Source: Leucobacter exalbidus (GTDB taxonomy: Bacteria; Actinomycetota; Actinomycetes; Actinomycetales; Microbacteriaceae). From it: 64,000 nucleotides of DNA. This document shows, piece by piece, positions 1-64,000 of this stretch; positions within the stretch are counted from its first letter, which is position 1, and every line of letters starts with the position of its first letter. A model generated the notes under the pieces. The model was not told the origin of the DNA, made no database searches, and worked only from the letters and a program-made list of their open reading frames with translations. Both the position numbers and the translations under genes were made by a program. The stretch covers positions 1,612,001 to 1,676,000 of the forward strand of contig NZ_JAFIDA010000001.1 in assembly GCF_017834145.1 (NCBI RefSeq), written 5' to 3'.

Positions 1-942
1 CAGGTAGTCATCGGCGGCCTGAAACGCCAGGTCGGTGCGAATGAACTCGACTATTTCGTCGGCCGATCCCAGCACATCGAGCGCGATGATCGTGTTCTTG
101 CCGTGCACTTTCTCGGTGCGCGGGGTGCGCGCCTCGGCGTACGCCCGATACTTCGCGGCTTGTTCGGGCGTCGCGCCATCGGTCGGCACAATCACCCGGG
201 CGACACTCGCGCGGGCGGCATCGCCACGCGGGCTTGCCGCACGAAACGCATCGATCTGGGCGCGCTGGGCCTCAGCAAAATCTCTGATGCCGTTTTCGGT
301 CGAGCTGATGTTGCTCACGAGCCAGTTGAGGTCGGCTGATCCGGCCCATTCGGCAGAGCGCAGCGAGCCGCCGCCGTACCAGAGCCGCTCGACAAGACCC
401 GCGCTGTGGGGTTCAACCCGGGCCGAGTCGAAGTCACCGCCAATGCCCTTATACTCGGGGATCTCGCGCAGCGGGTCGCCCGCGAGGTACTCACGCAGGC
501 GCTCGATGCGGCCGTAGGTGTAGTCCTCTTCGCGCCAACCGGCGTCATGCACACGGTCGTTGACACCGTCATCGCCGTAGCCGGGGCCGTGCACGCTCAA
601 GCCCGGCAACACGCGGCCGCCCGAGAGTACGTCAGCCGTCGCTAGATCTTCAGCCAACCGAAATGGGTTCTCAAATCCCACCGGAATCACCGCGGTGCCC
701 AACCCGATGCGCGACGTTGCCTGTGACAGCGCGCCGAACAGCACCGCGGGCGAGGGCAGGCCGTGCTGCATGTGGCGCGTGCGCACCCAGCCACTGTCGA
801 GCCCGAGCTCTTCGGCGTACCGAAACAGCTCGATGGCGTCGGCAAACCCCTGCGCGGGAGCATCCTTGTGGAAGGGGACGAGGTGAATGAAACCGAGGCT
901 GCGCAGCGGGCGCGGCCCGGGCACGGAGTTGGTGCTGGTCAT
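1..942 (-). CDS. LLM-class flavin-dependent monooxygenase (partial, C-terminus beyond window)
   Basis: The frame opens at an ATG at 942 with GGAG 7 bases upstream and stays open for 314 codons to the left edge, so the C-terminus is missing. The N-terminal half has the bacterial luciferase-like TIM-barrel pattern: LGFIHLVPF strand, YAEELGLDSGWVRTRHM, SRIGLGTAVIPVGFENP and LATADVLSGGRVLPGL. These proteins bind FMN and oxidise small organic substrates with O2; the substrate cannot be read here. It is divergent from aspS. It resembles the luciferase-like enzymes that accompany KPN_01854/Avi_7170-type transport clusters, and such a cluster lies about 29 kb away in this window, but any link is inference. 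Confidence 0.85.
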   Translation of the reverse strand, partial: MTSTNSVPGPRPLRSLGFIHLVPFHKDAPAQGFADAIELFRYAEELGLDSGWVRTRHMQHGLPSPAVLFGALSQATSRIGLGTAVIPVGFENPFRLAEDLATADVLSGGRVLPGLSVHGPGYGDDGVNDRVHDAGWREEDYTYGRIERLREYLAGDPLREIPEYKGIGGDFDSARVEPHSAGLVERLWYGGGSLRSAEWAGSADLNWLVSNISSTENGIRDFAEAQRAQIDAFRAASPRGDAARASVARVIVPTDGATPEQAAKYRAYAEARTPRTEKVHGKNTIIALDVLGSADEIVEFIRTDLAFQAADDYL

Positions 943-1073
943 GGGCTGCTCCAATGGGTGCTCAGAAAAGGACCGGGTCGATCTCACTCTAGGAGCGCCA
1001 CGCCTCGCGCGCGATCTTTCCTACTCTGTATGTCTTTCTCAGCTGCGTGCAACAATGCGGGCCCGCACGCGGC

Positions 1074-1086
1074 TAGACTGTCTGGG
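1074..1086 (+). promoter_or_regulatory. -10 box placing the aspS start at +1 (leaderless mRNA candidate)
   Basis: TAGACT at 1074-1079 ends 6 bases before the GTG start at 1086, the spacing expected when transcription begins on the start codon. There is no Shine-Dalgarno sequence before this GTG and no good -35 box. Confidence 0.4.
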
Positions 1087-2429
1087 TGACTGAGCGTGTA
1101 TTAATAAAGGACCTGGCCGCCCACGAAGACGGCATCGTACGTGTATCTGGTTGGGTCGAGAAAGTGCGCGACCAGCGGTACGTGCAGTTTGTTGTGCTGC
1201 GTGACGAGTCTGGCGCTGTCCAGCTCGTGAACGGCGGCGTGCTGCGAGAGGCAGACCCCGAGAACCCGCGGTCTGACATTCTCGTGCCCCGCACGACCAC
1301 GATTACCGAACTGACGCAGGGCACCTTCATCACCGTTGAGGGCGAACTGCAGCACAACGAGCGCGTCAAGCTCGGCGGTGTTGAGATTCAGATCGAGACT
1401 ATCGACGTAGTGACCCGCTCGCTGCCCGACAACCCCGTGGCCGGCGACTCGAACATCGATGTGCGCCTCGACTGGCGCTTCCTCGATCTGCGTCGCCCCG
1501 AGCAGAACCTCGTGTTCCGCATCCAGACGACCTTCCTCCACGCACTGCGTACCCTCTGGGTCGAGCGTGGCTTCATCGAGATCCAGACCCCCAAGCTCAT
1601 GGCTTCGGCGTCGGAGTCTCGTGCAGAGCTCTTCGAGGTCGAGTACTTCGAAGGCAAGGCGTTCCTCGCGCAGAGCCCCCAGTTCTTCAAGCAGATGGCT
1701 CAGGCTGCTGGCTTCGGCGGCATCTTCGAGGTCGGCCCCGCCTTCCGCGCCGATCACTCGTTCACCTCGCGCCACGCGACCGAGTTCACCTCGATCGATA
1801 CCGAGCTGAGCTGGATCGACTCGCACGAAGACGTTATGGAGCTGCACGAAGAGCTCATCGTTGCAGGCTTGTCGGCCGTCAAGGAAAAGCACGGCGAAGA
1901 GATCGAGAAGCTCTTCGGCATCAACCTCACGGTTCCCTCACGCCCCTTCCCCCGCATCCCCCTCGCCGAGGCGAAGGAGATCGTCAAGGAGCGCGGCTAC
2001 GAGGTGCCTCGCGCCGACGCCGACATGGATCCCGAGGGCGAGCGCCAGATCTTCGCGTACGTCAAGGAAAAGTACGATCACGATTTCGTATTCCTCACCG
2101 ACTACGCCACGTCGATTCGCCCGTTCTACCACATGCGTCACGCTGATGACCCGTCGCTGACCAACAGCTACGACCTGATCTACCGCGGCACCGAAATCTC
2201 GACGGGTGCTCAGCGCGAGCACCGCATCGAGGTGCTTGAGGAGCAGATCAAGGACAAGGGCATGGACCCGGCTGAGCTCGGCTTCTACCTCGACTTCTTC
2301 CGTTACGGCGTACCCTCACACGGTGGTTTCGGCATGGGCCTCAACCGCGTGCTGATGCTGATGCTCGAGCAGTCGTCGATCCGCGAGGTGACCTACCTGT
2401 TCCGCGGCCCCACGCGTCTGATGCCGTAA
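1086..2429 (+). CDS. aspS: Aspartyl-tRNA synthetase, archaeal-type short form (likely nondiscriminating)
   Basis: Class II aminoacyl-tRNA synthetase of 447 residues, GTG start. An N-terminal OB-fold anticodon-binding domain (about 1-115) precedes the catalytic domain. Motif 2 is seen as FRADHSFTSRHATEFTS near residue 220, and motif 3 as GGFGMGLNRVLM near the C-terminus, with the invariant Arg but Asn where many relatives have Glu. The protein lacks the roughly 100-residue GAD insertion that makes standard bacterial AspRS about 590 residues, so it belongs to the archaeal/eukaryal group. Such enzymes in bacteria are often nondiscriminating, charging both tRNA-Asp and tRNA-Asn, with the latter corrected by GatCAB. 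That property is inferred and cannot be read from this window. Confidence 0.93.
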   Translation: MTERVLIKDLAAHEDGIVRVSGWVEKVRDQRYVQFVVLRDESGAVQLVNGGVLREADPENPRSDILVPRTTTITELTQGTFITVEGELQHNERVKLGGVEIQIETIDVVTRSLPDNPVAGDSNIDVRLDWRFLDLRRPEQNLVFRIQTTFLHALRTLWVERGFIEIQTPKLMASASESRAELFEVEYFEGKAFLAQSPQFFKQMAQAAGFGGIFEVGPAFRADHSFTSRHATEFTSIDTELSWIDSHEDVMELHEELIVAGLSAVKEKHGEEIEKLFGINLTVPSRPFPRIPLAEAKEIVKERGYEVPRADADMDPEGERQIFAYVKEKYDHDFVFLTDYATSIRPFYHMRHADDPSLTNSYDLIYRGTEISTGAQREHRIEVLEEQIKDKGMDPAELGFYLDFFRYGVPSHGGFGMGLNRVLMLMLEQSSIREVTYLFRGPTRLMP

Positions 2430-2453
2430 TTTGCACGGATTCTGACCAGGATC

Positions 2454-2489
2454 AAGGTGCTTCCCGCTCACGCGGGAAGCACCTTTTTT
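2454..2489 (+). terminator. Rho-independent terminator of aspS
   Basis: A perfect 14-bp stem (2454-2467 with 2472-2485) around a TCAC loop runs straight into a T tract, 24 bases after the aspS stop. Confidence 0.93.
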
Positions 2490-2571
2490 CGTTCTCGGGC
2501 GGCGTTTAGCCACGGCTTCGCGCTCATCGCAGCCTCATCGGACCGTCACTGCAGCGCGACCATCACGTGAG

Positions 2572-2661
2572 GCATAAAAAATATGCAATACTGATTGCAG
2601 GGGAAAATTTAGACGGGGTGTATTTCTAACCGGGCACTCAGCCCGGGGATAGAATATGCAA
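2572..2661 (+). promoter_or_regulatory. Upstream control region of the polysaccharide plus-strand genes
   Basis: The 335-base gap 2430-2764 holds the aspS terminator and then an A+T-rich stretch. It contains an inverted repeat GCATA-N5-TATGC (2572-2586), a second copy of the 9-mer AATATGCAA (2580-2588 and 2653-2661), a small hairpin CCGGGC-N5-GCCCGG (2630-2646) and a good -10 match TAGAAT (2650-2655) without a clear -35. About 110 untranslated bases follow before the gene at 2765. I see no gene in the gap. Confidence 0.35.
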
Positions 2662-2764
2662 ATTTCTTCTGCGCTGCCATCGGGCGCACGTCTTCACCGC
2701 AACGGGGGTTCGTGGGGTTGTCTCGCCAGCACCGGTGCACTTCTTGAACACCTGGGAGTAGTCG

Positions 2765-4204
2765 ATGGGCAAACCTGCAGCGGTCTGGGAACAGCGGTAC
2801 GCGCGTCGCCTATTCATGTCTGACACCGCAATCGTCATTGTCTCGGTGGTCGCCGCGCAGCTGCTGCGTTATGGCGTGAACCCGGCCGAGCTTGAGCTAC
2901 TTCCGACCGACCGTTCTCAGCTGCAGGTGAGCTATACACTCATCACGGTCGCCCTGATCATCTGCTGGCTATTAGGCCTCACGATGTCGGGGTCGCGCTC
3001 TAAAAAGATCACGGGCATCGGTTCAATCGAGTACAAAACTGTCATCACTGCCACCCTCGCGGTTTTTGGTGTCCTCGCGATTGTCGCCTTCGCGCTTCGC
3101 TCGCAAATCGGTCGCGGTTACGTGCTCATCGCGCTGCCCGTCGGGCTGGCCCTGCTGCTGCTGTCGCGGTGGTTATGGCGCAAACAGCTGCACCACGGCC
3201 GCGATCATCACAGACATATCTATCGCACCCTGATCATCGGTGACCGCGCCAAAAGTGCGCTGGTGGCGAGTGAGATTTCACGCACCCGCTACGCCGGGTT
3301 TGGCATGGTGGGAGCGATCACCGAGGAAGGCTCGCAGACCGAACTGCTCCCGGGGCTACCCGTGGTGGGCGATTACACCCAATTGGTCGAGGCTGTTGAC
3401 CGATATCGCGCCGACGTCATCATTTTGACGAGCGCCGATGCGCTCACCCCGCAGCGACTGCGCGAGGTGAGTTGGCAGCTTGAACACCGTGACGTCGCGC
3501 TCATCGTCTCGGTTGCGCTCACCGGCATCGCCGGCCCCCGCATTCACACGCGCCCCGTCTCGGGTCTACCGCTCGTACACGTCGAGTTTCCTGAATTCAC
3601 CGGGCGGAAATACTTCACGAAGCGTCTCTTCGACCTCGTCTGCTCACTCATTTTGCTCGTGGCGACGAGCCCCATCATGCTGGTTACCGCCCTCATGATT
3701 CGCCTCGACAGCCCCGGCCCCGTGATCTTTAAACAAGAGCGCGTAGGCATCGGCGGGGTGCCATTCACGATGTTTAAGTTTCGGTCAATGTATGTCGATG
3801 CTGAGGCTCGCCGTGCCGAGGTGATGCGAGACGCAGAGCACACCGATGGCCTCTTCAAAATGAAGAACGACCCCCGGGTCACCCGGGTGGGCGCGGTGCT
3901 GCGCAAGTACAGCATTGATGAGCTGCCCCAGTTCGTGAACGTGCTGCTGGGCAAAATGTCACTGGTGGGCCCTCGCCCGCCGCTGCCTTCTGAGGTGCAG
4001 CAGTATGACGCTTGGGTGCACCGCCGGCTGCTCGTGAAGCCGGGCATCACCGGCCCGTGGCAGGTGAGCGGTCGCAGCGACCTGTCGTGGGATGAGAGCA
4101 TCAGGCTTGACATGTATTACGTCGAGAACTGGTCACTCGTTGATGACTTCTTGATTCTGATGCGTACCGTGCGCACCGTGGTTGCCCCGCAGGGCGCATA
4201 CTAA
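2765..4204 (+). CDS. Undecaprenyl-phosphate sugar-phosphate transferase (exopolysaccharide priming enzyme)
   Basis: A 479-residue polyprenyl glycosylphosphotransferase of the WbaP/CpsE type. It moves a sugar-1-phosphate from a nucleotide sugar to undecaprenyl phosphate and so starts each repeat unit. The N-terminal half has several membrane segments (about 20-40, 60-80, 100-120, 125-145) and a Rossmann-like middle region. The C-terminal catalytic domain (about 280-479) starts at the membrane segment after KRLFDLVCS and shows SPGPVIFKQERVG, FKFRSM, KYSIDELPQ, MSLVGPRPP and KPGITGPWQVSGRS. The start ATG has GGGAG 8 bases upstream. It is first in a run of four plus-strand genes. The sugar transferred cannot be read from the sequence. 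Confidence 0.9.
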   Translation: MGKPAAVWEQRYARRLFMSDTAIVIVSVVAAQLLRYGVNPAELELLPTDRSQLQVSYTLITVALIICWLLGLTMSGSRSKKITGIGSIEYKTVITATLAVFGVLAIVAFALRSQIGRGYVLIALPVGLALLLLSRWLWRKQLHHGRDHHRHIYRTLIIGDRAKSALVASEISRTRYAGFGMVGAITEEGSQTELLPGLPVVGDYTQLVEAVDRYRADVIILTSADALTPQRLREVSWQLEHRDVALIVSVALTGIAGPRIHTRPVSGLPLVHVEFPEFTGRKYFTKRLFDLVCSLILLVATSPIMLVTALMIRLDSPGPVIFKQERVGIGGVPFTMFKFRSMYVDAEARRAEVMRDAEHTDGLFKMKNDPRVTRVGAVLRKYSIDELPQFVNVLLGKMSLVGPRPPLPSEVQQYDAWVHRRLLVKPGITGPWQVSGRSDLSWDESIRLDMYYVENWSLVDDFLILMRTVRTVVAPQGAY

Positions 4205-4228
4205 AAGAGCTGTTTCACACACCGGGGG

Positions 4229-5440
4229 ATGGTTATGGCTGGGCTGATTGCGCAGGACTGGGTCGAACCGTACGGGGGCGCCGAAAAGGTGCTCGCGGCG
4301 CTGATCGAGGTGCTGCCCGAAGCTGATCTCGCCTGCCTCTGGAACGATGACCCCCGATGGGATGCGCAGCTGCGGGTGCGCGAATCATGGTTGGCGCGCA
4401 GCCCGATGCGCGGCCGCAAAGCGTTTTCACTGCCGCTCATGAGTGCCACCTGGCGCGGGCAATGGCGTTCTGTGCAGCCCGACTGGGTGGTCACGAGTTC
4501 GTACGTCTTTGCCCACCACTTAAGCACCGTGTTTCCAGATGTGCCCCGTTTCAACTATGTGCACTCCCCCGCCCGCTACCTGTGGGCCGCCGAACACGAC
4601 CGACGCGGCAGCAACCCGCTGCTCGGCCCAGCTTCGGCCGTGCTGCGCGGCATCGATCAACGTGCCGCCTCGCACAATGGCGAGATTGCCGCGAACAGCG
4701 CATTCATTCGCGAGCGAATCCAGCGCGCTTGGGGGCGCGATGCCACCGTCATCTACCCGCCCGTCGACGTCTCCACCATCGCCAGCGAGGCCCACTGGGC
4801 CGATCGCCTCACCGCCGCTGAAGCCGACCTGTTGGAGTCGCTCCCCGAGAACGAGTTTCTACTCGCGGGCTCACGCATGGTGCCCTATAAGGGGCACGCG
4901 CAGGTGGTCGCCATGGGCGAAGCCCTTGGTGTTCCCGTCGTACTCACCGGCAGCGGCCCAGAAGAGGAGCGGCTGCGCGAACAGGCCCGTGGTTCCAGCA
5001 CTCCCGTCTTTTTCTTAGGCAAGGTCTCTGATGAGCTCTTGCGTGCCCTCTATCAGCGCGCCCTCGCGTTCGTGTTCCCCCCGGTAGAAGACTTCGGAAT
5101 TATGCCGGTGGAAGCGATGGCCGCGGGCTGCCCAGTGATCGCAAACCGGTTGGGCGGAGCCGCTGAATCGGTCGTCGACGGGGTGACCGGCGCGCTGATT
5201 GATACGGCAGACCCTAAGTCATGGGCCGCGGCGGTTGACCGCGCGACCAGTACCGACCGCTCAGCTGTACGGGCTCGTGCACTCGAGTCGACATCGCCCG
5301 GTTCAACGAACGGGTGCGGGCATGGGTCTCGCCCGGTATCGACTGTGCCGAACCCCACGACGGCAATGTGGCGACGGGAAGCGTACTGCCATGAACGCCG
5401 AATTACGCCCGACCGTGAGCGTCGTCATCCCTTGTTATAA
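4229..5440 (+). CDS. Glycosyltransferase family 4 protein with C-terminal frameshift
   Basis: GT-B fold glycosyltransferase. It has YGGAEKVLAAL near the N-terminus, YVHSPARYLW, a nucleotide-sugar half with PYKGHAQ, VLTGSGPEEERL and FFLGKV, and the EX7E-type patch FPPVEDFGIMPVEAMAAG. As read, the frame runs to 5440 (403 residues), but everything after about residue 353 looks wrong. In the frame shifted by one base at about 5288 the product continues as DIARFNERVRAWV, a normal GT4 ending, and stops at 5394, overlapping the next gene's ATG by ATGA. A single missing base near 5288 explains this, giving about 388 residues if restored. The second ATG (4235) has a better placed GGGGG than 4229. Confidence 0.8.
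   Translation: MVMAGLIAQDWVEPYGGAEKVLAALIEVLPEADLACLWNDDPRWDAQLRVRESWLARSPMRGRKAFSLPLMSATWRGQWRSVQPDWVVTSSYVFAHHLSTVFPDVPRFNYVHSPARYLWAAEHDRRGSNPLLGPASAVLRGIDQRAASHNGEIAANSAFIRERIQRAWGRDATVIYPPVDVSTIASEAHWADRLTAAEADLLESLPENEFLLAGSRMVPYKGHAQVVAMGEALGVPVVLTGSGPEEERLREQARGSSTPVFFLGKVSDELLRALYQRALAFVFPPVEDFGIMPVEAMAAGCPVIANRLGGAAESVVDGVTGALIDTADPKSWAAAVDRATSTDRSAVRARALESTSPGSTNGCGHGSRPVSTVPNPTTAMWRREAYCHERRITPDRERRHPLL
5285..5292 (+). other. Probable one-base deletion (frameshift site) in GT4 gene
   Basis: Reading GAGTCGAC as GAGTTCGAC restores a family-typical C-terminus (LEFDIARFNERV) and a stop at 5392-5394 that overlaps the downstream ATG at 5391. It may be a sequencing error or a true inactivating or phase-variable change. 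There is no long homopolymer at the site. Confidence 0.7.
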
Positions 5441-6362
5441 CGCCGCCGCGACCCTCGGCTTGCAGCTCGAGGCGCTCGCGGCTCAAATCAATCCCCCAGA
5501 GTTTGAGATCATCGTGGTTGATAATCGTTCCACCGATGACACCGCCCTCGTGGCTCGCCGCTGGGTAGAGGCCCTCCCCGTGTTACGGGTCGTGAACGCG
5601 TCTGAATTGGCGGGTGCTTCCTACGCCCGTAATGTGGGGGCAGCCGCCAGCAACGGGCAGTTCCTCATGTTCTGCGACGCCGACGATGTCGTCGGTCGGC
5701 ATTGGGTGCAGCACGGCCACCGTGATTTCTCGACAGCTGACTGCTGGACCGGTTCAGCAGTTCCCATCAGTACTTCCGAGTTTGTGTGTGGTCTACCCAC
5801 TCTTTGGGAGCGTATTGGCGATGTGGAGGAACCCGAAAACTTCGACTTCGAAGGCAACGATCACGATCTGCCCATCTTGTGCGGCGGCTGTTTTGGCATC
5901 ACGCGCGAACTGTACCTTGAAATCGGCGGCTTCGATCAGTCGTTTGGATCGGCAGGGGAAGACAACGAGCTGGCTTGGCGGCTGCGCCGGGCAGGCTACC
6001 CCCTGCCCATCTCGAGAAGCACCAAGATCGCTTACCGCATCGACGACCGTCTCCCCGTTTTGCTCAGCAAAACTCGCGCCGCTGCAATCGGCATGGTGCG
6101 ACTTTCGCGCCGCTACGACGCCAAGACGCAGTACACCCGGCTACCGTGGATCGTGCGCAACGCTGTTGGCGCCACAGTAGCATTTGCGCGGGGCTCTCTT
6201 CGAGGTGCGGCGGGGGCCGCTCTGCGTGCAGCGGCCAGGCAGCGGTGGGCTGCTTCCGCGGGCGCGGCAAGCGGCCTGTGGCAGTTTCGCCGGTCTACGC
6301 CCGCACCGCAGCTCGGTCTTGGTTTCGCCGAGGGCCGCGAGCAGCAGAAAGCTGCGACGTAA
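5391..6362 (+). CDS. Glycosyltransferase family 2 protein
   Basis: A 323-residue GT-A fold transferase. VSVVIPCYNAAATL opens the nucleotide-binding domain, VVDNRSTDDT follows, and the metal-binding DXD-type motif is CDADD near residue 100. GGFDQSFGSAGEDNELAWRLRRAG is the usual acceptor-side ED motif. The start ATG at 5391 is chosen because it overlaps the restored stop of the upstream gene. The frame is open further upstream, but that extension does not look like protein. It probably adds one sugar to the lipid-linked repeat unit at the cytoplasmic face. Confidence 0.88.
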   Translation: MNAELRPTVSVVIPCYNAAATLGLQLEALAAQINPPEFEIIVVDNRSTDDTALVARRWVEALPVLRVVNASELAGASYARNVGAAASNGQFLMFCDADDVVGRHWVQHGHRDFSTADCWTGSAVPISTSEFVCGLPTLWERIGDVEEPENFDFEGNDHDLPILCGGCFGITRELYLEIGGFDQSFGSAGEDNELAWRLRRAGYPLPISRSTKIAYRIDDRLPVLLSKTRAAAIGMVRLSRRYDAKTQYTRLPWIVRNAVGATVAFARGSLRGAAGAALRAAARQRWAASAGAASGLWQFRRSTPAPQLGLGFAEGREQQKAAT

Positions 6363-6369
6363 GCCCGTG

Positions 6370-6792
6370 ATGCAGTCATCGGAGCCCGCCCGTCGGCCCG
6401 TGGTGGCTGCCTTATTCGCACTATGCGCGATGGGAGCGCTCGGCACTGTGCTGTTACCCATTGGGTGGCAGATCAACCGTTTTGTCGTGTGGCTGTACTA
6501 TCTGGGACGCAGCCTGGGCATTCCAGACTTCGTTACGATTCCGATGTATGAGTTTGGGTTGAATGTGCTGCTCTTTGCGGCACCCGCCGCGCTCGCTTCC
6601 TTGCTATGGTCCCGCATCAAATGGTGGGGCTGGCCGCTCTTGGCACTGGGAGCGTCCTTGGCCGTCGAGATCGTGCAGCTCGTCGCGCTTCCCCGCGAGT
6701 TCTCATTCCTAGATATTGTGGCAAACACACTAGGTGCGCTCATTGGTGCCGTGGCGCTTATCCGTCCCAGCCGCCGGGAATCTGCTCGATGA
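6370..6792 (+). CDS. VanZ-like membrane protein
   Basis: A 140-residue VanZ-family protein with four predicted membrane helices. Signature stretches are LLPIGWQINRF near the N-terminus and the pair ALGASLAVEIVQL and SFLDIVANTLGALIGA, typical of VanZ domains. VanZ-like proteins occur in teicoplanin-resistance and many surface-polymer loci; their biochemical role is not settled. The frame is open farther upstream, but the ATG at 6370, 7 bases after the previous stop, gives the family-typical N-terminus. Its 3' end overlaps the convergent gene ending at 6758 by 35 bases. Confidence 0.85.
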   Translation: MQSSEPARRPVVAALFALCAMGALGTVLLPIGWQINRFVVWLYYLGRSLGIPDFVTIPMYEFGLNVLLFAAPAALASLLWSRIKWWGWPLLALGASLAVEIVQLVALPREFSFLDIVANTLGALIGAVALIRPSRRESAR

Positions 6793-7618
6793 CGTTCCAT
6801 CGATCAGAGAGCTGATTAGCCAGGTTCCCTGGGAAGGCCCGGCTGTGAAATGCTGGTGCCCAAGTGCCTTGAGCTTTATGCTGTGCTGAGGCGCGCAGTA
6901 CGTCAGCGATGTAGCCGCCCCAGTACCCGAAAGTTGAGTTGGTCAAGATGAGTCTTGGCGATGCAGCCAGTAATGCCAGCTGGTGCAGCACGGTAGCTCC
7001 CGCGGGTGGTTCACTCACGGGCGCGATGTCAGTGAGCCACCCGAGTTTCGTGTGGCACCATTCGAGGTCATCACTCACCAGCAATATGGAAGTGATCTCG
7101 CCGGTTGCCTGCGCAGCGGCAACCGCCACACGCACGTACTCAACGACGTCGAACGAATAGTCACCGCGCCAGCGCGGCACACTGTAGTAGTCGCCGCGGC
7201 GAATATTGATTGTCAGGTCTGCGGGCGGATTGATTCGGGCGAGTTCACTAGCAAACTGCGTAGGTGTGCCAAGCAGCATCTCCGCGATAAATGCGTCGAG
7301 CTCTGCACCGGTGTAATTCAGTCCAAAGTGTTGCAGGGGGTGCTGTTCGATGCGTCGATCAGTCAGTCTCAGCTCGCTGCGAGAGATCACCAACTCTTCA
7401 AAGAGCTTGGGGAAGGCTTCCTGCCAGAGCTTTGATTTTTCAGTCTCGAGTGCGAATCGGGGCTCCCCTTTCGCCTGATGCAGGTGCGCATTCAGCCAGT
7501 AGTAGAGGAGATTACCGAGGTTTACATTTGCCGGTGTCCACAGCACTTCCCGAGGGCCCCGGCGCACAACGCTGAGCAGTGAGGCCTTGGCCTGGGAAAG
7601 CGACAGGTTGGGCATCAT
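6758..7618 (-). CDS. Alpha-1,2-fucosyltransferase-like glycosyltransferase (GT11)
   Basis: A 286-residue protein with two GT11 hallmarks: INIRRGDYY near residue 140 (the HxRRGDY-type GDP-fucose site, here with Asn-Ile before the arginines) and ILTNSTFGYWGGY near residue 225. Such enzymes transfer fucose, or a related deoxyhexose, onto galactose-type acceptors. It is the last gene of the long minus-strand polysaccharide operon and its start overlaps the exporter stop by 4 bases. No GDP-fucose synthesis genes are visible in this window, so the donor is inferred from the family only. Confidence 0.82.
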   Translation of the reverse strand: MMPNLSLSQAKASLLSVVRRGPREVLWTPANVNLGNLLYYWLNAHLHQAKGEPRFALETEKSKLWQEAFPKLFEELVISRSELRLTDRRIEQHPLQHFGLNYTGAELDAFIAEMLLGTPTQFASELARINPPADLTINIRRGDYYSVPRWRGDYSFDVVEYVRVAVAAAQATGEITSILLVSDDLEWCHTKLGWLTDIAPVSEPPAGATVLHQLALLAASPRLILTNSTFGYWGGYIADVLRASAQHKAQGTWAPAFHSRAFPGNLANQLSDRWNVIEQIPGGWDG

Positions 7619-9426
7619 GAGAGCTTTCCAAGTTCCACCAGTCGCGCAAACTGCTCGTTCCGTTCGCTCACCTGCGCGAAGGTTCCCTCCGTCTGTACCT
7701 GTCCATCGCTCAAGAAGACGATCTTGTCGGCGTCGCGCACCGTTGAAAGTCGATGCGCGACGATCACGACGGTCATGCTGCCTTTGAGACTTTTGAGCAG
7801 CTGCGAGATGGCATGCTCTGTAAGGTTATCAAGTGAGGAGGTCGCTTCGTCCAAGACTAAGAACCTTGGTTCCTTATATAGGGCTCTGGCGATGCCAAGC
7901 CGTTGCCGCTGTCCTCCGGAGAGCCGCATACCCCGCTCACCAATGACTGTTTCGGTGCCTTCTGGCAGGTCGGCGACAACGTCTTCGAGCTGGGCGAGCT
8001 TGAGTGCCCGGTCAAGCCTCGTCTGGTTCGCGACCGTGCCGGGTGGGCCGAACGCCACGTTTCTGGCGAGCGTATCGTTCAGCAGATAGACGTCTTGCGC
8101 CACCACCCCAAGCTCGCGATACCAGGCCGCAATGTCTGCGGAGATCGAACGCCCACCGCAGGTAATGTCACCGCTTGTGGGGCGCAGCATTCCCAGGATG
8201 AGATCGACGAGGGTGCTCTTGCCCGCACCGCTCGAACCTGTGATCGCTACGGTCGAGTTTTCTGGAATCACCAGTGAAATACCGTCAAGCACGGGGCGCT
8301 CGGCATCCTCGTATTGCAGAGTCACGTTATCAACGACAATGTCACCGGAATAGTTTTGATCCCCCAAGGGAATCTCGTTGTGTCGCGGCCCGCGTTCCAG
8401 TTCCTCCGCTTCGGTCAGCACGATCGTTAGCCCCGCACGGCTGCTACGCACCGTCGCAAGGCTTGCGCCCACCCTGTTGAGCGTAGGAAGCGCTCGCAGG
8501 GCCGCTGCACCGAACACCGCGAGCACGCTCATCGCGTGGTCTGGGGTCCCCGTCGCGAACAAAATCAACGCGATGCCGCCAATGGCGAGCAACAACACTA
8601 TCTCCATCAGATACCTAGGCAGTTCTGAAGTGATCGAGAGCATACGCGTCGCGTGTGCAAGCTTCATACGCGCTTTCCAGTAGCCGTCGGCGAAAGCGCC
8701 AGCGCTACCTGAGAGTCGTACATCTTTGAAACCGTGCAAAGCAGGAATTAGATACTGAAGACTGTTCAGCTCGGCCTCAGCGTTCTCGATGCCGATGCGT
8801 GTCTGGCGGGCGCGCAGCAATCGCTGCGTGCCCATCAGCACGACCCCAAAAAGGAACGCTGCGAACAATGCAACAAACGGTGAGATCACAAACAGCACGA
8901 CGCTTAGTAGCACCAGTACCAGCAGGTCAGCGAGCATACCCACGACACCCAGTAATACGTTGGCGGCATGATCGTTCGCGCTACCAACGTCACGCTGAAT
9001 GCGCACGGCCTCGCGGGCGCGGTGCCGTGCGAAGGGTTCAAGGCTGAACATGCGCATCAGCTCGGTCGAGGCATCGGCCGCGATGCGGGTCGTGCGTCCG
9101 AGTAACCACCAACGAAAGAAGACTGTGCCCACGCTCTTAGTAACGAAGAACCCAGCGATCGCTATCGCAATGATCATGATCAAGGTCGATGTACTTGGTC
9201 CGCCAAAGAGCTGCGAGATGAAGTTCGCGACACCACCCTGTGATGCGGGGTCGGTAAACACTTGCATGAGCAACGCCATCGCGGCGACACCCAGGGTGTC
9301 GAGGGCAGCCAGCCCCACTGATCCGAGCACCGCGAATACGAGCCATGCTCGTGAGGTCATACGGGCGAGCGCAAGATATTCCTTAAGGTCGGCGATCAGG
9401 GAACGCTTCGCTGGGGTGCTCGTCAT
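7615..9426 (-). CDS. ABC exporter, fused permease and ATPase (PglK/MsbA type)
   Basis: A half-transporter of 603 residues. Six membrane helices (about 25-330) are followed by a nucleotide-binding domain with Walker A (ITGSSGAGKSTLVDLIL), signature LSGGQRQRLGIARAL, Walker B FLVLDEATSSLD and the switch histidine in IVAHRLSTV. It works as a homodimer. No Wzx-type flippase is seen in the locus, so this exporter may flip the lipid-linked oligosaccharide as PglK does; that role is inferred from position. It overlaps both neighbours by 4 bases. Confidence 0.88.
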   Translation of the reverse strand: MTSTPAKRSLIADLKEYLALARMTSRAWLVFAVLGSVGLAALDTLGVAAMALLMQVFTDPASQGGVANFISQLFGGPSTSTLIMIIAIAIAGFFVTKSVGTVFFRWWLLGRTTRIAADASTELMRMFSLEPFARHRAREAVRIQRDVGSANDHAANVLLGVVGMLADLLVLVLLSVVLFVISPFVALFAAFLFGVVLMGTQRLLRARQTRIGIENAEAELNSLQYLIPALHGFKDVRLSGSAGAFADGYWKARMKLAHATRMLSITSELPRYLMEIVLLLAIGGIALILFATGTPDHAMSVLAVFGAAALRALPTLNRVGASLATVRSSRAGLTIVLTEAEELERGPRHNEIPLGDQNYSGDIVVDNVTLQYEDAERPVLDGISLVIPENSTVAITGSSGAGKSTLVDLILGMLRPTSGDITCGGRSISADIAAWYRELGVVAQDVYLLNDTLARNVAFGPPGTVANQTRLDRALKLAQLEDVVADLPEGTETVIGERGMRLSGGQRQRLGIARALYKEPRFLVLDEATSSLDNLTEHAISQLLKSLKGSMTVVIVAHRLSTVRDADKIVFLSDGQVQTEGTFAQVSERNEQFARLVELGKLS

Positions 9427-10562
9427 GCGTTATACCTTTCTGAGACCCCGTATGTGGCTGCGATACGCACGCACATTTCTGGGGTCGAATACAGCTGCAC
9501 TCCGGGACCAGCCTGGGCCGCGAGTTGCGCCTGTTGAGCTGTCTGATCTGAAAATTCCGCTCTGGCAAGCATCGCGCGAGCCACGGTGGCCGGATCCACC
9601 TCACTCACTAACGATCCTGCCGCAACGATCTCGGGGTTGCCACCCACGTTCGACGCGACCACGCGCATACCCCGCGACACAGCATCGAGTAACGTGTACG
9701 AGTGGTTTTCCCACACCGAGAGCTGCACGATCACGTCGGCATTGGCCATCGCTGCCTCCGCGTCAACGTACCCCGCAAACGTGATCCGCGAGGCAGCTCC
9801 GAGCTTATTTGCGCGGGCCTCGAGCTCGCTGAGCAGCGGACCCTCCCCCGCGATTACTAGCGTCGCCTCAGGAAGTTTTTTGTGCACCGCAACGAACGCT
9901 TCGAGTAGCACATCAATTCGTTTCTCTGCGCTCAACCGTGATAGCGATAAGTACCTGGGTGCCACGAGGTCAGGCTGCGCCGGCACAGCACCTGGGCCTT
10001 CGGAAGCAGCCCCTGCCGGTAGGTCAACGCCGTTGTGAATGACCGTGATGGGCTGTGCCACCCGCCACTTTCTGACCATAGTGTCACGCGTGGCATGTGC
10101 TACCGCGATCACGCCATCGAAGCGTGAAAAACGAAGCCGGTGTACAGATGCCATCACGCGGGCTTGCAGATTCGAGCGGTGGTAGACGCTGTCTTCGCCC
10201 GCGATACCGTGCTCGGTGGTAAATCGACGAGTGCCGCGGGGCAGCTTGGTCCACGCCGTCACGATGTCAGCGTAGGCGAGATGCGAGTGCACGATCGCCG
10301 GTCTCAGCTGCCGCGCCGCTCGAGCAAGCGTGCGCATGGATGTGATGGTGCCGGCGGCTGGCCCAAACGGTCCGGTGAGTACCGCCGAGCCCTGTGCGCG
10401 CAGCCGTTCGGCGAGCGCCCCCTCGGGGCACAGCACTGTGACGTGCCAGCCGGGAATTCCCACCCGTGTGGCGTCGAGCACGTGGCGAGCGACGCCGCCG
10501 AGCTCGCCGACGGGCACCACCCAGAGCGCCCGCTGTTCGCGAATCTGGGTCTGCTCAGACAT
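9423..10562 (-). CDS. Glycosyltransferase family 4 protein
   Basis: A GT-B transferase of 379 residues. The N-terminal half has VGELGGVARHVLDATR and IVHSHLAYADIV. The donor-binding half has RYLSLSRLSAEKRIDVLLEAF, LVIAGEGPLLSELEA and SVWENHSYTLLDAVSRGMRVVASNVGGNPEI, equivalent to the E-X7-E region. The ATG at 10562 (MSEQTQ) is preferred to an open frame extending to 10661, because that extension lies over the upstream gene's C-terminus and is not protein-like. It overlaps the upstream gene by 8 bases and the exporter by 4. Confidence 0.88.
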   Translation of the reverse strand: MSEQTQIREQRALWVVPVGELGGVARHVLDATRVGIPGWHVTVLCPEGALAERLRAQGSAVLTGPFGPAAGTITSMRTLARAARQLRPAIVHSHLAYADIVTAWTKLPRGTRRFTTEHGIAGEDSVYHRSNLQARVMASVHRLRFSRFDGVIAVAHATRDTMVRKWRVAQPITVIHNGVDLPAGAASEGPGAVPAQPDLVAPRYLSLSRLSAEKRIDVLLEAFVAVHKKLPEATLVIAGEGPLLSELEARANKLGAASRITFAGYVDAEAAMANADVIVQLSVWENHSYTLLDAVSRGMRVVASNVGGNPEIVAAGSLVSEVDPATVARAMLARAEFSDQTAQQAQLAAQAGPGVQLYSTPEMCVRIAATYGVSERYNA

Positions 10563-11511
10563 CGTTGGCCACCTGTTCGGGGTGCAACAGTCCTGACACG
10601 GCCGCCGCCTCCACGAGCAGCGAAACACGCTTTTCAGCCAGCCATCTCGGCATCCGGTCAAGCGCGGTATCGAGTTTGGCTGCCGACCGTGAGAGATCGG
10701 CGAGGCTGCGCTGCGCTTGGTGCGTCACGAGACGATCCCACAGCCCGGTACCTCGCGCGGTTGAACCCGAGACACCAGCCCCGTGCTTCGCGTCGAAGGT
10801 GAGCCGTGCAGCACCTGAGTAGAAAGCACGACGCACACGCGACTCGGTGGTGGTGGCCGCGATCCAGTGATCAGTTTCGGCATCGAAAGCAAAGTCGACG
10901 GGGGTGCCGCTCGCATAAAGCCGGTAGCCCCAGTCCACGTCTTCCCAACCGTACGCACGAAAGTTCGTGTCGTACGGGCCCACCCTGTCATAGGTTTCGC
11001 GGGTCACTGAGACGTTACCGCCCCAGTAACGCCAACGTCGCTCGGGAGTCGCGTGATACGCCTCCTCACGAAACCGGGTGTCACGCTCAAGCCCGTAGGC
11101 CCGCGCGTACGCCGTCTCAGGGTAGATGTTGCGCACCAGTCCGATCGCCCCGCGGGGCTCACCCGTGTGCTGTGCGAGGTGCGCAGCAACGTACCCGGGG
11201 TCTGGCCGCAGGTCGTCGTCGCACCTCACGAGCACTTCGCCACGTGCGGCCGCGAAGCCTGCGTTGAGGGCCGCCGAGCGGCCCCTGTTTTCAGGAAACA
11301 CGATGGGCGTAACCGGTAACTCATGGCGAACTCTCTCGAGCAGGTCAGCGGTGTCATCGATGTCGCCATCGACCACCACCACGACCTCCCACGAGGGCTC
11401 GGTCTGCGCCCGCAGGCATTCGAAGAGCTTGGGGAGTCGCTCGACCCCGCCCCGACTGGGCACCACAATGCTCACCCGTGGCGCGGGGCGCGGCTCCTCA
11501 TGCGTGTTCAT
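10555..11511 (-). CDS. Glycosyltransferase family 2 protein
   Basis: A 318-residue GT-A transferase with VSIVVPSRGGVERLPKL, WEVVVVVDGDIDDT, NRGRSAALNAGF and the metal site RCDDDLRPDPGYV near residue 95. The acceptor-side motif is YGWEDVDWGYRL. The start ATG at 11511 sits just after the upstream stop (11514-11516). Upstream in-frame codons exist but would overlap the previous gene by 37 bases. It is part of the tightly packed polysaccharide operon; donor and linkage are unknown. Confidence 0.87.
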   Translation of the reverse strand: MNTHEEPRPAPRVSIVVPSRGGVERLPKLFECLRAQTEPSWEVVVVVDGDIDDTADLLERVRHELPVTPIVFPENRGRSAALNAGFAAARGEVLVRCDDDLRPDPGYVAAHLAQHTGEPRGAIGLVRNIYPETAYARAYGLERDTRFREEAYHATPERRWRYWGGNVSVTRETYDRVGPYDTNFRAYGWEDVDWGYRLYASGTPVDFAFDAETDHWIAATTTESRVRRAFYSGAARLTFDAKHGAGVSGSTARGTGLWDRLVTHQAQRSLADLSRSAAKLDTALDRMPRWLAEKRVSLLVEAAAVSGLLHPEQVANDV

Positions 11512-11513
11512 GG

Positions 11514-13757
11514 TTAGAGCCACTTCTCGAGACGCTCGAGCGCGGTCCAAAAACCCTCACCATGGTTGATGTGGCCCTGCCAGATCTCGGGAATGAACGG
11601 GGTGCCGGGTGACAGCCGTTCCATCGCCGTCGCGAACTCAGGCCAGTCGATATCCCCTTCGCCCACCTGCACGCCTTCGCCATCAACACCGGTCGCGTCG
11701 ACCAGGTGCCAGTGAATGGTGTGGGGGGCGAGCAACTCGACAGCTTCAGAGAAGGGCACCCCGAGGAACGTCGCCGCAAGCTTGGTGTGTGAGGCGTCAA
11801 AGCAGAGTGCAGTGCCCGTGCGCTCGGCAAACTCTGCGGTGTCGCGCGGGTCGAGGAACAGGTTGTGAAACTGCTGCCCGCCCATCAGCCACGGGAACGG
11901 GGGCAGGGTCTGTGCGGCGATACGCACGCGGCCGGTATCGAGGCGGGCCAGAGCTGCCGCGATGCGATCGTACTTGCGCAGACGCTCAGAGGCCGGAATG
12001 TGCCGGTCCTTGGTGAACCCGCCCATCGTCACCACCATGATCGGGTCTGTTTCGTTGGCGAACCAGCGAGTCAGGCTGCTCGTGACCTCGATGGTGCGCT
12101 GTACCTCGCGAATCGATCGCTCCCAGATCTCATCATCCTCAGATGCAAGATCCACCAAGAAGTCGCCCGCGAACAGGTCGGGCAGGTGCGTGGTGAAGCC
12201 AATATCTAACGGCTCGGTGAAGTAATCTTCGAGGTTTACCTCGAGATCCTTGTACGAGAAGTGAAACTCGAGGAAGTCGGGGTTTGACTGGGCCAATAGC
12301 TCGGCGTGGTCGTGATAGCGCACCGGCAGACCCCACGGCCGGTTGAAGTCGAAGTCACGGCCCGTGGGGGTGTGATCGCGCAGGTCACCGGCGAAGAAGA
12401 AATCGCCCTCTGCCATGTCGCGCCTAATCGTGCGACCGAGCAACGCAGGAAGCGTGTTGGGCTGCAGACCACGGCCGGGGCTGCGCACCTGCACGTCTTC
12501 GGCAACCAGCGTGCTGCCTTCGAGAATCGGGCGAGCGGCCACCAGCGACTTCGCGAGGTTGATGCGGTTCATCGCCTCGCCTGTCGAGACCACGCGTTCT
12601 TGGTTCGTACCGATCGCGGTTTCGATGTCTCTGATCTCGCGCACCATGCGTGCGAACTCGTCGGGAAGCAGCGATACGGTGTGGTCGTTGCCCTCCATCG
12701 TCTGGTCGACGGTGAAGTGCTTCTCGATGATGTGGGCGCCGCGGGCGACCGCTGCAACCGGCACGTGCCAGCCGCGCTCGTGCCCCGAGTAGCCGACGAG
12801 GCATTCGCCCAGTTCAGCAAGACGATCCATGTAGGCAAGGTTCAGATCCTTGTATGGCGCGGGGTAGGTCGACTGGCAGTGCAGCAGTGCGTACGACGCT
12901 CCGCGCCGGCGCAGCAGCCCGATGGTCTCAATGATCTCTTCTTCGCGAGACATGCCGGTGCTCAGCAGCATCGGCAGCCCACGCGAGGCGGCGTCTTCGA
13001 GCAGCTCGTGATTCGTGAGGTCAGCCGAGGCAATTTTGAGGCCTGGAATCCCGTAGTCAACGAGTGCCTGCACGCTAGGGCCATCCCACGGGGTACACAT
13101 GACGTCGATTCCCACATCGCGAGCGTGGTCGAAGACGTTAAATAGCGACTCAGCAGGCATTGAGAAGCGCCGCAGCAGGTCGAGGGTGTACTGCACGCCC
13201 ATGTCTTCGCCCGCGGTCTGGCCGCCGCTTTGACGGTACAGCGCATCCATGTCGCGCAGCTGAAATTTCACGGCGTCGGCCCCGGCCTCGGCCGCGAGGT
13301 CAACAAGTTTCTTGGCGAGATCGATCGAACCGTTGTGGTTGTTGCCGACCTCCGCGATCAGGAAGGCCGGGTGGCCGTCACCAATTTCGTGGGCGCCGAT
13401 ACGCATCGTGTCGCTGCGGTCGACGGCCACGGCGACCAGGTGCCCGCGGTCATCGACGAGCGGAATGTGACTGATGCCCTCGCGAAAATGGGGCAGAATA
13501 TCGGCGGGCAACGCCGTGCTCGACACCGTCTGCACCTGAGTGTTGCAGGCATCGCCGACGGAAGTGTCGAGCGAGGCCGTGGGGTTCGTTACGATCCAGC
13601 GGCGAAAGTCGCCGTCTGAGAATGAGCCTCGCAGCACGCCGTGCGTATCGACACAGAAGACGATGCGCTGTCGGTTCGCGTTGATCTTGCCCAGTGCGGC
13701 GAGAATCGGATCCTCGGCAAAGACGATGTACGGCGTCAGTTGACGGTCGATAATCAT
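11514..13757 (-). CDS. CBS - NeuB (nonulosonic acid synthase) - SAF - sugar isomerase-like TIM barrel fusion
   Basis: An unusually long 747-residue NeuB-family protein; stand-alone NeuB is about 340-350. A CBS-domain pair occupies about 1-113 (GVLRGSFSDGDFRRW, ISHIPLVDDRGHLVAV). The NeuB TIM barrel spans about 122-385, with FLIAEVGNNHNGS, ADAVKFQLRD, CTPWDGPSV, LLSTGMS and EKHFTVDQTMEGNDHTVSL. A SAF/antifreeze-like domain follows (about 395-465, LEGSTLVAEDVQVRSPG). A second barrel (about 480-745, FLEFHFSYKD, CFDASHTKLA, HWHLVDATGVDGEGV) resembles xylose isomerase-like sugar isomerases. NeuB proteins condense phosphoenolpyruvate with an N-acyl sugar to make nonulosonic acids. The function of the added domains is unknown. 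It overlaps the CMP-sugar synthetase start by 4 bases, so a shared pathway is likely. Confidence 0.88.
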   Translation of the reverse strand: MIIDRQLTPYIVFAEDPILAALGKINANRQRIVFCVDTHGVLRGSFSDGDFRRWIVTNPTASLDTSVGDACNTQVQTVSSTALPADILPHFREGISHIPLVDDRGHLVAVAVDRSDTMRIGAHEIGDGHPAFLIAEVGNNHNGSIDLAKKLVDLAAEAGADAVKFQLRDMDALYRQSGGQTAGEDMGVQYTLDLLRRFSMPAESLFNVFDHARDVGIDVMCTPWDGPSVQALVDYGIPGLKIASADLTNHELLEDAASRGLPMLLSTGMSREEEIIETIGLLRRRGASYALLHCQSTYPAPYKDLNLAYMDRLAELGECLVGYSGHERGWHVPVAAVARGAHIIEKHFTVDQTMEGNDHTVSLLPDEFARMVREIRDIETAIGTNQERVVSTGEAMNRINLAKSLVAARPILEGSTLVAEDVQVRSPGRGLQPNTLPALLGRTIRRDMAEGDFFFAGDLRDHTPTGRDFDFNRPWGLPVRYHDHAELLAQSNPDFLEFHFSYKDLEVNLEDYFTEPLDIGFTTHLPDLFAGDFLVDLASEDDEIWERSIREVQRTIEVTSSLTRWFANETDPIMVVTMGGFTKDRHIPASERLRKYDRIAAALARLDTGRVRIAAQTLPPFPWLMGGQQFHNLFLDPRDTAEFAERTGTALCFDASHTKLAATFLGVPFSEAVELLAPHTIHWHLVDATGVDGEGVQVGEGDIDWPEFATAMERLSPGTPFIPEIWQGHINHGEGFWTALERLEKWL

Positions 13758-14476
13758 ACAAATTCTCCATTCGCTATGCCGTGCAGGTCACCCAGAACCT
13801 GCTCGGCGATCCTGAGATCTACCAACGTGTCAATATCAATTCCCTCGGCCTCATCCATAACGAAGAGACCGACCTTGCCACCGATGCGGTTGTGTTCACG
13901 CTCGTATATTTCGGTGCGTGTGAGGTACAGCGAGCCGGTTTCACGGTAAAAATAGTCCGTTGCGCGCAGGTCTTGGCGCAGCGGTCGGTGCGCCGGATCA
14001 TACTCGGCCGTAGCCGAGGTCTCCCCCGGTGCTGCCGGGTGCCAAAAAAACGGCGTCTGCGGGACCACGCCTACGAGGCTGTCGACCCCGGTCTCGAGGA
14101 ACTGCTGCACCGCACGATCGAGGGTGTCGGGCAGGCGCACCGGCGAGGTCGCTTGCAGCAGCATCACGGCGTCAGGCCGGCGGCCCTCAGCCGTGCAGTG
14201 CGCGATCGCGTGTTCGATCACGGGCTCTGTTTGTGTGGCATCCTGTGCAAGCTCGGCCGGGCGCATAAACGGTACGCTCGCGCCGGCTTGACGCGCAATC
14301 TCAGCGAGTGCTTCGTCATCGGTTGAGACGATTACTTCGAGGTTCGCGGTGGCCGCGAGGGCCTGCTCGATGCTCCAGGTGAGCAGGGGTTTACCTGCCA
14401 ATGGACGAGCGTTTTTACCTGGCACGCCCTTGGATCCGCCGCGCACGGGGATCACGCAAAGTATCTTCTGTGTCAT
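13754..14476 (-). CDS. Acylneuraminate (nonulosonate) cytidylyltransferase
   Basis: A 240-residue NeuA-family CMP-sugar synthetase. The nucleotide-binding signature is VIPVRGGSKGVPGKNARPLAGKPL at the N-terminus, followed by VIVSTDDEALAEIA and the catalytic-region patch VMLLQATSPVRLPDTLDRAV. It activates a nonulosonic acid with CTP to the CMP-sugar used by glycosyltransferases. It sits directly upstream of the NeuB fusion with a 4-base overlap. No hydrolysing UDP-GlcNAc epimerase (NeuC-type) or pseudaminic/legionaminic pathway genes are visible here, so which acid is made cannot be told. Confidence 0.9.
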   Translation of the reverse strand: MTQKILCVIPVRGGSKGVPGKNARPLAGKPLLTWSIEQALAATANLEVIVSTDDEALAEIARQAGASVPFMRPAELAQDATQTEPVIEHAIAHCTAEGRRPDAVMLLQATSPVRLPDTLDRAVQQFLETGVDSLVGVVPQTPFFWHPAAPGETSATAEYDPAHRPLRQDLRATDYFYRETGSLYLTRTEIYEREHNRIGGKVGLFVMDEAEGIDIDTLVDLRIAEQVLGDLHGIANGEFV

Positions 14477-15516
14477 CGTTTCACCAGCTTCTCGATCTGT
14501 CGTGCAATGTGTTCGCCCGGTTCAATGGCGGGTTGAATGGGAGGGGGCGTGGGGGCGCCGCCCCACGGTGCGAGCCCGTAGCGATGCCAGAACTCGTGCA
14601 CCCACTCGGGAGGATTTATGCCAGTGACCCAGGCGGGAACACCCGCTGCTGCAGCTTCGAGTATCCCGGTGGAGAAGATCGCAACGACGGGTGGCCCCTC
14701 GCTGAGCGGAGCTCCCACCCGGTCGAGCTCGATGCCCTGCCGCTCCCATTTGCGGTGTTGCCACCGCGACAGACGGTCGGTTTCTGCGGGGTGTGGCCGA
14801 TATGTCGCCCCCGTTTGTGCGCAGAACGCGGTCGCGGTGCGGGCCGAGAGGGATCTGGGGAGCTCGGCGCCGTGGAGCTGGCCTAAGAACACTGGGCGTT
14901 CATGCGGATCAGAAGTCTGTGCGGGGGCAGAGTCAGCGGCGTTCCACAACAGCTGGCTACCGACAGCTTTGACCGTTACGTCGCTGCGCCCTGAGCGCCA
15001 GAATTCGCCGTCGGCCTCGCTGAATGCAAACAGGGTGGCCCCTGCGGGTAGGGGCGGCGCAAAGGGCGTGAGTAACCCGTGCTGCACTACGCAGTACGTC
15101 GCCCCTAGTTCAATCGCCCATCGGTGCGCGGTGGCGCCAGCGATCAAGAAGTACCCGGCAGACACCACCGCGCGTACCTCGGAGAGCGTCTCAGGGCAGG
15201 GAGCAGATCCATCGATCGAGCGTAGCTCGGGCGCGACAAACAGCTGCTCCCGCAGCAGGTGCTCAGCTACCGCGCGAGGGGCCAACACTGCGACTTGGTC
15301 GGCGGGCAGCGAGGCTGCCGGGCGCAGAATCGCAGCGAGCGCCGTGGGAGTCGTGGCGTCGAGCGCGATGAGCACTCGTGGCGCAGGGCCCGTGTGCAGC
15401 AGCACGAGATCAACCGGGGCCGGGGTGCGCAGGGCCGCCTTGATGGTACGCAGGCGGTTGCGGCTTCGCTGCCAGCGACCCCAGCCGTCGAGGTCTTCAG
15501 GAAAGTTCAGTCCCAT
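14473..15516 (-). CDS. Putative GT-B polysaccharide transferase (candidate CMP-nonulosonate transferase)
   Basis: A 347-residue protein without a confident family match. Two features recall CDP-glycerol, Kdo and polysialyl transferases: a QHG motif in YCVVQHGLLTPF near residue 150 and an HP motif in YRPHPAETDRLSR near residue 245. These are followed by PVVAIFSTGILEAAAAGVPAWV, the usual late donor-site loop. It lies just upstream of the CMP-nonulosonate synthetase with a 4-base overlap, so a role in transferring that sugar is a reasonable inference. It is near GT38/GT52/teichoic-type enzymes in general look only. Confidence 0.5.
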   Translation of the reverse strand: MGLNFPEDLDGWGRWQRSRNRLRTIKAALRTPAPVDLVLLHTGPAPRVLIALDATTPTALAAILRPAASLPADQVAVLAPRAVAEHLLREQLFVAPELRSIDGSAPCPETLSEVRAVVSAGYFLIAGATAHRWAIELGATYCVVQHGLLTPFAPPLPAGATLFAFSEADGEFWRSGRSDVTVKAVGSQLLWNAADSAPAQTSDPHERPVFLGQLHGAELPRSLSARTATAFCAQTGATYRPHPAETDRLSRWQHRKWERQGIELDRVGAPLSEGPPVVAIFSTGILEAAAAGVPAWVTGINPPEWVHEFWHRYGLAPWGGAPTPPPIQPAIEPGEHIARQIEKLVKR

Positions 15517-16508
15517 TTTCGTGTCACCTCCCGCATCCGATGAATGAGTGTGTGCTCAGCGAGCGTGCGTGCCTTACCTGCCGCACGAATGCGGTTACTC
15601 CAGGCGGTGTCGCGGGCCGCACGTTGAATGAGGTCAACGAGTTCGGCGTCGGTGTCATACAACAACGTTTCCACGCCGGGTTCATAAAAGTCTGCAACTG
15701 AGGGGCGATCGATGAGCTGTAATCCGCCCACGCCCGGTGCTTCGAAGGTGCGCATCGAGAGCCCGTCGTGACCGTCGCCGTGAATGTTGAGGGTCGCGAG
15801 GGACCCGGCCATCACCCCGTAGTAGTCGGTGCGTGACACCTCTCGCAGGCCGACCGATGCGGGGTCACGTTTGCGGCCGGTGCGCAGCAAATCCCAGGGG
15901 TGATTCGACCATTCGCGCCCGTAAGCTTCGAGCTCGATACCGTGGCTGACCAGCATGCGCACGATGCGTTCGCGCTCGCGGTAGCGCGCACCCACGAGGT
16001 TGACGGCGGGGCTTTGGCGCGGGGTGAACGCGGTGAGCGAGTCAAAGCCGTCGGGCAACAGGCTTGCGTCGATGCCTGCGTCGCGCAGCCTCGCGACGTC
16101 GTTGGGGCTGTAACTCAGCACCGGGCCGATCGTTTTCAGCTGGTCGAGGGTGTACGACAGCCGTTCGAGTTCGTCGTAGAGCCATAGCACGGTGGGTACG
16201 TCCTGTGAGGCGAGGGCTTCCCACCAGCCGTCATTGAGGGCGTCGCCTTTGACGACGAGCACTACGTCGGGGCGCGTCTCTCGCAACACCGTGATTGCAC
16301 GCTGGGTGACTTCTGCACGGTTGCGTTCGCGCTGCGATGCTCCAATGCTGCGGTGCGCCAGGGCGTTACGCCAGCGGTCTCGGTGGGTGTCTCCGCGGTC
16401 GTAACAGTGGGCGGTGACCTCGTGACCATCGTGTTCGAGCGCGGCGGCGAGCGCTGCCCAGTAACCGTGGAAGGCGGGGCTGACAAGCAGTATGCGCCGC
16501 GGGGTCAT
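15507..16508 (-). CDS. CgeB-like glycosyltransferase
   Basis: A 333-residue protein resembling CgeB / glyco_trans_1_2 family proteins. It has a Rossmann-like N-terminus (RRILLVSPAFHGYW), VVLVVKGDAL, TVLWLYDELER and LSYSPNDVARLRDAG, then a C-terminal domain with NIHGDGHDGLSMRTFEAPGVGGLQLIDRP and YDTDAELVDLI. This latter block is the conserved SM..RvFE..a.G pattern of the family. It probably adds a sugar to the polymer. The stop overlaps the next start by 10 bases and its own start overlaps the previous gene by 4. Confidence 0.8.
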   Translation of the reverse strand: MTPRRILLVSPAFHGYWAALAAALEHDGHEVTAHCYDRGDTHRDRWRNALAHRSIGASQRERNRAEVTQRAITVLRETRPDVVLVVKGDALNDGWWEALASQDVPTVLWLYDELERLSYTLDQLKTIGPVLSYSPNDVARLRDAGIDASLLPDGFDSLTAFTPRQSPAVNLVGARYRERERIVRMLVSHGIELEAYGREWSNHPWDLLRTGRKRDPASVGLREVSRTDYYGVMAGSLATLNIHGDGHDGLSMRTFEAPGVGGLQLIDRPSVADFYEPGVETLLYDTDAELVDLIQRAARDTAWSNRIRAAGKARTLAEHTLIHRMREVTRKWD

Positions 16509-17482
16509 GGCTGTACCTGCTTCGTCACGTTTGTGCGCGGGCGGGCTGATCGGCGTTTGGCCTCGCGTGCTGAGTCGTGCACGGTGGAGAGTTCACGGCG
16601 CAGGGTGGTCATGGGTTGCTCGGGTTTGCCGAGTAGTCGGCGCAGGCCACCAAATGCGAAGTTGACCAATGAGGCAGCGACGAGTGCTACACGCATGCTG
16701 CCTGCGCCGGTGCCCCAGGTGCGTGCGTACAGAAATCGTGAGGTGAGCAGCCAGCTCAAGCGTCGGCCGGAGTCTGATGAGGCCCCGCCCTCGTGGGCCA
16801 CGGTGACGTCACCTAGATACACGGAGGGGATGCCGTGGTCACGTAGTTTGCGCTGCAGATCAGTTTCTTCGCAGTACATGAAGAAGCGCTCGTCGAGACC
16901 GCCCACCTCACGGTAGAGCTCAGTGGGTACGAGCAGCGCGGCTCCCACCAGCCAGTCGGTGACGGCCGTAGTTCCAGGTACGCAGCGGGTATCGTGACCG
17001 ACTGCCTCATGTAGGGCAGAGCGGTTGCGCCACCTGGCAAGCGGCCTGAGCCATTCAACTGCATAGTGGCTGGTACGGGGAAAGTGTCGGCCCGACATTT
17101 GGGCCGTCCCGTGTAGGTCAACAAGGGCGGGGCCCGCAACGGCGGGCTGCCAGGGAGCGGCCGCTCGCAGCAGGTTCTCCACGAATGATGGCGGCAGCAC
17201 GAGGTCGCTGTTGAGAATGAGCAAGAGCCGTTTGGTTGCTAGTGCTACGCCGCTGTTCACTGCGCTGCCAAAACCGCCGTTGCGTGCACGTCGGAACACC
17301 CGCGCCGCTGTTGAAGGCGGAAAGGGTTCGGGCGAGCAGTCGTCAACCACGATGATTTCGAGGTCTGCACCGCCCGGCTGCCCGCGCAACTCGTCCACGA
17401 GTACTTCGGCAAGCGCGGGGTCACCGTAGTGCGGCACGATGACCGATACGTCGCCGGGTGCCAACTCAGCCCAGGCAGTCAT
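16505..17482 (-). CDS. Glycosyltransferase family 2 protein, rhamnosyltransferase-like
   Basis: A 325-residue GT-A transferase. It carries VSVIVPHYGDPALAEVLVD, EIIVVDDCSPEPF, NGGFGSAVNSGVALA, the metal site LNSDLVLPPSFVENLL and FFMYCEETDLQRKLRDHG. The pattern from NGGF to the ETDL motif is that of WbbL-like rhamnosyltransferases; the donor is inferred only. A C-terminal basic tail (KRRSARPRTNVTK) follows a possible amphipathic segment. Overlaps of 4 bases with both neighbours suggest translational coupling. Confidence 0.87.
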   Translation of the reverse strand: MTAWAELAPGDVSVIVPHYGDPALAEVLVDELRGQPGGADLEIIVVDDCSPEPFPPSTAARVFRRARNGGFGSAVNSGVALATKRLLLILNSDLVLPPSFVENLLRAAAPWQPAVAGPALVDLHGTAQMSGRHFPRTSHYAVEWLRPLARWRNRSALHEAVGHDTRCVPGTTAVTDWLVGAALLVPTELYREVGGLDERFFMYCEETDLQRKLRDHGIPSVYLGDVTVAHEGGASSDSGRRLSWLLTSRFLYARTWGTGAGSMRVALVAASLVNFAFGGLRRLLGKPEQPMTTLRRELSTVHDSAREAKRRSARPRTNVTKQVQP

Positions 17483-18003
17483 CGAATCGCTCCGATTCCC
17501 CGCAGCGTGACCGCGAGCAGCTGGTGGATTTCGGCGGCCGCGGCTACGGCAGCCGCAGGGCCCAGCCCCACGGGGTCAGCGAAGTCATCGGCTTCTGTGT
17601 ATGCCCGGTCGTCGTTGACGCACAGGCTCACGCCTTCGGCACGCCTGGGTGGGTTCTCGAGCAGCTGGGCCGCACGGCGCAGTGTCAGGGTGCGCCTGGC
17701 GGCGACCGGAAAATTGCGCACAACGAAGTCACGGTGCGCACGCTCGAACGTAAGGATCAGGTCTGCGGCGTCAATGTGGTCACCGTCGATCTGACGAGCG
17801 CCCCGGCTTCCCGCTGTATCGATACCGTAGGCGGCGAGCGCCTGCCCCATGTCAGTGTCAACCGGGTGCCCGGTGAGCGCGTGTACCCCGGCACTGTCGA
17901 ACTCCCAGTCTCCGTTCACCCCGTCGTAGTCACGCGCGAGCAGTTCTGCTGCGCGTGACCGCACGATGTTGGCGTGACAGACAAATAGGAGGTGACGTGT
18001 CAC
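17479..18003 (-). CDS. Low-molecular-weight protein tyrosine phosphatase (Wzb-like)
   Basis: A 174-residue LMW-PTP. The phosphate loop CHANIVRS begins at residue 10, matching C-X5-R-S with catalytic Cys and Arg, and the general-acid region is read as FADPVGLG near the C-terminus. It lies one gene after the tyrosine autokinase with a 4-base overlap, the Wzb/Wzc arrangement. It most likely removes phosphate from the kinase's C-terminal tyrosine cluster and so sets polymerisation and chain length. Confidence 0.9.
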   Translation of the reverse strand: MTRHLLFVCHANIVRSRAAELLARDYDGVNGDWEFDSAGVHALTGHPVDTDMGQALAAYGIDTAGSRGARQIDGDHIDAADLILTFERAHRDFVVRNFPVAARRTLTLRRAAQLLENPPRRAEGVSLCVNDDRAYTEADDFADPVGLGPAAAVAAAAEIHQLLAVTLRGIGAIR

Positions 18004-19502
18004 TCGGTGCTCCGTCGGCCCCGGCGGCCCGACTGAGCTTCAGCGGCCGCAGCGTCGTCTGCAGGTGTAGGGCCAGCCTGGGGTGCGCCCTGCTGGGGGG
18101 CGTCTTCGAATACCAGTGGGGTCTCAGGCGCCGCGTTGGCGGCTTCTGACTCCTGCAGGTAGTACCCGCGGTTCTTTTTGCTGTAGTAGTAATACCCGTC
18201 GCCGCCATCGTTCTTGGTGACGCCGTTCAGCACCACGCCAAGCATGCGGGCGCGAGCACCCTCGAGCAGCTTGTGCGCGCTGCGCACCTCTGGCTTGGTG
18301 GTTTTGCCCGAGCGCGCGACAAAGATCACTCCGTCGACGATGGTGCTCGCGAGTGCCGCGTCAGTCACAGGTAGTACCGGCGGGGCATCGATGATGACGA
18401 ACAGCTCTTTACTGAGCCGTTCGACCGTGCTCTTCATGTGCGCCGAGCCCACGAGTTCGGAAGGGTTTGGCGGGGTGACGCCCGAGGGCAGCACAAACAG
18501 GTTCTTCTGGTTCGTGGCGCGTAGCGCATCGTTGAGCGTGATCTGCCCGCTCAGCAGGCTACTGAGACCGACCGAGCCGTCAATGTTGAGGGCGTTCGCC
18601 ACGGCAGGGCGGCGCAGATCGGCATCGATGATGAGGGTGCGTACCCCCGACTCTGCGAGCATACGTGCGAGCGCTACCACCACAGTGGTCTTGCCTTCGC
18701 CCTGGTTGGCGCTGGTGACAACGATGCTGCGTACCTCTGAGTCCACGCTCGAGAAACGTAGGTTGGTGCGCAAGTGGCGAAAGGCTTCGGCTCCCAGCCG
18801 GTCGAGCTCGGGCAACCCTTGCTCGTTTTTCTTAGGCTTCCCCATTCTGGGGATGAGTGCGAGGAGGCCTAGTCCACCCGCAGATTCGGTGAGGTCATCG
18901 GCGCTGCGCACCTTGATGTCGAGGATGCGACGCAGCAGCTGATAGGCGAGGCCGAGCGCGAAGCCGGCTGCCGCGCCCATGAGCATGTTGCGCATCCAGT
19001 TGGGAGAAGATGGCGACGCGGGTGCTACGGCGTTCTCGAACGGAGTGACCGTTACGAGAGCCACTTCATTGCCCGAGGCCTCCTGCTCGATCTCGCGAAT
19101 CACGTCAGCGAGCGCTTCGAGGGCACCGTTCGCGAGTGCGGCTGCGCCTTCAGATGACTCTGCTCGAGCGGTAACCGTGATCATGGCGCTCTGGGCAACG
19201 AGATCAGCACTCAGGCTACCGCGCACCTTCTCCGGGGCTACTTCAAGGTCGGGGTTTTCTGCAATGCGCTCAACCACGGCGTTACTCGTAATGAGTGCGA
19301 GGTAGGCCTGAATGCGGTCTGTTTTCTCTTGTGCAACGACGCCGCTCTCTGCGGATCCCTGCATAAAGCCCGACGAGCTCGCGGTATACACCGGAGTCTG
19401 AGTTGCAGAGTAGGCAGCCCCCGAGGCGAGCCCAATGAGCACCGCGAAGAAGAAGAAAATCCAACTTCTTCTCAACATCAGAATAAAGTCCGCAACAGTC
19501 AA
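18000..19502 (-). CDS. Polysaccharide co-polymerase / tyrosine autokinase (Wzc-like BY-kinase)
   Basis: A 500-residue one-piece bacterial tyrosine kinase. A Wzz-type N-terminal part has two membrane segments (about 15-35 and 168-188) flanking an external domain. The cytoplasmic kinase has Walker A VTSANQGEGKTTVVVALA, Walker A' LIIDADLRRP and Walker B FVIIDAPPVLPVTDA. A tyrosine-rich patch (GDGYYYYSKKNRGYYLQ) near residue 435 is the expected autophosphorylation cluster, followed by an acidic/alanine-rich tail. The start is TTG at 19502 with GAGGGGAG about 5 bases upstream. It is the first gene of the 11-gene minus-strand operon. Confidence 0.92.
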   Translation of the reverse strand: MTVADFILMLRRSWIFFFFAVLIGLASGAAYSATQTPVYTASSSGFMQGSAESGVVAQEKTDRIQAYLALITSNAVVERIAENPDLEVAPEKVRGSLSADLVAQSAMITVTARAESSEGAAALANGALEALADVIREIEQEASGNEVALVTVTPFENAVAPASPSSPNWMRNMLMGAAAGFALGLAYQLLRRILDIKVRSADDLTESAGGLGLLALIPRMGKPKKNEQGLPELDRLGAEAFRHLRTNLRFSSVDSEVRSIVVTSANQGEGKTTVVVALARMLAESGVRTLIIDADLRRPAVANALNIDGSVGLSSLLSGQITLNDALRATNQKNLFVLPSGVTPPNPSELVGSAHMKSTVERLSKELFVIIDAPPVLPVTDAALASTIVDGVIFVARSGKTTKPEVRSAHKLLEGARARMLGVVLNGVTKNDGGDGYYYYSKKNRGYYLQESEAANAAPETPLVFEDAPQQGAPQAGPTPADDAAAAEAQSGRRGRRSTE

Positions 19503-19645
19503 CTTCGCTCCCCTCAGCTCGGTTGTTCATTTTTCAGATTTCAGTGCACCAAAACACATAATCTGTCATATGCACTTCAAATATGAATCATATCCGGTTT
19601 AAAACTCAGTGTGGTTCTCTGCATTGAATCTGAGACAATGGAATC
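19503..19645. promoter_or_regulatory. Divergent A+T-rich control region of the polysaccharide operon
   Basis: This 143-base gap separates the kinase-led operon (minus) from the polymerase/ligase gene (plus). It holds CATAT-N9-ATATG (19567-19585) and two TCATAT copies (19566, 19588) 22 bases apart, about two helical turns. Both promoters must lie here, but I cannot assign -35/-10 pairs with confidence. Confidence 0.35.
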
Positions 19646-20866
19646 GTGACTCACCAGGCAACGCCCGCATATCAGGTGCGCACGTCTTTCATCGGCGATC
19701 AGCTGTTCCCAGCTAAGCATTCCGCGCGCATTATTGACGCGGTGCTCATGGGATTCATCATCATGCGCATCGATGCCCCATTCTTGCCGGTCAGTGTGCC
19801 GCTTGCACAGGTGGCCATGATCGTGTTGCTCTTCACTGCATCATTTCGGCGACCCACACGCTCACTCGAGCGGGTCAGATGGTTTCCCATTGTAGCGCTC
19901 CTACTGCTGGCGTATTTGATGACCGTTTCACTCGTACAAGACGTCGACTTCGTAAGGCGGCTGGGTAACATCGCGCTGCTGCTCACTGTGAGCGGCTTTC
20001 TGGCGAGCGGCCGCATCGATGTGGTGTCGGCGCTCAAGGGATTGGGTGGGGCTCTCGTCATCAACGCTGCCCTGTTTTACGCGGGCATCGCTCCCAACAC
20101 GTACGGCGGGGTGCTTACTGGCTACCTCGCCGATAAGAATGCGGCCGGCCTCGTCTACGGCATCAGTGCCCTGTTGTGTTCCCTCACCACGCGCAGAGCT
20201 TGGCTGAGACTCATCATCCTCGCGGCGGGGGCCGGAGCCCTTGTGCTCACCGATTCGCGCACCTCGATGGCTGCCTACGGTCTGGCCGCAATTTGGCTGT
20301 TCCTCGCTCCACGCCTGGGCCTCGCATTTCAAGCGCTGCTGGGCGCGGCTCTGGCGGCTTCATTTGCCTGGCTCGATCAAAACCTCGCTGAGAGCGGCAG
20401 CTATGCCGTAACTCGCGCAGGGTCAGATGCATTGCGAGATCGCATCGACGCCGCCACCGACATTAAAGTAGCCGAAACCCCCTGGTACGGTGGTGGCCTC
20501 GGTGAAGCTAACACCGAAGTCGAGGGCCTGTTTTGGTTCTTCCATAATTCGTACGACGCGCTGATCGCCGAGGGCGGCTACCCCGCGCTCATCGGAGTCG
20601 TCGCGCTCTACGTTCTCGTGGGGTTCGGGCTACTCAACCAGCGACGCCGGTCGTACGCGAGCGCCGTGACCGGTGCCGCGACCCTCTTTGCGCTGCTCGC
20701 GGCCACCCGTTTGGGGGAGGTATTCTTCGCCCCGATCGGGTTTGTGTTGCTCGGGGTGGGGCTCGCGCTCATCGTGGAACACGATCCGTTCAAGCACGAC
20801 CGCCGCATCCACGGTGATTTCGAGCTCGCCCGACAGCGAGGATCAGCACCCCAAGTCAGCCAGTAG
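19646..20866 (+). CDS. O-antigen ligase / polymerase family membrane protein (Wzy- or WaaL-like)
   Basis: A 406-residue multi-pass protein with about ten hydrophobic segments. It carries the family's loop region near residue 245-300: GSDALRDRIDAATDIKVAETPWYGGGLG, then FFHNSYDALIAEGGYPALIG, where NS..l.....GG is the Wzy_C-type signature. The membrane segment with VLTDSRTSMAAYGLA fits the conserved Arg/Ser motif. It polymerises repeat units or ligates chains; the two cannot be told apart by sequence alone. The start is GTG. Its 3' end overlaps the convergent gene by 24 bases. Confidence 0.85.
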   Translation: MTHQATPAYQVRTSFIGDQLFPAKHSARIIDAVLMGFIIMRIDAPFLPVSVPLAQVAMIVLLFTASFRRPTRSLERVRWFPIVALLLLAYLMTVSLVQDVDFVRRLGNIALLLTVSGFLASGRIDVVSALKGLGGALVINAALFYAGIAPNTYGGVLTGYLADKNAAGLVYGISALLCSLTTRRAWLRLIILAAGAGALVLTDSRTSMAAYGLAAIWLFLAPRLGLAFQALLGAALAASFAWLDQNLAESGSYAVTRAGSDALRDRIDAATDIKVAETPWYGGGLGEANTEVEGLFWFFHNSYDALIAEGGYPALIGVVALYVLVGFGLLNQRRRSYASAVTGAATLFALLAATRLGEVFFAPIGFVLLGVGLALIVEHDPFKHDRRIHGDFELARQRGSAPQVSQ

Positions 20867-21889
20867 CGCGGCCACACGAGCGCGGCCCGCTGTCGGCGAA
20901 TACTCGGCTGCCCACCGGTCGCGTAACTCATGCGTGCGCACCACGGTGTCGACCCAGTGCTCCGCGGCATGCTCGATCGCCGTTGCGAGCGCGGCCGGGT
21001 CGCTCGCAGGCACAACCTTACCGCGAGGACCCACGACCTCGGGCAGTGCCCCGGCATCGCTCACGATGACGGGCACACGCGCGACCATAGCCTCGGCGGC
21101 GACGAGTCCAAATGATTCGGGGGCCCGCGAAGGCACCGCAAGTAAGTCGATGCCTGCGAGAAGCTCGTCGCGGCTCACCCAGCCGAGCCGATCCACAAGG
21201 TGCTCCACTTCGCGCAGCGCATGTTCGGCGGCATCCGTCGACTCGGCATCCACAAATTTGGAGCTGCCCGCGAGCGCCAGTCTGTAGCCACCGGGGGAGC
21301 GCTCGTCAAGGAGGCTCAATGCTTCTGTGAGTGTGCCGATGCCTTTGTCCATCGAGAGGCGCCCAAGAAAACCAAGTTTCACCGGCGTGCTTGGTGATGG
21401 TCGTTGGATCTGCCCGAGCGGGCTCGCCTCACACCAGTTTCCGAGCGCGAAGGTACCCGGCATGATGGCACGCATATCCGCGGAGGGCACCAGTACACGT
21501 AATGCGCGTATTTTGGCTGCCCAGTATAGAAGCTGCTGCGCCCGGCTTTGAGGCCGCTGATGCAGGTGCACGATTCGGTCGCGGTGGCCGGCCGTTGCGG
21601 CAGCAGCCACGAGCCCGTTACACCACAGCACACCCCTACGCTCGCGCCGATCCCACGCACGCAATTTCCGCATCCACTCAGAGCGAGAGCTGGCTGGTAG
21701 CCCGGTGACGGCGAAGCCGCGACGGCGAGCTTCGTCAGCGAGTTCAGACATGCCACCACTTCCGGTGGGGGCGACGACCGTTACGGGGCGGTCAAGTTCT
21801 CGCAGCGCCTCGGCGATGTTGAGCAGCATGACTTCGCCCCCGCCAATGCTGCCGTTATTCGCGGCGATCGACAGGGGCTGAGCGGTCAA
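20843..21889 (-). CDS. Glycosyltransferase family 4 protein
   Basis: A 348-residue GT-B transferase. Seen are GSIGGGEVMLLNIAEALREL at the N-terminus (gly-rich acceptor loop), IVHLHQRPQSRAQQLL, KLGFLGRLSMDKGIGTLTEALSLL at the start of the donor half, and VPSRAPESFGLVAAEAMVARVPVIVSDAGALPEVV containing the E-X7-E pattern. It probably adds one sugar to the polymer. It lies downstream of the choice-of-anchor G gene on the same strand, 33 bases on, and may share its transcript. Confidence 0.87.
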   Translation of the reverse strand: MTAQPLSIAANNGSIGGGEVMLLNIAEALRELDRPVTVVAPTGSGGMSELADEARRRGFAVTGLPASSRSEWMRKLRAWDRRERRGVLWCNGLVAAAATAGHRDRIVHLHQRPQSRAQQLLYWAAKIRALRVLVPSADMRAIMPGTFALGNWCEASPLGQIQRPSPSTPVKLGFLGRLSMDKGIGTLTEALSLLDERSPGGYRLALAGSSKFVDAESTDAAEHALREVEHLVDRLGWVSRDELLAGIDLLAVPSRAPESFGLVAAEAMVARVPVIVSDAGALPEVVGPRGKVVPASDPAALATAIEHAAEHWVDTVVRTHELRDRWAAEYSPTAGRARVAALLADLGC

Positions 21890-21922
21890 GAAGTCACCCT
21901 CGTGCGTTGCATAAGGTTGAGG

Positions 21923-23587
21923 CTATCGCTGAGTGTGATGCCCTGCGTACCCTGTGCCCAGCTTCAGATCGAGCACGTTGAGCACACCGAGGGCACGCAC
22001 ATTCAGGGCGGCCTCGTGGTATCGCGGGGTCTGAACCTTAGGGTTGTTGGCATCGTAGGCCGCGGACTGCGGGGTCTCCCACTGCTCGTTGAGAATAATC
22101 GCAACGACGTTGGTCAGCACCTGGAACACATTGCCGAGCAGCGCATTCAAGACATCAAACACGGCATTGAGCGCGCCCGCAGGGGCCAGCAGGTTTGTGA
22201 TCGCGTCAAGTACAAACTGGCCCACGCCACCGAGCAAACCATTAATGAGCGCGTCGAACCCTAGAATTGGTGCCCCGAGAACCCTTAAAGTCGCAGTAGC
22301 CGTGCCTTCAAGGAACTGCCGAAGGGTTCCCTCGAGCAGCAATCCGGTTGCCAGGAGCCCGCTCACTGAACCCAGCGTGACCTTGAGGTATACCGCGTCG
22401 AGCAGCCGCGGGATCAGGGAGTCAATTACCCAGCCGCGCACGATGTCAGTGACGCCAGAACCGGGGATCGGAATGTCGACGAACAGCTGGCTATTGGGCG
22501 GCTGGTTGTTGAGCAGCGTCGAGAGCTGGCCGTCGTAGGCACCGCCCAAAAGTGTTTCGAGGTCGAGGGTCAACTCGCCCGTGTTGAAGTCGATCTGCAG
22601 CCCGGCCGGCTGTGTTGCGGGAATCGGCTCCGCGGTGAGCGAGGCTGCATCGACGGTGAGCTTCACGGTCAGCGTCTGGTTCAGCAGCGTCCCCAGCAAG
22701 TGACCAATAGGGCCGAGGAGCTGGCCAATGAGCGCAGTGAGCGCCTGGGTGTCGATCGTGATGGTCTGAATCGCCTGAATTACGCCTTGCAGCAGGCCAG
22801 CGACGATGAGCTCGGCCTTCACCACCAGCTTCAGGTACGCGATCACATAGTCGCGCTCGACCTCGGTCATGAGGTCGGGGGTCTGGCAGAGCGAATCGAG
22901 GCGAGCGTAACCGCCCACTGCACCGATAATCAGGTCGAGGTCGGCGATCTGCGCGAGCAGCTCGGCGACGCCCGGGCCCGTGAGGTTCTCAAGGATCGCC
23001 TTCAGGCTGAGGGTTGCCAGCTGCGGGGCTTCGGCCTTGAGGCTTTCGAAGTTGATCGCACCGCTTGAGTCGCTCACTGCACCAGATGCACCGTGGGTGT
23101 AACCCACGAGAGCTGCGGCTTCTACGAGGCCCGGCTCTTCGTGTGCATAGGCATACTGTGCGAGGGCGCCGGTGTCTGCAGGGGCTGCAAACGCGAGCAC
23201 GTCTGACAGCACGTTGCCGAGCCCATTGAGGTTCAGCAGAACACTGCTGAGCAGCTGAACCGAGAGCGGGCTGACGTTCGTCTGAGACGACTCGGGCGAA
23301 GATGCAAGCTCGATAGCGTTAGCGGGAACGACCTGAGCGATGGCATCGAGATCAATACCGAGCAGGTTACCGCCAAGCAGTCGTCCCTGTGCTTCGGTGT
23401 CGAAGAGGGTGCCCGCCGGCGCACAGGCGTCAAAGCTCGCCGCGAACGCGGGGACTGCCTGGCTCATCATGATGGCGGGCGCGGCCCAGCCAGCTCCAAT
23501 GAGCACGTTACGTCGATTTACCTCAGGTAGTCGAAACGCGCTGCCCGCAGAGGGTTTTGGCGCGCCTAATTCATTTTTCGATTCCAC
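21923..23587 (-). CDS. Tat-exported choice-of-anchor G family protein
   Basis: A 554-residue exported protein starting at GTG with GGGGGG upstream. A twin-arginine signal (EVNRRNVLIGAGWAAPAIM, probable cleavage after AFA near residue 50) is followed by a Leu/Gly/Asn-rich body with many LLxxLxGxx turns (for example LLGNVFQVLTNVVAI). The C-terminal pattern ALNVRALGVLNVLDLKLGTGYAG is typical of actinobacterial choice-of-anchor G proteins. These are thought to be surface-exposed or wall-associated, but no LPXTG or membrane tail is seen here. It lies within the polysaccharide locus and is divergent from the nucleotidyltransferase set. Confidence 0.78.
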   Translation of the reverse strand: MESKNELGAPKPSAGSAFRLPEVNRRNVLIGAGWAAPAIMMSQAVPAFAASFDACAPAGTLFDTEAQGRLLGGNLLGIDLDAIAQVVPANAIELASSPESSQTNVSPLSVQLLSSVLLNLNGLGNVLSDVLAFAAPADTGALAQYAYAHEEPGLVEAAALVGYTHGASGAVSDSSGAINFESLKAEAPQLATLSLKAILENLTGPGVAELLAQIADLDLIIGAVGGYARLDSLCQTPDLMTEVERDYVIAYLKLVVKAELIVAGLLQGVIQAIQTITIDTQALTALIGQLLGPIGHLLGTLLNQTLTVKLTVDAASLTAEPIPATQPAGLQIDFNTGELTLDLETLLGGAYDGQLSTLLNNQPPNSQLFVDIPIPGSGVTDIVRGWVIDSLIPRLLDAVYLKVTLGSVSGLLATGLLLEGTLRQFLEGTATATLRVLGAPILGFDALINGLLGGVGQFVLDAITNLLAPAGALNAVFDVLNALLGNVFQVLTNVVAIILNEQWETPQSAAYDANNPKVQTPRYHEAALNVRALGVLNVLDLKLGTGYAGHHTQR

Positions 23588-23704
23588 AACGGTCCCCCCG
23601 TAGCCCCTAATAACCAGAGCGATAGCTCGGGCATATAAACACCACGCTAGCCGATAGACTCAATATGATCAATGTGGGTTATATGAATTACCCTCGCGAA
23701 CTCC

Positions 23705-24712
23705 ATGAATAGTTTGTTATCGGGGTTTCGTGAACTCGTCAGAGGGGAGAAGCTGATGGCCTACGACGATCCACGCGCCCTTGGCACCAGCCTCTCACTC
23801 GAAGAAGCCGTTCCTCTTGTCACCGCGTTCGCCGGCCAGCTGGCGGCCCGACACGGGGTGCGCATGCTGGTATTGAAAGGCCCGCAGGCCGCAGCAGATG
23901 GGCTCAGGGGCCCGCGCTCCTCCTACGATGCCGACCTGCTCGTTGATCCATCCCAGCTCGACCTATTTGTTGAGGCGCTGGGCCGCGCTGGCTGGACCAC
24001 ACGCCCCGCCCCGGGCTTCCCCATGCTGTTGCCACCGCACTCGGTCAGCCTGTCTCACCCAGGCTGGTCGGTCGACATCGACCTGCACTGGAACTGGCCC
24101 GGGTTTCTGATGCTCGAGGCCGATGCCTTCGAAATACTCTGGAACAGGCGACGCCGGGTGCAACTCGCGGGAGCACCGATCGATGTGCCGAGCCGGGCCG
24201 ATGCAGCACTCATTCTCGCGCTGCACGTACTGCGGGAGTCACGCAATCTCACACAGGTGCGGCGCCGTGCCGCCGAATACCAGTTTCTGGTCGAAGCAGT
24301 GAACGCCGATCCAAGCACCCGCGCCCTGGTGCGCGACTACGCCCGCGAGCTCAATGCCGAGCAGACGGCGAACCCGTTTTTGCGCGCACTGGGTTTCACC
24401 GACTTTGAACAGCCGTCCGCTGACGCCGAATACGACCAGCATCTGCAGGCGTGGCTGCTGCATCAGGCGTCAGATCACGCCGTGGCCGGATGGGTGCACG
24501 AGCTGTCACGGGCGCCGCTGTGGCGCAAACCCCTCGTCGCTGTTCACGCCGTATTCCCCTCACCCCAGGCACTGCGCGCCGCCGACCCGTTTATCGGGGC
24601 CGGCCCCTGGCAGCTCGCGCGTGGCTGGTGGCGACGCACCCGCCGCGGCCTGCGTACTGCGGCGAGCGCGCGTAAAGCCCTGCAACGCACGACAGAATTG
24701 CACGCGTCGTGA
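23705..24712 (+). CDS. Nucleotidyltransferase family protein (PF14907-type)
   Basis: A 335-residue protein of the uncharacterised nucleotidyltransferase family found in polysaccharide and RiPP-like loci. Visible motifs are MLVLKGPQAAADGL, the metal-binding YDADLLVDPSQLDLFVEAL near residue 80 (D-A-D), a second acidic patch VDIDLHWNW near residue 120, and ALILALHVLRESRNL. The C-terminal third is variable. The substrate is unknown. It overlaps the PqqD-like gene by 4 bases, and an HprK-like kinase lies nearby on the other strand, the usual trio for this family. Confidence 0.8.
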   Translation: MNSLLSGFRELVRGEKLMAYDDPRALGTSLSLEEAVPLVTAFAGQLAARHGVRMLVLKGPQAAADGLRGPRSSYDADLLVDPSQLDLFVEALGRAGWTTRPAPGFPMLLPPHSVSLSHPGWSVDIDLHWNWPGFLMLEADAFEILWNRRRRVQLAGAPIDVPSRADAALILALHVLRESRNLTQVRRRAAEYQFLVEAVNADPSTRALVRDYARELNAEQTANPFLRALGFTDFEQPSADAEYDQHLQAWLLHQASDHAVAGWVHELSRAPLWRKPLVAVHAVFPSPQALRAADPFIGAGPWQLARGWWRRTRRGLRTAASARKALQRTTELHAS

Positions 24713-24978
24713 TGTGGCGCAGGGCCGAGGTTGCCTCGGTGGAGTCATTGGAGCGGGCGGCCGTTATGCCGCTAAGCGGAGACCTGTCGCACCCACCCCT
24801 GGTTCTTGAGCGTCAGGCGGCAGCGGTGTGGCATGTGCTCCGCACAGAACCCCGCGCCGAGGCCGACATTGTCGCCGATGTCGCGCAGCTGTATGGGGTG
24901 GATTCCGCACTCATCGCCGAAGACGTGCGGGCGTTCTTGGCAGAGCTGGCGCAGCAGGGGCTCGCGCTAGTCGAGTGA
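24709..24978 (+). CDS. PqqD-like small protein (RRE domain)
   Basis: An 89-residue protein with the PqqD pattern: a strand with PLVLERQAAAVWHVLRTE, then a three-helix part AEADIVADVAQLYGVDSALIAEDVRAFLAELAQQGLALV. PqqD-like domains bind leader peptides in RiPP pathways, but no radical SAM enzyme or precursor peptide is visible here. GTG at 24709 overlaps the nucleotidyltransferase stop; the ATG at 24712 is an equal choice. The 3' end overlaps the convergent LCP gene by 12 bases. Confidence 0.78.
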   Translation: MMWRRAEVASVESLERAAVMPLSGDLSHPPLVLERQAAAVWHVLRTEPRAEADIVADVAQLYGVDSALIAEDVRAFLAELAQQGLALVE

Positions 24979-26124
24979 TGCGGCGTAGTCGTGCACTGTG
25001 CCGTCGCGAAACGCTGCGCGCACGCCCTCGAGTTCTTTCCAGTCGGGCTGCACGATGGACTGGCCATCTGCCGAGGTGGCGGTGCCGAGCGTGGGGCTCG
25101 TGAACATCTTGATGCCGCCCTGGCGCAGCCCGCGGCTGTCGAAGCCCAGCGACACCGCGCTTTGTAGGTTGAGGCTGTCGCTGAGCGTGAGGTAGGGCCT
25201 GATCGCCTGGAACGTGCCGGTGATCTTGCCCGCGTTACCGAGGGTTTCCCCGCTCATGAGTTCACCCATCAGGGCTTTCAGGTACTTCTGCTGGTTGCGC
25301 ACGCGCTGGTAATCGCCGTCGCTGAATGCGTACCGCTCGCGCACAAACGACAGCGCCTGTTCGCCGTTCAGCGTGATCTCGCCCTCCTTGAAGGTGAAGT
25401 CACCGCCACCGTTTTGGGCCGTGTACGCAATGTCGTTGTGCACGGTCACCCCGCCCACCGCGTTGGTGAGCCCTTCGAAGGCGTCGAACCCAATCAGGGC
25501 GACGTGGTCGATGCGCGCATCGATGAAGTTTTCGACAGTGTTGACGGTGAGGGCGAGCCCTCCGTGCGCGGCCGCGGCGTTGATCTTGGCTTCGCCCACG
25601 CCCTGCACCTCGACCCAGTTGTCGCGCATGATCGACATGATGGTGAGGTGTTCGCGGTCGGGCGAGAGCTGCGCGACCAAGATGGCGTCGGTGCGGAAGC
25701 CGCGCTGTTGCTCGCCCGCATCATCGGTGTCGGCGGGTTCGCGGGAGTCTGAACCGAGCAACAGAATGTTGATCGGCTCGCGCTCGCCCGCGGCGACCTT
25801 CACGACGGCGGGGCGTTTGAGCGTGGGATCTTGCTCGATGCTGATGCGGTCGATACCGTTGAACGCCACCATGAGCAGGGCGTACGCGGTGCCGAGCATC
25901 AACACGAGCACACCCAGCACGATGAGCCAGTTGCGCAGCAGTCTCTGGCGGCTGCTGCGTTTTGACCGGCGCCTGCGGCGACCGTGACCGGTTTTTGAGG
26001 AGCTTGAAGACCGCCGGGTGCGCGGTTGCGCATCGCCCTCAGCGTCGCTTGCGCCCACTGGCGTCCCGTCCTCTGCCGAGCCTTCAAGCTCAGTAAGGAT
26101 GTCAGAAATAGAGGCCTCGTCCAT
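24967..26124 (-). CDS. LytR-CpsA-Psr (LCP) family glycopolymer-peptidoglycan ligase
   Basis: A 385-residue membrane protein with an acidic then Arg/Ser-rich cytoplasmic tail (about 1-62), one membrane helix (LIVLGVLVLMLGTAYALLMV) and an extracellular LCP domain. Family motifs are INILLLGSDSRE, RTDAILVAQL, IMSIMRDNWVEV (family Arg-Asp), KINAAAAHGG and TLNGEQALSFVRERYAFSDGDYQRVRNQQKYLKAL. LCP enzymes move undecaprenyl-linked polymers to peptidoglycan, so this is the likely anchoring step for the polysaccharide made by the locus. It lies 41 bases after the HprK-like gene on the same strand. Confidence 0.92.
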   Translation of the reverse strand: MDEASISDILTELEGSAEDGTPVGASDAEGDAQPRTRRSSSSSKTGHGRRRRRSKRSSRQRLLRNWLIVLGVLVLMLGTAYALLMVAFNGIDRISIEQDPTLKRPAVVKVAAGEREPINILLLGSDSREPADTDDAGEQQRGFRTDAILVAQLSPDREHLTIMSIMRDNWVEVQGVGEAKINAAAAHGGLALTVNTVENFIDARIDHVALIGFDAFEGLTNAVGGVTVHNDIAYTAQNGGGDFTFKEGEITLNGEQALSFVRERYAFSDGDYQRVRNQQKYLKALMGELMSGETLGNAGKITGTFQAIRPYLTLSDSLNLQSAVSLGFDSRGLRQGGIKMFTSPTLGTATSADGQSIVQPDWKELEGVRAAFRDGTVHDYAASLD

Positions 26125-26165
26125 CGCCGTCCCCTCTTCTGCCGAATGACCGAGAGCCTACACCG

Positions 26166-27296
26166 TCATGCGGGCGAGGTGGGCAGCACACCGGCCTCGC
26201 GCAGTTCAGCGATAGTGGTGGCAACGTAGTGCGCCGGATCAATGCCCGTCTCGGCCGGAGGTGTTCCGAAGCGAGCTACTACCCGCGCGGCGAGCTGCTC
26301 AGCCGCGTCACCAGCGAGTGCGCCCTGCCACACCTCGGCGGCCACATCGCTCAGGGCGTGCAGGTGCTGGGCGGCAAACACCAGCGCCTCCCCAGATGCG
26401 AGCACGATCGCGTCGCCCGCGCCCGAGCGTTCCACGAGGTGATCGGGTACCGGGTGCCACGCTTCGGCGGTGCCGGGCGCCAAGAGTTCGGCTGCCAGAC
26501 GCGGGAAGGCTTCGCGCACATCGGCGGCCTCGCGGTAACTCAGCGACCACACTCCGCCCACCTCGCTGATGGCCTGGGCGAAGCGCTGGAGCGGCCCGGG
26601 CAGTTGCGCCGAGTAACTGCTTTGGGCGAGTAGTTCTCCGAGCGCCTCACGCAGGGACACCGGCCGCAGCGTGGGGGCTGATGGACCCGCCGCTGCCTCG
26701 GCTCGTGGCGCGGCCGCAGCGCCTTGCCGGTCCAGCAGCACGAGGGCTGCGAGCCGCAGCGGAGCTTGCGGAAGCTCGCGCAGCCCGAGGCCGCTGGGGG
26801 CGAGCTGCTGTTTGCTGCGCCCAGGGGTCACGACCGAGAGGGGTTTGCGGTACGGGTACACGCGCAGCTGTTCGTCGAACGCGATGGTCTCGTCTGACAC
26901 GTACCCGTGCAGCTCGCTGAGCATGCGCGTCAACGTCGTTTTGCCGTGGCCCGAGGCGGCCACGAAGCAGATCACGCGGCCGTCTGCGAGCGCGATCCCG
27001 CCGGCGTGCAGCATCGCGAGTTGCCCGGCGCGCAGCAGCAGGGCGGCCTGGGTGATCTCACTCGACAGCGACTCCATAAAGCGGTCGGCATGGGCTGTGG
27101 CGGGAAATACGATGCCTGCGGGAGCACCCGCGTCACGGTCTGCCTCGCTGCCGGCGGGTGCGGCGGCATCGTGCCAGGCCGTGCGCACCCGCTCAGCGAG
27201 ATCTGGTGCGGCAGGTGGTTCGGCCGCCGTCACCAGCTCGCTCAGCGGCAGCCGCAGTACGGCGCCGAGGGCACTGATGTCGAGATACCCGCTCAT
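26166..27296 (-). CDS. HPr kinase-like protein with C-terminal PqqD-like domain
   Basis: A 376-residue protein. The kinase core has a P-loop CFVAASGHGKTTLTRML at 110-126 (Ala where the first P-loop Gly usually sits), then DETIAFDEQLRVYPYRKPLSVV, where YPYRKPLS matches the conserved HprK-like block. The last 70 residues (GEALVFAAQHLHALSDVAAEVWQGALAGD ... IAELREAGVL) look like a PqqD/RRE domain, giving a kinase-PqqD fusion. Such HprK-like kinases sit with PqqD and nucleotidyltransferase genes; some lasso-peptide relatives phosphorylate a serine. The start is ATG at 27296; open frame upstream reads into the methyltransferase gene. It lies 10 bases after the methyltransferase stop, and the Shine-Dalgarno is weak. 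Confidence 0.78.
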   Translation of the reverse strand: MSGYLDISALGAVLRLPLSELVTAAEPPAAPDLAERVRTAWHDAAAPAGSEADRDAGAPAGIVFPATAHADRFMESLSSEITQAALLLRAGQLAMLHAGGIALADGRVICFVAASGHGKTTLTRMLSELHGYVSDETIAFDEQLRVYPYRKPLSVVTPGRSKQQLAPSGLGLRELPQAPLRLAALVLLDRQGAAAAPRAEAAAGPSAPTLRPVSLREALGELLAQSSYSAQLPGPLQRFAQAISEVGGVWSLSYREAADVREAFPRLAAELLAPGTAEAWHPVPDHLVERSGAGDAIVLASGEALVFAAQHLHALSDVAAEVWQGALAGDAAEQLAARVVARFGTPPAETGIDPAHYVATTIAELREAGVLPTSPA

Positions 27297-27306
27297 GCCG
27301 CCCACA

Positions 27307-28002
27307 CTACCGGTTGCGGCGCACCACCACGACGGTGTCATCGAGGCGATGCTGATGGCCGTCGGGGCCGGTCGCCTGGCGCTCACGCACCTCGGCAATC
27401 TCAATGGTCCAGTCACCGGTCGGGCCGCTGCCCGCGTCGTCGATCCCCAAGAGGGCGAGCTCACCCACGGGCGAGAGGAACTCCCCCGGGTGGTTTTTCG
27501 CCCACGGCGGCGCGGCCGCGTGTGACAGGATCATGAGCCGGCCGCCCTGGGTGAGCCGCGCGGTTGCGGCCTGCAGAATGCGCTCGCGCGGCAGCTCGAC
27601 GGGTGACTGCATGAAGCTCGCGGTGATGAGGTCGAAGCCGTCGGGGGTTGCGTCGATCCGGGGGCCGAAATCGACCCAGTCCTGCAGGTCTGCCGCCACG
27701 AAACGTGCGTTCTCGAGGCCCCGGGCCGCAGCCTCGGCGTGCGCGCGGGCCACCGCGGTGGGCGACAGATCAATGCCGGTGGCCGCCCAGCCCTGCTCGG
27801 CCAGCCACAGGGCGTCGCCGCCCTCGCCGCAGCCGAGGTCGAGCGAGCGGCCCGGCTGCCAGGCAGAGGCGACCTGGGCGAGCGTGTGATTGACGCGCCC
27901 TGACCAGATTTGCCCTGATTCTGCGTACCGCTGTTCCCAGAACTCGGCTGGGGTGGCAGTCGTTTCTGTGGCGGCGTGCTCGCCGTGGTTATGCGCCTGC
28001 AT
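27307..28002 (-). CDS. Class I SAM-dependent methyltransferase
   Basis: A 231-residue Rossmann methyltransferase. Motif I is SLDLGCGEGGDALWLAEQGW near residue 56, followed by ATGIDLSPTAVARA and FDLITASFMQSPVELPRERIL. It begins with a His-rich tip and FWEQRYAESGQIWSG, typical of the small methyltransferases found with XRE-cupin regulators and thioredoxin-reductase-like flavoproteins. Its start overlaps the flavoprotein stop by 14 bases. The substrate is unknown. Detoxification of an electrophile or metalloid is a possible theme in related operons, but that is inference. Confidence 0.85.
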   Translation of the reverse strand: MQAHNHGEHAATETTATPAEFWEQRYAESGQIWSGRVNHTLAQVASAWQPGRSLDLGCGEGGDALWLAEQGWAATGIDLSPTAVARAHAEAAARGLENARFVAADLQDWVDFGPRIDATPDGFDLITASFMQSPVELPRERILQAATARLTQGGRLMILSHAAAPPWAKNHPGEFLSPVGELALLGIDDAGSGPTGDWTIEIAEVRERQATGPDGHQHRLDDTVVVVRRNR

Positions 28003-28975
28003 GCTGCACCGCCTGCTCGTAGTCTTCGTTGATCAGCACCATATTTGCGATGGCGCCGGTCATGGCTCCGCTGCCCATCACGACAGGCACGGTGGCCACC
28101 GGATCCACGACATTTCCGACCGCCCAGATGCGCGGGTGGCTCGTTTGGCCCATGGCATCGGTGGCGATGAAGCTGCCCCACATGCCCGCTTCGCGGGTGA
28201 GCTGCAACTCGCTGAGGAACTCGTCGATCGGGTGCATCGCCCCCATCGCGAAGACCGCGTCGATCGGGTAGCTCTGACCGTCTGCGGTCACGATCGCGGT
28301 CATCTGGGTGCCGTCACCCTGCACCTCGGCGACCGGTGAGGGCACGAGCCGCACGTTGCGGGCGGCGAACCCGCGTGCGGTAGCTTCGTCGATGTCACCC
28401 ATGCCCGCGCTAAAGATCGTGAGATCGTCGCTCCACTGGCGCAGCATCTTGGCCTTGCCCAGCGAGGCGGGTGAATCGGCGATCACACCGAGGCGGCGGC
28501 CGCGCACCTCCCAGCCGTGGCAGTAGGGGCAGTGCAGCACGCAGCGGCCCCAGTAGTCGGCAAGGCCGGCGATGTCGGGGAGGATGTCTCGCACGCCTGT
28601 GGCGACGATGAGTGCTCGCGTTTCGAAGGTTTCGACGGCGTTGTTGGCGCTGGCCTCGTCACAGTCAGCGCCGCCTGTGCTCGGTGCAAATGTGACGCGC
28701 AAGCCGCCTTCGATGTCGGTCACCGTCTGCACAGTTCCCGTACGAAACTCGACGCCGTACTGTTCGGCCTCTGCCCGGCCCACTGCGACAAGCTCGGCCG
28801 GAGTCTTGCCGTCGTGCCCGAGGGTGTTGTGCACGTTCGCGGCAAATCGGTTGCGGGGGCTGCCCGCATCGAGCACGAGCGTGCGCCTGAGCGAGCGGCC
28901 GAGTGCCTGTGCTGCGCTGAGGCCTGCGGCACCGCCGCCGATGATAATAGCATCCCACTGTTTTTTCTGAGTCAT
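27989..28975 (-). CDS. Thioredoxin reductase-like NAD(P)/FAD oxidoreductase
   Basis: A 328-residue flavoprotein. FAD-binding IIGGGAAGLSAAQALGRS opens the protein, the second dinucleotide fold has RRLGVIADSPASLGKAKML, and the redox motif HCPYCHGWEV (CxxC) lies near residue 145. WAVGNVVDPVATVPVVMGSGAMTG near the C-terminus contacts FAD. The CxxC suggests disulfide chemistry similar to thioredoxin reductase. It is divergent from the XRE-cupin regulator and overlaps the methyltransferase, so regulator, oxidoreductase and methyltransferase look like one functional set. Confidence 0.88.
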   Translation of the reverse strand: MTQKKQWDAIIIGGGAAGLSAAQALGRSLRRTLVLDAGSPRNRFAANVHNTLGHDGKTPAELVAVGRAEAEQYGVEFRTGTVQTVTDIEGGLRVTFAPSTGGADCDEASANNAVETFETRALIVATGVRDILPDIAGLADYWGRCVLHCPYCHGWEVRGRRLGVIADSPASLGKAKMLRQWSDDLTIFSAGMGDIDEATARGFAARNVRLVPSPVAEVQGDGTQMTAIVTADGQSYPIDAVFAMGAMHPIDEFLSELQLTREAGMWGSFIATDAMGQTSHPRIWAVGNVVDPVATVPVVMGSGAMTGAIANMVLINEDYEQAVQHAGA

Positions 28976-29042
28976 GGCTCAATCTTGCGCCCGGCATGCG
29001 ATACTTGCAATCTAGTTTGCGAAACCAGCAAGGAGGTTCGTT

Positions 29043-29606
29043 ATGGACGAACTCGCACACCTCGGGGCCCGGCTGCGGGCCGCACGCCAAGAGCGAGGCT
29101 GGACACTCGACGAGCTCGCCGGGCGCGCGAGTCTCTCGCCGAGCACCCTGTCGCGGCTCGAATCAGGCAAGCGCCAGGCCAGCCTCGAGCTGCTGCTGCC
29201 GCTCACCAGGCAGCTGGGCATCCGCATCGACGATCTACTCGATCCGCCCGACCGCGACCCGCGCGTGCACCGCCAGGCGGTCAAGCGTGATGGGCTCACA
29301 ATCGCGCCCCTCACCCGCGAAGAATCCGATGTGCGGGCGTACAAGATTATCTATCCACCGGTGGTGCCGGATCGCCCATTGCAAACCCACGAAGGCCACG
29401 AATGGCTCTACGTACTCTCGGGCCAGCTGCGGCTCGTGCTGGGCGATCGCGAGCACGTGCTCGAGCGCGGCGAGGCCGCCGAGTTCGACACTACGATCCC
29501 CCACCTCATGTACGCCGAGGGCAGCGCGCCAGCCGAGATCATCAGCCTGTTTAACACCGTCGGCGAACGGCTGCATATGCACGGCGGGGAGCGCACGCTG
29601 GAATAG
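29043..29606 (+). CDS. XRE-family transcriptional regulator with cupin domain
   Basis: A 187-residue regulator. A helix-turn-helix domain (about 5-60: LGARLRAARQERGWTLDELAGRASLSPSTLSRLESG) is followed by a cupin sensor domain (about 105-180) with HEGHEWLYVLSGQLRLVLGD and EFDTTIPHLMYAEG. Family members sense small molecules and control adjacent operons. The start has a near-perfect AAGGAGG at 29030-29036, 6 bases upstream. The divergent 67-base gap contains two TTGC-led repeats that may be its operator. The stop codon lies inside the terminator hairpin. Confidence 0.9.
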   Translation: MDELAHLGARLRAARQERGWTLDELAGRASLSPSTLSRLESGKRQASLELLLPLTRQLGIRIDDLLDPPDRDPRVHRQAVKRDGLTIAPLTREESDVRAYKIIYPPVVPDRPLQTHEGHEWLYVLSGQLRLVLGDREHVLERGEAAEFDTTIPHLMYAEGSAPAEIISLFNTVGERLHMHGGERTLE

Positions 29607-29624
29607 CGTGCGCTCCCCGCCGTG
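29580..29624. terminator. Long hairpin at the end of the XRE-cupin gene
   Basis: A perfect 20-bp inverted repeat (29580-29599 and 29605-29624) with a 5-base loop that includes the first base of the stop codon. There is no T tract, so it may act with Rho or as an mRNA 3' stabiliser. It lies between convergent genes and would fold on either strand. Confidence 0.7.
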
Positions 29625-29658
29625 TGATGGCTTCTGAGCTAGAGCGATGGGCGCCGAG

Positions 29659-31059
29659 CTAGACCGTCGGCTCTCCCAGCGACAGCATCAGCCGGTTGGC
29701 CCAGTTGAAGAAGGAGCCGGCCTGCACGACGTCGAGCAGCTCAAGCTCCTCGAGCCCTGCGGCCCGCAGCTGCGCGACCTCGGCCTCGCCCAGGCGGGGC
29801 GGGGTCGCGGTGAGGGCAACGGTGGCGCCAATGATGGCGTCCCATCGCGGGCCAAAGCTCGGCTGCTCGGCAGTGTTTTCCGCGGTGAACCGGGTGACGC
29901 CCTCGTCGAGCAGTCGCTGCACGATGCCCGCGTCGGCGCCCTGTTCAATGCCGAAGCGTGCGTGCACCGATGCGCAGAACACGCAGCCGGTAAAGCGTGA
30001 AGAAGCGGCGGCCGCGACCTCGCGCTCAGCGCGCGGCAGTCCTGCGTCGGTGTTGAAGAAGATATCGATGTCGGTGAGGGTGCGCTCGCGCAGGGCATCG
30101 GGGTCACGGGCGAGCAGTCTGAAGTACGGCATGTGAATGCGCTCGGGTTCAACCAGCGCCTCGTGGTGCTGGGGCGTGAACTCAGCGGCGGGCAGCGGCT
30201 CAAGCCACGGCTTCCAGCCCAGCGCATCGCTCGTAAAACGGGGCGGCTCGACCACCTTGGGAGCCTGCGGCAACGTCTCAAACACGGTCACCTCACCGGT
30301 GGCCTCACCTGCTACGGCCGCGCTGGCGGCCACAGCTACCTCGCCCGCCAGCGCCGAAAGACGCTGCGACAGCTCGGGGCTGGCCGCCGCGGGGCCCGAC
30401 GCCTGGTGCTGCCCCGCGATGACTCGCAGGCCCTCAACCACCCGAAATTGAAACGTCAGAAACGCGATCAGCTGCGACAGGGTCACGATGCCGGTCGTGC
30501 TCCAGCCCGCTTCAAGCAGCTGCTTCAGGTGCTCGCGCCCGGCATCGCGCGGGTGCAACACGAGCATGTGCGCGTACTCGAGGGCGGCCGAGAGATGGTC
30601 ACCCAGCGCATACGCCGCCTCAACTGACTCCACCGTGTAAACGGGGCCGGCAACGCTCTCGCCAGCATTCTCGGCATGGAAGTTGCCGTACGGGCCCTGC
30701 CCCGCAGCGGCTTCGGCCTCAGCCACGATCAGCGGTTCGACGCCCGGGCCGCCGCCAGTCTCGCGCAGCAGCGCACCGTAGAACTCGACCGCAACGGGCT
30801 GCTCGTGCAGTCGGGCTACGAACAGGGCCACGGCGGCACGCTCCACGAGCGACACCTGCGAGGCGTCGCTCGGCACGAACAGTGCCTCGAAGCTGCCCTG
30901 CGCGTGCGCGCTCGCTTCGGGCCTGCGGGCCCGGGCGAGATCGCGGGCGTCACCCGGGGTGATCTCAGCGAGCGCGGCAATCACGTCGGCGGTGCGGGGC
31001 ACGAAGCTCGAGGCTGCGCGCTCAGAAACTGACAGCTCGGCTGCAACGGTGGGGGTCAT
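29659..31059 (-). CDS. Two-domain CMD/AhpD alkylhydroperoxidase fusion
   Basis: A 466-residue protein joining two carboxymuconolactone decarboxylase-like units. The N-terminal part (about 1-210) has VERAAVALFVARLHEQPVAVEFY and a GWSTTGIVTLSQLIAFLTFQFRV helix. The C-terminal part (about 250-460) has the catalytic FTGCVFCASVHARFG, matching AhpD CxxCxxxH. In other genomes the two parts are separate genes (CMD protein Avi_7170 type and alkylhydroperoxidase Avi_7169 type) beside KPN_01854-type ABC transporters, and the same neighbours follow here. It probably handles a peroxide or redox step on an imported compound; the substrate is unknown. The ATG at 31059 is used because upstream codons lie in the ABC gene region. 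Confidence 0.82.
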   Translation of the reverse strand: MTPTVAAELSVSERAASSFVPRTADVIAALAEITPGDARDLARARRPEASAHAQGSFEALFVPSDASQVSLVERAAVALFVARLHEQPVAVEFYGALLRETGGGPGVEPLIVAEAEAAAGQGPYGNFHAENAGESVAGPVYTVESVEAAYALGDHLSAALEYAHMLVLHPRDAGREHLKQLLEAGWSTTGIVTLSQLIAFLTFQFRVVEGLRVIAGQHQASGPAAASPELSQRLSALAGEVAVAASAAVAGEATGEVTVFETLPQAPKVVEPPRFTSDALGWKPWLEPLPAAEFTPQHHEALVEPERIHMPYFRLLARDPDALRERTLTDIDIFFNTDAGLPRAEREVAAAASSRFTGCVFCASVHARFGIEQGADAGIVQRLLDEGVTRFTAENTAEQPSFGPRWDAIIGATVALTATPPRLGEAEVAQLRAAGLEELELLDVVQAGSFFNWANRLMLSLGEPTV

Positions 31060-31120
31060 AGGGCGTCCTCTGGGATGACTGAAAGGGAAATGTGCGGGAT
31101 CTGGGTGAACCGCGTGCGGG

Positions 31121-32863
31121 TTACCAGTGGCGCGTGGGCACCACACCGGCCTGGCCGGGGATCGCGTCAAGCAGCTGACGCGTGTAGGGATCTTGCGGGT
31201 TCGAGAACACCTGTTCGGCGTCGCCGTATTCCACTTGGCGGCCGCGCTGCAGCACCGAAACCGTGTCAGAAATCTGGCGCACCACCGCGAGGTCGTGCGA
31301 GATGAAGACGTAGGTGAGCCCGAGCTCACGCTGCAGATCGGCCAGCAGTCTGAGGATCTGCGCCTGCACCGTCACGTCGAGCGCCGACACCGCCTCGTCG
31401 AGCACCACGAGATCGGGTTCGACGATGAGAGCGCGGGCAATGGCCACGCGCTGACGCTGCCCGCCCGAGAGCTCGCGCGGGCGCCGCTTCGCAAACTCTG
31501 CCGGCAGCGCGACAAGCTCGAGCGCCTGGGCGACCCGGTCGCCGGTCTCGCGACGCTCACCGATGCCAAAGTTGCGCAGCGGCTCGGCAAGCGTCTGGCC
31601 AATGCTGCGCCGCGGATCGAGCGAACCATACGGGTTTTGGTACACCATCTGGGTGGTGCGGCGAAACTCGCGCAGTGCCTGCTTCGAGAGGCCAACGACC
31701 TCTTCGCCGGCGACCGAGACGCTGCCCGAGGTGGGGCGCGCGAAGCCCGCGATGGCGCGGCCCGTGGTGGTTTTACCCGACCCCGACTCCCCCACAATGG
31801 CGTGGGTGGTGCCGCGGGGCACCGCGAAGCTGACGTCGTTGACGGCCACAAACGGGGCCGTGCCGCGGGCGCCCGCAAACTCCTGCCGCAGGTTCGACAC
31901 CGTGAGCAGGTTCGTGGCCCCCGGCTGGTCGGCGCGCTCAGTCACCTGAATGTGTTCGCGTTCGACGACCCGGCCAAACGAGGGCGCATCGGCGATGAGC
32001 TGCTGCGTGTATGCCGACTCGGGGTGCGCGAGCACCTGCGCGGCGGGGCCTGCTTCTTGGACAGCGCCGGATCGCATCACAACGACCGAGTCAGCGCGAT
32101 CAGCGGCGACGGCGAGGTCGTGGGTGATGAACAAGACGCCGGTGCCCTGCTCGCGGCGCAGGTCATCGAGCAGGTCGAGCACGGTGCGCTGCACCGTGAC
32201 ATCGAGGGCACTCGTGGGTTCGTCGGCGATGATCAGCTCGGGCTTCGACGCGATCGCCGCGGCGATCAGCACGCGCTGGCGCATGCCGCCCGACAGCTCG
32301 TGCGGGTACTGCTTCGCACGGCGCGGGGCATCGTCGATGCCCACCTGTTCGAGCAGTTCGATGACGCGGTTGCGCACCTTGGTGCGATCGCGCAGGCCGT
32401 GAATGCGCAGCGACTCGGCGACGCTCGTGCCGATCGTGGCGATCGGGTTGAGTGAGTTACCCGGATCCTGCGGGATCAGCGCGATGCAGCGCCCCCGCAG
32501 CCCGTGCCAGCTGCGCTCGCTCAGCCTGGTGAGTTCGGTGGCGCCCTCGCGGCGTTCGTTGAACACGATGCTGCCGCGGGCCACTCGGCCGTTGCTGGGC
32601 AGCAGACCGATGACCGACTGCGCGACGCTCGTTTTGCCCGAGCCCGATTCGCCCACAATGGCGGTGACCTGGCCCGCGGCCACGTCAAAGCTGACGCCGT
32701 GCACGGCATCGACGTCGCCGCCGCTGGTGCGGTACTGCACGGCGAGGTCGCGAATGCTCAGCAGGGGCACCGTCGACGCAGAGGTGGTCTGGGCTGTGGT
32801 TGTTTGGGTCACGGTGGCCGGGGCGCCCGCCGCGTTGGTTTCAGGGCTGACGGTCAAGCTCAT
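31121..32863 (-). CDS. Peptide/nickel-type ABC transporter ATPase, two fused nucleotide-binding domains
   Basis: A 580-residue fusion of DppD-like and DppF-like ATPases. The first domain has VGESGSGKTSVAQSVIG, LSGGMRQRVLIAAAIA and IIADEPTSALDVT. The second (from about 300) has VGESGSGKTTTGRAIAG, LSGGQRQRVAIARALI and VVLDEAVSALDVT (Val where Pro-Thr is usual). It powers the two permeases encoded upstream, with which it overlaps by 4 bases. It belongs to the importer run 31121-36298. Confidence 0.92.
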   Translation of the reverse strand: MSLTVSPETNAAGAPATVTQTTTAQTTSASTVPLLSIRDLAVQYRTSGGDVDAVHGVSFDVAAGQVTAIVGESGSGKTSVAQSVIGLLPSNGRVARGSIVFNERREGATELTRLSERSWHGLRGRCIALIPQDPGNSLNPIATIGTSVAESLRIHGLRDRTKVRNRVIELLEQVGIDDAPRRAKQYPHELSGGMRQRVLIAAAIASKPELIIADEPTSALDVTVQRTVLDLLDDLRREQGTGVLFITHDLAVAADRADSVVVMRSGAVQEAGPAAQVLAHPESAYTQQLIADAPSFGRVVEREHIQVTERADQPGATNLLTVSNLRQEFAGARGTAPFVAVNDVSFAVPRGTTHAIVGESGSGKTTTGRAIAGFARPTSGSVSVAGEEVVGLSKQALREFRRTTQMVYQNPYGSLDPRRSIGQTLAEPLRNFGIGERRETGDRVAQALELVALPAEFAKRRPRELSGGQRQRVAIARALIVEPDLVVLDEAVSALDVTVQAQILRLLADLQRELGLTYVFISHDLAVVRQISDTVSVLQRGRQVEYGDAEQVFSNPQDPYTRQLLDAIPGQAGVVPTRHW

Positions 32864-33708
32864 GAGTGCTCTCCTCGTTCGATGGCGCGGCTGAGCCGGT
32901 TACTGGCGACGACCACGAGCACGACCACGAGGCCGGGCAGCACGGTGAGCCACCAGGCGGTGGCGACGTAGTTGCGGCCCTCTGCGATCAGCAGGCCCCA
33001 CTCGGGTGTGGGGGGCGGCGCCCCGTAGCCGAGGAAGCCAAGGGTCGAGATCTGCAGGATGGCCGAGCCCAGCTGCAGGGCGGCGAGCGCGATAACCGCG
33101 GTCATTGAGTTCGGCAGCACGTGGCGCCACAGCACTCCAAAGAAGGTGCCGCCCGAACCGTAGGCGGCCTCGACGAACTCGCTGGCGCGCACGCTCACGA
33201 CCTGGGCGCGGGCGAGCCGGGCAAACACGGCGACCGAGGTGACGCCCACGGCGATGGCCGCGTTGGTGGTGCCGAAGCCGAGCAGAATCACGACGCTGAG
33301 CGACAGCAGCAGGGTGGGGATGGCGAGCAGCACGTCGACGACGCGCATCAGCGCTTCCTCAACGAACCCGCCGGTGGCGCCCGCGGTGACGCCGATGAGT
33401 GACCCGAAGATCAGGCCGACGAGCACGGCGATGAGGGCCGCTGAGATTGACTGTGATGCGCCGTAGACGACGCGGGCGTACACGTCGCGGCCGGTCGCGT
33501 CGGTGCCGAACCAGTGGCCGGGGCCCGGCCCCTGCAGTGCGGCGCCCACCTGTTCGGTGGGGCTCACTGAGGTGAATAGCCCGGGCGCGATCGCCCAGGC
33601 GAGGGCGATCAGCAAGATAGCGGCGGGGATCACGAGCCCCGCGCGCACCCGCACGCGGCGGGTGTTGCGCGGTTTCGTGGGGGTGGCCTGCGCTGCGGTG
33701 GTGGTCAT
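32860..33708 (-). CDS. Peptide-type ABC transporter permease (DppC-like)
   Basis: A 282-residue inner-membrane permease with about six helices and an N-terminal helix near 25-45. FGTDATGRDVYARVVYGASQSI is the DppC-family periplasmic loop and MRVVDVLLAIPTLLLSLSVV precedes the EAA loop, read as EAAYGSGGTFFGVLWRHVLPNSM. It pairs with the DppB-like protein, and genes overlap by 4 bases on both sides. Confidence 0.92.
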   Translation of the reverse strand: MTTTAAQATPTKPRNTRRVRVRAGLVIPAAILLIALAWAIAPGLFTSVSPTEQVGAALQGPGPGHWFGTDATGRDVYARVVYGASQSISAALIAVLVGLIFGSLIGVTAGATGGFVEEALMRVVDVLLAIPTLLLSLSVVILLGFGTTNAAIAVGVTSVAVFARLARAQVVSVRASEFVEAAYGSGGTFFGVLWRHVLPNSMTAVIALAALQLGSAILQISTLGFLGYGAPPPTPEWGLLIAEGRNYVATAWWLTVLPGLVVVLVVVASNRLSRAIERGEHS

Positions 33709-34658
33709 GCCGCGACTCCGATCGAGTGTTTCTGCCGCAGCCGCGCATCAAGCACGGGGTAGAGCAGGTCAACGATGAGGTTGATGGTGACGAACACGGC
33801 CGCGGCGATAACCACGACGGCGAGCAGCACGGGGGTGTCACGCTGGGCGACGGCCTGGGCGGTGAGCGCCCCGATGCCGACCCGGCCAAACACGGCCTCG
33901 GTGACAATGGCGCCGCCAACGAGTTCGCCAAACAGCAGCCCGGCCATGGTGAGCGCGGGCAGCAGGGCGTTGGGGGCGACGTTGCGCCACAGCAGCCACG
34001 AGGTACTCGCGCCGCGGGCCCGCACCACGTTCACGAAGGGCTGCTCGCGCACCTCATCGATGCTGCGCAGAAACACCTGCGCGAGCGGGGCGGCGATCGG
34101 AATCATCAGGGTGATCGAAGGCAGAATGAGCGCCTGCGCCGGGCTCGCCCCGATGACGGGAATGAGGCCCAGCTTGAACGAAAACACCTGAATCAGCACG
34201 ATGCCGATCCAAAACACGGGCAGTGACACGAACAGGGGCGGCAGGTTGCGCACGGCCCGGCGCAGCCAGGCACCACGGCCGAAGCTCGCGGTGAAGGCGA
34301 TCGTCACGGCCAAAAATACCGCGCCGACCAGGGCGATGCTGGCGAGCGTGAGTGTGGAGGGCAGCGCCTCGGCCAGCAGCGCTGACACCGAGGCACCGCT
34401 GTGCACCGAGTACCCGAAGTCACCGTGCAAGAACGCCCAGATCGAGTCGAGGTACCGCAAGAACACCGGCTGATCTGCGCCGTACGAGACGCGAATCTCG
34501 TCAAGCTGCTGCGGAGTCAGGCCGAGGTCGGGGCTGCCGTAGCGGGCCATGATGGCGTCGCCCGGCAGGGCAGACAGCAGCACGAACGCCGCCGTGTATG
34601 CGAGGGCGAGCACGAGCACCGCCTGCCCGAGACGCCGGGCGAATGCGCCGAGGGTCAT
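33705..34658 (-). CDS. Peptide-type ABC transporter permease (DppB-like)
   Basis: A 317-residue permease. The N-terminal helix ends before LLSALPGDAIMARYG, and GLTPQQLDEIRVSYGADQPVFLRYLD matches the DppB-type periplasmic segment. The EAA-like loop is VNVVRARGASTSWLLWRNVAPNALLP, with helices to the C-terminus. It partners the DppC-like permease and overlaps the substrate-binding protein gene by 4 bases. Confidence 0.92.
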   Translation of the reverse strand: MTLGAFARRLGQAVLVLALAYTAAFVLLSALPGDAIMARYGSPDLGLTPQQLDEIRVSYGADQPVFLRYLDSIWAFLHGDFGYSVHSGASVSALLAEALPSTLTLASIALVGAVFLAVTIAFTASFGRGAWLRRAVRNLPPLFVSLPVFWIGIVLIQVFSFKLGLIPVIGASPAQALILPSITLMIPIAAPLAQVFLRSIDEVREQPFVNVVRARGASTSWLLWRNVAPNALLPALTMAGLLFGELVGGAIVTEAVFGRVGIGALTAQAVAQRDTPVLLAVVVIAAAVFVTINLIVDLLYPVLDARLRQKHSIGVAA

Positions 34659-36298
34659 TCTGCGATGGTCACATCGTAGAACGAGGGCCGACCGATCGAC
34701 TCGGTCTCAAAGCCCTGCACCTTGTCGCTGAGGCCGTACACCTGCGACTCTTCGAAGAAGGGCAGCACGTACGCTTCTTCGGCGAGGTACTGCTGAGCTG
34801 CGGCAGAAGCCGCCTGGCGCTCGTCAGCGGTGGGCACCGAGGCGATCTCGGCGAGCAGGTCGTCAAGCTTCTGGTCGAAGACCTTACCCGTGGCGGTGTC
34901 GAGGTTGCGCAGGGTGTTGCGGTTCGCCGAGAACAGCTGTGACTTCAGCACGTCGTAGTCGGCGCGGCCCACCATCGAGTGGTAGACCTGAATCGTGTTC
35001 GCGTCTTGCACGGCCTGATCCTGCGCGGCCTGGTCGCCCGAGAACAGTGAGACCTCGATGCCGAGCGGTGCGAGCTGCTCCTGCACCAGCGTCACCACGT
35101 CGCGTGAGCGCGGCTGCGGCAGCGCCTCGTTGAAGGTGAGGCTGAGACGCTGGCCATCCTTCTCGCGCACCCCGTCTGATCCGGGCTTCCAGCCCGCCTC
35201 ATCAAGCAGCTTCTCGGCGAGCTTCGGGTCGTGCACGTAGAACTCAGAGGTGTCGGTGTAGCCGAGCGCGCCCTTGGCGAGCACGCCGGTCGCGAGCGGG
35301 TAGCTGTCGCTGAACAGGGTCTCGACGATGGCCTCACGGTCGATGCCGGCGATGATGGCGCGGCGCACATCGATGTCGCTCAGTAGTTCGTGGCCGGCAC
35401 GGAAGTTGAGGCCGTTGTTGACGCCGTTGGTGGGGGCGGCCACGAGGCTCAAGCCGGGTGCCGCGAACTGTGCTTCGTCGGGGGCCGGAATGGTGCGGGC
35501 GATGTCTGCCTGCCCCGAGGTGACGGTGCCCACGCGCACGCTGGCCTCAGATGCGACGATGAGGTCGATGCCGGCGATCTGCGCGGCGCCCTGGTGTTCG
35601 TTTGACGGCGGGGCCCAGTTGTAATCTTCACGCGTTTCGAAGGTGAGCTCGCTGCCGAGCTTCTCATCGGTGATGACGAACGGGCCGCTGCCGATGATCT
35701 CGGCGGCGTTGCCCGGGCCGAACTGCTCGTTGGTGCGGTCGAGGGTGTCATTCGAGATCAGGCCCGAGTTGATGGTCGAGACGGCCTGACCAAACCCGGG
35801 TGAGGGAGCGGTGAAGAAGAACTTCGCCGTGTACTCGTCGACGGCCTCGCCGTGGTCGTAGTTGTTGATCGCTTCAGACACGGGCAGCGCCGCATCCTTA
35901 TCGCCCAGGCCGAACAGGTCGAGGTTCTTGACCACATTCTCGGCGTTCAGCGGGGTGCCGTCTGAGTAGGTGACGCCCTCGCGAATCTTGAAGGTGTACT
36001 CGGTGGCGTCGTCGTTCACCTCGGGCAGCTCTGCGGCGATCCACGGCTCGAGCTCTTTGGTCTCGGGGTTCTGGTAGAGCAGGCGATCGGTGATCTGGTT
36101 CAGCACGCCGCCGTTGGGGTAGAAGCCACCGGCCGGCGGGTACAGCGTGTTCCAGGTCTGCGGCTCGAGGTAGGTGAGGGTCGCGCCCTCGGCTGCCGAA
36201 CCCGAAGCATCCCCGCCCGCAGTGCTGGCCGAGCAGCCGGTCAGCGCAATGGCGCAAGCCGCGGCTGCCGCGATCCACGAGAGGTGACGCTTCTTCAT
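34655..36298 (-). CDS. ABC transporter substrate-binding lipoprotein (KPN_01854-like)
   Basis: A 547-residue SBP_bac_5-type protein. The signal peptide MKKRHLSWIAAAAACAIALTGC ends in a lipobox (LTGC), so the mature protein is lipid-anchored at Cys22. The body has YTFKIREGVTYSDGTPLNAENVVKNLDLF and RAIIAGIDREAIVETLF, classic for family 5 binding proteins. With the ATPase and permeases it forms an importer. Pairing with CMD/AhpD proteins, an FAD/NAD(P) protein and a dehydrogenase matches the KPN_01854-type systems of unknown substrate. The ATG at 36298 fits the signal peptide. Confidence 0.88.
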   Translation of the reverse strand: MKKRHLSWIAAAAACAIALTGCSASTAGGDASGSAAEGATLTYLEPQTWNTLYPPAGGFYPNGGVLNQITDRLLYQNPETKELEPWIAAELPEVNDDATEYTFKIREGVTYSDGTPLNAENVVKNLDLFGLGDKDAALPVSEAINNYDHGEAVDEYTAKFFFTAPSPGFGQAVSTINSGLISNDTLDRTNEQFGPGNAAEIIGSGPFVITDEKLGSELTFETREDYNWAPPSNEHQGAAQIAGIDLIVASEASVRVGTVTSGQADIARTIPAPDEAQFAAPGLSLVAAPTNGVNNGLNFRAGHELLSDIDVRRAIIAGIDREAIVETLFSDSYPLATGVLAKGALGYTDTSEFYVHDPKLAEKLLDEAGWKPGSDGVREKDGQRLSLTFNEALPQPRSRDVVTLVQEQLAPLGIEVSLFSGDQAAQDQAVQDANTIQVYHSMVGRADYDVLKSQLFSANRNTLRNLDTATGKVFDQKLDDLLAEIASVPTADERQAASAAAQQYLAEEAYVLPFFEESQVYGLSDKVQGFETESIGRPSFYDVTIAE

Positions 36299-36353
36299 GT
36301 GTGTTCCGTTTCTCTGACCGTGCCGCTCGATACGCCGCACGCAATAAAGCTAT

Positions 36354-36372
36354 TGTTATACGAGACATAACA
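36354..36372. promoter_or_regulatory. Inverted repeat TGTTAT-N7-ATAACA in the divergent promoter region
   Basis: A perfect 6-bp inverted repeat, with one arm lying on a -10-like TATAAC for the minus-strand importer genes. It sits between the ABC importer operon and the plus-strand FAD/NAD(P) gene, a good place for a regulator to control both. No regulator gene is adjacent. Confidence 0.45.
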
Positions 36373-36474
36373 TTTAGAGAAATTGCGGTGTAACAGTTCC
36401 ACATGTTTGAGACACCAAACGGCGTGCCCCGTCACATTCAGTCATCGGCTTCGCACTTGGCCCAGCCAAGCGCG

Positions 36475-36487
36475 TATAACGGTGACA
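36475..36487 (+). promoter_or_regulatory. -10 box with start codon at +1 (possible leaderless FAD/NAD(P) gene)
   Basis: TATAAC at 36475-36480 ends 6 bases before the ATG at 36487. No Shine-Dalgarno lies before this ATG and no -35 at a normal distance is clear. Confidence 0.35.
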
Positions 36488-38766
36488 TGCACAGCTCACC
36501 CCGCCCGTCACTCGCGATCATTGGCGCAGGCCCCCGCGGCACCTCGTTGCTCGAGCGCATCGGTGCCAACTATGCCCAGCTCGCGGCGCAGGCCGCGGGC
36601 GGTGCACGCGGCCTCGACGTGCACGTCATCGACGACACCCAAACCGGCGCGGGCCGTATCTGGCGCACCGACCAACCCCGCGATCTGTGCATGAACACGC
36701 TCGCCGACGCGGTCACCCTGTTCACCGAACCCGGCAGCACGGTCGCGGGCCCCATCGTCGAGGGCCCCACGCTGTACGAGTGGTGCGTGCTGGCGTTCGC
36801 GGGATCCGGATCAGCTTCAGCAGGCATCCCCGCAGCCGCAGCCTTCGTTCCCGCCGCGCGCGCTCGTACGTTCGCGGCGCACCCCGTGCGCGCGGGCCTC
36901 GCCGCCGAGTATCGCTCGGAGCTCGCGGCGATGCGCCCCGAATCGCACCCGAGCCGCGCCCTGTACGGCGAGTACCTGATCTGGTGTTTTGAGCGCGCAC
37001 TCGCACTGTTACCCGAGGGCGTGCGCGTGATCAGGCACGTCGCGCGCGCCGAGGGCCTCACCCGCACAGGGGACGGCGAACGCATCGCCCTCAGCGATGG
37101 CACGACCGTCACCGCGGGCTCTGTGGTGCTGGCGACCGGATGGATGCCCACTGCGGCGACCGCGGCCGAGCAGCAGCTCGCCGCCCGCCCCCAGACGGCC
37201 TCGGTGTGGGTGCCACCCGAGAGCCCCATCGAGCAAGACCTCAGCCAGATCGCGGCCGGGTCGGCCGTCATCATGCGGGGCCTCGGCATGAGTTTCTTCG
37301 ACACACTGTCGCTGCTCACCCTGGGCCGCGGCGGCGAGTTTGTGACCGATGCGGCTGCCCCCGGAGGCCTGCGGTATCTGCCGAGCGGCGAGGAACCCGT
37401 CGTCTTCGCAACCTCGCGCCGCGGGGTGCCGTTTCGTTCGAAGTCACTGTACGGCGGGCTACCGCCCCGGGCCGAGCTGCGGTTCTTGCGCGCCGTGGAT
37501 TGGGCTACAGAACCCCGCCCCATCAACTTTGATCGCAGGCTGTGGCCGCGCATCGTTGGCGACGCGTTCCTCGACCACGCCCGCACGCTGGGGCGGCTGC
37601 ACCCCGACGCACTCACGCTCGACGTGGCTTCGGTCGACGCGGCTTCGCTCGACGAGGCATCGCTCGACGAGGCATCGCTCAGCGGCGGCCCCGTAGCCAG
37701 CGGTACTTCGGCGAGCGCTCCAGCAGCAATCTTCGACGCCATCACGCGCAGCATTGAGCGTGCTATTGCTGAGATTGATCAGCCCGCGAGCGCAGGCTCC
37801 CCCGTTGGCTCGGACTCCCTCGCGCACGCTGCCGCCCCTGATCTGCACGACACCGTGGCCCGTATCGCGGGCGCGGTGGCCCCGTTCATCGTCGACCCGG
37901 CAGATCGCTTCGATCTGTCGGGCGAAATTGAGCTGGCTTCGGGGGTATTCGCGTCACCCGAGGAATTTGATGCGTGGGTGCGTCAACGCGTCGCGGCCGA
38001 TCTGCGCGAGGCCGAACTCGGCGTCGATAGTCCGCTAAAGGCTGGCCTGTGGTCACTCAGCGCGGCCCGTGCGGCGTCGAGCCGCATCGGCACAGTGGGC
38101 GGCTTCGATGCCGAGTCGCGGGCCTCGGGTTTTCGGATGCTGTTCACCGTGGGCGGGATGGTGGGCTCGGGCCCGCCCGCTTTTCGCAACCGGCAGCTGC
38201 TCGCGCTGTGCGAGGCGGGGCTCGTGCGCTTCATCGGCCCGAATGCATCACTCGACATCACCCCCGACGGGTTCGCCAGTGAGTCACCGAGCGTCGCCGG
38301 TTCACGGGTTGAGGCCCCCGCACTCGTCGATGCCTGGATGCATTTCCACTCGCTCGATGCCACCGCGTCGCCTCTCGCGCGCACGCTGCTCGACAGTGGC
38401 CGGGCCCGTTCGTTCAGGGTGGCCCGCAGGCAATCCCCGGGAAAAGCCGCTGGCGATTCAGGCGCCGAGGCCTTCGCGATCGAGAGCTCTGCGGCTGGGG
38501 TCTCGACCGGTGGTTTCGATGTCGACCCTGCTTCGGGGCGTCTCATGCAGGCTGATGGCACGCTCGATCCGGCGGTGCACGTTGCCGGCATCCCCGCAGA
38601 TCAGACCCTGCATGACACCGTGATCAGCCCAATGCCGGGCACCGATCCGCCGATGTTGCGCGAAACTGATCGGGTAGCGCGCAGCGCGATCAGCATCGCA
38701 CTCGCCCAGCACCCTAGCCTCGAGCTTTTCCACACCACCCCCGTTGAAGGAGCACTTCGTGTCTGA
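36487..38766 (+). CDS. Large FAD/NAD(P)-binding protein (COG4529-like)
   Basis: A 759-residue protein (787 if the ATG at 36403 is used). It opens with a dinucleotide fold LAIIGAGPRGTSLLERIG and continues with RTDQPRDLCMNTLADAVTLF, RALYGEYLIWCFERAL, SVVLATGWMPTA, GMSFFDTLSLLTLGRGG and a C-terminal VGGMVGSGPPAFRNRQLL. It resembles NAD_binding_9 / HI0933-like proteins, which are usually about 600 residues. A low-complexity stretch of ASLDE repeats (about 380-400) adds length. It lies divergent from the importer and overlaps the downstream dehydrogenase. I expect a role in oxidising the imported compound; the substrate is unknown. Confidence 0.8.
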   Translation: MHSSPRPSLAIIGAGPRGTSLLERIGANYAQLAAQAAGGARGLDVHVIDDTQTGAGRIWRTDQPRDLCMNTLADAVTLFTEPGSTVAGPIVEGPTLYEWCVLAFAGSGSASAGIPAAAAFVPAARARTFAAHPVRAGLAAEYRSELAAMRPESHPSRALYGEYLIWCFERALALLPEGVRVIRHVARAEGLTRTGDGERIALSDGTTVTAGSVVLATGWMPTAATAAEQQLAARPQTASVWVPPESPIEQDLSQIAAGSAVIMRGLGMSFFDTLSLLTLGRGGEFVTDAAAPGGLRYLPSGEEPVVFATSRRGVPFRSKSLYGGLPPRAELRFLRAVDWATEPRPINFDRRLWPRIVGDAFLDHARTLGRLHPDALTLDVASVDAASLDEASLDEASLSGGPVASGTSASAPAAIFDAITRSIERAIAEIDQPASAGSPVGSDSLAHAAAPDLHDTVARIAGAVAPFIVDPADRFDLSGEIELASGVFASPEEFDAWVRQRVAADLREAELGVDSPLKAGLWSLSAARAASSRIGTVGGFDAESRASGFRMLFTVGGMVGSGPPAFRNRQLLALCEAGLVRFIGPNASLDITPDGFASESPSVAGSRVEAPALVDAWMHFHSLDATASPLARTLLDSGRARSFRVARRQSPGKAAGDSGAEAFAIESSAAGVSTGGFDVDPASGRLMQADGTLDPAVHVAGIPADQTLHDTVISPMPGTDPPMLRETDRVARSAISIALAQHPSLELFHTTPVEGALRV
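37627..37686 (+). repeat. In-frame 15-bp tandem repeat coding ASVDA/ASLDE
   Basis: Four successive 15-base units (37627, 37642, 37657, 37672) encode ASVDA, ASLDE, ASLDE, ASLSG; two units differ only by the first codons. Length change by slippage would keep frame. Confidence 0.85.
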
Positions 38767-39466
38767 AGTTTCTGCCCTGCCCGTCGCCCTCGTCACCGGA
38801 GCTTCGGGAGGAATGGGCCGCGAGATCGCCCGCGATCTGGCCCGCACACACCGCGTCATCTTGGTGGGGCGCGACGCCGCACGCCTCGAAGCCGCCGTCG
38901 CAGCGTCAGGCGCAAATGCCACAGGGGTGCAGCTCGACCTCACCGACTCGGCAGCGGTCGCGGCGCACATTGGTACGCTCGACCGGCTCGATGTGCTCGT
39001 GCACGCCGCCGCCATCGGCGAGGTGTATGCGGTGCACGAGGCTGAGGCCGAAGACTGGACGCGCACCCTGGCGATCAATGTCACCGCGCCTGCCGTGCTT
39101 ACCAAGCACGCACTGTCGCTGATTCGTGCGGCCCGGGGCACCGTCGTGTTTCTTGGGTCGGGCGCCAGCACCCGCCCCGTGCCGGGCAGCGCTCCGTACT
39201 GCGCGAGCAAGCACGCACTGCGCGCGGTTGCCGATGTGCTGCGCATCGATGAAGAGCCGAACTTCGTGCGCGTGGTGACGGTCGCCCCCGGCCAGACCGA
39301 CACCGCCATGCTGCGCGACATGATCGACGAAGCCGCATACCGCGCCGACCTATACATCCAGCCAACCTCGGTCGCGCAGGCTGTGCGCTACGTCGTTGAC
39401 GCACCGGCCGACGTGCAGATCACCGATGTGGCGGTGCGCCCGCGCCGCGAGATCGCGCGGTTATAG
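38759..39466 (+). CDS. Short-chain dehydrogenase/reductase
   Basis: A 235-residue SDR. The cofactor motif VALVTGASGGMGREIA is at the N-terminus, VLVHAAAIGE replaces the usual NAG region, and the catalytic YCASK follows FLGSGASTRPVPGSAP, giving the Ser-Tyr-Lys set. GTG at 38759 is chosen because GAAGGAG ends 6-8 bases upstream, although the frame stays open from 38744. It overlaps the stop of the FAD/NAD(P) gene by 8 bases, so the two are translated together. It is probably part of the same catabolic set as the importer. Confidence 0.88.
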   Translation: MSEVSALPVALVTGASGGMGREIARDLARTHRVILVGRDAARLEAAVAASGANATGVQLDLTDSAAVAAHIGTLDRLDVLVHAAAIGEVYAVHEAEAEDWTRTLAINVTAPAVLTKHALSLIRAARGTVVFLGSGASTRPVPGSAPYCASKHALRAVADVLRIDEEPNFVRVVTVAPGQTDTAMLRDMIDEAAYRADLYIQPTSVAQAVRYVVDAPADVQITDVAVRPRREIARL

Positions 39467-40843
39467 TCAACGAGGACTTACGGCTAGAGCAAGAATCTCA
39501 ACTACCGCTGCCGCAACTGCCAGTAGCCACCGGTCGTCATTCCGCTGACCTTCCAATGACAGGCCAACGTGTTTCGGCGAGACAGGGTTCGCGATAGGAA
39601 CAGTGACCACGGGCTGCCCTGCAACAGATCCAGGATTTAAATTGCTCGTGCCCACTTCAAATACCGCTTCGCGAGCCCCGCGCTCGTATGTAAACGTTTC
39701 TTGCGCAAGTGCGGGGGCCGTAATCGGTGTCGTTGGATATAACATCGAGCAAATATTGTGCTCACGAAACAAAGCCTCATACCTGCCTTGCAGCTGCTCC
39801 CGAATCCTCCTCGCACGCCGATATTCGTCATGTCGATTCCGAAACTGAAAAGCCTCCGCCAGGAGTGTTTTGACGTCTTCCCGCGCTGCTTCGTCGCATA
39901 GCCGCGCATACGTTACCGAGGTAGGCGCATTTTCGAGGTATCTCGTTAGCGCATGAGAGATTTCATAGAGTTCAATCTCTTGTCCGCACTGCCCTTCGAT
40001 CTCATGAAACTCATGTGTGTCAACGGGGATCAGTTCCACTCGGGCTGAACTCGACAACGCTTCAACCGCCATTGCCCATGCACCAGCCACGTTTTCAGAG
40101 AGATCCGACACATATGGCGACGTGCTCTTTGGGACACCGATCCGCAGGGGCGACATAGGCACGTTCGCCGCCGAACTATGACCATGCTCTTGAGTCACTA
40201 CCGCGTCAACTGCTGCCAAGGTATGCAAGCTTGCGGCAATGACGCCAACGGTGTCTCGCGTGGGCGAGAGCGGAATTAAACCACCGCCTGGCCAACGCCC
40301 TGTCGTTGGCCGCAAACCATAGACTCCACACCATGCTGCGGGAATCGAGATCGAGCCACCGGTGTCAGTGCCGAGCGCAAACGGAACAATTCCTGAAGCA
40401 ACAGCCGCGGCTGAGCCGCCCGATGAACCACCCGCTACCAACGAGGGGTCACTCGGGTTAGTCGTTGCAGGAAATGCAGCAGCCCCCGAAGTGATTCCCA
40501 GAGCTAACTCATGCATATTCGTTTTCGCGATGAGCACTGCACCGGCTTCGCTTACCCTTTGAATTACAGGATTATCTGCATTGCTGTAGTGCCCCAACAG
40601 CGAGGGGGTGTTTGCAGTTGTGGGCAAGCGGGCCGTATTTAGATTGTCCTTCGCAGCGAAAGGCAGCCCTTCCAACAGCCCCCTGCTGGCTTTATTTAAC
40701 GGACGGTGCAACTCATCAACGACTGCCACAAAACTACCGAACCGGTCTCGCTTGGCCTGGCTGAGGGCGTCACTAGCGTTCCAACTCGCCAGCCGCAGTT
40801 CTGCCTCATGTAGCGTTCTATGTGAATTTTCACCCAAGGCCAT
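39467..40843 (-). CDS. Amidase (amidase-signature family, indoleacetamide-hydrolase-like)
   Basis: A 458-residue amidase-signature protein. It has LPFAAKDNLNT (catalytic Lys), AGGSSGGSAAAVASG (cis-Ser region) and LGTDTGGSISIPAAWCGVYGLRPTTGRWPG (nucleophile Ser; the Arg common after GGSI is replaced by Ser). TANTPSLLGHY and HELALGITSGAAAF recall indole-3-acetamide and mandelamide hydrolases. It converts an amide to acid plus ammonia; the substrate is inferred only. Upstream frame to 40984 overlaps a hairpin and the permease and is rejected. TTG at 40837, 7 bases after AAGGGG, is an alternative to ATG 40843. G+C is clearly lower than in the flanking dehydrogenase gene. Confidence 0.85.
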   Translation of the reverse strand: MALGENSHRTLHEAELRLASWNASDALSQAKRDRFGSFVAVVDELHRPLNKASRGLLEGLPFAAKDNLNTARLPTTANTPSLLGHYSNADNPVIQRVSEAGAVLIAKTNMHELALGITSGAAAFPATTNPSDPSLVAGGSSGGSAAAVASGIVPFALGTDTGGSISIPAAWCGVYGLRPTTGRWPGGGLIPLSPTRDTVGVIAASLHTLAAVDAVVTQEHGHSSAANVPMSPLRIGVPKSTSPYVSDLSENVAGAWAMAVEALSSSARVELIPVDTHEFHEIEGQCGQEIELYEISHALTRYLENAPTSVTYARLCDEAAREDVKTLLAEAFQFRNRHDEYRRARRIREQLQGRYEALFREHNICSMLYPTTPITAPALAQETFTYERGAREAVFEVGTSNLNPGSVAGQPVVTVPIANPVSPKHVGLSLEGQRNDDRWLLAVAAAVVEILALAVSPR

Positions 40844-40859
40844 TCCCCTTGCGCCTATA

Positions 40860-40896
40860 GCAATGGGGTGCGCATCGATGATGCGCACCCCATTGC
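40860..40896 (-). terminator. 17-bp perfect hairpin between permease and amidase genes
   Basis: Arms 40860-40876 and 40880-40896 are perfectly complementary with a 3-base loop. No T tract follows on either strand, so it may be a Rho-assisted terminator, an attenuator or an RNA-processing site within the operon. Confidence 0.6.
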
Positions 40897-40911
40897 AGCT
40901 TGACCAAACAG

Positions 40912-42327
40912 TTAAACCGTTGAAAGCACGAGCGGCTTCGCACGCCGCTCTGACGCCCGCTCCCAGAAGAAGTACACCGGGCAAATCACTACAAGTCCCA
41001 CGATCCAGGAGATATCAACGCCTCCAAGGGCTGCGCCGATGGGACCGGTGTAGAGGGCAGTCACCATGAAGGGGATCTGCACGATCGCGCCTAGTACGTA
41101 ACAGGCGATGGCGACCCAGTTGAATCGACCGTAGATGCCACCGTCTTGACGGAAGAAGTCGTCCACCTGGTATTTACCGTGCTTCAGCAGGTAGTAATCC
41201 ACCAGGTTGATTGCAGTCCAGGGAACCAAGACATACAACAGCAGCGCAAGGAAGTTGGAGTAGTACACCAAGAAATCGTCGGCGCCCACGAGCGCCAAGC
41301 TCAGCGCGAGCAGGAAGATCACTACTGCGGTCGTAGCACGGGTCTTCGCACGCGGCACCCAATTCGGTTTGAACGTTTGCACCACGGTGAGCGTCGACAG
41401 CACACCGCAGTACAGGTTCATCGAGTTGGTCGCAGCAACACCCAGCGAGAATACGCCCACAATGAGCACGGTCAGCGGCTGGAGCAGCTCACCCATCCCG
41501 CCTACGACGTTGTCTGCGTCCATGCCGCTTGCGAGCAGCTTGGCGCCGACCAGCGCGCCGAGAATCATGGGGAAGGTTGCACCAAGTACCGAGCCCCAGT
41601 ATGAGGCCCAGAACGCAGTTTTCGGGCCAGTATCCTTCGGCATGTAACGAGAGTAATCGGACACATACGGCGCATACGCGATCTGCCACAGGGCTGCAAC
41701 TGAAACGGTGCCCATGAAGCCACCCCAGTTGAATGCGCCTGTCGCTACCGCGCTGGCATCGCCCGTCGTCGCCCCAAGCCAAATAAATGCTACAACCAGG
41801 CCGAGGCCCGAAACCACGCTCAAGATCTTTGTGTAGGCGTGAATCAATCGGTAGCCATAAATTGTGGCCACAACGCTGACGATACCGATGATGAGAATGC
41901 CCGCGTTCACCGGAAGACCGGGGATAATCGTGGACAGCGCCTGGCCGCCTAGTACGAGGTTCGCAGCGAAGAAGCCGACGTACATCAATACGGTGACAAC
42001 CACTACGAGGAGTGATCCGTAGGACCCGAACTGCCCACGGGTCTGCACCATCTGGGGGACCCCGAGCTGGGGGCCCTGGGCGGAGTGCAACGCCATGAAT
42101 ATTGCGCCCACGACGTTACCGATCGCGACCGCTGCTACGGCGGTCCAAAAATCGAGGCCAAAGACCGTCGTCGCGAGCGCACCCGTGACGATGGTGAGCA
42201 CCATAATGTTCGACCCGAACCAGATCGTGAAGAGATCACGGGCCTTTCCGTGCCGTTCATCCTCGGGGATAGGCTGAATCGTTTTATCTTCAATGGTGGG
42301 AACTTGAGATTGCTTCGTTGCAGTCAT
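40912..42327 (-). CDS. NCS1-family permease (purine/cytosine-permease type)
   Basis: A 471-residue transporter with about twelve membrane segments. The N-terminal cytoplasmic part has IQPIPEDERHGKARDLFTIWFGSNIM, a family hallmark, then GPQLGVPQMVQTRGQFGSYG and YAPYVSDYSRYMPKDTGPKTAFWASYWGSVLG. LVPWTAINLVDYYLLKHGKY is the usual late loop. NCS1 proteins import nucleobases, allantoin, hydantoins or related N-heterocycles with H+ or Na+. It is co-oriented with the amidase, SDR and aldehyde dehydrogenase, which suggests it brings in their substrate. Confidence 0.9.
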   Translation of the reverse strand: MTATKQSQVPTIEDKTIQPIPEDERHGKARDLFTIWFGSNIMVLTIVTGALATTVFGLDFWTAVAAVAIGNVVGAIFMALHSAQGPQLGVPQMVQTRGQFGSYGSLLVVVVTVLMYVGFFAANLVLGGQALSTIIPGLPVNAGILIIGIVSVVATIYGYRLIHAYTKILSVVSGLGLVVAFIWLGATTGDASAVATGAFNWGGFMGTVSVAALWQIAYAPYVSDYSRYMPKDTGPKTAFWASYWGSVLGATFPMILGALVGAKLLASGMDADNVVGGMGELLQPLTVLIVGVFSLGVAATNSMNLYCGVLSTLTVVQTFKPNWVPRAKTRATTAVVIFLLALSLALVGADDFLVYYSNFLALLLYVLVPWTAINLVDYYLLKHGKYQVDDFFRQDGGIYGRFNWVAIACYVLGAIVQIPFMVTALYTGPIGAALGGVDISWIVGLVVICPVYFFWERASERRAKPLVLSTV

Positions 42328-42364
42328 GTTGAGATACCTTCGCGGAGTAAGGAAGATTCCTGAC

Positions 42365-43135
42365 CTACTTGGTCAGGAACCCTCCGTCGATGGGCAACGA
42401 AACACCCGTAATAAAGCCCGCATCATCGGAGAGCAGGAACGCGATACCCGCTGCAATTTCCTCGGGCTGCGCCAAACGACCCATAGGAATCGGTGCAGCC
42501 AGCTCGGCCTTGGCAGCAGTCAGCTCATCGCCTTCCACTCCCAGCAGGCCCGCAATCAAGGGAGTGTCGCAGTCTGAGGGCAACACCGCGTTGACGCGCA
42601 CGCCATCTCGCGCGTGCTGCACGGCCATCTGACGCGTGAGGTTGATGACGGCCCCCTTGGAAGCGGCGTACCCGCACTCATCGGGATTCGCGACCAGACC
42701 AAACACCGATGCGATGTTCACAATTGAACCGCCGCCGGCTTCAATGATCTTGGGGATTGCGAACTTTCCCGTGAGGAAGATGCTCTTCACGTTGATCGCC
42801 ATGGTCTTGTCCCATGCCGCTTCGCTGCACTCGACTACGCCGCCTTCGCCGAATGCGACGCCAGCGCAGTTCACAACGTAATGCAGGGAACCATAACTCT
42901 CCACGAGCTTCGCCACCCCTTGCTCAACCTGAGCGCTTGAGGTTACGTCAGCCACGATCACCATCGCTTCACCGCCGGCGGCAACGATCTCGTCGACCAC
43001 GGTTTGCGCCGCGTCCTCGCGCAGATCTACTACGCCTACTTTTGATCCTTCGCTAGCGAGTCGGTGCGATACCTGGCGTCCAATGCCAGAGCCGCCGCCA
43101 GTTACAAATGCCACTTTCTGGGCGAGACCGTTCAT
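42365..43135 (-). CDS. Short-chain dehydrogenase/reductase
   Basis: A 256-residue classical SDR. It has VAFVTGGGSGIGRQVSHRLA, VVDLREDAAQTVV, VVNCAGVAFGE, the catalytic Ser in IVNIASVFGLVANPDECGYAASKGAV (Tyr-x3-Lys) and the closing VTGVSLPIDGGFL. It oxidises or reduces an alcohol/carbonyl with NAD(P). The start ATG at 43135 has GAAAGG 9 bases upstream. It leads the run with the permease, 37 bases on. Confidence 0.9.
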   Translation of the reverse strand: MNGLAQKVAFVTGGGSGIGRQVSHRLASEGSKVGVVDLREDAAQTVVDEIVAAGGEAMVIVADVTSSAQVEQGVAKLVESYGSLHYVVNCAGVAFGEGGVVECSEAAWDKTMAINVKSIFLTGKFAIPKIIEAGGGSIVNIASVFGLVANPDECGYAASKGAVINLTRQMAVQHARDGVRVNAVLPSDCDTPLIAGLLGVEGDELTAAKAELAAPIPMGRLAQPEEIAAGIAFLLSDDAGFITGVSLPIDGGFLTK

Positions 43136-43209
43136 TTTCGGTGCCTTTCTGCTTCGTTGCATGCCACGAGACTTAACCCCCGGTTAGGACCTAGTTTCGT
43201 GTCAAAGTC

Positions 43210-43259
43210 TTAATAACGGAAATATGTAATTTATGTCATTGCCATCTGCTAATCAGATG
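43210..43259 (-). promoter_or_regulatory. Candidate promoter and upstream inverted repeat for the SDR-permease genes
   Basis: On the minus strand, -35 ATGACA (43239-43234) and -10 TTATTA (43216-43211) are 17 bases apart. Just upstream of the -35 is CATCTG-N5-CAGATG (43243-43259), a place typical for an activator or repressor. No regulator gene is next to it. Confidence 0.4.
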
Positions 43260-43336
43260 CAACTAGTACTTCGGAAGTTTGCTTGGCGACCCTCTGTAGA
43301 CAGAAACGATCGCCGAAATGAATTGATGAAGCTCAA

Positions 43337-43354
43337 CCCAGCAGGTTAGCTGGG
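43337..43354 (-). terminator. Weak hairpin after the aldehyde dehydrogenase gene
   Basis: CCCAGC-N6-GCTGGG lies 14 bases past the stop of the aldehyde dehydrogenase on the minus strand, with only a mixed T-containing tail. Confidence 0.35.
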
Positions 43355-43367
43355 ATGCACGCCGCAT

Positions 43368-44858
43368 TTACCCCCACTGCATCCAGGTGGTCTTGTAATC
43401 CGTGTAGTTCTCGAGGGCGTACACCGAGAGGTCGCGGCCGAAGCCCGACTGCTTGAAGCCGCCAAACGGGGTGGTGAACCCGAGCGCATCAACGGTGTTC
43501 ACCGACACCGTGCCCGCTACGAGGCGCTGCGATACCCGGTGGGCGCGCGCGAAGCTGCCTGTCCAGAGCGATGCCGCCAACCCAAAGGGCGTGCCGTTCG
43601 CGAGCGTGATGGCCTCGTCCTCACTGTCGAACGGGGTGACGACCGCCACTGGCCCGAAAATCTCTCGCGTGTGCACTTCGTGGTCGGCGGGAACATTCGT
43701 GACGATGGTCGGTTCAATGAAGGCGCGTGAGCCATTGATTTCAGGCCGCGTGCCTCCGGCCACGATGGTGCCATCGCGGCGCGCGTTCTCGACCGTGGCC
43801 CACACCGTATCTGCGTGGGCTTCAGACACGAGCGAACCGATACCCGATGCCGGATCAAGCGGATCCCCCGGCGCATATGACTTCGCTGCTTCTGCGTAAT
43901 AGCCGAGGAACTCTTCGTACACCGCGCGCTCCACGAAGATGCGGGAGTTTGCCGAGCACACCTCACCCTGGTTGTAGAAGCTGCCGAACGCCGCCTTCTC
44001 TGCCGCAAGTTTGAGGTCGTCGCAGTCGGCGAAAATCAGGTTCGAGCTCTTACCGCCTGCTTCAAGCGCAAGCCGCTTCATGTTCGACTGGCCGGCGTAC
44101 TGCTGCAGTTGCTTGGCCACCTCGGTTGAGCCCGTGAACGCCAGCATGTCAACGTCTTCGTGCAGTGCGAGCGCCTTGCCCACCGACGAACCCCGACCGG
44201 TAACGACGTTCAAGATGCCAGCCGGAATACCCGCCTGCACCGCGAGCTCGGCCAGCAACAGCGTCGAGTGCGAGGCTTCCACCGGCGGCTTCACCACAAC
44301 GGCATTGCCCGCCGCGATCGCCGGCGCGATCTTCCAGGTGGCAATTTCAAGGGGGTAATTCCAGGCCACGATCACACCGATGACACCGAGAGCTTCCCGC
44401 GTGACAAGCGCAGTTGACCCGGGAGCTGTGACCGGAATCAGGTCTTCCTGCTTCTCAATCGCCTCACCGTAGAACCGGTACAGCGCAGCAGAACCGGGTG
44501 CGTCGATGGCGGCCGACTCACGCACCGGCTTGCCCATGTCAATGGAGTCGTAGAGCGCGAACTCATCTGCGCGCTCCTCGATGAGCCGTGCGAGCTCGAG
44601 CAGCCGCTCTCGACGAAACCCAACGCCCGCGCGAGACCACTCGCCCGAAGCGTACGCTGCGCTCGCGGCCGCGACAGCAAGATCGACATCTTCTTGGCCG
44701 CACGCATGGATCTGCGAGATCACTTTTCCAGTGGCAGGGTTGGTCTTTTCGATCGTTTCACCCGAACGGGCGTCGACCCGAACACCCCCGATTACCGGGC
44801 GACCGTCAAACTTCAGCGCTGCTGCTGCAGCCTGCCAGTCGTTCAAACTGCGAGACAT
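43368..44858 (-). CDS. NAD-dependent aldehyde dehydrogenase (PuuC-like)
   Basis: A 496-residue aldehyde dehydrogenase. The active-site Glu is in LALEAGGKSSNLIFADC and the catalytic Cys in YNQGEVCSANSRIFVE. VIVAWNYPLEIATWKIAPAIAAGNAVVVKP binds the cofactor, REIFGPVAVVTPF is the family loop, and TPFGGFKQSGFGRDLSVYALENYT closes the protein. The overall pattern resembles gamma-glutamyl-aminobutyraldehyde and indole-acetaldehyde dehydrogenases (PuuC). The start is ATG at 44858 with AAAGAGGA upstream. It probably oxidises an aldehyde made by the neighbouring dehydrogenase. Confidence 0.92.
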   Translation of the reverse strand: MSRSLNDWQAAAAALKFDGRPVIGGVRVDARSGETIEKTNPATGKVISQIHACGQEDVDLAVAAASAAYASGEWSRAGVGFRRERLLELARLIEERADEFALYDSIDMGKPVRESAAIDAPGSAALYRFYGEAIEKQEDLIPVTAPGSTALVTREALGVIGVIVAWNYPLEIATWKIAPAIAAGNAVVVKPPVEASHSTLLLAELAVQAGIPAGILNVVTGRGSSVGKALALHEDVDMLAFTGSTEVAKQLQQYAGQSNMKRLALEAGGKSSNLIFADCDDLKLAAEKAAFGSFYNQGEVCSANSRIFVERAVYEEFLGYYAEAAKSYAPGDPLDPASGIGSLVSEAHADTVWATVENARRDGTIVAGGTRPEINGSRAFIEPTIVTNVPADHEVHTREIFGPVAVVTPFDSEDEAITLANGTPFGLAASLWTGSFARAHRVSQRLVAGTVSVNTVDALGFTTPFGGFKQSGFGRDLSVYALENYTDYKTTWMQWG

Positions 44859-44904
44859 GATTCCTCTTTCACGAAACTCGATTTCTGTGCATCACCGCAC
44901 CGAA

Positions 44905-44937
44905 ACGTTGTGTCTACTACGAAGGTACTGACGTTGT
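44905..44937. promoter_or_regulatory. Direct repeats ACGTTGT upstream of the aldehyde dehydrogenase gene
   Basis: Two identical ACGTTGT copies (44905-44911 and 44931-44937) 26 bases apart in the 123-base gap upstream of the aldehyde dehydrogenase. Their role is unknown; the gap holds no other clear feature. Confidence 0.25.
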
Positions 44938-44981
44938 ATTTCCAAAGCGTTGCGAGTCAGTTTCGACCCGCGGAGCACTAT

Positions 44982-46118
44982 TTAAACGGCTCGTTCAAGC
45001 GCGACATCGAGCGCGGTCCACGCGAGAGCGGTGGCTCCGTCGCGCAGTGTTTGTTCGGCCGCGGGCCCCACACACGCGGCCGCGAACTCCAGTTGATGGT
45101 TGCTCGCGTCACCGCCGACACCGATGTAGGGGTGGATCGCGTTGATGAGCTGCGAGACGTTGCCCATGTCGGTCGAGGCGCGGTTCATCGTGGCGGCCAC
45201 CGGGTCGACGTCGAAGTTGCGGCCCAGCGCCATCGCGTTCGCGCGGTAGTGGTCGAGCGCGGCCTCGTCGGTGCGCATCTCGGCGTAGCGCGCGCTTTCG
45301 GGGGTGACCGTGAGCTTCGCGCCGGTCGCGAGTGCCCCCGCTTCGAAGCAGTTGAGCACGCGCGTTTCAAGATCGAGCAGCTGCTCCATGGTTTCTGCGC
45401 GCACATACCAGCGCCCCTCGGTGCGCTCGGGGATCGCGTTGGGAGCCTCCCCGCCACGCGTTTGCACCCCGTGCACCCGCACACTGCCAGGCAGCTGCTG
45501 CCGCAGCAGCGAGATGCCCAGCTGCGCGATCAAGAACGCATCGTTCGCGTTCACCCCGCGCTCGGGGTAGGCCGCCGCGTGCGCCGCTTTGCCGTCGTAC
45601 TGCACGTGCCAGTGGGTGACGGCGAATGGCCTGGCCTCTGCCACGTCGACGGGGGCGGGGTGCGCCATGAGTGCGAAGTCGAGCTCGCGAAATGCACCGC
45701 GCTCGAGCAGTTCGATCTTGCCGCCGCCGCCCTCCTCTGCGGGGGTGCCGATGACCTCGACAGTGAGCCCCGCGGCATCGGCCACTTCAGACAGCGCAAT
45801 CGCACCGCCCACGGCCATTGCCGAAATCAGGTTGTGCCCGCACGCGTGCCCGAGCCCAGGCAGGGCATCGTACTCGGCGAGAAACCCCACGGTGAAGGCG
45901 CCCGATCCGTAGCTGGCACGAAACGCGGTGTCGAGCCCCAGGTAGGGCTGCTCCACCGCGAACCCGTGTGCGGCGAGCACCTCGGCCACGGCCGCAGATG
46001 ACCGGTGTTCTTGCCACCCCACCTCGGGGTCTGCGTGCAGCTGGTTCGAGAGCGCAATCAGCTCTGTGTCGATCGCGGCACGTCGTGCCTGCACGCGCTC
46101 CTTCAGCTCGCTACTCAT
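44982..46118 (-). CDS. M20-family amidohydrolase (AbgB / p-aminobenzoyl-glutamate hydrolase-like)
   Basis: A 378-residue M20 peptidase/amidohydrolase. The metal-site region is VGFLAEYDALPGLGHACGHNLISAMAVG, with HACGHN binding metal. Then come TPAEEGGGGKIELL (catalytic Glu), LMAHPAPVD and the lid domain around THWHVQYDGKAAHAAAYPERGVNAND. It hydrolyses an amide or N-acyl bond. The start is ATG 46118, which overlaps the DUF1028 stop by 8 bases. It is the last gene of the RidA-DUF1028-M20 run. Confidence 0.9.
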   Translation of the reverse strand: MSSELKERVQARRAAIDTELIALSNQLHADPEVGWQEHRSSAAVAEVLAAHGFAVEQPYLGLDTAFRASYGSGAFTVGFLAEYDALPGLGHACGHNLISAMAVGGAIALSEVADAAGLTVEVIGTPAEEGGGGKIELLERGAFRELDFALMAHPAPVDVAEARPFAVTHWHVQYDGKAAHAAAYPERGVNANDAFLIAQLGISLLRQQLPGSVRVHGVQTRGGEAPNAIPERTEGRWYVRAETMEQLLDLETRVLNCFEAGALATGAKLTVTPESARYAEMRTDEAALDHYRANAMALGRNFDVDPVAATMNRASTDMGNVSQLINAIHPYIGVGGDASNHQLEFAAACVGPAAEQTLRDGATALAWTALDVALERAV

Positions 46119-46788
46119 CGCCGGGCACCCCATATGAGGGGGCGGCCACCGGGTTGATGCCGCGGTTGGTGTAGTCATCGCGCTGCGGCAGCCACTCTGC
46201 AAGCACCCGGCCCAGCTCGTCGATGGGCTGTTCGGCCCAATCCACGCGCAGATCGGTGACGCGCCAGCCCGCATTGCTCACGACCGAAATACCGGCCGAG
46301 TGCACGGGGCCCTCTTCGCCGCCGGCCGCAATAGCGGCCTGCAAAGCGGCGTACAGTCGCTCTTCGATGCGCCCGGGCGCAGACAGCGCGGTGTCGACGA
46401 GCGCGTCGAGCACGTCGAGACTCGCGAGCATGTTGCCCGCGGCCACGGCGTTCTCGCGCACCGCAGACCCAAAGATCCCCAGCGCCTTCCCACCCGAGTG
46501 CACGGCGGCTCGCCCCTCGTTGTCGAGCACCAACAGCTGGCGATAATCGATGGTCTCGGGGTCAGCGGCACTAACCACGGCGGCGAGCGCGTCTGCGGAA
46601 TTTGATCCGGATCGAAGCTGCTCGATGAGCGCCGGACCCAGCCTGGGGTCAGTCACGTTTTGTGAGTTCGCTCCCCCGATGCCGTCTGCGAGGTTGAGGC
46701 AGCGGGCCGCCACCGCGGGCGAGGAGGATGAGATGGCCGAGCCGAATTCGCCGGTGACCGGATCGCGCAGGATCAGTGAGAACGTCAT
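46111..46788 (-). CDS. DUF1028 family protein (Ntn-hydrolase-like)
   Basis: A 225-residue DUF1028 protein. It starts MTFSLILRDPVTGEFGSAIS (family motif, with SSSP following), then GGANSQNVTDPRLGPALIEQLRSG, YRQLLVLDNEGRAAVHSG and VRENAVAAGNMLASLDVLDAL. DUF1028 proteins share the Ntn-hydrolase fold and often lie with RidA and M20 genes, as here, but their reaction is unclear. ATG 46788 overlaps the RidA stop by 4 bases; upstream frame overlaps the RidA coding region. Confidence 0.88.
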   Translation of the reverse strand: MTFSLILRDPVTGEFGSAISSSSPAVAARCLNLADGIGGANSQNVTDPRLGPALIEQLRSGSNSADALAAVVSAADPETIDYRQLLVLDNEGRAAVHSGGKALGIFGSAVRENAVAAGNMLASLDVLDALVDTALSAPGRIEERLYAALQAAIAAGGEEGPVHSAGISVVSNAGWRVTDLRVDWAEQPIDELGRVLAEWLPQRDDYTNRGINPVAAPSYGVPGDE

Positions 46789-47216
46789 GCTGCGGCCTGA
46801 TCGCTGATCACGGCGGTGGCGTCGATCTCGACGAGCCATTCGGGGCGGGCGAGCGCCTGCACCACAATGCCCGTTGAGACGGGGTAGACGCCCTTAAGCC
46901 ATTTGCCGACGACGCGGTAGACGTCTTCGCGGTAGCGCGGATCGATGATGTAGATGGTGACCTTGACGATGTCGGCGAGCTGACTGCCGGCCTCGTCGAG
47001 CAGCATCTTGATGTTGCTCATGGCCTGTTCGGTCTGCGCGGCCACGTCACCGATGCCGACGGATTCGCGGGTTTCGAGATCTTGCCCGATCTGGCCGCGC
47101 AGGTACACCACCCCGTTGGCGACAACGGCCTGGCACAGGTCGTTGTCGAGGTTCTGCTCGGGGTAGGTCTCTTTGGTGTTGAACATCCTCAACCGCTGGT
47201 GCGTGGGCTCGGTCAC
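46785..47216 (-). CDS. RidA family protein
   Basis: A 143-residue Rid-family protein. It carries VVANGVVYLRGQIGQDLETRE, AAQTEQAMSNIKMLLDEAGSQLADIVKVTIYI and VVQALARPEWLVEIDATAVI. The usual Arg105 position of RidA is at ALARPEWLVEI, consistent with imine/enamine hydrolase activity. The start is GTG with GAGGAG 5 bases upstream. It leads the minus-strand run and is divergent from the LysR gene. Confidence 0.9.
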   Translation of the reverse strand: MTEPTHQRLRMFNTKETYPEQNLDNDLCQAVVANGVVYLRGQIGQDLETRESVGIGDVAAQTEQAMSNIKMLLDEAGSQLADIVKVTIYIIDPRYREDVYRVVGKWLKGVYPVSTGIVVQALARPEWLVEIDATAVISDQAAA

Positions 47217-47263
47217 TGGGGCTCCTCATTGAGTGGTGGATGCAAAAATTACGCTTCAGCACT

Positions 47264-47292
47264 ATTGTTCGGGGTATCGATATATCTGTAAA
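47264..47292 (-). promoter_or_regulatory. Candidate RidA-operon promoter with palindrome TATCGATA
   Basis: On the minus strand, TTTACA (47292-47287) and AACAAT (47269-47264) are 17 bases apart, and the 8-bp palindrome TATCGATA (47275-47282) lies in the spacer. It sits in the 198-base gap divergent from the LysR gene, a likely LysR target. Confidence 0.4.
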
Positions 47293-47414
47293 ATAGTCAA
47301 AACATAAACAGGCCATCGCTTTATTAGATCGACCGATTGCCGTCGACCACACGGTGCCCGCCTCAGCCCGCGGCCCCGCCGCTCGCTCTCTTCAACCCCG
47401 CAAGGATGCACGCA

Positions 47415-48350
47415 ATGGCGCAACGCTTCTCCATCACGCTCACACAACTCAGCTATTTCACTGAGTGCGCGAAGACACTCAATATGACCGCGGCCAGCGC
47501 CGAGCTGCGCGTCGCCCAGTCAGCCGTATCGACCGCGATCTCCCACCTCGAGCGGGCGCTGGGCACCGCCCTGTTTATTCGCCAGCACTCCAAGGGGCTC
47601 ATTCTGACGCAGGCCGGCGAGAGCCTGCTGCGCGATACCGGGCGCATCTTTGGCATGCTCACCGATGCGATCGAAGACATTCGCGCCGACCACGACCAGG
47701 TGCGCGGCGTGATCACGATCGCGTGCTTCAACACACTGGCGCCGTTTATGCAGCCGCAGCTACTTGCGCTGATGCAGCAGCGTCACCCCGAGCTCACGGT
47801 CAACATCATCGAGGGCGATTACGAGGAGTGCCTCGCGGCGCTGCGCGGGGGCCGCGCCGAAGTGGCCGTGATGTACAACCTCACCAGCGCCGAGGGCATC
47901 TCTCACCAGGTGCTCGGCAAGGTGCGCCCCCACGTGATTCTTCACGCCGAGCACCCGCTCGCGCAGCGCACCGAGATCTCGCTCACCGAGTTGGCCGATG
48001 ACCCCTTCGTGTTGCTCGATCTGCCCGACAGCAACGACTACTTTCTGGGCATGCTGCGCCAGCAGGGTCTCACCCCCAACATCAAGTACCGCACCTCCAG
48101 CTACGAAACCGTGCGCTCACTCGTGGCAACCGGGCTGGGGTTCTCCATTCTGAATCAGCGGCCCCAGATCGCCGAGACCTACTCAGGCAATCGCACCGTG
48201 ATCGTCGAGATCAGCGACCCCGTGCCGAGCTTGGGCGTCACCGCGTCAACACTCACCCAGGTCGACCGTTCGGCACGCACCCACGCGGTGGCCGAGGCGG
48301 TGCGCGAGATCATTGCCCCTCAGGAGCTCGCCGAGCCACCCGTCATGTGA
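47415..48350 (+). CDS. LysR-family transcriptional regulator
   Basis: A 311-residue LysR protein. The N-terminal winged helix has TLTQLSYFTECAKTLNMTAASAELRVAQSAVSTAISHLERALGTALFIRQ. The effector domain follows with HPELTVNIIEGDYEECLAALRGG and LVATGLGFSIL. ATG 47415 has AAGG 9 bases upstream and matches the family start; an upstream TTG at 47337 is less likely. By position it should control the RidA-DUF1028-M20 genes divergent from it and perhaps the flavin monooxygenase downstream. Confidence 0.9.
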   Translation: MAQRFSITLTQLSYFTECAKTLNMTAASAELRVAQSAVSTAISHLERALGTALFIRQHSKGLILTQAGESLLRDTGRIFGMLTDAIEDIRADHDQVRGVITIACFNTLAPFMQPQLLALMQQRHPELTVNIIEGDYEECLAALRGGRAEVAVMYNLTSAEGISHQVLGKVRPHVILHAEHPLAQRTEISLTELADDPFVLLDLPDSNDYFLGMLRQQGLTPNIKYRTSSYETVRSLVATGLGFSILNQRPQIAETYSGNRTVIVEISDPVPSLGVTASTLTQVDRSARTHAVAEAVREIIAPQELAEPPVM

Positions 48351-48564
48351 TTTTACGATTCGCTTCACATCAATCATCATGTAATCCGATGCAGTGCACC
48401 GCGAACATGTATTGGCCAACCCGGCATTCCCTCCTGTTTGCTAGTGAACACCCGGGGTGACCGCACGAGGCTCACCCGCCACGGGGTCGGCACTGTTCGA
48501 ACAGCGATGTTCTCGCCGCCCCACACATCGGGCTGAACGAGCTATGTCGAGCGGAGTAAGCAGT

Positions 48565-49902
48565 ATGTCGAGCCAAGAAGTTGAGGTCACCGAGGTCCTC
48601 GTCGTCGGCGCTGGCCAAGCCGGAGTCGCCATGAGCGAGCACTTAACTGCTCGCGGAGTTTCACACATTGTGATCGAGCGCGACCGCATCGCCGAGCGCT
48701 GGCGCTCTGAGCGCTGGGATTCGCTCGTGGCCAACGGGCCAGCCTGGCACGACCGATTCCCTGGGATGGAATTCGCCGACGTCGACCCCGACGCGTTTGC
48801 CACCAAAGAGCAGGTCGCGGCCTATTTTGAGGAGTACGCGACCAAATTCAACGCCCCCATTCGCTGCGGGGTCGAGGTCACCGAGGTGCGTAAAAACGAG
48901 GGCGGATCTGGTTTCATCGCCCACACCTCGACCGGCACCATCCAGGCCCGCTACGTCGTCGCCGCCACCGGCGCCTTCCAGCACCCGGCGATCCCGCCGA
49001 TTGTGCCCGCAGACGAGAAGCTGCATCAGATTCACTCGAGCGCCTACCGCAATCCGGCCCAGCTGCCTGCGGGCGGCGTGCTGGTGGTGGGCGCCGGATC
49101 CTCTGGGGTACAGATTGCCAACGAGCTGCGCGCTGCGGGCCGGCAGGTCTATCTTGCGGTGGGCCCGCACGACCGCCCGCCGCAGCGGTACCGCGGCCGC
49201 GGGTTCGTTTGGTGGCTCGGGGTGCTCGGCAAGTGGGAGGCCAGCGCTCCCCCGCAGGGCGCCGAGCACGTCACGATTGCCGTGAGCGGCGCTGATGGCG
49301 GCCGCACCATCGACTTTCGCAACCTCGCCGCCAACGGCATCACCCTGGTGGGTCGCGCCAACGCGTATGCGAACGGCACGATGCAGTTTGGCACCGACCT
49401 CGCCGCCAACATTCATCGCGGCGACGAGAATTACCTCTCGATCTTGCGCGAGGCCGACGAGTTCGTGGCCTGCAACGGCCTCGACCTCCCCGAAGAGCCC
49501 GAGGCGTATCTGCTCGGCCCCGACCCCGATTGCGTCACCAACCCGGTGCTGAGCCTCGACCTGGCAGAGGCCGGGGTGACCTCGATCGTGTGGGCGACCG
49601 GCTTCCACGTTGATTACAGCTGGCTGCAGGTCGACGCATTCGATGAGCGCGGCCGGCCGCGTCAGCAGCGCGGCGTCTCCACCGAGCCCGGCATCTACTT
49701 CCTCGGGCTGCCGTGGCAGTCTCGCCGCGGCTCCAGCTTCATCTGGGGTGTCTGGCACGACGCAAAATACCTGGCCGACCAGATCGACATTCAGCTCGGT
49801 TATCTCGCCTACGAGGGCGATGGTTTCCCCGCGGGCGAGGGCCCGCAAGGAGCCCCGCTTCCCAGCTCGGTAGACCGCGCAAAGGTTCTCGCACAGGCCT
49901 GA
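48565..49902 (+). CDS. Flavin-containing monooxygenase-like oxidoreductase
   Basis: A 445-residue NAD(P)/FAD protein. The first nucleotide fold has EVLVVGAGQAGVAMSEHL, RWRSERWDSL marks class B monooxygenases, and the second fold is VLVVGAGSSGVQIANELRAAG. It lacks the strict FxGxxxHxxxW fingerprint, and IHSSAYRNP takes its place. IVWATGFHVDYSWLQ fits the ATG motif. ATG 48565 has GGAG 8 bases upstream; the frame is open from 48457. The substrate is not known. The 48351-48564 gap holds no clear promoter. Confidence 0.85.
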   Translation: MSSQEVEVTEVLVVGAGQAGVAMSEHLTARGVSHIVIERDRIAERWRSERWDSLVANGPAWHDRFPGMEFADVDPDAFATKEQVAAYFEEYATKFNAPIRCGVEVTEVRKNEGGSGFIAHTSTGTIQARYVVAATGAFQHPAIPPIVPADEKLHQIHSSAYRNPAQLPAGGVLVVGAGSSGVQIANELRAAGRQVYLAVGPHDRPPQRYRGRGFVWWLGVLGKWEASAPPQGAEHVTIAVSGADGGRTIDFRNLAANGITLVGRANAYANGTMQFGTDLAANIHRGDENYLSILREADEFVACNGLDLPEEPEAYLLGPDPDCVTNPVLSLDLAEAGVTSIVWATGFHVDYSWLQVDAFDERGRPRQQRGVSTEPGIYFLGLPWQSRRGSSFIWGVWHDAKYLADQIDIQLGYLAYEGDGFPAGEGPQGAPLPSSVDRAKVLAQA

Positions 49903-49923
49903 TTCTGCCCTTCACGCTCCAAC

Positions 49924-49961
49924 CACAAACGCCGGCCTCCGCATGGAGGCCGGCGTTTGTG
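49924..49961. terminator. Bidirectional terminator hairpin after the monooxygenase gene
   Basis: A perfect 17-bp stem (49924-49940 with 49945-49961) around GCAT lies between convergent genes. Short A and T runs lie within the arm ends. Confidence 0.8.
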
Positions 49962-49980
49962 ATCCGGAGCTTGCTCGTTC

Positions 49981-50283
49981 TCAGAGCGTGAAGTCAGTGG
50001 CGACGCGACCCACCGCGTAGCCCTTGATGACGCTGCCAGCGGCGACGTGATCGGGGTGCACCACGTAGGCTGCGAGGCCCGCTTCGTCATCGAAGTCAGC
50101 GATGAGCGTGACATCCCAGTTGTCGCCGTCAAACAGTTCATTGCGGTGCACAGAGATCGCATTCAGCGTGGGAACGGTCGCAGCGAGCGGCGACAGCGCC
50201 GCAATCGCCTCGGCCGCCTGGGCGTCGCGCTCCTCGCGGGTTTCGCCGCTCAGCTTCCAGCTCACAACATGGCGCAGGGTCAT
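49981..50283 (-). CDS. Dabb family protein (stress-responsive alpha/beta barrel)
   Basis: A 100-residue protein with the Dabb pattern: MTLRHVVSWKLSG start, AAEAIAALSPLAATVPTLNAISVHRNEL, WDVTLIADFDDEAGLAAYVVHPDHVAAG and a short C-terminal strand. Dabb proteins form small dimeric barrels; functions range from stress roles to enzymes. The start is ATG at 50283 with GAGAGGAAC upstream. It lies 26 bases after the glutaredoxin-like gene on the same strand. Confidence 0.85.
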   Translation of the reverse strand: MTLRHVVSWKLSGETREERDAQAAEAIAALSPLAATVPTLNAISVHRNELFDGDNWDVTLIADFDDEAGLAAYVVHPDHVAAGSVIKGYAVGRVATDFTL

Positions 50284-50309
50284 AGTGTTCCTCTCAAGGG
50301 TGGTGCAGG

Positions 50310-50603
50310 TTAGCCGCGGCGCAGCCTGGCCAGGGGGCCAAGCGCCTGCCGCTCGATCGCGCGGGAGAGCTTCGCAGCGTCCACCCGCCACATAGCGTGA
50401 CGTTTCGTGCCCACCAGCACCACCGGGATCTCTTCGGAGTGCTTGCGCGCGAGCGCCTCGTCCTCGAGAATGTTGCGCTCGACGAGCGTGGTTTCTTGCC
50501 CGCCAGCCGCGAGCTCCTCGCGCACCTGTTCAATCACGGCGCGAGCATCGTCGCAGAGGTGGCAACCGGGCTTGCCGATGAGGGTAATGGGTACGACGTT
50601 CAC
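50310..50603 (-). CDS. Glutaredoxin-like protein (thiol-disulfide)
   Basis: A 97-residue glutaredoxin-family protein with ITLIGKPGCHLCDDARAVIEQV at the N-terminus, so the active site is CHLC, and a cis-Pro region IPVVLVGTKRHAMWRVDAAKL. The start is GTG. A basic C-terminal end (LARLRRG) follows. It probably reduces protein disulfides in the cytoplasm, and it is separated from bS22 by a terminator. Confidence 0.88.
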   Translation of the reverse strand: MNVVPITLIGKPGCHLCDDARAVIEQVREELAAGGQETTLVERNILEDEALARKHSEEIPVVLVGTKRHAMWRVDAAKLSRAIERQALGPLARLRRG

Positions 50604-50630
50604 GCCCCAATTCTAGGCCCCTGGGAAAGC

Positions 50631-50661
50631 AAAAGGCGCCGGATCCGAAGACCCGACGCCT
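50631..50661 (-). terminator. Terminator after bS22
   Basis: On the minus strand a stem with arms 50661-50654 and 50641-50634 (one mismatch) ends in TTTT. It lies 28 bases beyond the bS22 stop. Confidence 0.7.
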
Positions 50662-50689
50662 ACACATCGATCGCGCCTAGGCGCCTCGA

Positions 50690-50788
50690 CTACTTCTTAT
50701 TGCGACGCTGGTGACGCGTCTTACGAAGCAGTTTGCGGTGCTTCTTCTTGGACATGCGCTTACGGCGCTTCTTAATTACTGAACCCAC
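50690..50788 (-). CDS. Small ribosomal subunit protein bS22 (AURKAIP1/COX24 domain)
   Basis: A 32-residue, very basic protein: GTG start, [20 protein letters not shown] core, HQRRNKK end. The pattern matches actinobacterial bS22 (about 33 residues), which binds 16S rRNA near the decoding region. It is too short for usual gene callers. GAGGTG lies a few bases before the GTG. A terminator follows, and a -10-like TACGAT lies in the 143-base gap upstream. Confidence 0.88.
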
Positions 50789-50931
50789 GGTCACCTCACA
50801 ACGTCTCTCGGGCCGTCGGATTCGGGGCCCACAAAACACTTATCGTACTAGTTGCGTAGCCCCAACGCGAATCGAGGGGCCAACACGCCGCAAATTACTT
50901 CAAAAATTGAGCGAAAACGCGGCTTTTGGCG

Positions 50932-51414
50932 CTACCCGCGCAGCTTGAAGCGCGCGACGAGCTCTTTCACACGACTTTCGGCGCGTGCGGCGGCCCGGCC
51001 AATGCGCTCGGCTGCGGCCGCCGCCTCTTCGGGCAGCACCTCGCCGTCTTCACCGAGCTCACCGAATGAGTCGCTGGTCTCTGGGCCGTCCATGCGTTCG
51101 CCCGACTCAGAGAGGTACTCGACGGTGACTTCGGTATCGAAGCCGGCCGTTAAAAAGGGGATCACAAAGTCCTCGATCATCTCGAGTGGCTCGGCGTTCA
51201 GCGTGTAGAGACGATGTTGCCCGTCTTCGCGCACAGTGACCAGCTCTGCCTCACGCAGCACCTTCAGGTGCTTCGATACAGTAGGTTGGCTGATCTCAAG
51301 TTGCGCAACGATTTCGGACACGCTCATCTCGGCGTCCGTGCGGTGACGCTCAAGCAGCGCCTGCAGGATGTCGCGCCGCGTTTGATCGGCGATGACTCCG
51401 AAAATGTCTGGCAT
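50932..51414 (-). CDS. ArsR-like winged-helix transcriptional regulator
   Basis: A 160-residue protein. The wHTH (about 1-75) has IFGVIADQTRRDILQALLERH, SVSEIVAQLEISQPTVSKHLKVLREAELV and VREDGQHRLYTLNAEPL, an ArsR-type pattern. No ArsR metal-binding Cys cluster is seen. A C-terminal acidic linker (EDGEVLPEEAAAAAERIGRAAARAE) forms a likely helix. ATG at 51414 is preferred, since the frame to 51471 is open but lacks conserved sequence. The target is unknown; it is divergent from the potassium-uptake genes. Confidence 0.85.
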   Translation of the reverse strand: MPDIFGVIADQTRRDILQALLERHRTDAEMSVSEIVAQLEISQPTVSKHLKVLREAELVTVREDGQHRLYTLNAEPLEMIEDFVIPFLTAGFDTEVTVEYLSESGERMDGPETSDSFGELGEDGEVLPEEAAAAAERIGRAAARAESRVKELVARFKLRG

Positions 51415-51554
51415 ACCCTTAGCGTAGTCGAACCACCCTGGCTTCCCAGCTGACCGCGCCATGTGTAGCATGAAACATCGGGCTGAAGCAGGCCTTCACC
51501 CCACCAATACCACGCAAGAAATCACAGAAAGTAGTCGTAGTGAGGGCACTCAGA

Positions 51555-52979
51555 ATGAGCCGTCGCGGTACTGCCTCACTCACGCCCAAATCGTGGATCA
51601 ATGTGATGATCGAATCGTCACCCGCGCGCTTCGCACTGACGGTGTTCACCGCGCTGATTCTGGTGTGGACGGCGCTCTTGTCGCTGCCGTTTGCGTCTAG
51701 TACTGGTGAGATCACGCCGCTGGCCGATGCCCTGTTCACCGCGGTGTCGGCGATTTGTGTCACCGGGTTGTCGACGATCGACATGGCCACGCACTGGTCG
51801 CTCTTTGGCGAACTGGTGATTCTGGCTGGCCTGCAGATCGGCGGCATTGGTGTGCTCACGCTCGCCAGCATTTTGGGTCTCACAGTCACCCACCGGCTCG
51901 GGCTCAGGCAGCGACTGCTTGCCGCGGGGGACTCAAACCCGATGCGCATGGGGCGCGGCGTTTCTGAAAGCCAGGCCGTGGGCCTGGGCGAGATCGGCGG
52001 GCTGCTCGCCGCCGTCGCGACGAGCCTCATAGTGATTGAGGCGGCGCTCACGCTGCTCATCACCCCCCGGCTGATGGCTGCCGGGTATGACTTCTGGAGT
52101 GCGCTGTGGAACGGGTTCTACCTCGCAGCCTCGGCCTTCACGAACACCGGTTTTGTGCCGCTGCAGGGCGGGCTTGATCCCTTCGCGACCGACATCTACC
52201 TGCTCTCAGTGTTGGGCATTGGCGTGTTTTTGGGGGCGATCGGGTTTCCCGTCATCTTCGCCCTCTACCGTTACGTCACGGGTGGCGGCTGGCGCGCGCA
52301 CAAGCGCCTCGGCCTGCACGCCAAGCTCACCCTCACCACCACCCTCATCTTTGTAATCTTCGGCTGGCTGCTGATCGCCGGCCTCGAATGGAATAACCCC
52401 GCCACCTTTGGCAGCGAGAGCGCCGGCCAAACCGCGTTTAGTTCGCTGTACATGTCGGTGATGACCAGGTCGGGCGGGCTCGGCATCATTGATCCGCTCG
52501 AGATGAACGGCTCGACGATGCTCGTCATGGACATGCTGATGTTCGTGGGCGGCGGCTCGGCATCGACGGCTGGCGGCATCAAGGTCACCACCATCGCGGT
52601 GCTGTTTCTCGCGGCCTATGCCGAGGCGCGCGGCTACACCGACATGCAGGCGTTTGATCGCCGCATTCCTAACGAAGTGCTGCGCGTCTCAGTCTCCATT
52701 TTGATTTGGGGCGCCACCATCGTGTTGCTGTCGACGGTGGTGCTGCTGCACATGACCGGCAAGCCCCTAGACATTGTGCTCTTTGAGGTGATCTCGGCGT
52801 TTGGCACCTGTGGGTTGTCGACCGGATTGCCCGCCGAGCTGCCCGACGCCGGTAAGTATGTGCTCGCCGCCACGATGTGGGCTGGCCGTGTCGGCACCGT
52901 CACCCTGGCTTCTGCCGTAGCCGCTTCGAGTCGCTCGCGACTCTTCAGACTCCCCGAGGAAAGGCCGATCGTTGGTTGA
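51555..52979 (+). CDS. ktrB: TrkH/KtrB-family potassium uptake membrane subunit
   Basis: A 474-residue channel-like transporter. It has the usual pore repeats: TAVSAICVTGLSTID near residue 70, ASAFTNTGFVPLQGG near 205, TRSGGLGIIDP near 315 and SAFGTCGLSTGLP near 425. Each contributes a filter Gly, and multiple membrane helices lie between. It moves K+ under control of the RCK subunit encoded next. GTG at 51540 and ATG at 51555 are both possible starts. Its 3' end overlaps the RCK gene by 8 bases. Confidence 0.9.
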   Translation: MSRRGTASLTPKSWINVMIESSPARFALTVFTALILVWTALLSLPFASSTGEITPLADALFTAVSAICVTGLSTIDMATHWSLFGELVILAGLQIGGIGVLTLASILGLTVTHRLGLRQRLLAAGDSNPMRMGRGVSESQAVGLGEIGGLLAAVATSLIVIEAALTLLITPRLMAAGYDFWSALWNGFYLAASAFTNTGFVPLQGGLDPFATDIYLLSVLGIGVFLGAIGFPVIFALYRYVTGGGWRAHKRLGLHAKLTLTTTLIFVIFGWLLIAGLEWNNPATFGSESAGQTAFSSLYMSVMTRSGGLGIIDPLEMNGSTMLVMDMLMFVGGGSASTAGGIKVTTIAVLFLAAYAEARGYTDMQAFDRRIPNEVLRVSVSILIWGATIVLLSTVVLLHMTGKPLDIVLFEVISAFGTCGLSTGLPAELPDAGKYVLAATMWAGRVGTVTLASAVAASSRSRLFRLPEERPIVG

Positions 52980-53637
52980 TATTCGCAGTGATGCACCGGT
53001 AATTGTGATCGGCCTGGGGCGCTTTGGCGCCGCAACGGCTGGCCAGCTCGACCGCCAAGACCGCGAGGTACTCGTGGTCGACACCGACCCCGCCCTCGTG
53101 CAGAAGTGGGCCGACCGCGTGACCCACGCGGTGCAGGCCGACGCCCGCTCGATGGAGGCGCTAAAGCAGATCGGCGCCGATAATTTTCAGATCGCCGTCG
53201 TCGCCACCGGCGCCTCGATTGAGGCCAGCGTGCTGATCGCCGCCAACCTCGTTGACCTGGGCGTGCCCCAGATCTGGGCGAAGGCGATCTCAATGTCGCA
53301 CGGCAAGATTCTCGAGCGCATCGGCGTGAACCACGTCATCTACCCCGAGCGCGAGGCCGGCGAGCGCGTCGCCCACCTGCTCAGCGGCAGCATGCTCGAC
53401 TTCATTCAGTTCGACGATAACTACGTCATCGCGAAGATGTACCCGCCGCGCTCCATTCGCGGCCGCTCGCTCGCTGACAGCGGGGTGCGCACCCGGTACC
53501 GCGTCACCGTGGTGGGGGTGAAGACGCCCGGCGAGCCCTTCACGCACGCCACCCAAGACACCGTGGTGTCGCGGCACGACCTGATTATTGTGAGCGGCAC
53601 AGCCTCAGATGTGGAGCGTTTCGCGGCAATTGGCTAG
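52972..53637 (+). CDS. ktrA: Potassium uptake regulatory subunit, single RCK (KtrA-like)
   Basis: A 221-residue cytoplasmic protein with one RCK set: the Rossmann domain VIVIGLGRFGAATAGQLDRQ, VVDTDPALVQKWADRVTHAVQADARS and ATGASIEASVLIAANLVDLGVPQIWAKA, then a TrkA-C domain about 130-220. The length fits KtrA (about 220) and not two-repeat TrkA (about 450). It binds nucleotide and gates the partner channel. The start is TTG, overlapping the channel gene's end by 8 bases. Confidence 0.9.
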   Translation: MVDIRSDAPVIVIGLGRFGAATAGQLDRQDREVLVVDTDPALVQKWADRVTHAVQADARSMEALKQIGADNFQIAVVATGASIEASVLIAANLVDLGVPQIWAKAISMSHGKILERIGVNHVIYPEREAGERVAHLLSGSMLDFIQFDDNYVIAKMYPPRSIRGRSLADSGVRTRYRVTVVGVKTPGEPFTHATQDTVVSRHDLIIVSGTASDVERFAAIG

Positions 53638-53643
53638 CGGCGC

Positions 53644-53656
53644 TACGCTCGAGGCA
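53644..53656 (+). promoter_or_regulatory. -10 box with TetR start codon at +1 (leaderless candidate)
   Basis: TACGCT at 53644-53649 ends 6 bases before the ATG at 53656, the leaderless spacing also seen before aspS. Confidence 0.35.
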
Positions 53657-54201
53657 TGAACGATGCAGCGGGCCGCACCGCCCTTCTTCGCGCCACCATC
53701 GTGGTGGTGGCCGCGGGCGGCCTGCGGGCCCTCACGTACCGGGCCGTCGCCGCTGAGGCTGGGGTGTCGCACGGTCTCGTGCGGCACCACTTCGGGTCGC
53801 GCGATCAGCTGATCGCCGACGCGATGGAGTTTGCGATCGGCGAGAGCCTGGCGGGCTCGAACATGGTGCTCGCGATCGACAGCGTCGCCGATTTTGCCGC
53901 CGGCATCGAGTCGCTTGCGGCGCGCGAAAGCGAGATCCAGTCGTTTCAGTACGAGCTGCTGCTCGAGTCACGTCGCCGCCCCGAGCTGCACCATCTCGCC
54001 GATCAGCACTACCGTGCTTACCGCGCCGCGATCATCTCTCAGCTGGGCAACCTCGGCGTCGTCGACGAAGAACTCGTTGATCTGGTGTGGTTTACCCTCG
54101 ACGGCATTGTGTTCAAGCAGCTCGTCTCCCCGGGCGAAGCTGCCCCGGCCCTGCGCCTCGTGCGCTCGCTCATCGAGCGGGCTGCGGGCGCTCGCGACTG
54201 A
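53656..54201 (+). CDS. TetR-family transcriptional regulator
   Basis: A 181-residue TetR protein. The N-terminal HTH reads TALLRATIVVVAAGGLRALTYRAVAAEAGVSHGLVRHHFGSRDQLIADAMEFAI. The C-terminal ligand-binding part has ESLAARESEIQSFQYELLLESRRRPELHH. It lies 179 bases upstream of the amine-oxidising genes and immediately upstream of an 18-bp palindrome lying in their promoter, so it is the natural repressor candidate. A -10 box with leaderless spacing precedes its ATG. Confidence 0.88.
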   Translation: MNDAAGRTALLRATIVVVAAGGLRALTYRAVAAEAGVSHGLVRHHFGSRDQLIADAMEFAIGESLAGSNMVLAIDSVADFAAGIESLAARESEIQSFQYELLLESRRRPELHHLADQHYRAYRAAIISQLGNLGVVDEELVDLVWFTLDGIVFKQLVSPGEAAPALRLVRSLIERAAGARD

Positions 54202-54277
54202 TCCGGAGCTGCGGCACCCCACCCCGCCTGCGCCGCAATCGGAGCCCCGGTCGCCGAAATAAGTTTCGCGATCCAGC

Positions 54278-54306
54278 TTGACTATCCATTTGGATAGTTT
54301 TAGGCT
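54278..54306 (+). promoter_or_regulatory. Promoter with 18-bp palindromic operator upstream of the amine-oxidase genes
   Basis: TTGACT (54278-54283) and TAGGCT (54301-54306) are exactly 17 bases apart. The perfect palindrome ACTATCCATTTGGATAGT (54281-54298) lies between them, where bound protein would block RNA polymerase. The adjacent TetR gene is the likely source of the repressor. Confidence 0.75.
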
Positions 54307-54380
54307 GGCGCTACTTCGAGGCACTGATGCCCCGACACCCAGCGGCGTCGCCGGGTGACCTGCCGAAGGGACACGCAGCC

Positions 54381-55511
54381 GTGCCAAACACCCAGATCGA
54401 TTTTCTCTACCTCAGCGAACCCGACATGATTCGGGCCGGGGTCACCGATATGCCCGCCTGCGTCGACGAGATGACCAGCATGCTCGAGCTCTTCGCGCGC
54501 GGCGACTACCGCATGGCTGGCGCCGACAACAACTCCCACGGCGCCCAGCTCTCATTCCCCGATACCGCGACGTTCCCCGGCATGCCCATCGCGGGCCCGG
54601 ATCGCCGCTTCATGGCAATGCCCGCCTACCTCGGCGGTGACTACCAAATGACCGGCTGCAAATGGTACGGCTCAAACGCGGCCAACAAACAGCGCGGCCT
54701 GCCCCGCTCGATTCTGATGTTCACGCTCAACGACACCGACACCGGGGCGCCGCTCGCCCTGATGTCAGCGAACCTGCTCAGCGCGTACCGCACGGGCGCG
54801 ATCCCCGGGGTGGGCGCACGGTTCTTGGCGCGCGAAGACGCGCAGGTCGTGGGCATCGTGGGCCCCGGGCCCATGAACCGCACCTCGCTCGAGGCATTCA
54901 TGGCTGTGCGGCCCGGCATCACCCACGTCAAGGTGGCGGGGCGCAGCCAGACCGGCATCGACACCTTCATCACGTGGGCACGTGACGCCTTTCCCCAGAT
55001 CGTTACCATCGAGCAGGTCGCCGATATGGAGGCCGCGGTGCGCGATTCAGACATCGTGAGCATCGCGGTGCCGAGCGATGTTGGCTCGCAGAACTACCCT
55101 CACGTCGAAAACGAGTGGGTGAAACCGGGCGCGTTCATCTGCTGCTCTGCGCACCTCTCGATCGGCGAATCACTCGTGCAGCGCGCACGCCACGTCGCCG
55201 ACGCCCGCAAGATCTACCAGGCCTGGGCCGAAGAGCTCCCGTCGCCCGTGCACGAGCTCGTGGGTCTGTGGGGCATGGCCATCGTCGACCGCATCGCTGA
55301 CGGCCGCATGGCCCCCGAGCAGCTTGAAGACCTCGGTGAGATCATCGGCGGGAAAGCCCCGGGGCGCACCCACGACGACGAGGTGTTCATCTACTCGGTG
55401 GGCGGCATGCCCGTCGAAGACGTTGCCTGGGCCACCCACGTCTACCGCAACGCGGTCGAACGCGGCATCGGCACCTCGCTCAACCTATGGGAGACGCCAG
55501 CGCTCGCCTAG
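54381..55511 (+). CDS. Ornithine cyclodeaminase/mu-crystallin-like protein (tyramine oxidase subunit B type)
   Basis: A 376-residue protein of the OCD/mu-crystallin fold. It has FLYLSEPDMIRAGVTDMPACV at the start, AMPAYLGGDYQMTGCKWYGSN, MSANLLSAYRTGAIPGVGARFLA and a nucleotide-binding stretch AQVVGIVGPGPMNRTSLEAFM. The name tyramine oxidase subunit B is used for close relatives, but the biochemistry is not read from the sequence. GTG at 54381 is chosen because AAGGGA lies 9 bases upstream; an ATG at 54327 extends without conserved sequence. It is 57 bases upstream of a flavin amine oxidase, and both are probably regulated by the TetR protein. Confidence 0.82.
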   Translation: MPNTQIDFLYLSEPDMIRAGVTDMPACVDEMTSMLELFARGDYRMAGADNNSHGAQLSFPDTATFPGMPIAGPDRRFMAMPAYLGGDYQMTGCKWYGSNAANKQRGLPRSILMFTLNDTDTGAPLALMSANLLSAYRTGAIPGVGARFLAREDAQVVGIVGPGPMNRTSLEAFMAVRPGITHVKVAGRSQTGIDTFITWARDAFPQIVTIEQVADMEAAVRDSDIVSIAVPSDVGSQNYPHVENEWVKPGAFICCSAHLSIGESLVQRARHVADARKIYQAWAEELPSPVHELVGLWGMAIVDRIADGRMAPEQLEDLGEIIGGKAPGRTHDDEVFIYSVGGMPVEDVAWATHVYRNAVERGIGTSLNLWETPALA

Positions 55512-55568
55512 CGTGCGCGCCTGATCCCCCATTTTTGACCACCGCACCACCCAGCCAGAGAGAACCCC

Positions 55569-56741
55569 ATGAATATTCAGAACACTGATGTGCTCGTTAT
55601 CGGCGCCGGCAGCGTCGGCTCGATGGCCCTGTGGCAGCTGAGCAAGCGCGAGGGCCTCGACGTTGTCGGTATTGAGCAGTACGGCCGCGTGCACACGCAC
55701 GGCTCGTACGTGGGTGAGTCACGCGTGTTTCGCACCGCCGTGCACGAGGGCGGCACCTATGTGCCCATGATTCAGCGCGCCCGCACGCTCTGGCGTGAGC
55801 TCGAAGCCGAGTCGGGCCGCAATATCTACGCCGAGGTGGGCTGCCTGTCGATCGCCCCAGAGGGGTTCGCTGATTTCACGACCGCGCTCGGCACCGTGCG
55901 CGACTTCGATCTCAAGCACCGCACGCTCGACACCGAAGAGCTGCGCCGCGAATACCCCCAGCACCGCATCCAAGACGGTGACGTGGGCCTGCTCGATGCG
56001 CACGGCGGTGGGCTGCGCCCCGAGGTCGCCGTGATGAGCGCGCTGAAGATCGCCGAGGCGAACGGCGCCCGGCTGTTCTTCAATACCTCGGTGATCGATG
56101 TCGAAGAACGCCCCAACGGCGTCATGGTGCGCACCACCCAGGGTGCGTGGCTCGCGCAGCGCGTCGTCGTCGCATCGGGATCATGGTCTTCGAGGCTGTC
56201 ACCCGAGCTCGACGACCTGCTGCGGCTGCAAGTGCTCGGGCTGACCTGGTTCATGCCCGAACGCCCCGAACTCTTCGTGCCCGAGCGTTTCCCCGCGTTC
56301 TTGCGCGATGTGGGATCGGTGCACTTCTTCGGCGCCCCCAGCTTCGATGGGTACGCGTTCAAGGCGTGCACGAACCCCGAGTGGCCCGTCTATCGTGACG
56401 TCGCCGATGTGCCCAAGCATCACACGCGTGAGGAGCTCATCAAGATCGGGCAGCGCGCCGCTGAGCTCTTCGACGGCATCAATCCCGAGCCGGTGCGCGA
56501 GAGCGTGCACCACTGTGCGTACACCCCCGACCGCCTGCCGGTCGTGGATCGCAACGATTCTGGCCGCGTCATCACCATCGCCGGGTTGTCTGGCCACGGC
56601 TTCAAGTTCGTGCCGCAGCTGGGCGAGTGGGCCGCGCAGCTCGTCGCAGGCGAAGACACCACCATTGACCCGCGCTTCGCGCTGGCGGCGCACATGGAGC
56701 GCCTGGCCGTCACCGGCCCCTACACCGGAGGCGGGCACTAG
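55569..56741 (+). CDS. FAD-dependent amine oxidase (N-methyltryptophan/sarcosine oxidase-like)
   Basis: A 390-residue flavoprotein of the MSOX/SolA type. The FAD fold is VLVIGAGSVGSMALWQLSKR, then GSYVGESRVFRTAVHEGG, with substrate-side SVHFFGAPSFDGYAFKACTN. The covalent-flavin Cys region is read as SVHHCAYTPDRLPVVDR, followed by IAGLSGHGFKFVPQLGEWAAQL near the C-terminus. Such enzymes oxidise N-methyl or other amines and release H2O2. It stands with the OCD-like gene under one promoter and converges on the lipoprotein gene. Confidence 0.87.
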   Translation: MNIQNTDVLVIGAGSVGSMALWQLSKREGLDVVGIEQYGRVHTHGSYVGESRVFRTAVHEGGTYVPMIQRARTLWRELEAESGRNIYAEVGCLSIAPEGFADFTTALGTVRDFDLKHRTLDTEELRREYPQHRIQDGDVGLLDAHGGGLRPEVAVMSALKIAEANGARLFFNTSVIDVEERPNGVMVRTTQGAWLAQRVVVASGSWSSRLSPELDDLLRLQVLGLTWFMPERPELFVPERFPAFLRDVGSVHFFGAPSFDGYAFKACTNPEWPVYRDVADVPKHHTREELIKIGQRAAELFDGINPEPVRESVHHCAYTPDRLPVVDRNDSGRVITIAGLSGHGFKFVPQLGEWAAQLVAGEDTTIDPRFALAAHMERLAVTGPYTGGGH

Positions 56742-56755
56742 CTATCTGGGGGCGG

Positions 56756-57256
56756 CTACTTCGTGACGCCGCCGAGGCCGATGTGCCACACGGCACCGCG
56801 CGGCGCATCCACCACTTCGATGGTGATCACCGGGCCGACCGGAATCTGGCGCTCAAACAGCTGCTGCGCGACGAAGTCTTCGCCCTCGGCTGCGCACTCG
56901 AGCGCCGCTTTCGCGCCCCCGATTACCCGCACGATCGCAAACCCGTCGGCGCCAGAGCACGCCCCCACGATCGTCAGCGGTCTATCGCGCGACGTCAGCC
57001 CAAACTCACTACGAGCGGGAGCACCTCCGGCGTCTTCGTCGGGGCCACCCGAAAAGCTGCCCTGCGGCTCAGTCTGGCTTGCGGCGAGCTCGGCGTCGAC
57101 GACGGCCGTGAGCGCTTCCTCTCGCTCGGCAGCCGTCGCTTGATCCATCACCTCGACGGGGGCGGGTTCGGCTGCGGCGCATCCGGTCAGGGCAACGAGC
57201 CCCGCGGTCGCCGCGATCAGTGCAGCGGGAATTAAGGAGCGCGCGGTCGCAAACAT
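56756..57256 (-). CDS. Putative lipoprotein of unknown function
   Basis: A 166-residue protein with a signal peptide and lipobox (VALTGCAAAEP; Cys near residue 26), so it is probably lipid-anchored outside the membrane. The mature part is acidic and Ala/Glu-rich at first, then has FGLTSRDRPLTIVGACSGADGFAIVRVIGG and PVGPVITIEVVDAPRGAVW, a small beta-rich region with two more Cys. I recognise no family. It is divergent from the ABC transporter genes. Confidence 0.75.
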   Translation of the reverse strand: MFATARSLIPAALIAATAGLVALTGCAAAEPAPVEVMDQATAAEREEALTAVVDAELAASQTEPQGSFSGGPDEDAGGAPARSEFGLTSRDRPLTIVGACSGADGFAIVRVIGGAKAALECAAEGEDFVAQQLFERQIPVGPVITIEVVDAPRGAVWHIGLGGVTK

Positions 57257-57318
57257 AGCTGCAGTCTAACGATGGCGTGCGTGGCTCGCAGGGCGCGACC
57301 GCCGGTTTGTTATGGTCC

Positions 57319-57338
57319 TAACTACAGCCCAATAGTTA
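57319..57338 (+). promoter_or_regulatory. Inverted repeat TAACTA-N8-TAGTTA before the ABC transporter genes
   Basis: A perfect 6-bp inverted repeat with 8-base spacer, 17 bases upstream of the GTG start at 57356 and just before its GAGAGGGAG Shine-Dalgarno. The form is like GntR/YtrA-type operators of such ABC pairs, but no GntR gene is next to it. Confidence 0.5.
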
Positions 57339-57355
57339 TCAGAGAGGGAGGCACC

Positions 57356-58312
57356 GTGTCACACGCTATCGAGGTCTCACACCTCAGCAAATCGTTTGGG
57401 GAGGTGCACGCCGTACGCGACCTCAACTTCACCGCGCAGCCAGGGAGGGTCACCGGGTTTCTCGGCCCCAACGGCTCGGGTAAAACCACCACGCTGAGTA
57501 TGCTGCTCGGCCTCGCCCACCCCGATGCGGGCACCGCCACCATCGGCGGCATGCCGTATGCACAGCTCGACCGCCCGGCCCTCACCGTGGGCGCCGCGCT
57601 CTCGGCCAACTTTCACGCCGCGCACACCGGCCGTGCGCACCTCGACATTGCGCGCCGGGCCATCGGCGCCCCCGAGACCCGCGTCGCCGAGGTACTCGGG
57701 CTCGTCGGTCTCAGCGATTCGGCAAATCGCAAGGCGGGCGGCTACTCGCTCGGCATGCGCCAGCGCCTCGCCCTCGCTACGGCCCTGCTCGGCGACCCCG
57801 ATGTGCTCGTGCTCGATGAACCGGTCAACGGGCTCGACCCCGAGGGCATCCGTTGGATTCGACTGTTTCTGCGCCACCTCGCCAGCGAGGGCAAAACTGT
57901 GTTGTTGTCATCGCATCTACTCAGCGAGGCTCAGCACACCGTCGACGACCTCGTCGTGATTCGCCGCGGCGAACTGATGTTCGCAGGGCCCTTAAATGAC
58001 CTGCAGAGCGGCGCCCGCACGGTGTTTGTGAACACCGCAGCCGAGCATCGCGCGGCGCTGGTGGCCGCGCTCACCGCAGCCGGCGGCACCGTCGGCACCG
58101 AGTGGGGCAAACGCCGTCACGCAGCGGAGCCCGTCATTTCGACGGCCCCGATCGGGGTCACCGGCCTCGACGCCGACCAGGTGGGGCTGATCGCGTTCGC
58201 AGCGGGGGTCGCGTTGTCACACCTCAGCGCCCCCGAAGCCGAGCTCGAGCTCAGCTTCCTCGAACTCACCGGCGACGCGGCCGATACGGTCGCTGAAGGA
58301 GCCCGCTCATGA
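57356..58312 (+). CDS. ABC transporter ATP-binding protein (ABC-2 type)
   Basis: A 318-residue ATPase. Walker A is GPNGSGKTTTLSMLLGL, the signature region reads GYSLGMRQRLALATALL, Walker B is VLVLDEPVNGLDPEG and the H-loop is VLLSSHLLSE. The C-terminal 100 residues form the extension common in bacitracin/antibiotic-type exporters. The start is GTG with GAGAGGGAG upstream. It overlaps the permease by 4 bases. The exported substrate is unknown. Confidence 0.9.
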   Translation: MSHAIEVSHLSKSFGEVHAVRDLNFTAQPGRVTGFLGPNGSGKTTTLSMLLGLAHPDAGTATIGGMPYAQLDRPALTVGAALSANFHAAHTGRAHLDIARRAIGAPETRVAEVLGLVGLSDSANRKAGGYSLGMRQRLALATALLGDPDVLVLDEPVNGLDPEGIRWIRLFLRHLASEGKTVLLSSHLLSEAQHTVDDLVVIRRGELMFAGPLNDLQSGARTVFVNTAAEHRAALVAALTAAGGTVGTEWGKRRHAAEPVISTAPIGVTGLDADQVGLIAFAAGVALSHLSAPEAELELSFLELTGDAADTVAEGARS

Positions 58313-59151
58313 GCCGTCTGACCCGCAGTCTGTCAGCCGAGGCCCGCAAGGTGCGGGCTACCAAGCTGTGGTGGATCCTCGCGCTCGTGATCGCCGTCTA
58401 CTCAGCGATGATGGCGGCCGTGTTCGTGTTCATTTTTGGTGAGATGGGCGACATGGCCGACCTGGGCGGCCAGTCCCCTGCGTTCTCGTCCCAGATCATC
58501 GCCAACCTCGTCTACTCGGCAGTGGCGTCATTTGGCTATGTGGTGCCATTACTCTTTGGCGCGCTCGTCGCGACCGGCGAGCTGCGGCATCGCACGCTCG
58601 CGCTCGCATTTCTCCATGAGCCCCGCCGCGGCATCGTGCTCGCCAGCAAAACCATCACCGTGTTTGTGGTGGGGCTTGCGCTCGGTATCGCCGGTTTGCT
58701 CGGCGCAATCGCGGCTTCACTGCCCGTGTTTGTCACCACTGACGGCGATCCGATGCTGGGCACCGGCGACACCTGGGCGATCTTTGCCCGCACCATCGTG
58801 GCGATGGGGCTCTGGGCGATCCTGGGCATGGGCGTCGGAGTGCTGGTCAAGAACCAAGCCTTCGCGATCGTCATCACACTCGTGTTCACCCAGTTCGTTG
58901 AACCGGTCGCGCGCATGGGCGCCCAGTTTTGGGAGTGGAGCGCGCAGGTCGCGAAGTTCTTGCCCGGAGCCGCAAGCGATGCGTTTGTGGGCGCGAGCCT
59001 GATGAATAATCTGTCGGCGCTTGACCCATCGGCGGCTGGGGCTAGCTCGGCTTCCCTGGGCATCTGGGCTGGCTTCGCCGTGCTCGCGGCCTACGCCGCC
59101 GTGGCTACGCTGGCCGGTTGGGCGCTGCGCTGGCGCGGCGATGTCGAATAG
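58309..59151 (+). CDS. ABC-2 type transporter permease
   Basis: A 280-residue membrane protein with about six hydrophobic segments (WWILALVIAVYSAMMAAVFVF, YVVPLLFGALVATGELRHRTL, VFVVGLALGIAGLLGAIAA, IVAMGLWAILGMGVGVLV, a C-terminal WAGFAVLAAYAAVATLAGW). GELRHRTLALAFLHEPRR is the cytoplasmic loop that meets the ATPase. It partners the ABC ATPase, with which it overlaps by 4 bases. A terminator follows. Confidence 0.88.
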   Translation: MSRLTRSLSAEARKVRATKLWWILALVIAVYSAMMAAVFVFIFGEMGDMADLGGQSPAFSSQIIANLVYSAVASFGYVVPLLFGALVATGELRHRTLALAFLHEPRRGIVLASKTITVFVVGLALGIAGLLGAIAASLPVFVTTDGDPMLGTGDTWAIFARTIVAMGLWAILGMGVGVLVKNQAFAIVITLVFTQFVEPVARMGAQFWEWSAQVAKFLPGAASDAFVGASLMNNLSALDPSAAGASSASLGIWAGFAVLAAYAAVATLAGWALRWRGDVE

Positions 59152-59169
59152 CCCGCGACACCCCAAAAG

Positions 59170-59207
59170 CTCGTCGCGCCCACCCCCTCAGGGGTGGGCG
59201 CGACGAG
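59170..59207. terminator. Bidirectional terminator after the ABC permease
   Basis: A perfect 17-bp stem (59170-59186 with 59191-59207) and 4-base loop between convergent genes, flanked by an A run on the left and TTCGTT on the right. Confidence 0.88.
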
Positions 59208-59218
59208 TTCGTTACGGC

Positions 59219-59698
59219 TTAACTCGCGGCGCGAAACTTGCGCAGCTGATCGACCACAAAGTTGTGATCATCAACCTGCGGCAGCCCCGAGACGCCGACG
59301 GTGCCGACGACGCCCACCCCATCGATTTGAATGGGAAATACCCCGCCGTTGGCGGCGATCACTGTCGGATCAAGGCGAGCATCTGCCTCGTAGAGCCGCC
59401 CCTGTGAACGAAACAGCTCACCCACCCCCAGCGACGACCGCTCAAAGTGCACCACCGAGCGTGCCTTGCGTTCAAGCCATGCATCGTTATCGGGGCTGGC
59501 TCCCGGCAGCGCAGCGTGGAATACCCGCTGCGCGCCAATCGCGATGCCAATCACGAGCGGTAGCTGCTGCGCTACGGCAGCTTCACGCATCTGCACGCCA
59601 AGCCGCCAGGCGTCGTCGCGTGTAAACGAGGCGAACCAGAGTTCGCGCTCTTCGGCTTCGATGGCAGCAAGCCGCGACTCAGTCGTCTGCTTAGCCAT
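59219..59698 (-). CDS. UPF0303/HbpS-like protein (DUF336 type)
   Basis: A 159-residue protein with LWFASFTRDDAWRLGVQMREAAVAQQLPLVIGIAIGAQRVFHAALPGASPDND and VVHFERSSLGVGELFRSQG, then FPIQIDGVGVVGTVGVSGLPQVDDHNFVVDQLRKF. This matches UPF0303 proteins, which share a fold with haem-binding HbpS; no function is established for this one. ATG 59698 overlaps the aldo/keto reductase stop by 8 bases, so it is the last gene of the sugar-acid operon. Confidence 0.85.
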   Translation of the reverse strand: MAKQTTESRLAAIEAEERELWFASFTRDDAWRLGVQMREAAVAQQLPLVIGIAIGAQRVFHAALPGASPDNDAWLERKARSVVHFERSSLGVGELFRSQGRLYEADARLDPTVIAANGGVFPIQIDGVGVVGTVGVSGLPQVDDHNFVVDQLRKFRAAS

Positions 59699-60743
59699 TG
59701 GACGAAGCGGTCCAGATGTTGATGTTGCCGTCCTGTGCGAACTCTTCGATCTCGGCGAGCTCAGCGGCGGTGAACGGCTCTGCGGCGAGCGCCTGTACCG
59801 AGTCATCCAGCTGCGAGGTCTTGCTCGCGCCCACGAGCACTGAGGTGATGCGCTCATCGCGCAGCACCCATGCCAGCGCCATCTGCGCGAGCGTCTGGTT
59901 GCGGCGCTCGGCAATGGCGTTCAGTGAACGAATGCGCTCGATGTTCGCATCGCTCAGCATGCCGTCGCGCAGTGTCTTGCCCTGCGTCGCGCGTGAGCCC
60001 TCGGGCACCCCGTTGAGGTACTTGTTGGTGAGCAGACCCTGTGCCAGCGGCGAGAACGCGATAACGCCCGAGCCCACCTGGGCGGTGACGTCGAGCAGGC
60101 TGGGCTCGCCCTCTTCTACCCAGCGGTTGAGCATCGAGTACGAGGGCTGGTGAATGAACAGGGGAACGCCTGCGCGTTCGAGCTGTGCAGTCATTTCGGT
60201 GGTGCGTTCGGCCGAGTATGACGAGATACCGATGTAGCGAGCCTTGCCGCTCTTCACGATCTCGGCGAGGGCGTCAGCCGTTTCTTCCAGCGGGGTTTCT
60301 GGGTCGAAGCGGTGGCTGTAGAAGACGTCGACGTAGTCAAGGCGCAGGCTCGTCAGTGAGTGGTCGAGGCTCGACTGCAGGTACTTCTTATTGCCGCCGG
60401 TGCTGTTGATGCCGGGGCCGAAGGGGTAGCCCGCCTTGGTCGAGATGATCAGCTCTTCGCGCAGTGACGCGAAGTCCTCTTCCAGAATGCGGCCGACGTT
60501 CTTCTCGGTTGAGCCTGCGGGCGGGCCGTACCCGTTGGCGAGGTCGAAGTGGATGATGCCCAGGTCGAAGGCGTGACGCAGCAGCTCGCGCTGGCGTGCG
60601 ATCGGGGTGTCGTCACCGAAGTTGTGCCAGGTGCCCAGCGAAATTTCGGGGAGCTTCAACCCGTGACGGCCCACGGCGCGGTACTTCATGCGCTCGTAGC
60701 GGTCTGCGGCGGGGGCGTATGCGGGGGTGAGTTGAATCGACAT
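59691..60743 (-). CDS. Aldo/keto reductase (YghZ/Gpr-like)
   Basis: A 350-residue AKR barrel. It has RYERMKYRAVGRHGLKLPEISLGTWHNFGD, typical of YghZ (L-glyceraldehyde 3-phosphate reductase) proteins, FDLANGYGPPAGSTEKNVGRIL (catalytic Asp and Tyr), IISTKAGYPFGPG (Lys), YSHRFDPETPLEETADAL and SVLVGASKTSQLDDSVQAL (cofactor end). The real carbonyl substrate here is unknown, although operon company suggests a sugar-derived aldehyde. The start is ATG with AAGGAAG 2 bases upstream. Confidence 0.9.
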   Translation of the reverse strand: MSIQLTPAYAPAADRYERMKYRAVGRHGLKLPEISLGTWHNFGDDTPIARQRELLRHAFDLGIIHFDLANGYGPPAGSTEKNVGRILEEDFASLREELIISTKAGYPFGPGINSTGGNKKYLQSSLDHSLTSLRLDYVDVFYSHRFDPETPLEETADALAEIVKSGKARYIGISSYSAERTTEMTAQLERAGVPLFIHQPSYSMLNRWVEEGEPSLLDVTAQVGSGVIAFSPLAQGLLTNKYLNGVPEGSRATQGKTLRDGMLSDANIERIRSLNAIAERRNQTLAQMALAWVLRDERITSVLVGASKTSQLDDSVQALAAEPFTAAELAEIEEFAQDGNINIWTASSNG

Positions 60744-60772
60744 AACTTCCTTATTTCGGTGGGTAGAGAAAA

Positions 60773-61366
60773 TTAAATGAGGTGAGAAATCTTGGCAATC
60801 TGTGCCGGATCAGCGAGTGCGCTGCCCAGGCTAATCACGTTGGCGCCCGCCGCGAGAAACTGCTCAGCATTATCGGCTGACATGCCACCCGTTGCCACGA
60901 TGTTGAGGTGGGGGAAGGGGCCGCGCATGCCAGCGAACCAGCGCTCACCCAGTGCGTCGGCGGGGAAGGCCTTCACCCAGGTGCGCCCGGTCGTGAGTAC
61001 GGCCTGAATTTCTGAGGCGGTGCCGACTCCCGGCAGGTGCGCGAGACCGGCGTCCTCGCTCGCCTGAGCAACGACGCTGTCAAAGCCGGGCGCGACGGTG
61101 AAACGAGCGCCCGCCGCGCGAACGGCCTCCACTTGGTCCACACTGATAATCGTGCCTGCGCCGACAATTGCGCCGCGGGCTTGGCCCGCTGCCGCAACGA
61201 TGCGCAGCGTCTCGATGGCTTCTGGGGACTGGGCGGGGATCTCGACGGCCGAGATGCCCGCGTCCCACGCCGCCGTCGCAAGTTCGAGTGTGCGCTCCAC
61301 GCTGAATCCGCGCAGGATCGCGAGGAAGGGGGCACCGCGGAAAATGTCGGTAAAGAAGTCGTTCAT
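60773..61366 (-). CDS. KDPG/KDPGal-type aldolase
   Basis: A 197-residue class I aldolase. It has FLAILRGFSVERTLELA, AVEIPAQSPEAIETLRI (where Eda normally has the phosphate-binding LRT loop), GAIVGAGTIISVDQVEA, FTVAPGFDSVV and the Schiff-base Lys in WVKAFPADALGERW. The IPAQSPEA loop is closer to DgoA, which splits 2-keto-3-deoxy-6-phosphogalactonate, than to Eda. ATG 61366 is used; an in-frame ATG at 61375 is also possible. It overlaps the IclR stop by 4 bases. Confidence 0.85.
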   Translation of the reverse strand: MNDFFTDIFRGAPFLAILRGFSVERTLELATAAWDAGISAVEIPAQSPEAIETLRIVAAAGQARGAIVGAGTIISVDQVEAVRAAGARFTVAPGFDSVVAQASEDAGLAHLPGVGTASEIQAVLTTGRTWVKAFPADALGERWFAGMRGPFPHLNIVATGGMSADNAEQFLAAGANVISLGSALADPAQIAKISHLI

Positions 61367-62106
61367 GGTCTCCATCCAAGGTCTCGCGAAATTGCTTCGG
61401 TGGTCTCTGTCAGCCGTGGCAGCCACCCGGTCAGTGTTTCGAGGTCGGCTTTCGCCTTCAACGCCGTGATCGACACGGCAGCGATCACCCGGCCAGAGGC
61501 GTCACGAATCGGCATCGCGACGCAGTTCACATAGTCTTCGTACTCGGCATCATCGGCAGCCCACCCGCTTGCCCTCGTGGTGACCAACGCGGCGTGAAAC
61601 TCTGCCTCTGAGGTAATGGTGTTCTCGGTGAACTTCGTGAACTGGTGGCCGCGCAGCACGCGGTCGATCGTGGCCTCATCTTGGAACGCCAGAATTGCTT
61701 TGCTCACCCCTGCGGTGTGCAGCAGCACCGGCTGACCCACCTGTGAGTACAGCTTGATCATGCCGGGCTGTTCAATCTTGTCGGCGTACACAATGGTGTC
61801 GCCTTCGAGCGCGGCGAGGTGGATCGTGAAGGTGCATTCACGCCCCAGTTCGTCGAGTGAGTGGTGCGCGACGTTACGCATATCGAACTGTTCAGCGGCG
61901 ACCGTGGCGAGCCCGGCGAGCCGGTATCCCAGCCCGTAGCTGCCATCGGCGCGACGCCGCGAGAGCCCCGAATCGGTCAGCGTCTGCATGGTGCGTAGCG
62001 CGGTTGATCGGTGCACCCCCAGCGCGATCGCAATCTCTGACTGGGTGCGCGGGCGCACCGCAATCAGTTCAAGGATTTCTGCGGCTCGTTGAATGCTCTG
62101 GGACAT
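61363..62106 (-). CDS. IclR-family transcriptional regulator
   Basis: A 247-residue IclR regulator. The winged helix is SQSIQRAAEILELIAVRPRTQSEIAIALGVHRSTALRTMQTLTDSGL, then the effector domain has ARECTFTIHLAALEGDTIVYADK-type strands, YSQVGQPVLLHTAGVSKAILAF and the C-terminal VNCVAMPIRDASGRVIAAVSI. It is likely to control this sugar-acid operon, as KdgR does elsewhere. ATG 62106 with AGGGGGATGC upstream overlaps the upstream kinase gene by 43 bases. Confidence 0.9.
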   Translation of the reverse strand: MSQSIQRAAEILELIAVRPRTQSEIAIALGVHRSTALRTMQTLTDSGLSRRRADGSYGLGYRLAGLATVAAEQFDMRNVAHHSLDELGRECTFTIHLAALEGDTIVYADKIEQPGMIKLYSQVGQPVLLHTAGVSKAILAFQDEATIDRVLRGHQFTKFTENTITSEAEFHAALVTTRASGWAADDAEYEDYVNCVAMPIRDASGRVIAAVSITALKAKADLETLTGWLPRLTETTEAISRDLGWRP

Positions 62107-63029
62107 GCATCCCCCTCTCGCTGCGACACGAAGTCACGTGTACTGCTCAGCGCCCTGGCCGCGGTTGCGTGCCCCTTGCTGAGTCGGTCTCGTGTATTCA
62201 TATCGCGAATCAGCGCCGAAAGGTAGCCCGCGGTGAATGCATCACCGGCACCCACCGTTTCAACGACGTCAACCGTGAGGGCGGGCACAAATACTTCGTC
62301 GTCGACAGACACCGCGGTGGCCCCGATGTCACCGTCTTTCACGATCAGGGTGCCCGTCATTTCGAGTCGCTGAAACAGCTCGGCGGCAGACGATGCTCCC
62401 CACAAGAGTTCGGCCTCGTCTCGGCCCACAAACACAATGTCTGAACGGGCCGCGAGGCCGGCGAGCACCGGCGCTGCGGTGGCAATGTCCCACACCTTCG
62501 GGCGATAGTTCACGTCGAATGACACCATCGTGGCGGTGGCGTGTGCCCGCTCGATCACCGCATCGAGCAGTGATCGGCAGCTTGCTGAGAGCCCCGCCGT
62601 AATCCCGCTAATGTGCACCACACGGGTGGCGGCCCAATCAATGCTGTCGACAATGCCAGGGGTCATCTGCGAGGCGGCTGACCCCGCACGGTAGTAGTAC
62701 ACCGACGTGGACTCGTCGTCGGGGTCTTTGAAATAGACACCCGTGGGTGCGTCATCAACGACGCGTACCCCGGCTACGTCAACGCCGTGACCGCGCAGCT
62801 CGTCGAGCATCCGTTCCCCCAGGGGATCGTTGCCCACCTGACTGATCCACGATGAGTGATGACCGTAGTCGGCCAAATACAGCGCGACAGTAGATTCGGC
62901 GCCACCAATCTGAATATCGAAGCTGGGGGCGACCCGCAACCGGGCCGGTGTCGACGGGGTGACCAGCGCCATACTCTCGCCGATGCACACCACTTCGGGG
63001 GCGTTACTGCGTGACTGATTCTGCGACAT
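62064..63029 (-). CDS. PfkB-family sugar kinase (2-keto-3-deoxygluconate kinase-like)
   Basis: A 321-residue ribokinase-fold kinase. It has VVCIGESMALVTPSTPARLRVAPSFDIQIGGAESTVA at the start, GVYFKDPDDESTSVYYYRAGSAASQM as the substrate lid, and the ATP-site GAGDAFTAGYLSALI with catalytic Asp. Adjacent aldolase and IclR genes suit KdgK, which phosphorylates 2-keto-3-deoxygluconate or its galacto form at O6. The last residues (about 310-321) run into the IclR start region. ATG 63029 follows AAAGGACGC. Confidence 0.88.
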   Translation of the reverse strand: MSQNQSRSNAPEVVCIGESMALVTPSTPARLRVAPSFDIQIGGAESTVALYLADYGHHSSWISQVGNDPLGERMLDELRGHGVDVAGVRVVDDAPTGVYFKDPDDESTSVYYYRAGSAASQMTPGIVDSIDWAATRVVHISGITAGLSASCRSLLDAVIERAHATATMVSFDVNYRPKVWDIATAAPVLAGLAARSDIVFVGRDEAELLWGASSAAELFQRLEMTGTLIVKDGDIGATAVSVDDEVFVPALTVDVVETVGAGDAFTAGYLSALIRDMNTRDRLSKGHATAARALSSTRDFVSQREGDACPRAFNEPQKSLN

Positions 63030-64000
63030 CACGTGAGCGTCCTTTCTTGATGAGCGCCACGATGCGGGGCGCGAACACAGCCACAATGCTGAGCACGATG
63101 AGGATGGATGCGATCGGTGAGTGAATGACTGCGGCGGGGCCGTCGATGAGCAGCGCGCGGCGCAGATTGCTCTCGGCGAGCGGGCCCAGAATCAACCCGA
63201 GCACCATGGGCCCGGGTGGGAACCCGAAGCGGCGCATGAGCAGCCCGATGAACCCGAAAGCAAACATCAAGACGACGTCAAAGATGCTGTTCTGTACGGC
63301 ATACGTGCCCACCATGCAGAACGTGACGATGATGATCGCCAGGTACCTGGGCGGGAGCGCGAGCAGATTGACGACACCCTTCATACGTACGAGCGCCAGG
63401 GCGAGCGCGCCCAGGGTCGCGATCACCATGATCGTGCCGAGGCTGAAGACCAGATCGGGCTGGGTGACAAACAGTGCCGGCCCGGGCTGCAATCCCCAGA
63501 TCACCATGGAGCCGAGCATCACGGCCATCACCGAGTCACCGGGCACGCCCAATGCCAGTGTGGTGGTGACCGAACCGCCCATCGTGGCGGCGCTCGCGCT
63601 GTCGGCAGCGGCGACGCCTTCGAGGTTACCCTTGCCAAAGGTGTCGGACTGCTTAGACGCCCGACGCGCCTGATCCCAGCCCACCACGCCAGCGATATCG
63701 CCGCCGGCCGCAGGAACAACGCCCACGATGGCGCCAACGATCGTGCCGATGATCGTGGGTTTACGCAGCAGCTTTCGTTCTGACTTATTCGGCCACCACT
63801 CACCCAGCTGGGTGATGGGCTGCGGGGCTTTGCCCCGTCGCGCCGTGATCATCTGGTTGAAGACGTCTGCAATGCCGAACAGGCCGATAATGACCGCGAT
63901 GAAGGGGAGGCCGGAGTTCAACTCGGTGATCCCCAGGGTGAACCGCGGGTCGCCGGTGATCGGGTCGCGCCCGACCGTGCCCAAAAGCAGGCCGAGGGCG
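63004..64000 (-). CDS. Tripartite tricarboxylate transporter permease TctA (partial)
   Basis: The C-terminal 331 residues of a large permease whose N-terminus lies beyond the right edge. The visible part starts with ALGLLLGTVGRDPITGDPRF and includes PTIIGTIVGAIVGVVPAAGGDIAGVVGWDQARRAS, SVTTTLALGVPGDSVMAVMLG and GFPPGPMVLGLILGPLAESNLRRAL, all standard TctA blocks with many membrane helices. TTT systems import carboxylates, including sugar acids, with a TctC binding protein and a TctB. It overlaps the kinase start by 26 bases. Confidence 0.92.
   Translation of the reverse strand, partial: ALGLLLGTVGRDPITGDPRFTLGITELNSGLPFIAVIIGLFGIADVFNQMITARRGKAPQPITQLGEWWPNKSERKLLRKPTIIGTIVGAIVGVVPAAGGDIAGVVGWDQARRASKQSDTFGKGNLEGVAAADSASAATMGGSVTTTLALGVPGDSVMAVMLGSMVIWGLQPGPALFVTQPDLVFSLGTIMVIATLGALALALVRMKGVVNLLALPPRYLAIIIVTFCMVGTYAVQNSIFDVVLMFAFGFIGLLMRRFGFPPGPMVLGLILGPLAESNLRRALLIDGPAAVIHSPIASILIVLSIVAVFAPRIVALIKKGRSRDVAESVTQ

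Follow-up and report, generated by a model that had tools for sequence, protein, structure and literature searches.

Phosphorylation of serines in peptides with a dedicated leader is known from several bacterial clusters. Among them, the closest to the gene set described here are those for the linear polyphosphorylated peptides (LPP) of Bacillota (Popov et al., Nat Commun 2026, PMC13381572). LPP are said to be restricted to this phylum, their precursors carry the leader motif [Y/W]xxPx[LVIFA], an HprK-like kinase phosphorylates the Ser at Tyr+18, and deletion of the NTP-transferase gene caused no detectable change. The version WxxPx[LVIFA] has been published as the leader motif that lasso-type and LPP-type PqqD domains bind. 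Similarly, in the lasso peptides paeninodin and pseudomycoidin, a kinase phosphorylates Ser and a PqqD protein (B1) binds WxxP leaders (PMC8498205, PMC9266682). The nucleotidyltransferase (NTase) PsmN reportedly places one or two hexoses on the Ser phosphate, a host glycosyltransferase being possible (PMC9266682). Another precedent is the PEP-CTERM/exosortase system, where a sorting-type signal on diverse proteins was discovered because it co-occurs with an enzyme (Haft et al. 2006, PMC1569441).

In this context, we analysed 64,000 nucleotides of Leucobacter exalbidus DNA (the window), in which a kinase, an NTase and two PqqD domains lie in a polysaccharide locus. Our favoured reading, which we consider reasonably probable, is that exported proteins are modified under the direction of their signal: the set would resemble the LPP tailoring enzymes, with a Tat signal serving as leader.

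The gene set and its neighbours

Within 5.4 kb the window holds one predicted substrate, one kinase, one NTase and two PqqDs (Table 1). The parts named by the first-pass annotation, namely an NTase, a stand-alone PqqD and an HprK-like kinase with a second, C-terminal PqqD, were all confirmed; the gene of the stand-alone PqqD overlaps the end of the NTase gene by 4 bp.

Table 1. Features of the window discussed in the text
Feature	Position	Strand	Basis
Choice-of-anchor G family protein, 554 aa, GTG start, predicted substrate	21923..23587	-	NF033766 129.5 bits, cut-off 45
Signal, residues 23-51, in choice-of-anchor G protein	23435..23521	-	read straight from sequence
PF14907 nucleotidyltransferase (NTase)	23705..24712	+	Pfam 54.7 bits
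Stand-alone PqqD, type N	24709..24978	+	PF05402 42.6 bits
HprK/PEPCK-superfamily kinase	26166..27296	-	fold, P-loop and D-E residues
C-terminal PqqD domain of kinase, type K, residues 271-376	26166..26486	-	Pfam stretch 310-369
LCP glycopolymer ligase, between both halves of the set	24967..26124	-	PF03816 139.5 bits
Wzz/BY-kinase, polysaccharide locus	18000..19502	-	TIGR01007 186 bits
Low-molecular-weight protein tyrosine phosphatase (LMW-PTP), polysaccharide locus	17479..18003	-	PF01451 60.8 bits
ABC transporter, without tie to the kinase/NTase/PqqD set	7615-9426

The kinase combines the fold of the PEPCK/HprK superfamily with H97, a P-loop (S115-T121) and D135-E136. Its sequence matches to HprK models are weak, and in the PDB its profile mainly retrieves other ATPases through their P-loops. 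The NTase keeps K58-G59, D75-x-D77 and D126-x-H128 in columns that are invariant or nearly so among 33 sequences; its profile gave a single match in the PDB (E 0.0045), to an unrelated protein. For the end of the kinase, PF05402 scores 18.8 bits, under the gathering score of 23.4, and a PqqD domain is supported there by other tests: the domain has the winged-helix fold of RiPP recognition elements (RREs), and its nearest PDB relatives are lasso/LPP-type PqqD domains.

The PqqDs fall into two types, K (kinase) and N (NTase), either fused or separate. In the window, the kinase domain is type K by construction, being among the 91 fused domains behind the type-K profile, and the stand-alone protein is type N by position, since it is one of the NTase-adjacent PqqDs on which the type-N profile was trained. 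A profile of stand-alone PqqDs matches TbiB1, PbaB1, TfuB1, PqqD and LppB. The residue that divides the PbaB1 pocket, F83, is kept in 27 of 45 type-N domains and is mostly Ala in type K (34 of 57; Thr in the window kinase), so the binding mode of type K may differ. We give little weight to this pocket comparison, a loose fit for type N and a poor one for type K, because hydrophobic residues occupy the core of every fold of this kind. The expectation that PqqD domains bind leaders agrees with the published motif, and by analogy leader binding is probably their role here too.

To place the set in its surroundings, 140 kinase loci were fetched. Four of them (L104, L105, L160, L170) were duplicates and were removed, so that 136 remained in addition to the window. 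An LCP ligase as conserved partner was rejected: it is present in only 14 of the 136 and is therefore a neighbour, so that an earlier proposal of a polymer, lipid or LCP-linked substrate is not supported for LCP; the polymer is taken up below. Wzz/BY-kinase likewise fails as a defining partner, occurring in 193 of 297 genomes, far above the kinase (58) or the NTase (56). A locus signal peptidase, where kinase loci have one, looks LepB-type by eye; its profile found no match in the window, and a LepB-type profile could miss a SipW-like peptidase. No lasso cyclase, B2 protease or radical SAM enzyme was found among the 20 window proteins scanned with Pfam (2.7-29 kb), nor did inspection by eye of the gene clusters that are common in kinase loci show lasso or RiPP enzymes.

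A Tat signal that tracks the enzymes

The earlier view that no substrate lies near the set has to be revised, as the adjoining choice-of-anchor G protein carries the signal that co-occurs with the enzymes. It is the sole match of the signal profile (A4) in this genome (E=2.7e-14), the window signal itself being one of the 61 rows that build the profile. The register of the signal is RR(-9,-8), W(0), P(+3), hydrophobic(+5), P(+12) and S(+17), realized in the window protein as RR25-26, W34, P37, I39, P46 and S51. The predicted leader motif is thus WxxPxI and the predicted modified residue Ser51 (codon 23435-23437). With a twin-arginine motif ahead of a hydrophobic stretch, followed by an A-x-A site, the protein is predicted to be exported by Tat.

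Among 165 distinct W-containing signals, 149 have WxxPx[LVIFA], P+12 and S+17 jointly. Taken singly, [LVIFA] at W+5 is found in 161, Ser at W+17, which lies past the probable cleavage site, in 154, and K or R at W-4 in 92; RR occurs in 164, the motif behind the profile having required it. The carriers in kinase loci are whole proteins of about 90 to 940 aa counted from RR. In 10 genomes picked for having many signals, many signal genes lie outside the kinase locus, and by the strict motif 83 of the 136 kinase loci have no signal gene within the fetched stretch. A Pfam scan of 10 signal-bearing exported proteins found no domain at E 0.01, and an NCBIfam scan of nine (one a 97-aa piece) assigned no family. 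Our first, loose Tat motifs matched wrong frames in random windows, and their counts were therefore discarded.

The distribution of the parts was analysed in 297 genomes of the host's order. Kinase matches at 1e-3 occurred in 98, of which 58 (2.3e-9 or better) were kept; the 40 that were dropped (1.9e-6 or worse) resemble unspecific P-loop hits. Of the NTase genomes, 52 were called strong (6e-41 or better) and four were set aside (G090, G093, G122, G225). All 52 strong-NTase genomes also have the kinase and the signal, 27 of them having supplied no sequence to the signal profile, and the signal is present in seven of the remaining 245. The link between signal and enzyme set is well supported, and the suggestion that NTase, PqqD and kinase form one system is upheld. 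The seven genomes with signal and no strong NTase are G011, G076, G090, G103, G107 (weak), G222 and G286; PF14907 is absent from six of them, G090 has only sub-cut-off pieces, and G286 alone has the kinase. Conversely, the kinase occurs without signal in G108, G122, G164, G190 and G246, and weak NTase matches without signal in G093, G122 and G225, G122 encoding a PF14907 protein of 109.8 bits. In a sample of the phylum, the NTase profile matched nine of 198 genomes: two from the host's order, both with the signal, and seven from outside it (2.3e-25 to 6.3e-8), all without.

A possible mechanism and its alternatives

In the system we propose, the substrates would be Tat-targeted proteins with the signal RR-x4-GAAWxxPx[IVL]-x6-P-x4-S, in the window the choice-of-anchor G protein. 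In the cytoplasm, the type-K PqqD with the kinase and the type-N PqqD with the NTase would bind WxxPx[IVL] in the hydrophobic part of the signal, in the way PqqD-type RREs bind lasso and LPP leaders. The kinase would then phosphorylate the conserved Ser, which would come to lie near the start of the mature protein (about +1 or +2). Onto the Ser phosphate the NTase would place a nucleotide, or a sugar as reported for PsmN; the lack of a detectable effect of the NTP-transferase deletion in LPP speaks against this scheme. Tat would export the tagged protein and a signal peptidase cut the signal, so that the tag would remain at the new N terminus.

Proteins of the DmsD/TorD type are Tat-signal chaperones or proofreaders, and the PqqDs might similarly hold precursors until they are folded, with kinase and NTase as regulators that leave no tag. 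Such a role would suit a WxxP motif inside a Tat signal and predicts the co-occurrence with kinase and NTase equally well; however, it explains neither the Ser kept at W+17 nor the match to the LPP register, and we regard it as unlikely. We judge it just as improbable that kinase and NTase act on the polymer or on a protein of the polysaccharide locus (Wzz/BY-kinase, LMW-PTP), with the signal proteins as co-inherited matrix proteins. Kinase loci are indeed rich in Wzz/BY-kinase (90 of 136) and LMW-PTP (68 of 136), and Demequina-like loci have a phosphatase-like domain fused to the kinase. Yet Wzz/BY-kinase is far more widespread than the enzymes, none of 20 Wzz/BY-kinase loci without the HprK-like kinase has the signal, though 17 have LMW-PTP, and signal genes track the enzymes even though they are often distant from the kinase. 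The kinds of enzyme shared with LPP and paeninodin-type clusters might suggest an ordinary RiPP set whose short precursor peptide was missed; we consider this very unlikely, as the co-occurring signal sits on whole proteins.

If signal-directed modification is correct, it would join RiPP leader recognition and protein export, so far separate fields. The open-licence PMC literature, as far as it was covered, yielded no link between PqqD or RRE and Tat signals, and the papers found with both terms keep them apart. If a PqqD reads a Tat signal, that signal would encode modification in addition to export, and a function would be provided both for generically annotated kinases, NTases and PqqDs and for a class of actinobacterial exported proteins. 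More tentatively, and with doubts of our own, a sugar-phosphate on the N-terminal Ser of many unrelated surface proteins might tether them to, or polymerise them into, the exopolysaccharide of the locus. This would be a Gram-positive counterpart of PEP-CTERM, with a signal that is Tat signal and RiPP-type leader in one.

Comparison with described systems

The HPr-rel-A group (TIGR04352, TIGR04353), compared by model names and scores, also pairs an HprK-like kinase with a PqqD under the same naming group. The window proteins score lower, the kinase by far, with 22 bits against a TIGR04352 cut-off of 200, and the PqqD with 25.1 bits against a TIGR04353 cut-off of 35.

With PEP-CTERM the system shares a signal on diverse proteins, co-occurrence with enzymes and a tie to exopolysaccharide genes. 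In contrast, the signal here is N-terminal and Tat-type, and the enzymes are a kinase and an NTase instead of an EpsH-type protein. The paeninodin and pseudomycoidin clusters resemble it in a Ser-directed kinase, an NTase and a WxxP-binding PqqD, binding and chemistry being presumed on our side. They differ in their macrolactam cyclase and B2 protease, absent from the scanned window proteins, and in the Ser, which lies at the C terminus of their product and on the N side here.

LPP come closest. In both systems an HprK-like kinase, an NTP transferase (PF14907 here; the paper's main text gives no Pfam number) and a discrete PqqD/RRE (24709-24978) lie in polysaccharide loci. W34, P37 and I39 of the window protein fit the LPP leader motif, a Ser follows just behind the leader (Tyr+18, the kinase site, in LPP; the conserved Trp+17 here), and leader removal is of signal-peptidase type, as predicted for the set here. 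The differences concern what is modified and how it leaves the cell. LPP precursors are 35-200 aa long and encoded within the cluster, whereas the predicted substrates are exported proteins, of 554 aa here and up to about 940 aa elsewhere, possibly scattered over the genome. One discrete RRE there stands against two PqqD types that are either joined to the enzymes or encoded next to them; a SipW-like peptidase against a locus peptidase that, if present, looks LepB-type by eye; and an MsbA-like exporter against a leader that is itself a Tat signal, in Actinomycetota instead of Bacillota.

Two enzymes and two kinds of PqqD

The HprK/PEPCK-superfamily kinase and the PF14907 nucleotidyltransferase (NTase) constitute a real two-enzyme system. 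In a search across genomes of the order, the kinase was found in 58 of 297 genomes and the NTase in 56, with both together in 53; even when encoded in separate stretches, the two mostly still reside within the same genome. The parts, their co-occurrence, the fixed register of an associated Tat signal and the two PqqD types are solid.

PqqD seems to come in two kinds within each system. Profiles built from 91 PqqD domains fused to kinases (type K) and from 28 stand-alone PqqDs adjoining NTases (type N) separate cleanly, and leave-one-out assignment was correct in 44/44 cases (16 type K, 28 type N). Tandem PqqDs occur in 16 kinases, where the first scores as K and the second as N in 16/16, at locus L142 by one bit only. 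For kinases without a detected tail, 20 of the 21 PqqDs lying at most 60 bp away score as K, and the single exception adjoins a K-type PqqD at the same kinase. Because of this tandem order and the scores of the kinase-adjoining PqqDs, type K goes with the kinase and type N with the NTase, fused or split freely.

A Tat signal of fixed register

A recurrent feature of kinase loci is genes whose Tat-exported products bear an unusual signal. The register was measured on 165 distinct Trp-containing signals of 168 in all, the other three having Ile or Leu in place of Trp. Counted from Trp, the 165 signals align without gaps from RR through Ser (RR at -9/-8, W at 0, P at +3), with [LVIFA] at +5 in 161, Pro at +12 in 163 and Ser at +17 in 154. 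The motif behind the signal profile A4 (42 columns, 61 rows) demanded RR, W, the first P and A/G at -2. It also restricted the positions separating W from P to small or aliphatic residues, barred D/E/R/K/H/W/C from the next eight positions and gave preference to an apolar make-up; it set no condition on P+12 or S+17. Among 41 other Tat-like signals, selected by a crude motif, Ser stands at +1 in 5 and at +2 in 6. The window's predicted substrate matches in full and is the sole signal protein found in its genome; its gene is divergent from that of the NTase, with start codons 117 bp apart.

Features of the window
Feature	Position	Strand	Remark
NeuB-type synthase	11514-14476		CBS and isomerase-like parts; adjoins a cytidylyltransferase
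Choice-of-anchor G family protein	21923-23587	-	554 aa; R25 R26, W34, P37, I39, P46, S51
NTase (PF14907)	23705-24712	+
Kinase	26166-27296	-	C-terminal PqqD

By strict motif, at least one signal gene lies in 53 of 136 deduplicated kinase loci, compared with 0/40 windows taken elsewhere in 20 of these genomes and 0/20 Wzz/BY-kinase loci of kinase-free genomes. Without deduplication and with training loci among the positives, A4 detected the signal in 29/60 and 49/80 kinase loci and in 4/20 NTase-only loci; it gave no match in either kind of control set (0/40 windows from elsewhere, 0/20 Wzz/BY-kinase loci of genomes lacking the kinase).

Genome-wide, the signal is present in 59/297 genomes, often in several copies, and its genes are scattered over the genome in the 10 genomes viewed more closely. 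Kinase and signal are both present in every one of the 52 genomes whose NTase match is strong. Since the training signals of A4 lay close to kinases or NTases, circularity was checked on genomes contributing no sequence: 27 of the 52 gave none, and the signal was still found in 27/27, against 7/245 other genomes. The link also holds inside genera among the genomes listed (genus g3, for example, has 5 with both, 7 with neither and 0 discordant), and in a phylum sample the signal occurred in 2/198 genomes, both members of the order. A functional link of the signal with the kinase/NTase system is very probable. Exceptions that count against the proposal are five genomes that have the kinase but lack the signal, and seven that have the signal but no strong NTase.

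Other genes at kinase loci

A signal peptidase gene, presumably of LepB type as judged by eye from its motifs, occurs in 38/136 kinase loci (e.g. L035, L045, L051, L073, L082, L093) and 0/60 control windows; the window gave no match to its profile. A membrane protein that by eye resembles DoxX/MauE is encoded in 30/136 kinase loci (e.g. L067, L051, L078) and 0/60 controls. Cluster c36, a family of about 309 aa, lies near 18 kinases (L094 and others) and by profile in 22/136 loci and 0 control windows. L054 holds two kinase copies, two Wzz/BY-kinase genes and two signal proteins within one 20 kb stretch.

Demequina-like kinases L038, L040 and L042 carry an N-terminally fused low-molecular-weight phosphatase-like domain; judged by eye, the usual catalytic Cys position appears lost, so the domain may be a pseudo-phosphatase. 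L101 comes from a record under the name Stenotrophomonas maltophilia P13; it resembles the kinase loci of Microbacterium, its best segment shares 48% identity with the counterpart in the window, and it is probably contamination of that assembly. Given the window's NeuB-type synthase beside a cytidylyltransferase, the polymer of its polysaccharide locus probably contains a nonulosonic (sialic-acid-like) sugar.

Proposed mechanism and published parallels

We reasoned that PqqD would read WxxP in the Tat signal, the kinase would phosphorylate the conserved Ser and the NTase would extend the resulting phosphate. Reading of the signal by PqqD is likely, although the aromatic pocket divider is missing in most type-K members, which counts against the proposed binding. 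We lean, with more reserve, towards the full scheme, in which PqqDs bind WxxP, kinase and NTase act in turn on the Ser, and Tat exports the whole protein.

For the linear polyphosphorylated peptides (LPP) of Bacillota, Popov et al. showed that a discrete PqqD-type element binds the leader motif [Y/W]xxPx[LVIFA], an HprK-like kinase phosphorylates core S3, 18 residues past the motif Tyr, and a SipW-like signal peptidase, aided by the RRE, cuts off the leader (PMC13381572). In lasso peptides, PsmK, the pseudomycoidin kinase, phosphorylates a Ser, and the NTase PsmN is reported to put hexose on that phosphate (PMC8498205, PMC9266682). Counting against the proposed scheme, the LPP NTP transferase LppN showed no effect in the published host (PMC13381572). 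The actinobacterial set shares its kinds of enzyme and its motif with LPP, and the spacing to its conserved Ser is almost equal, whereas its leader is a Tat signal and its cargo a whole protein.
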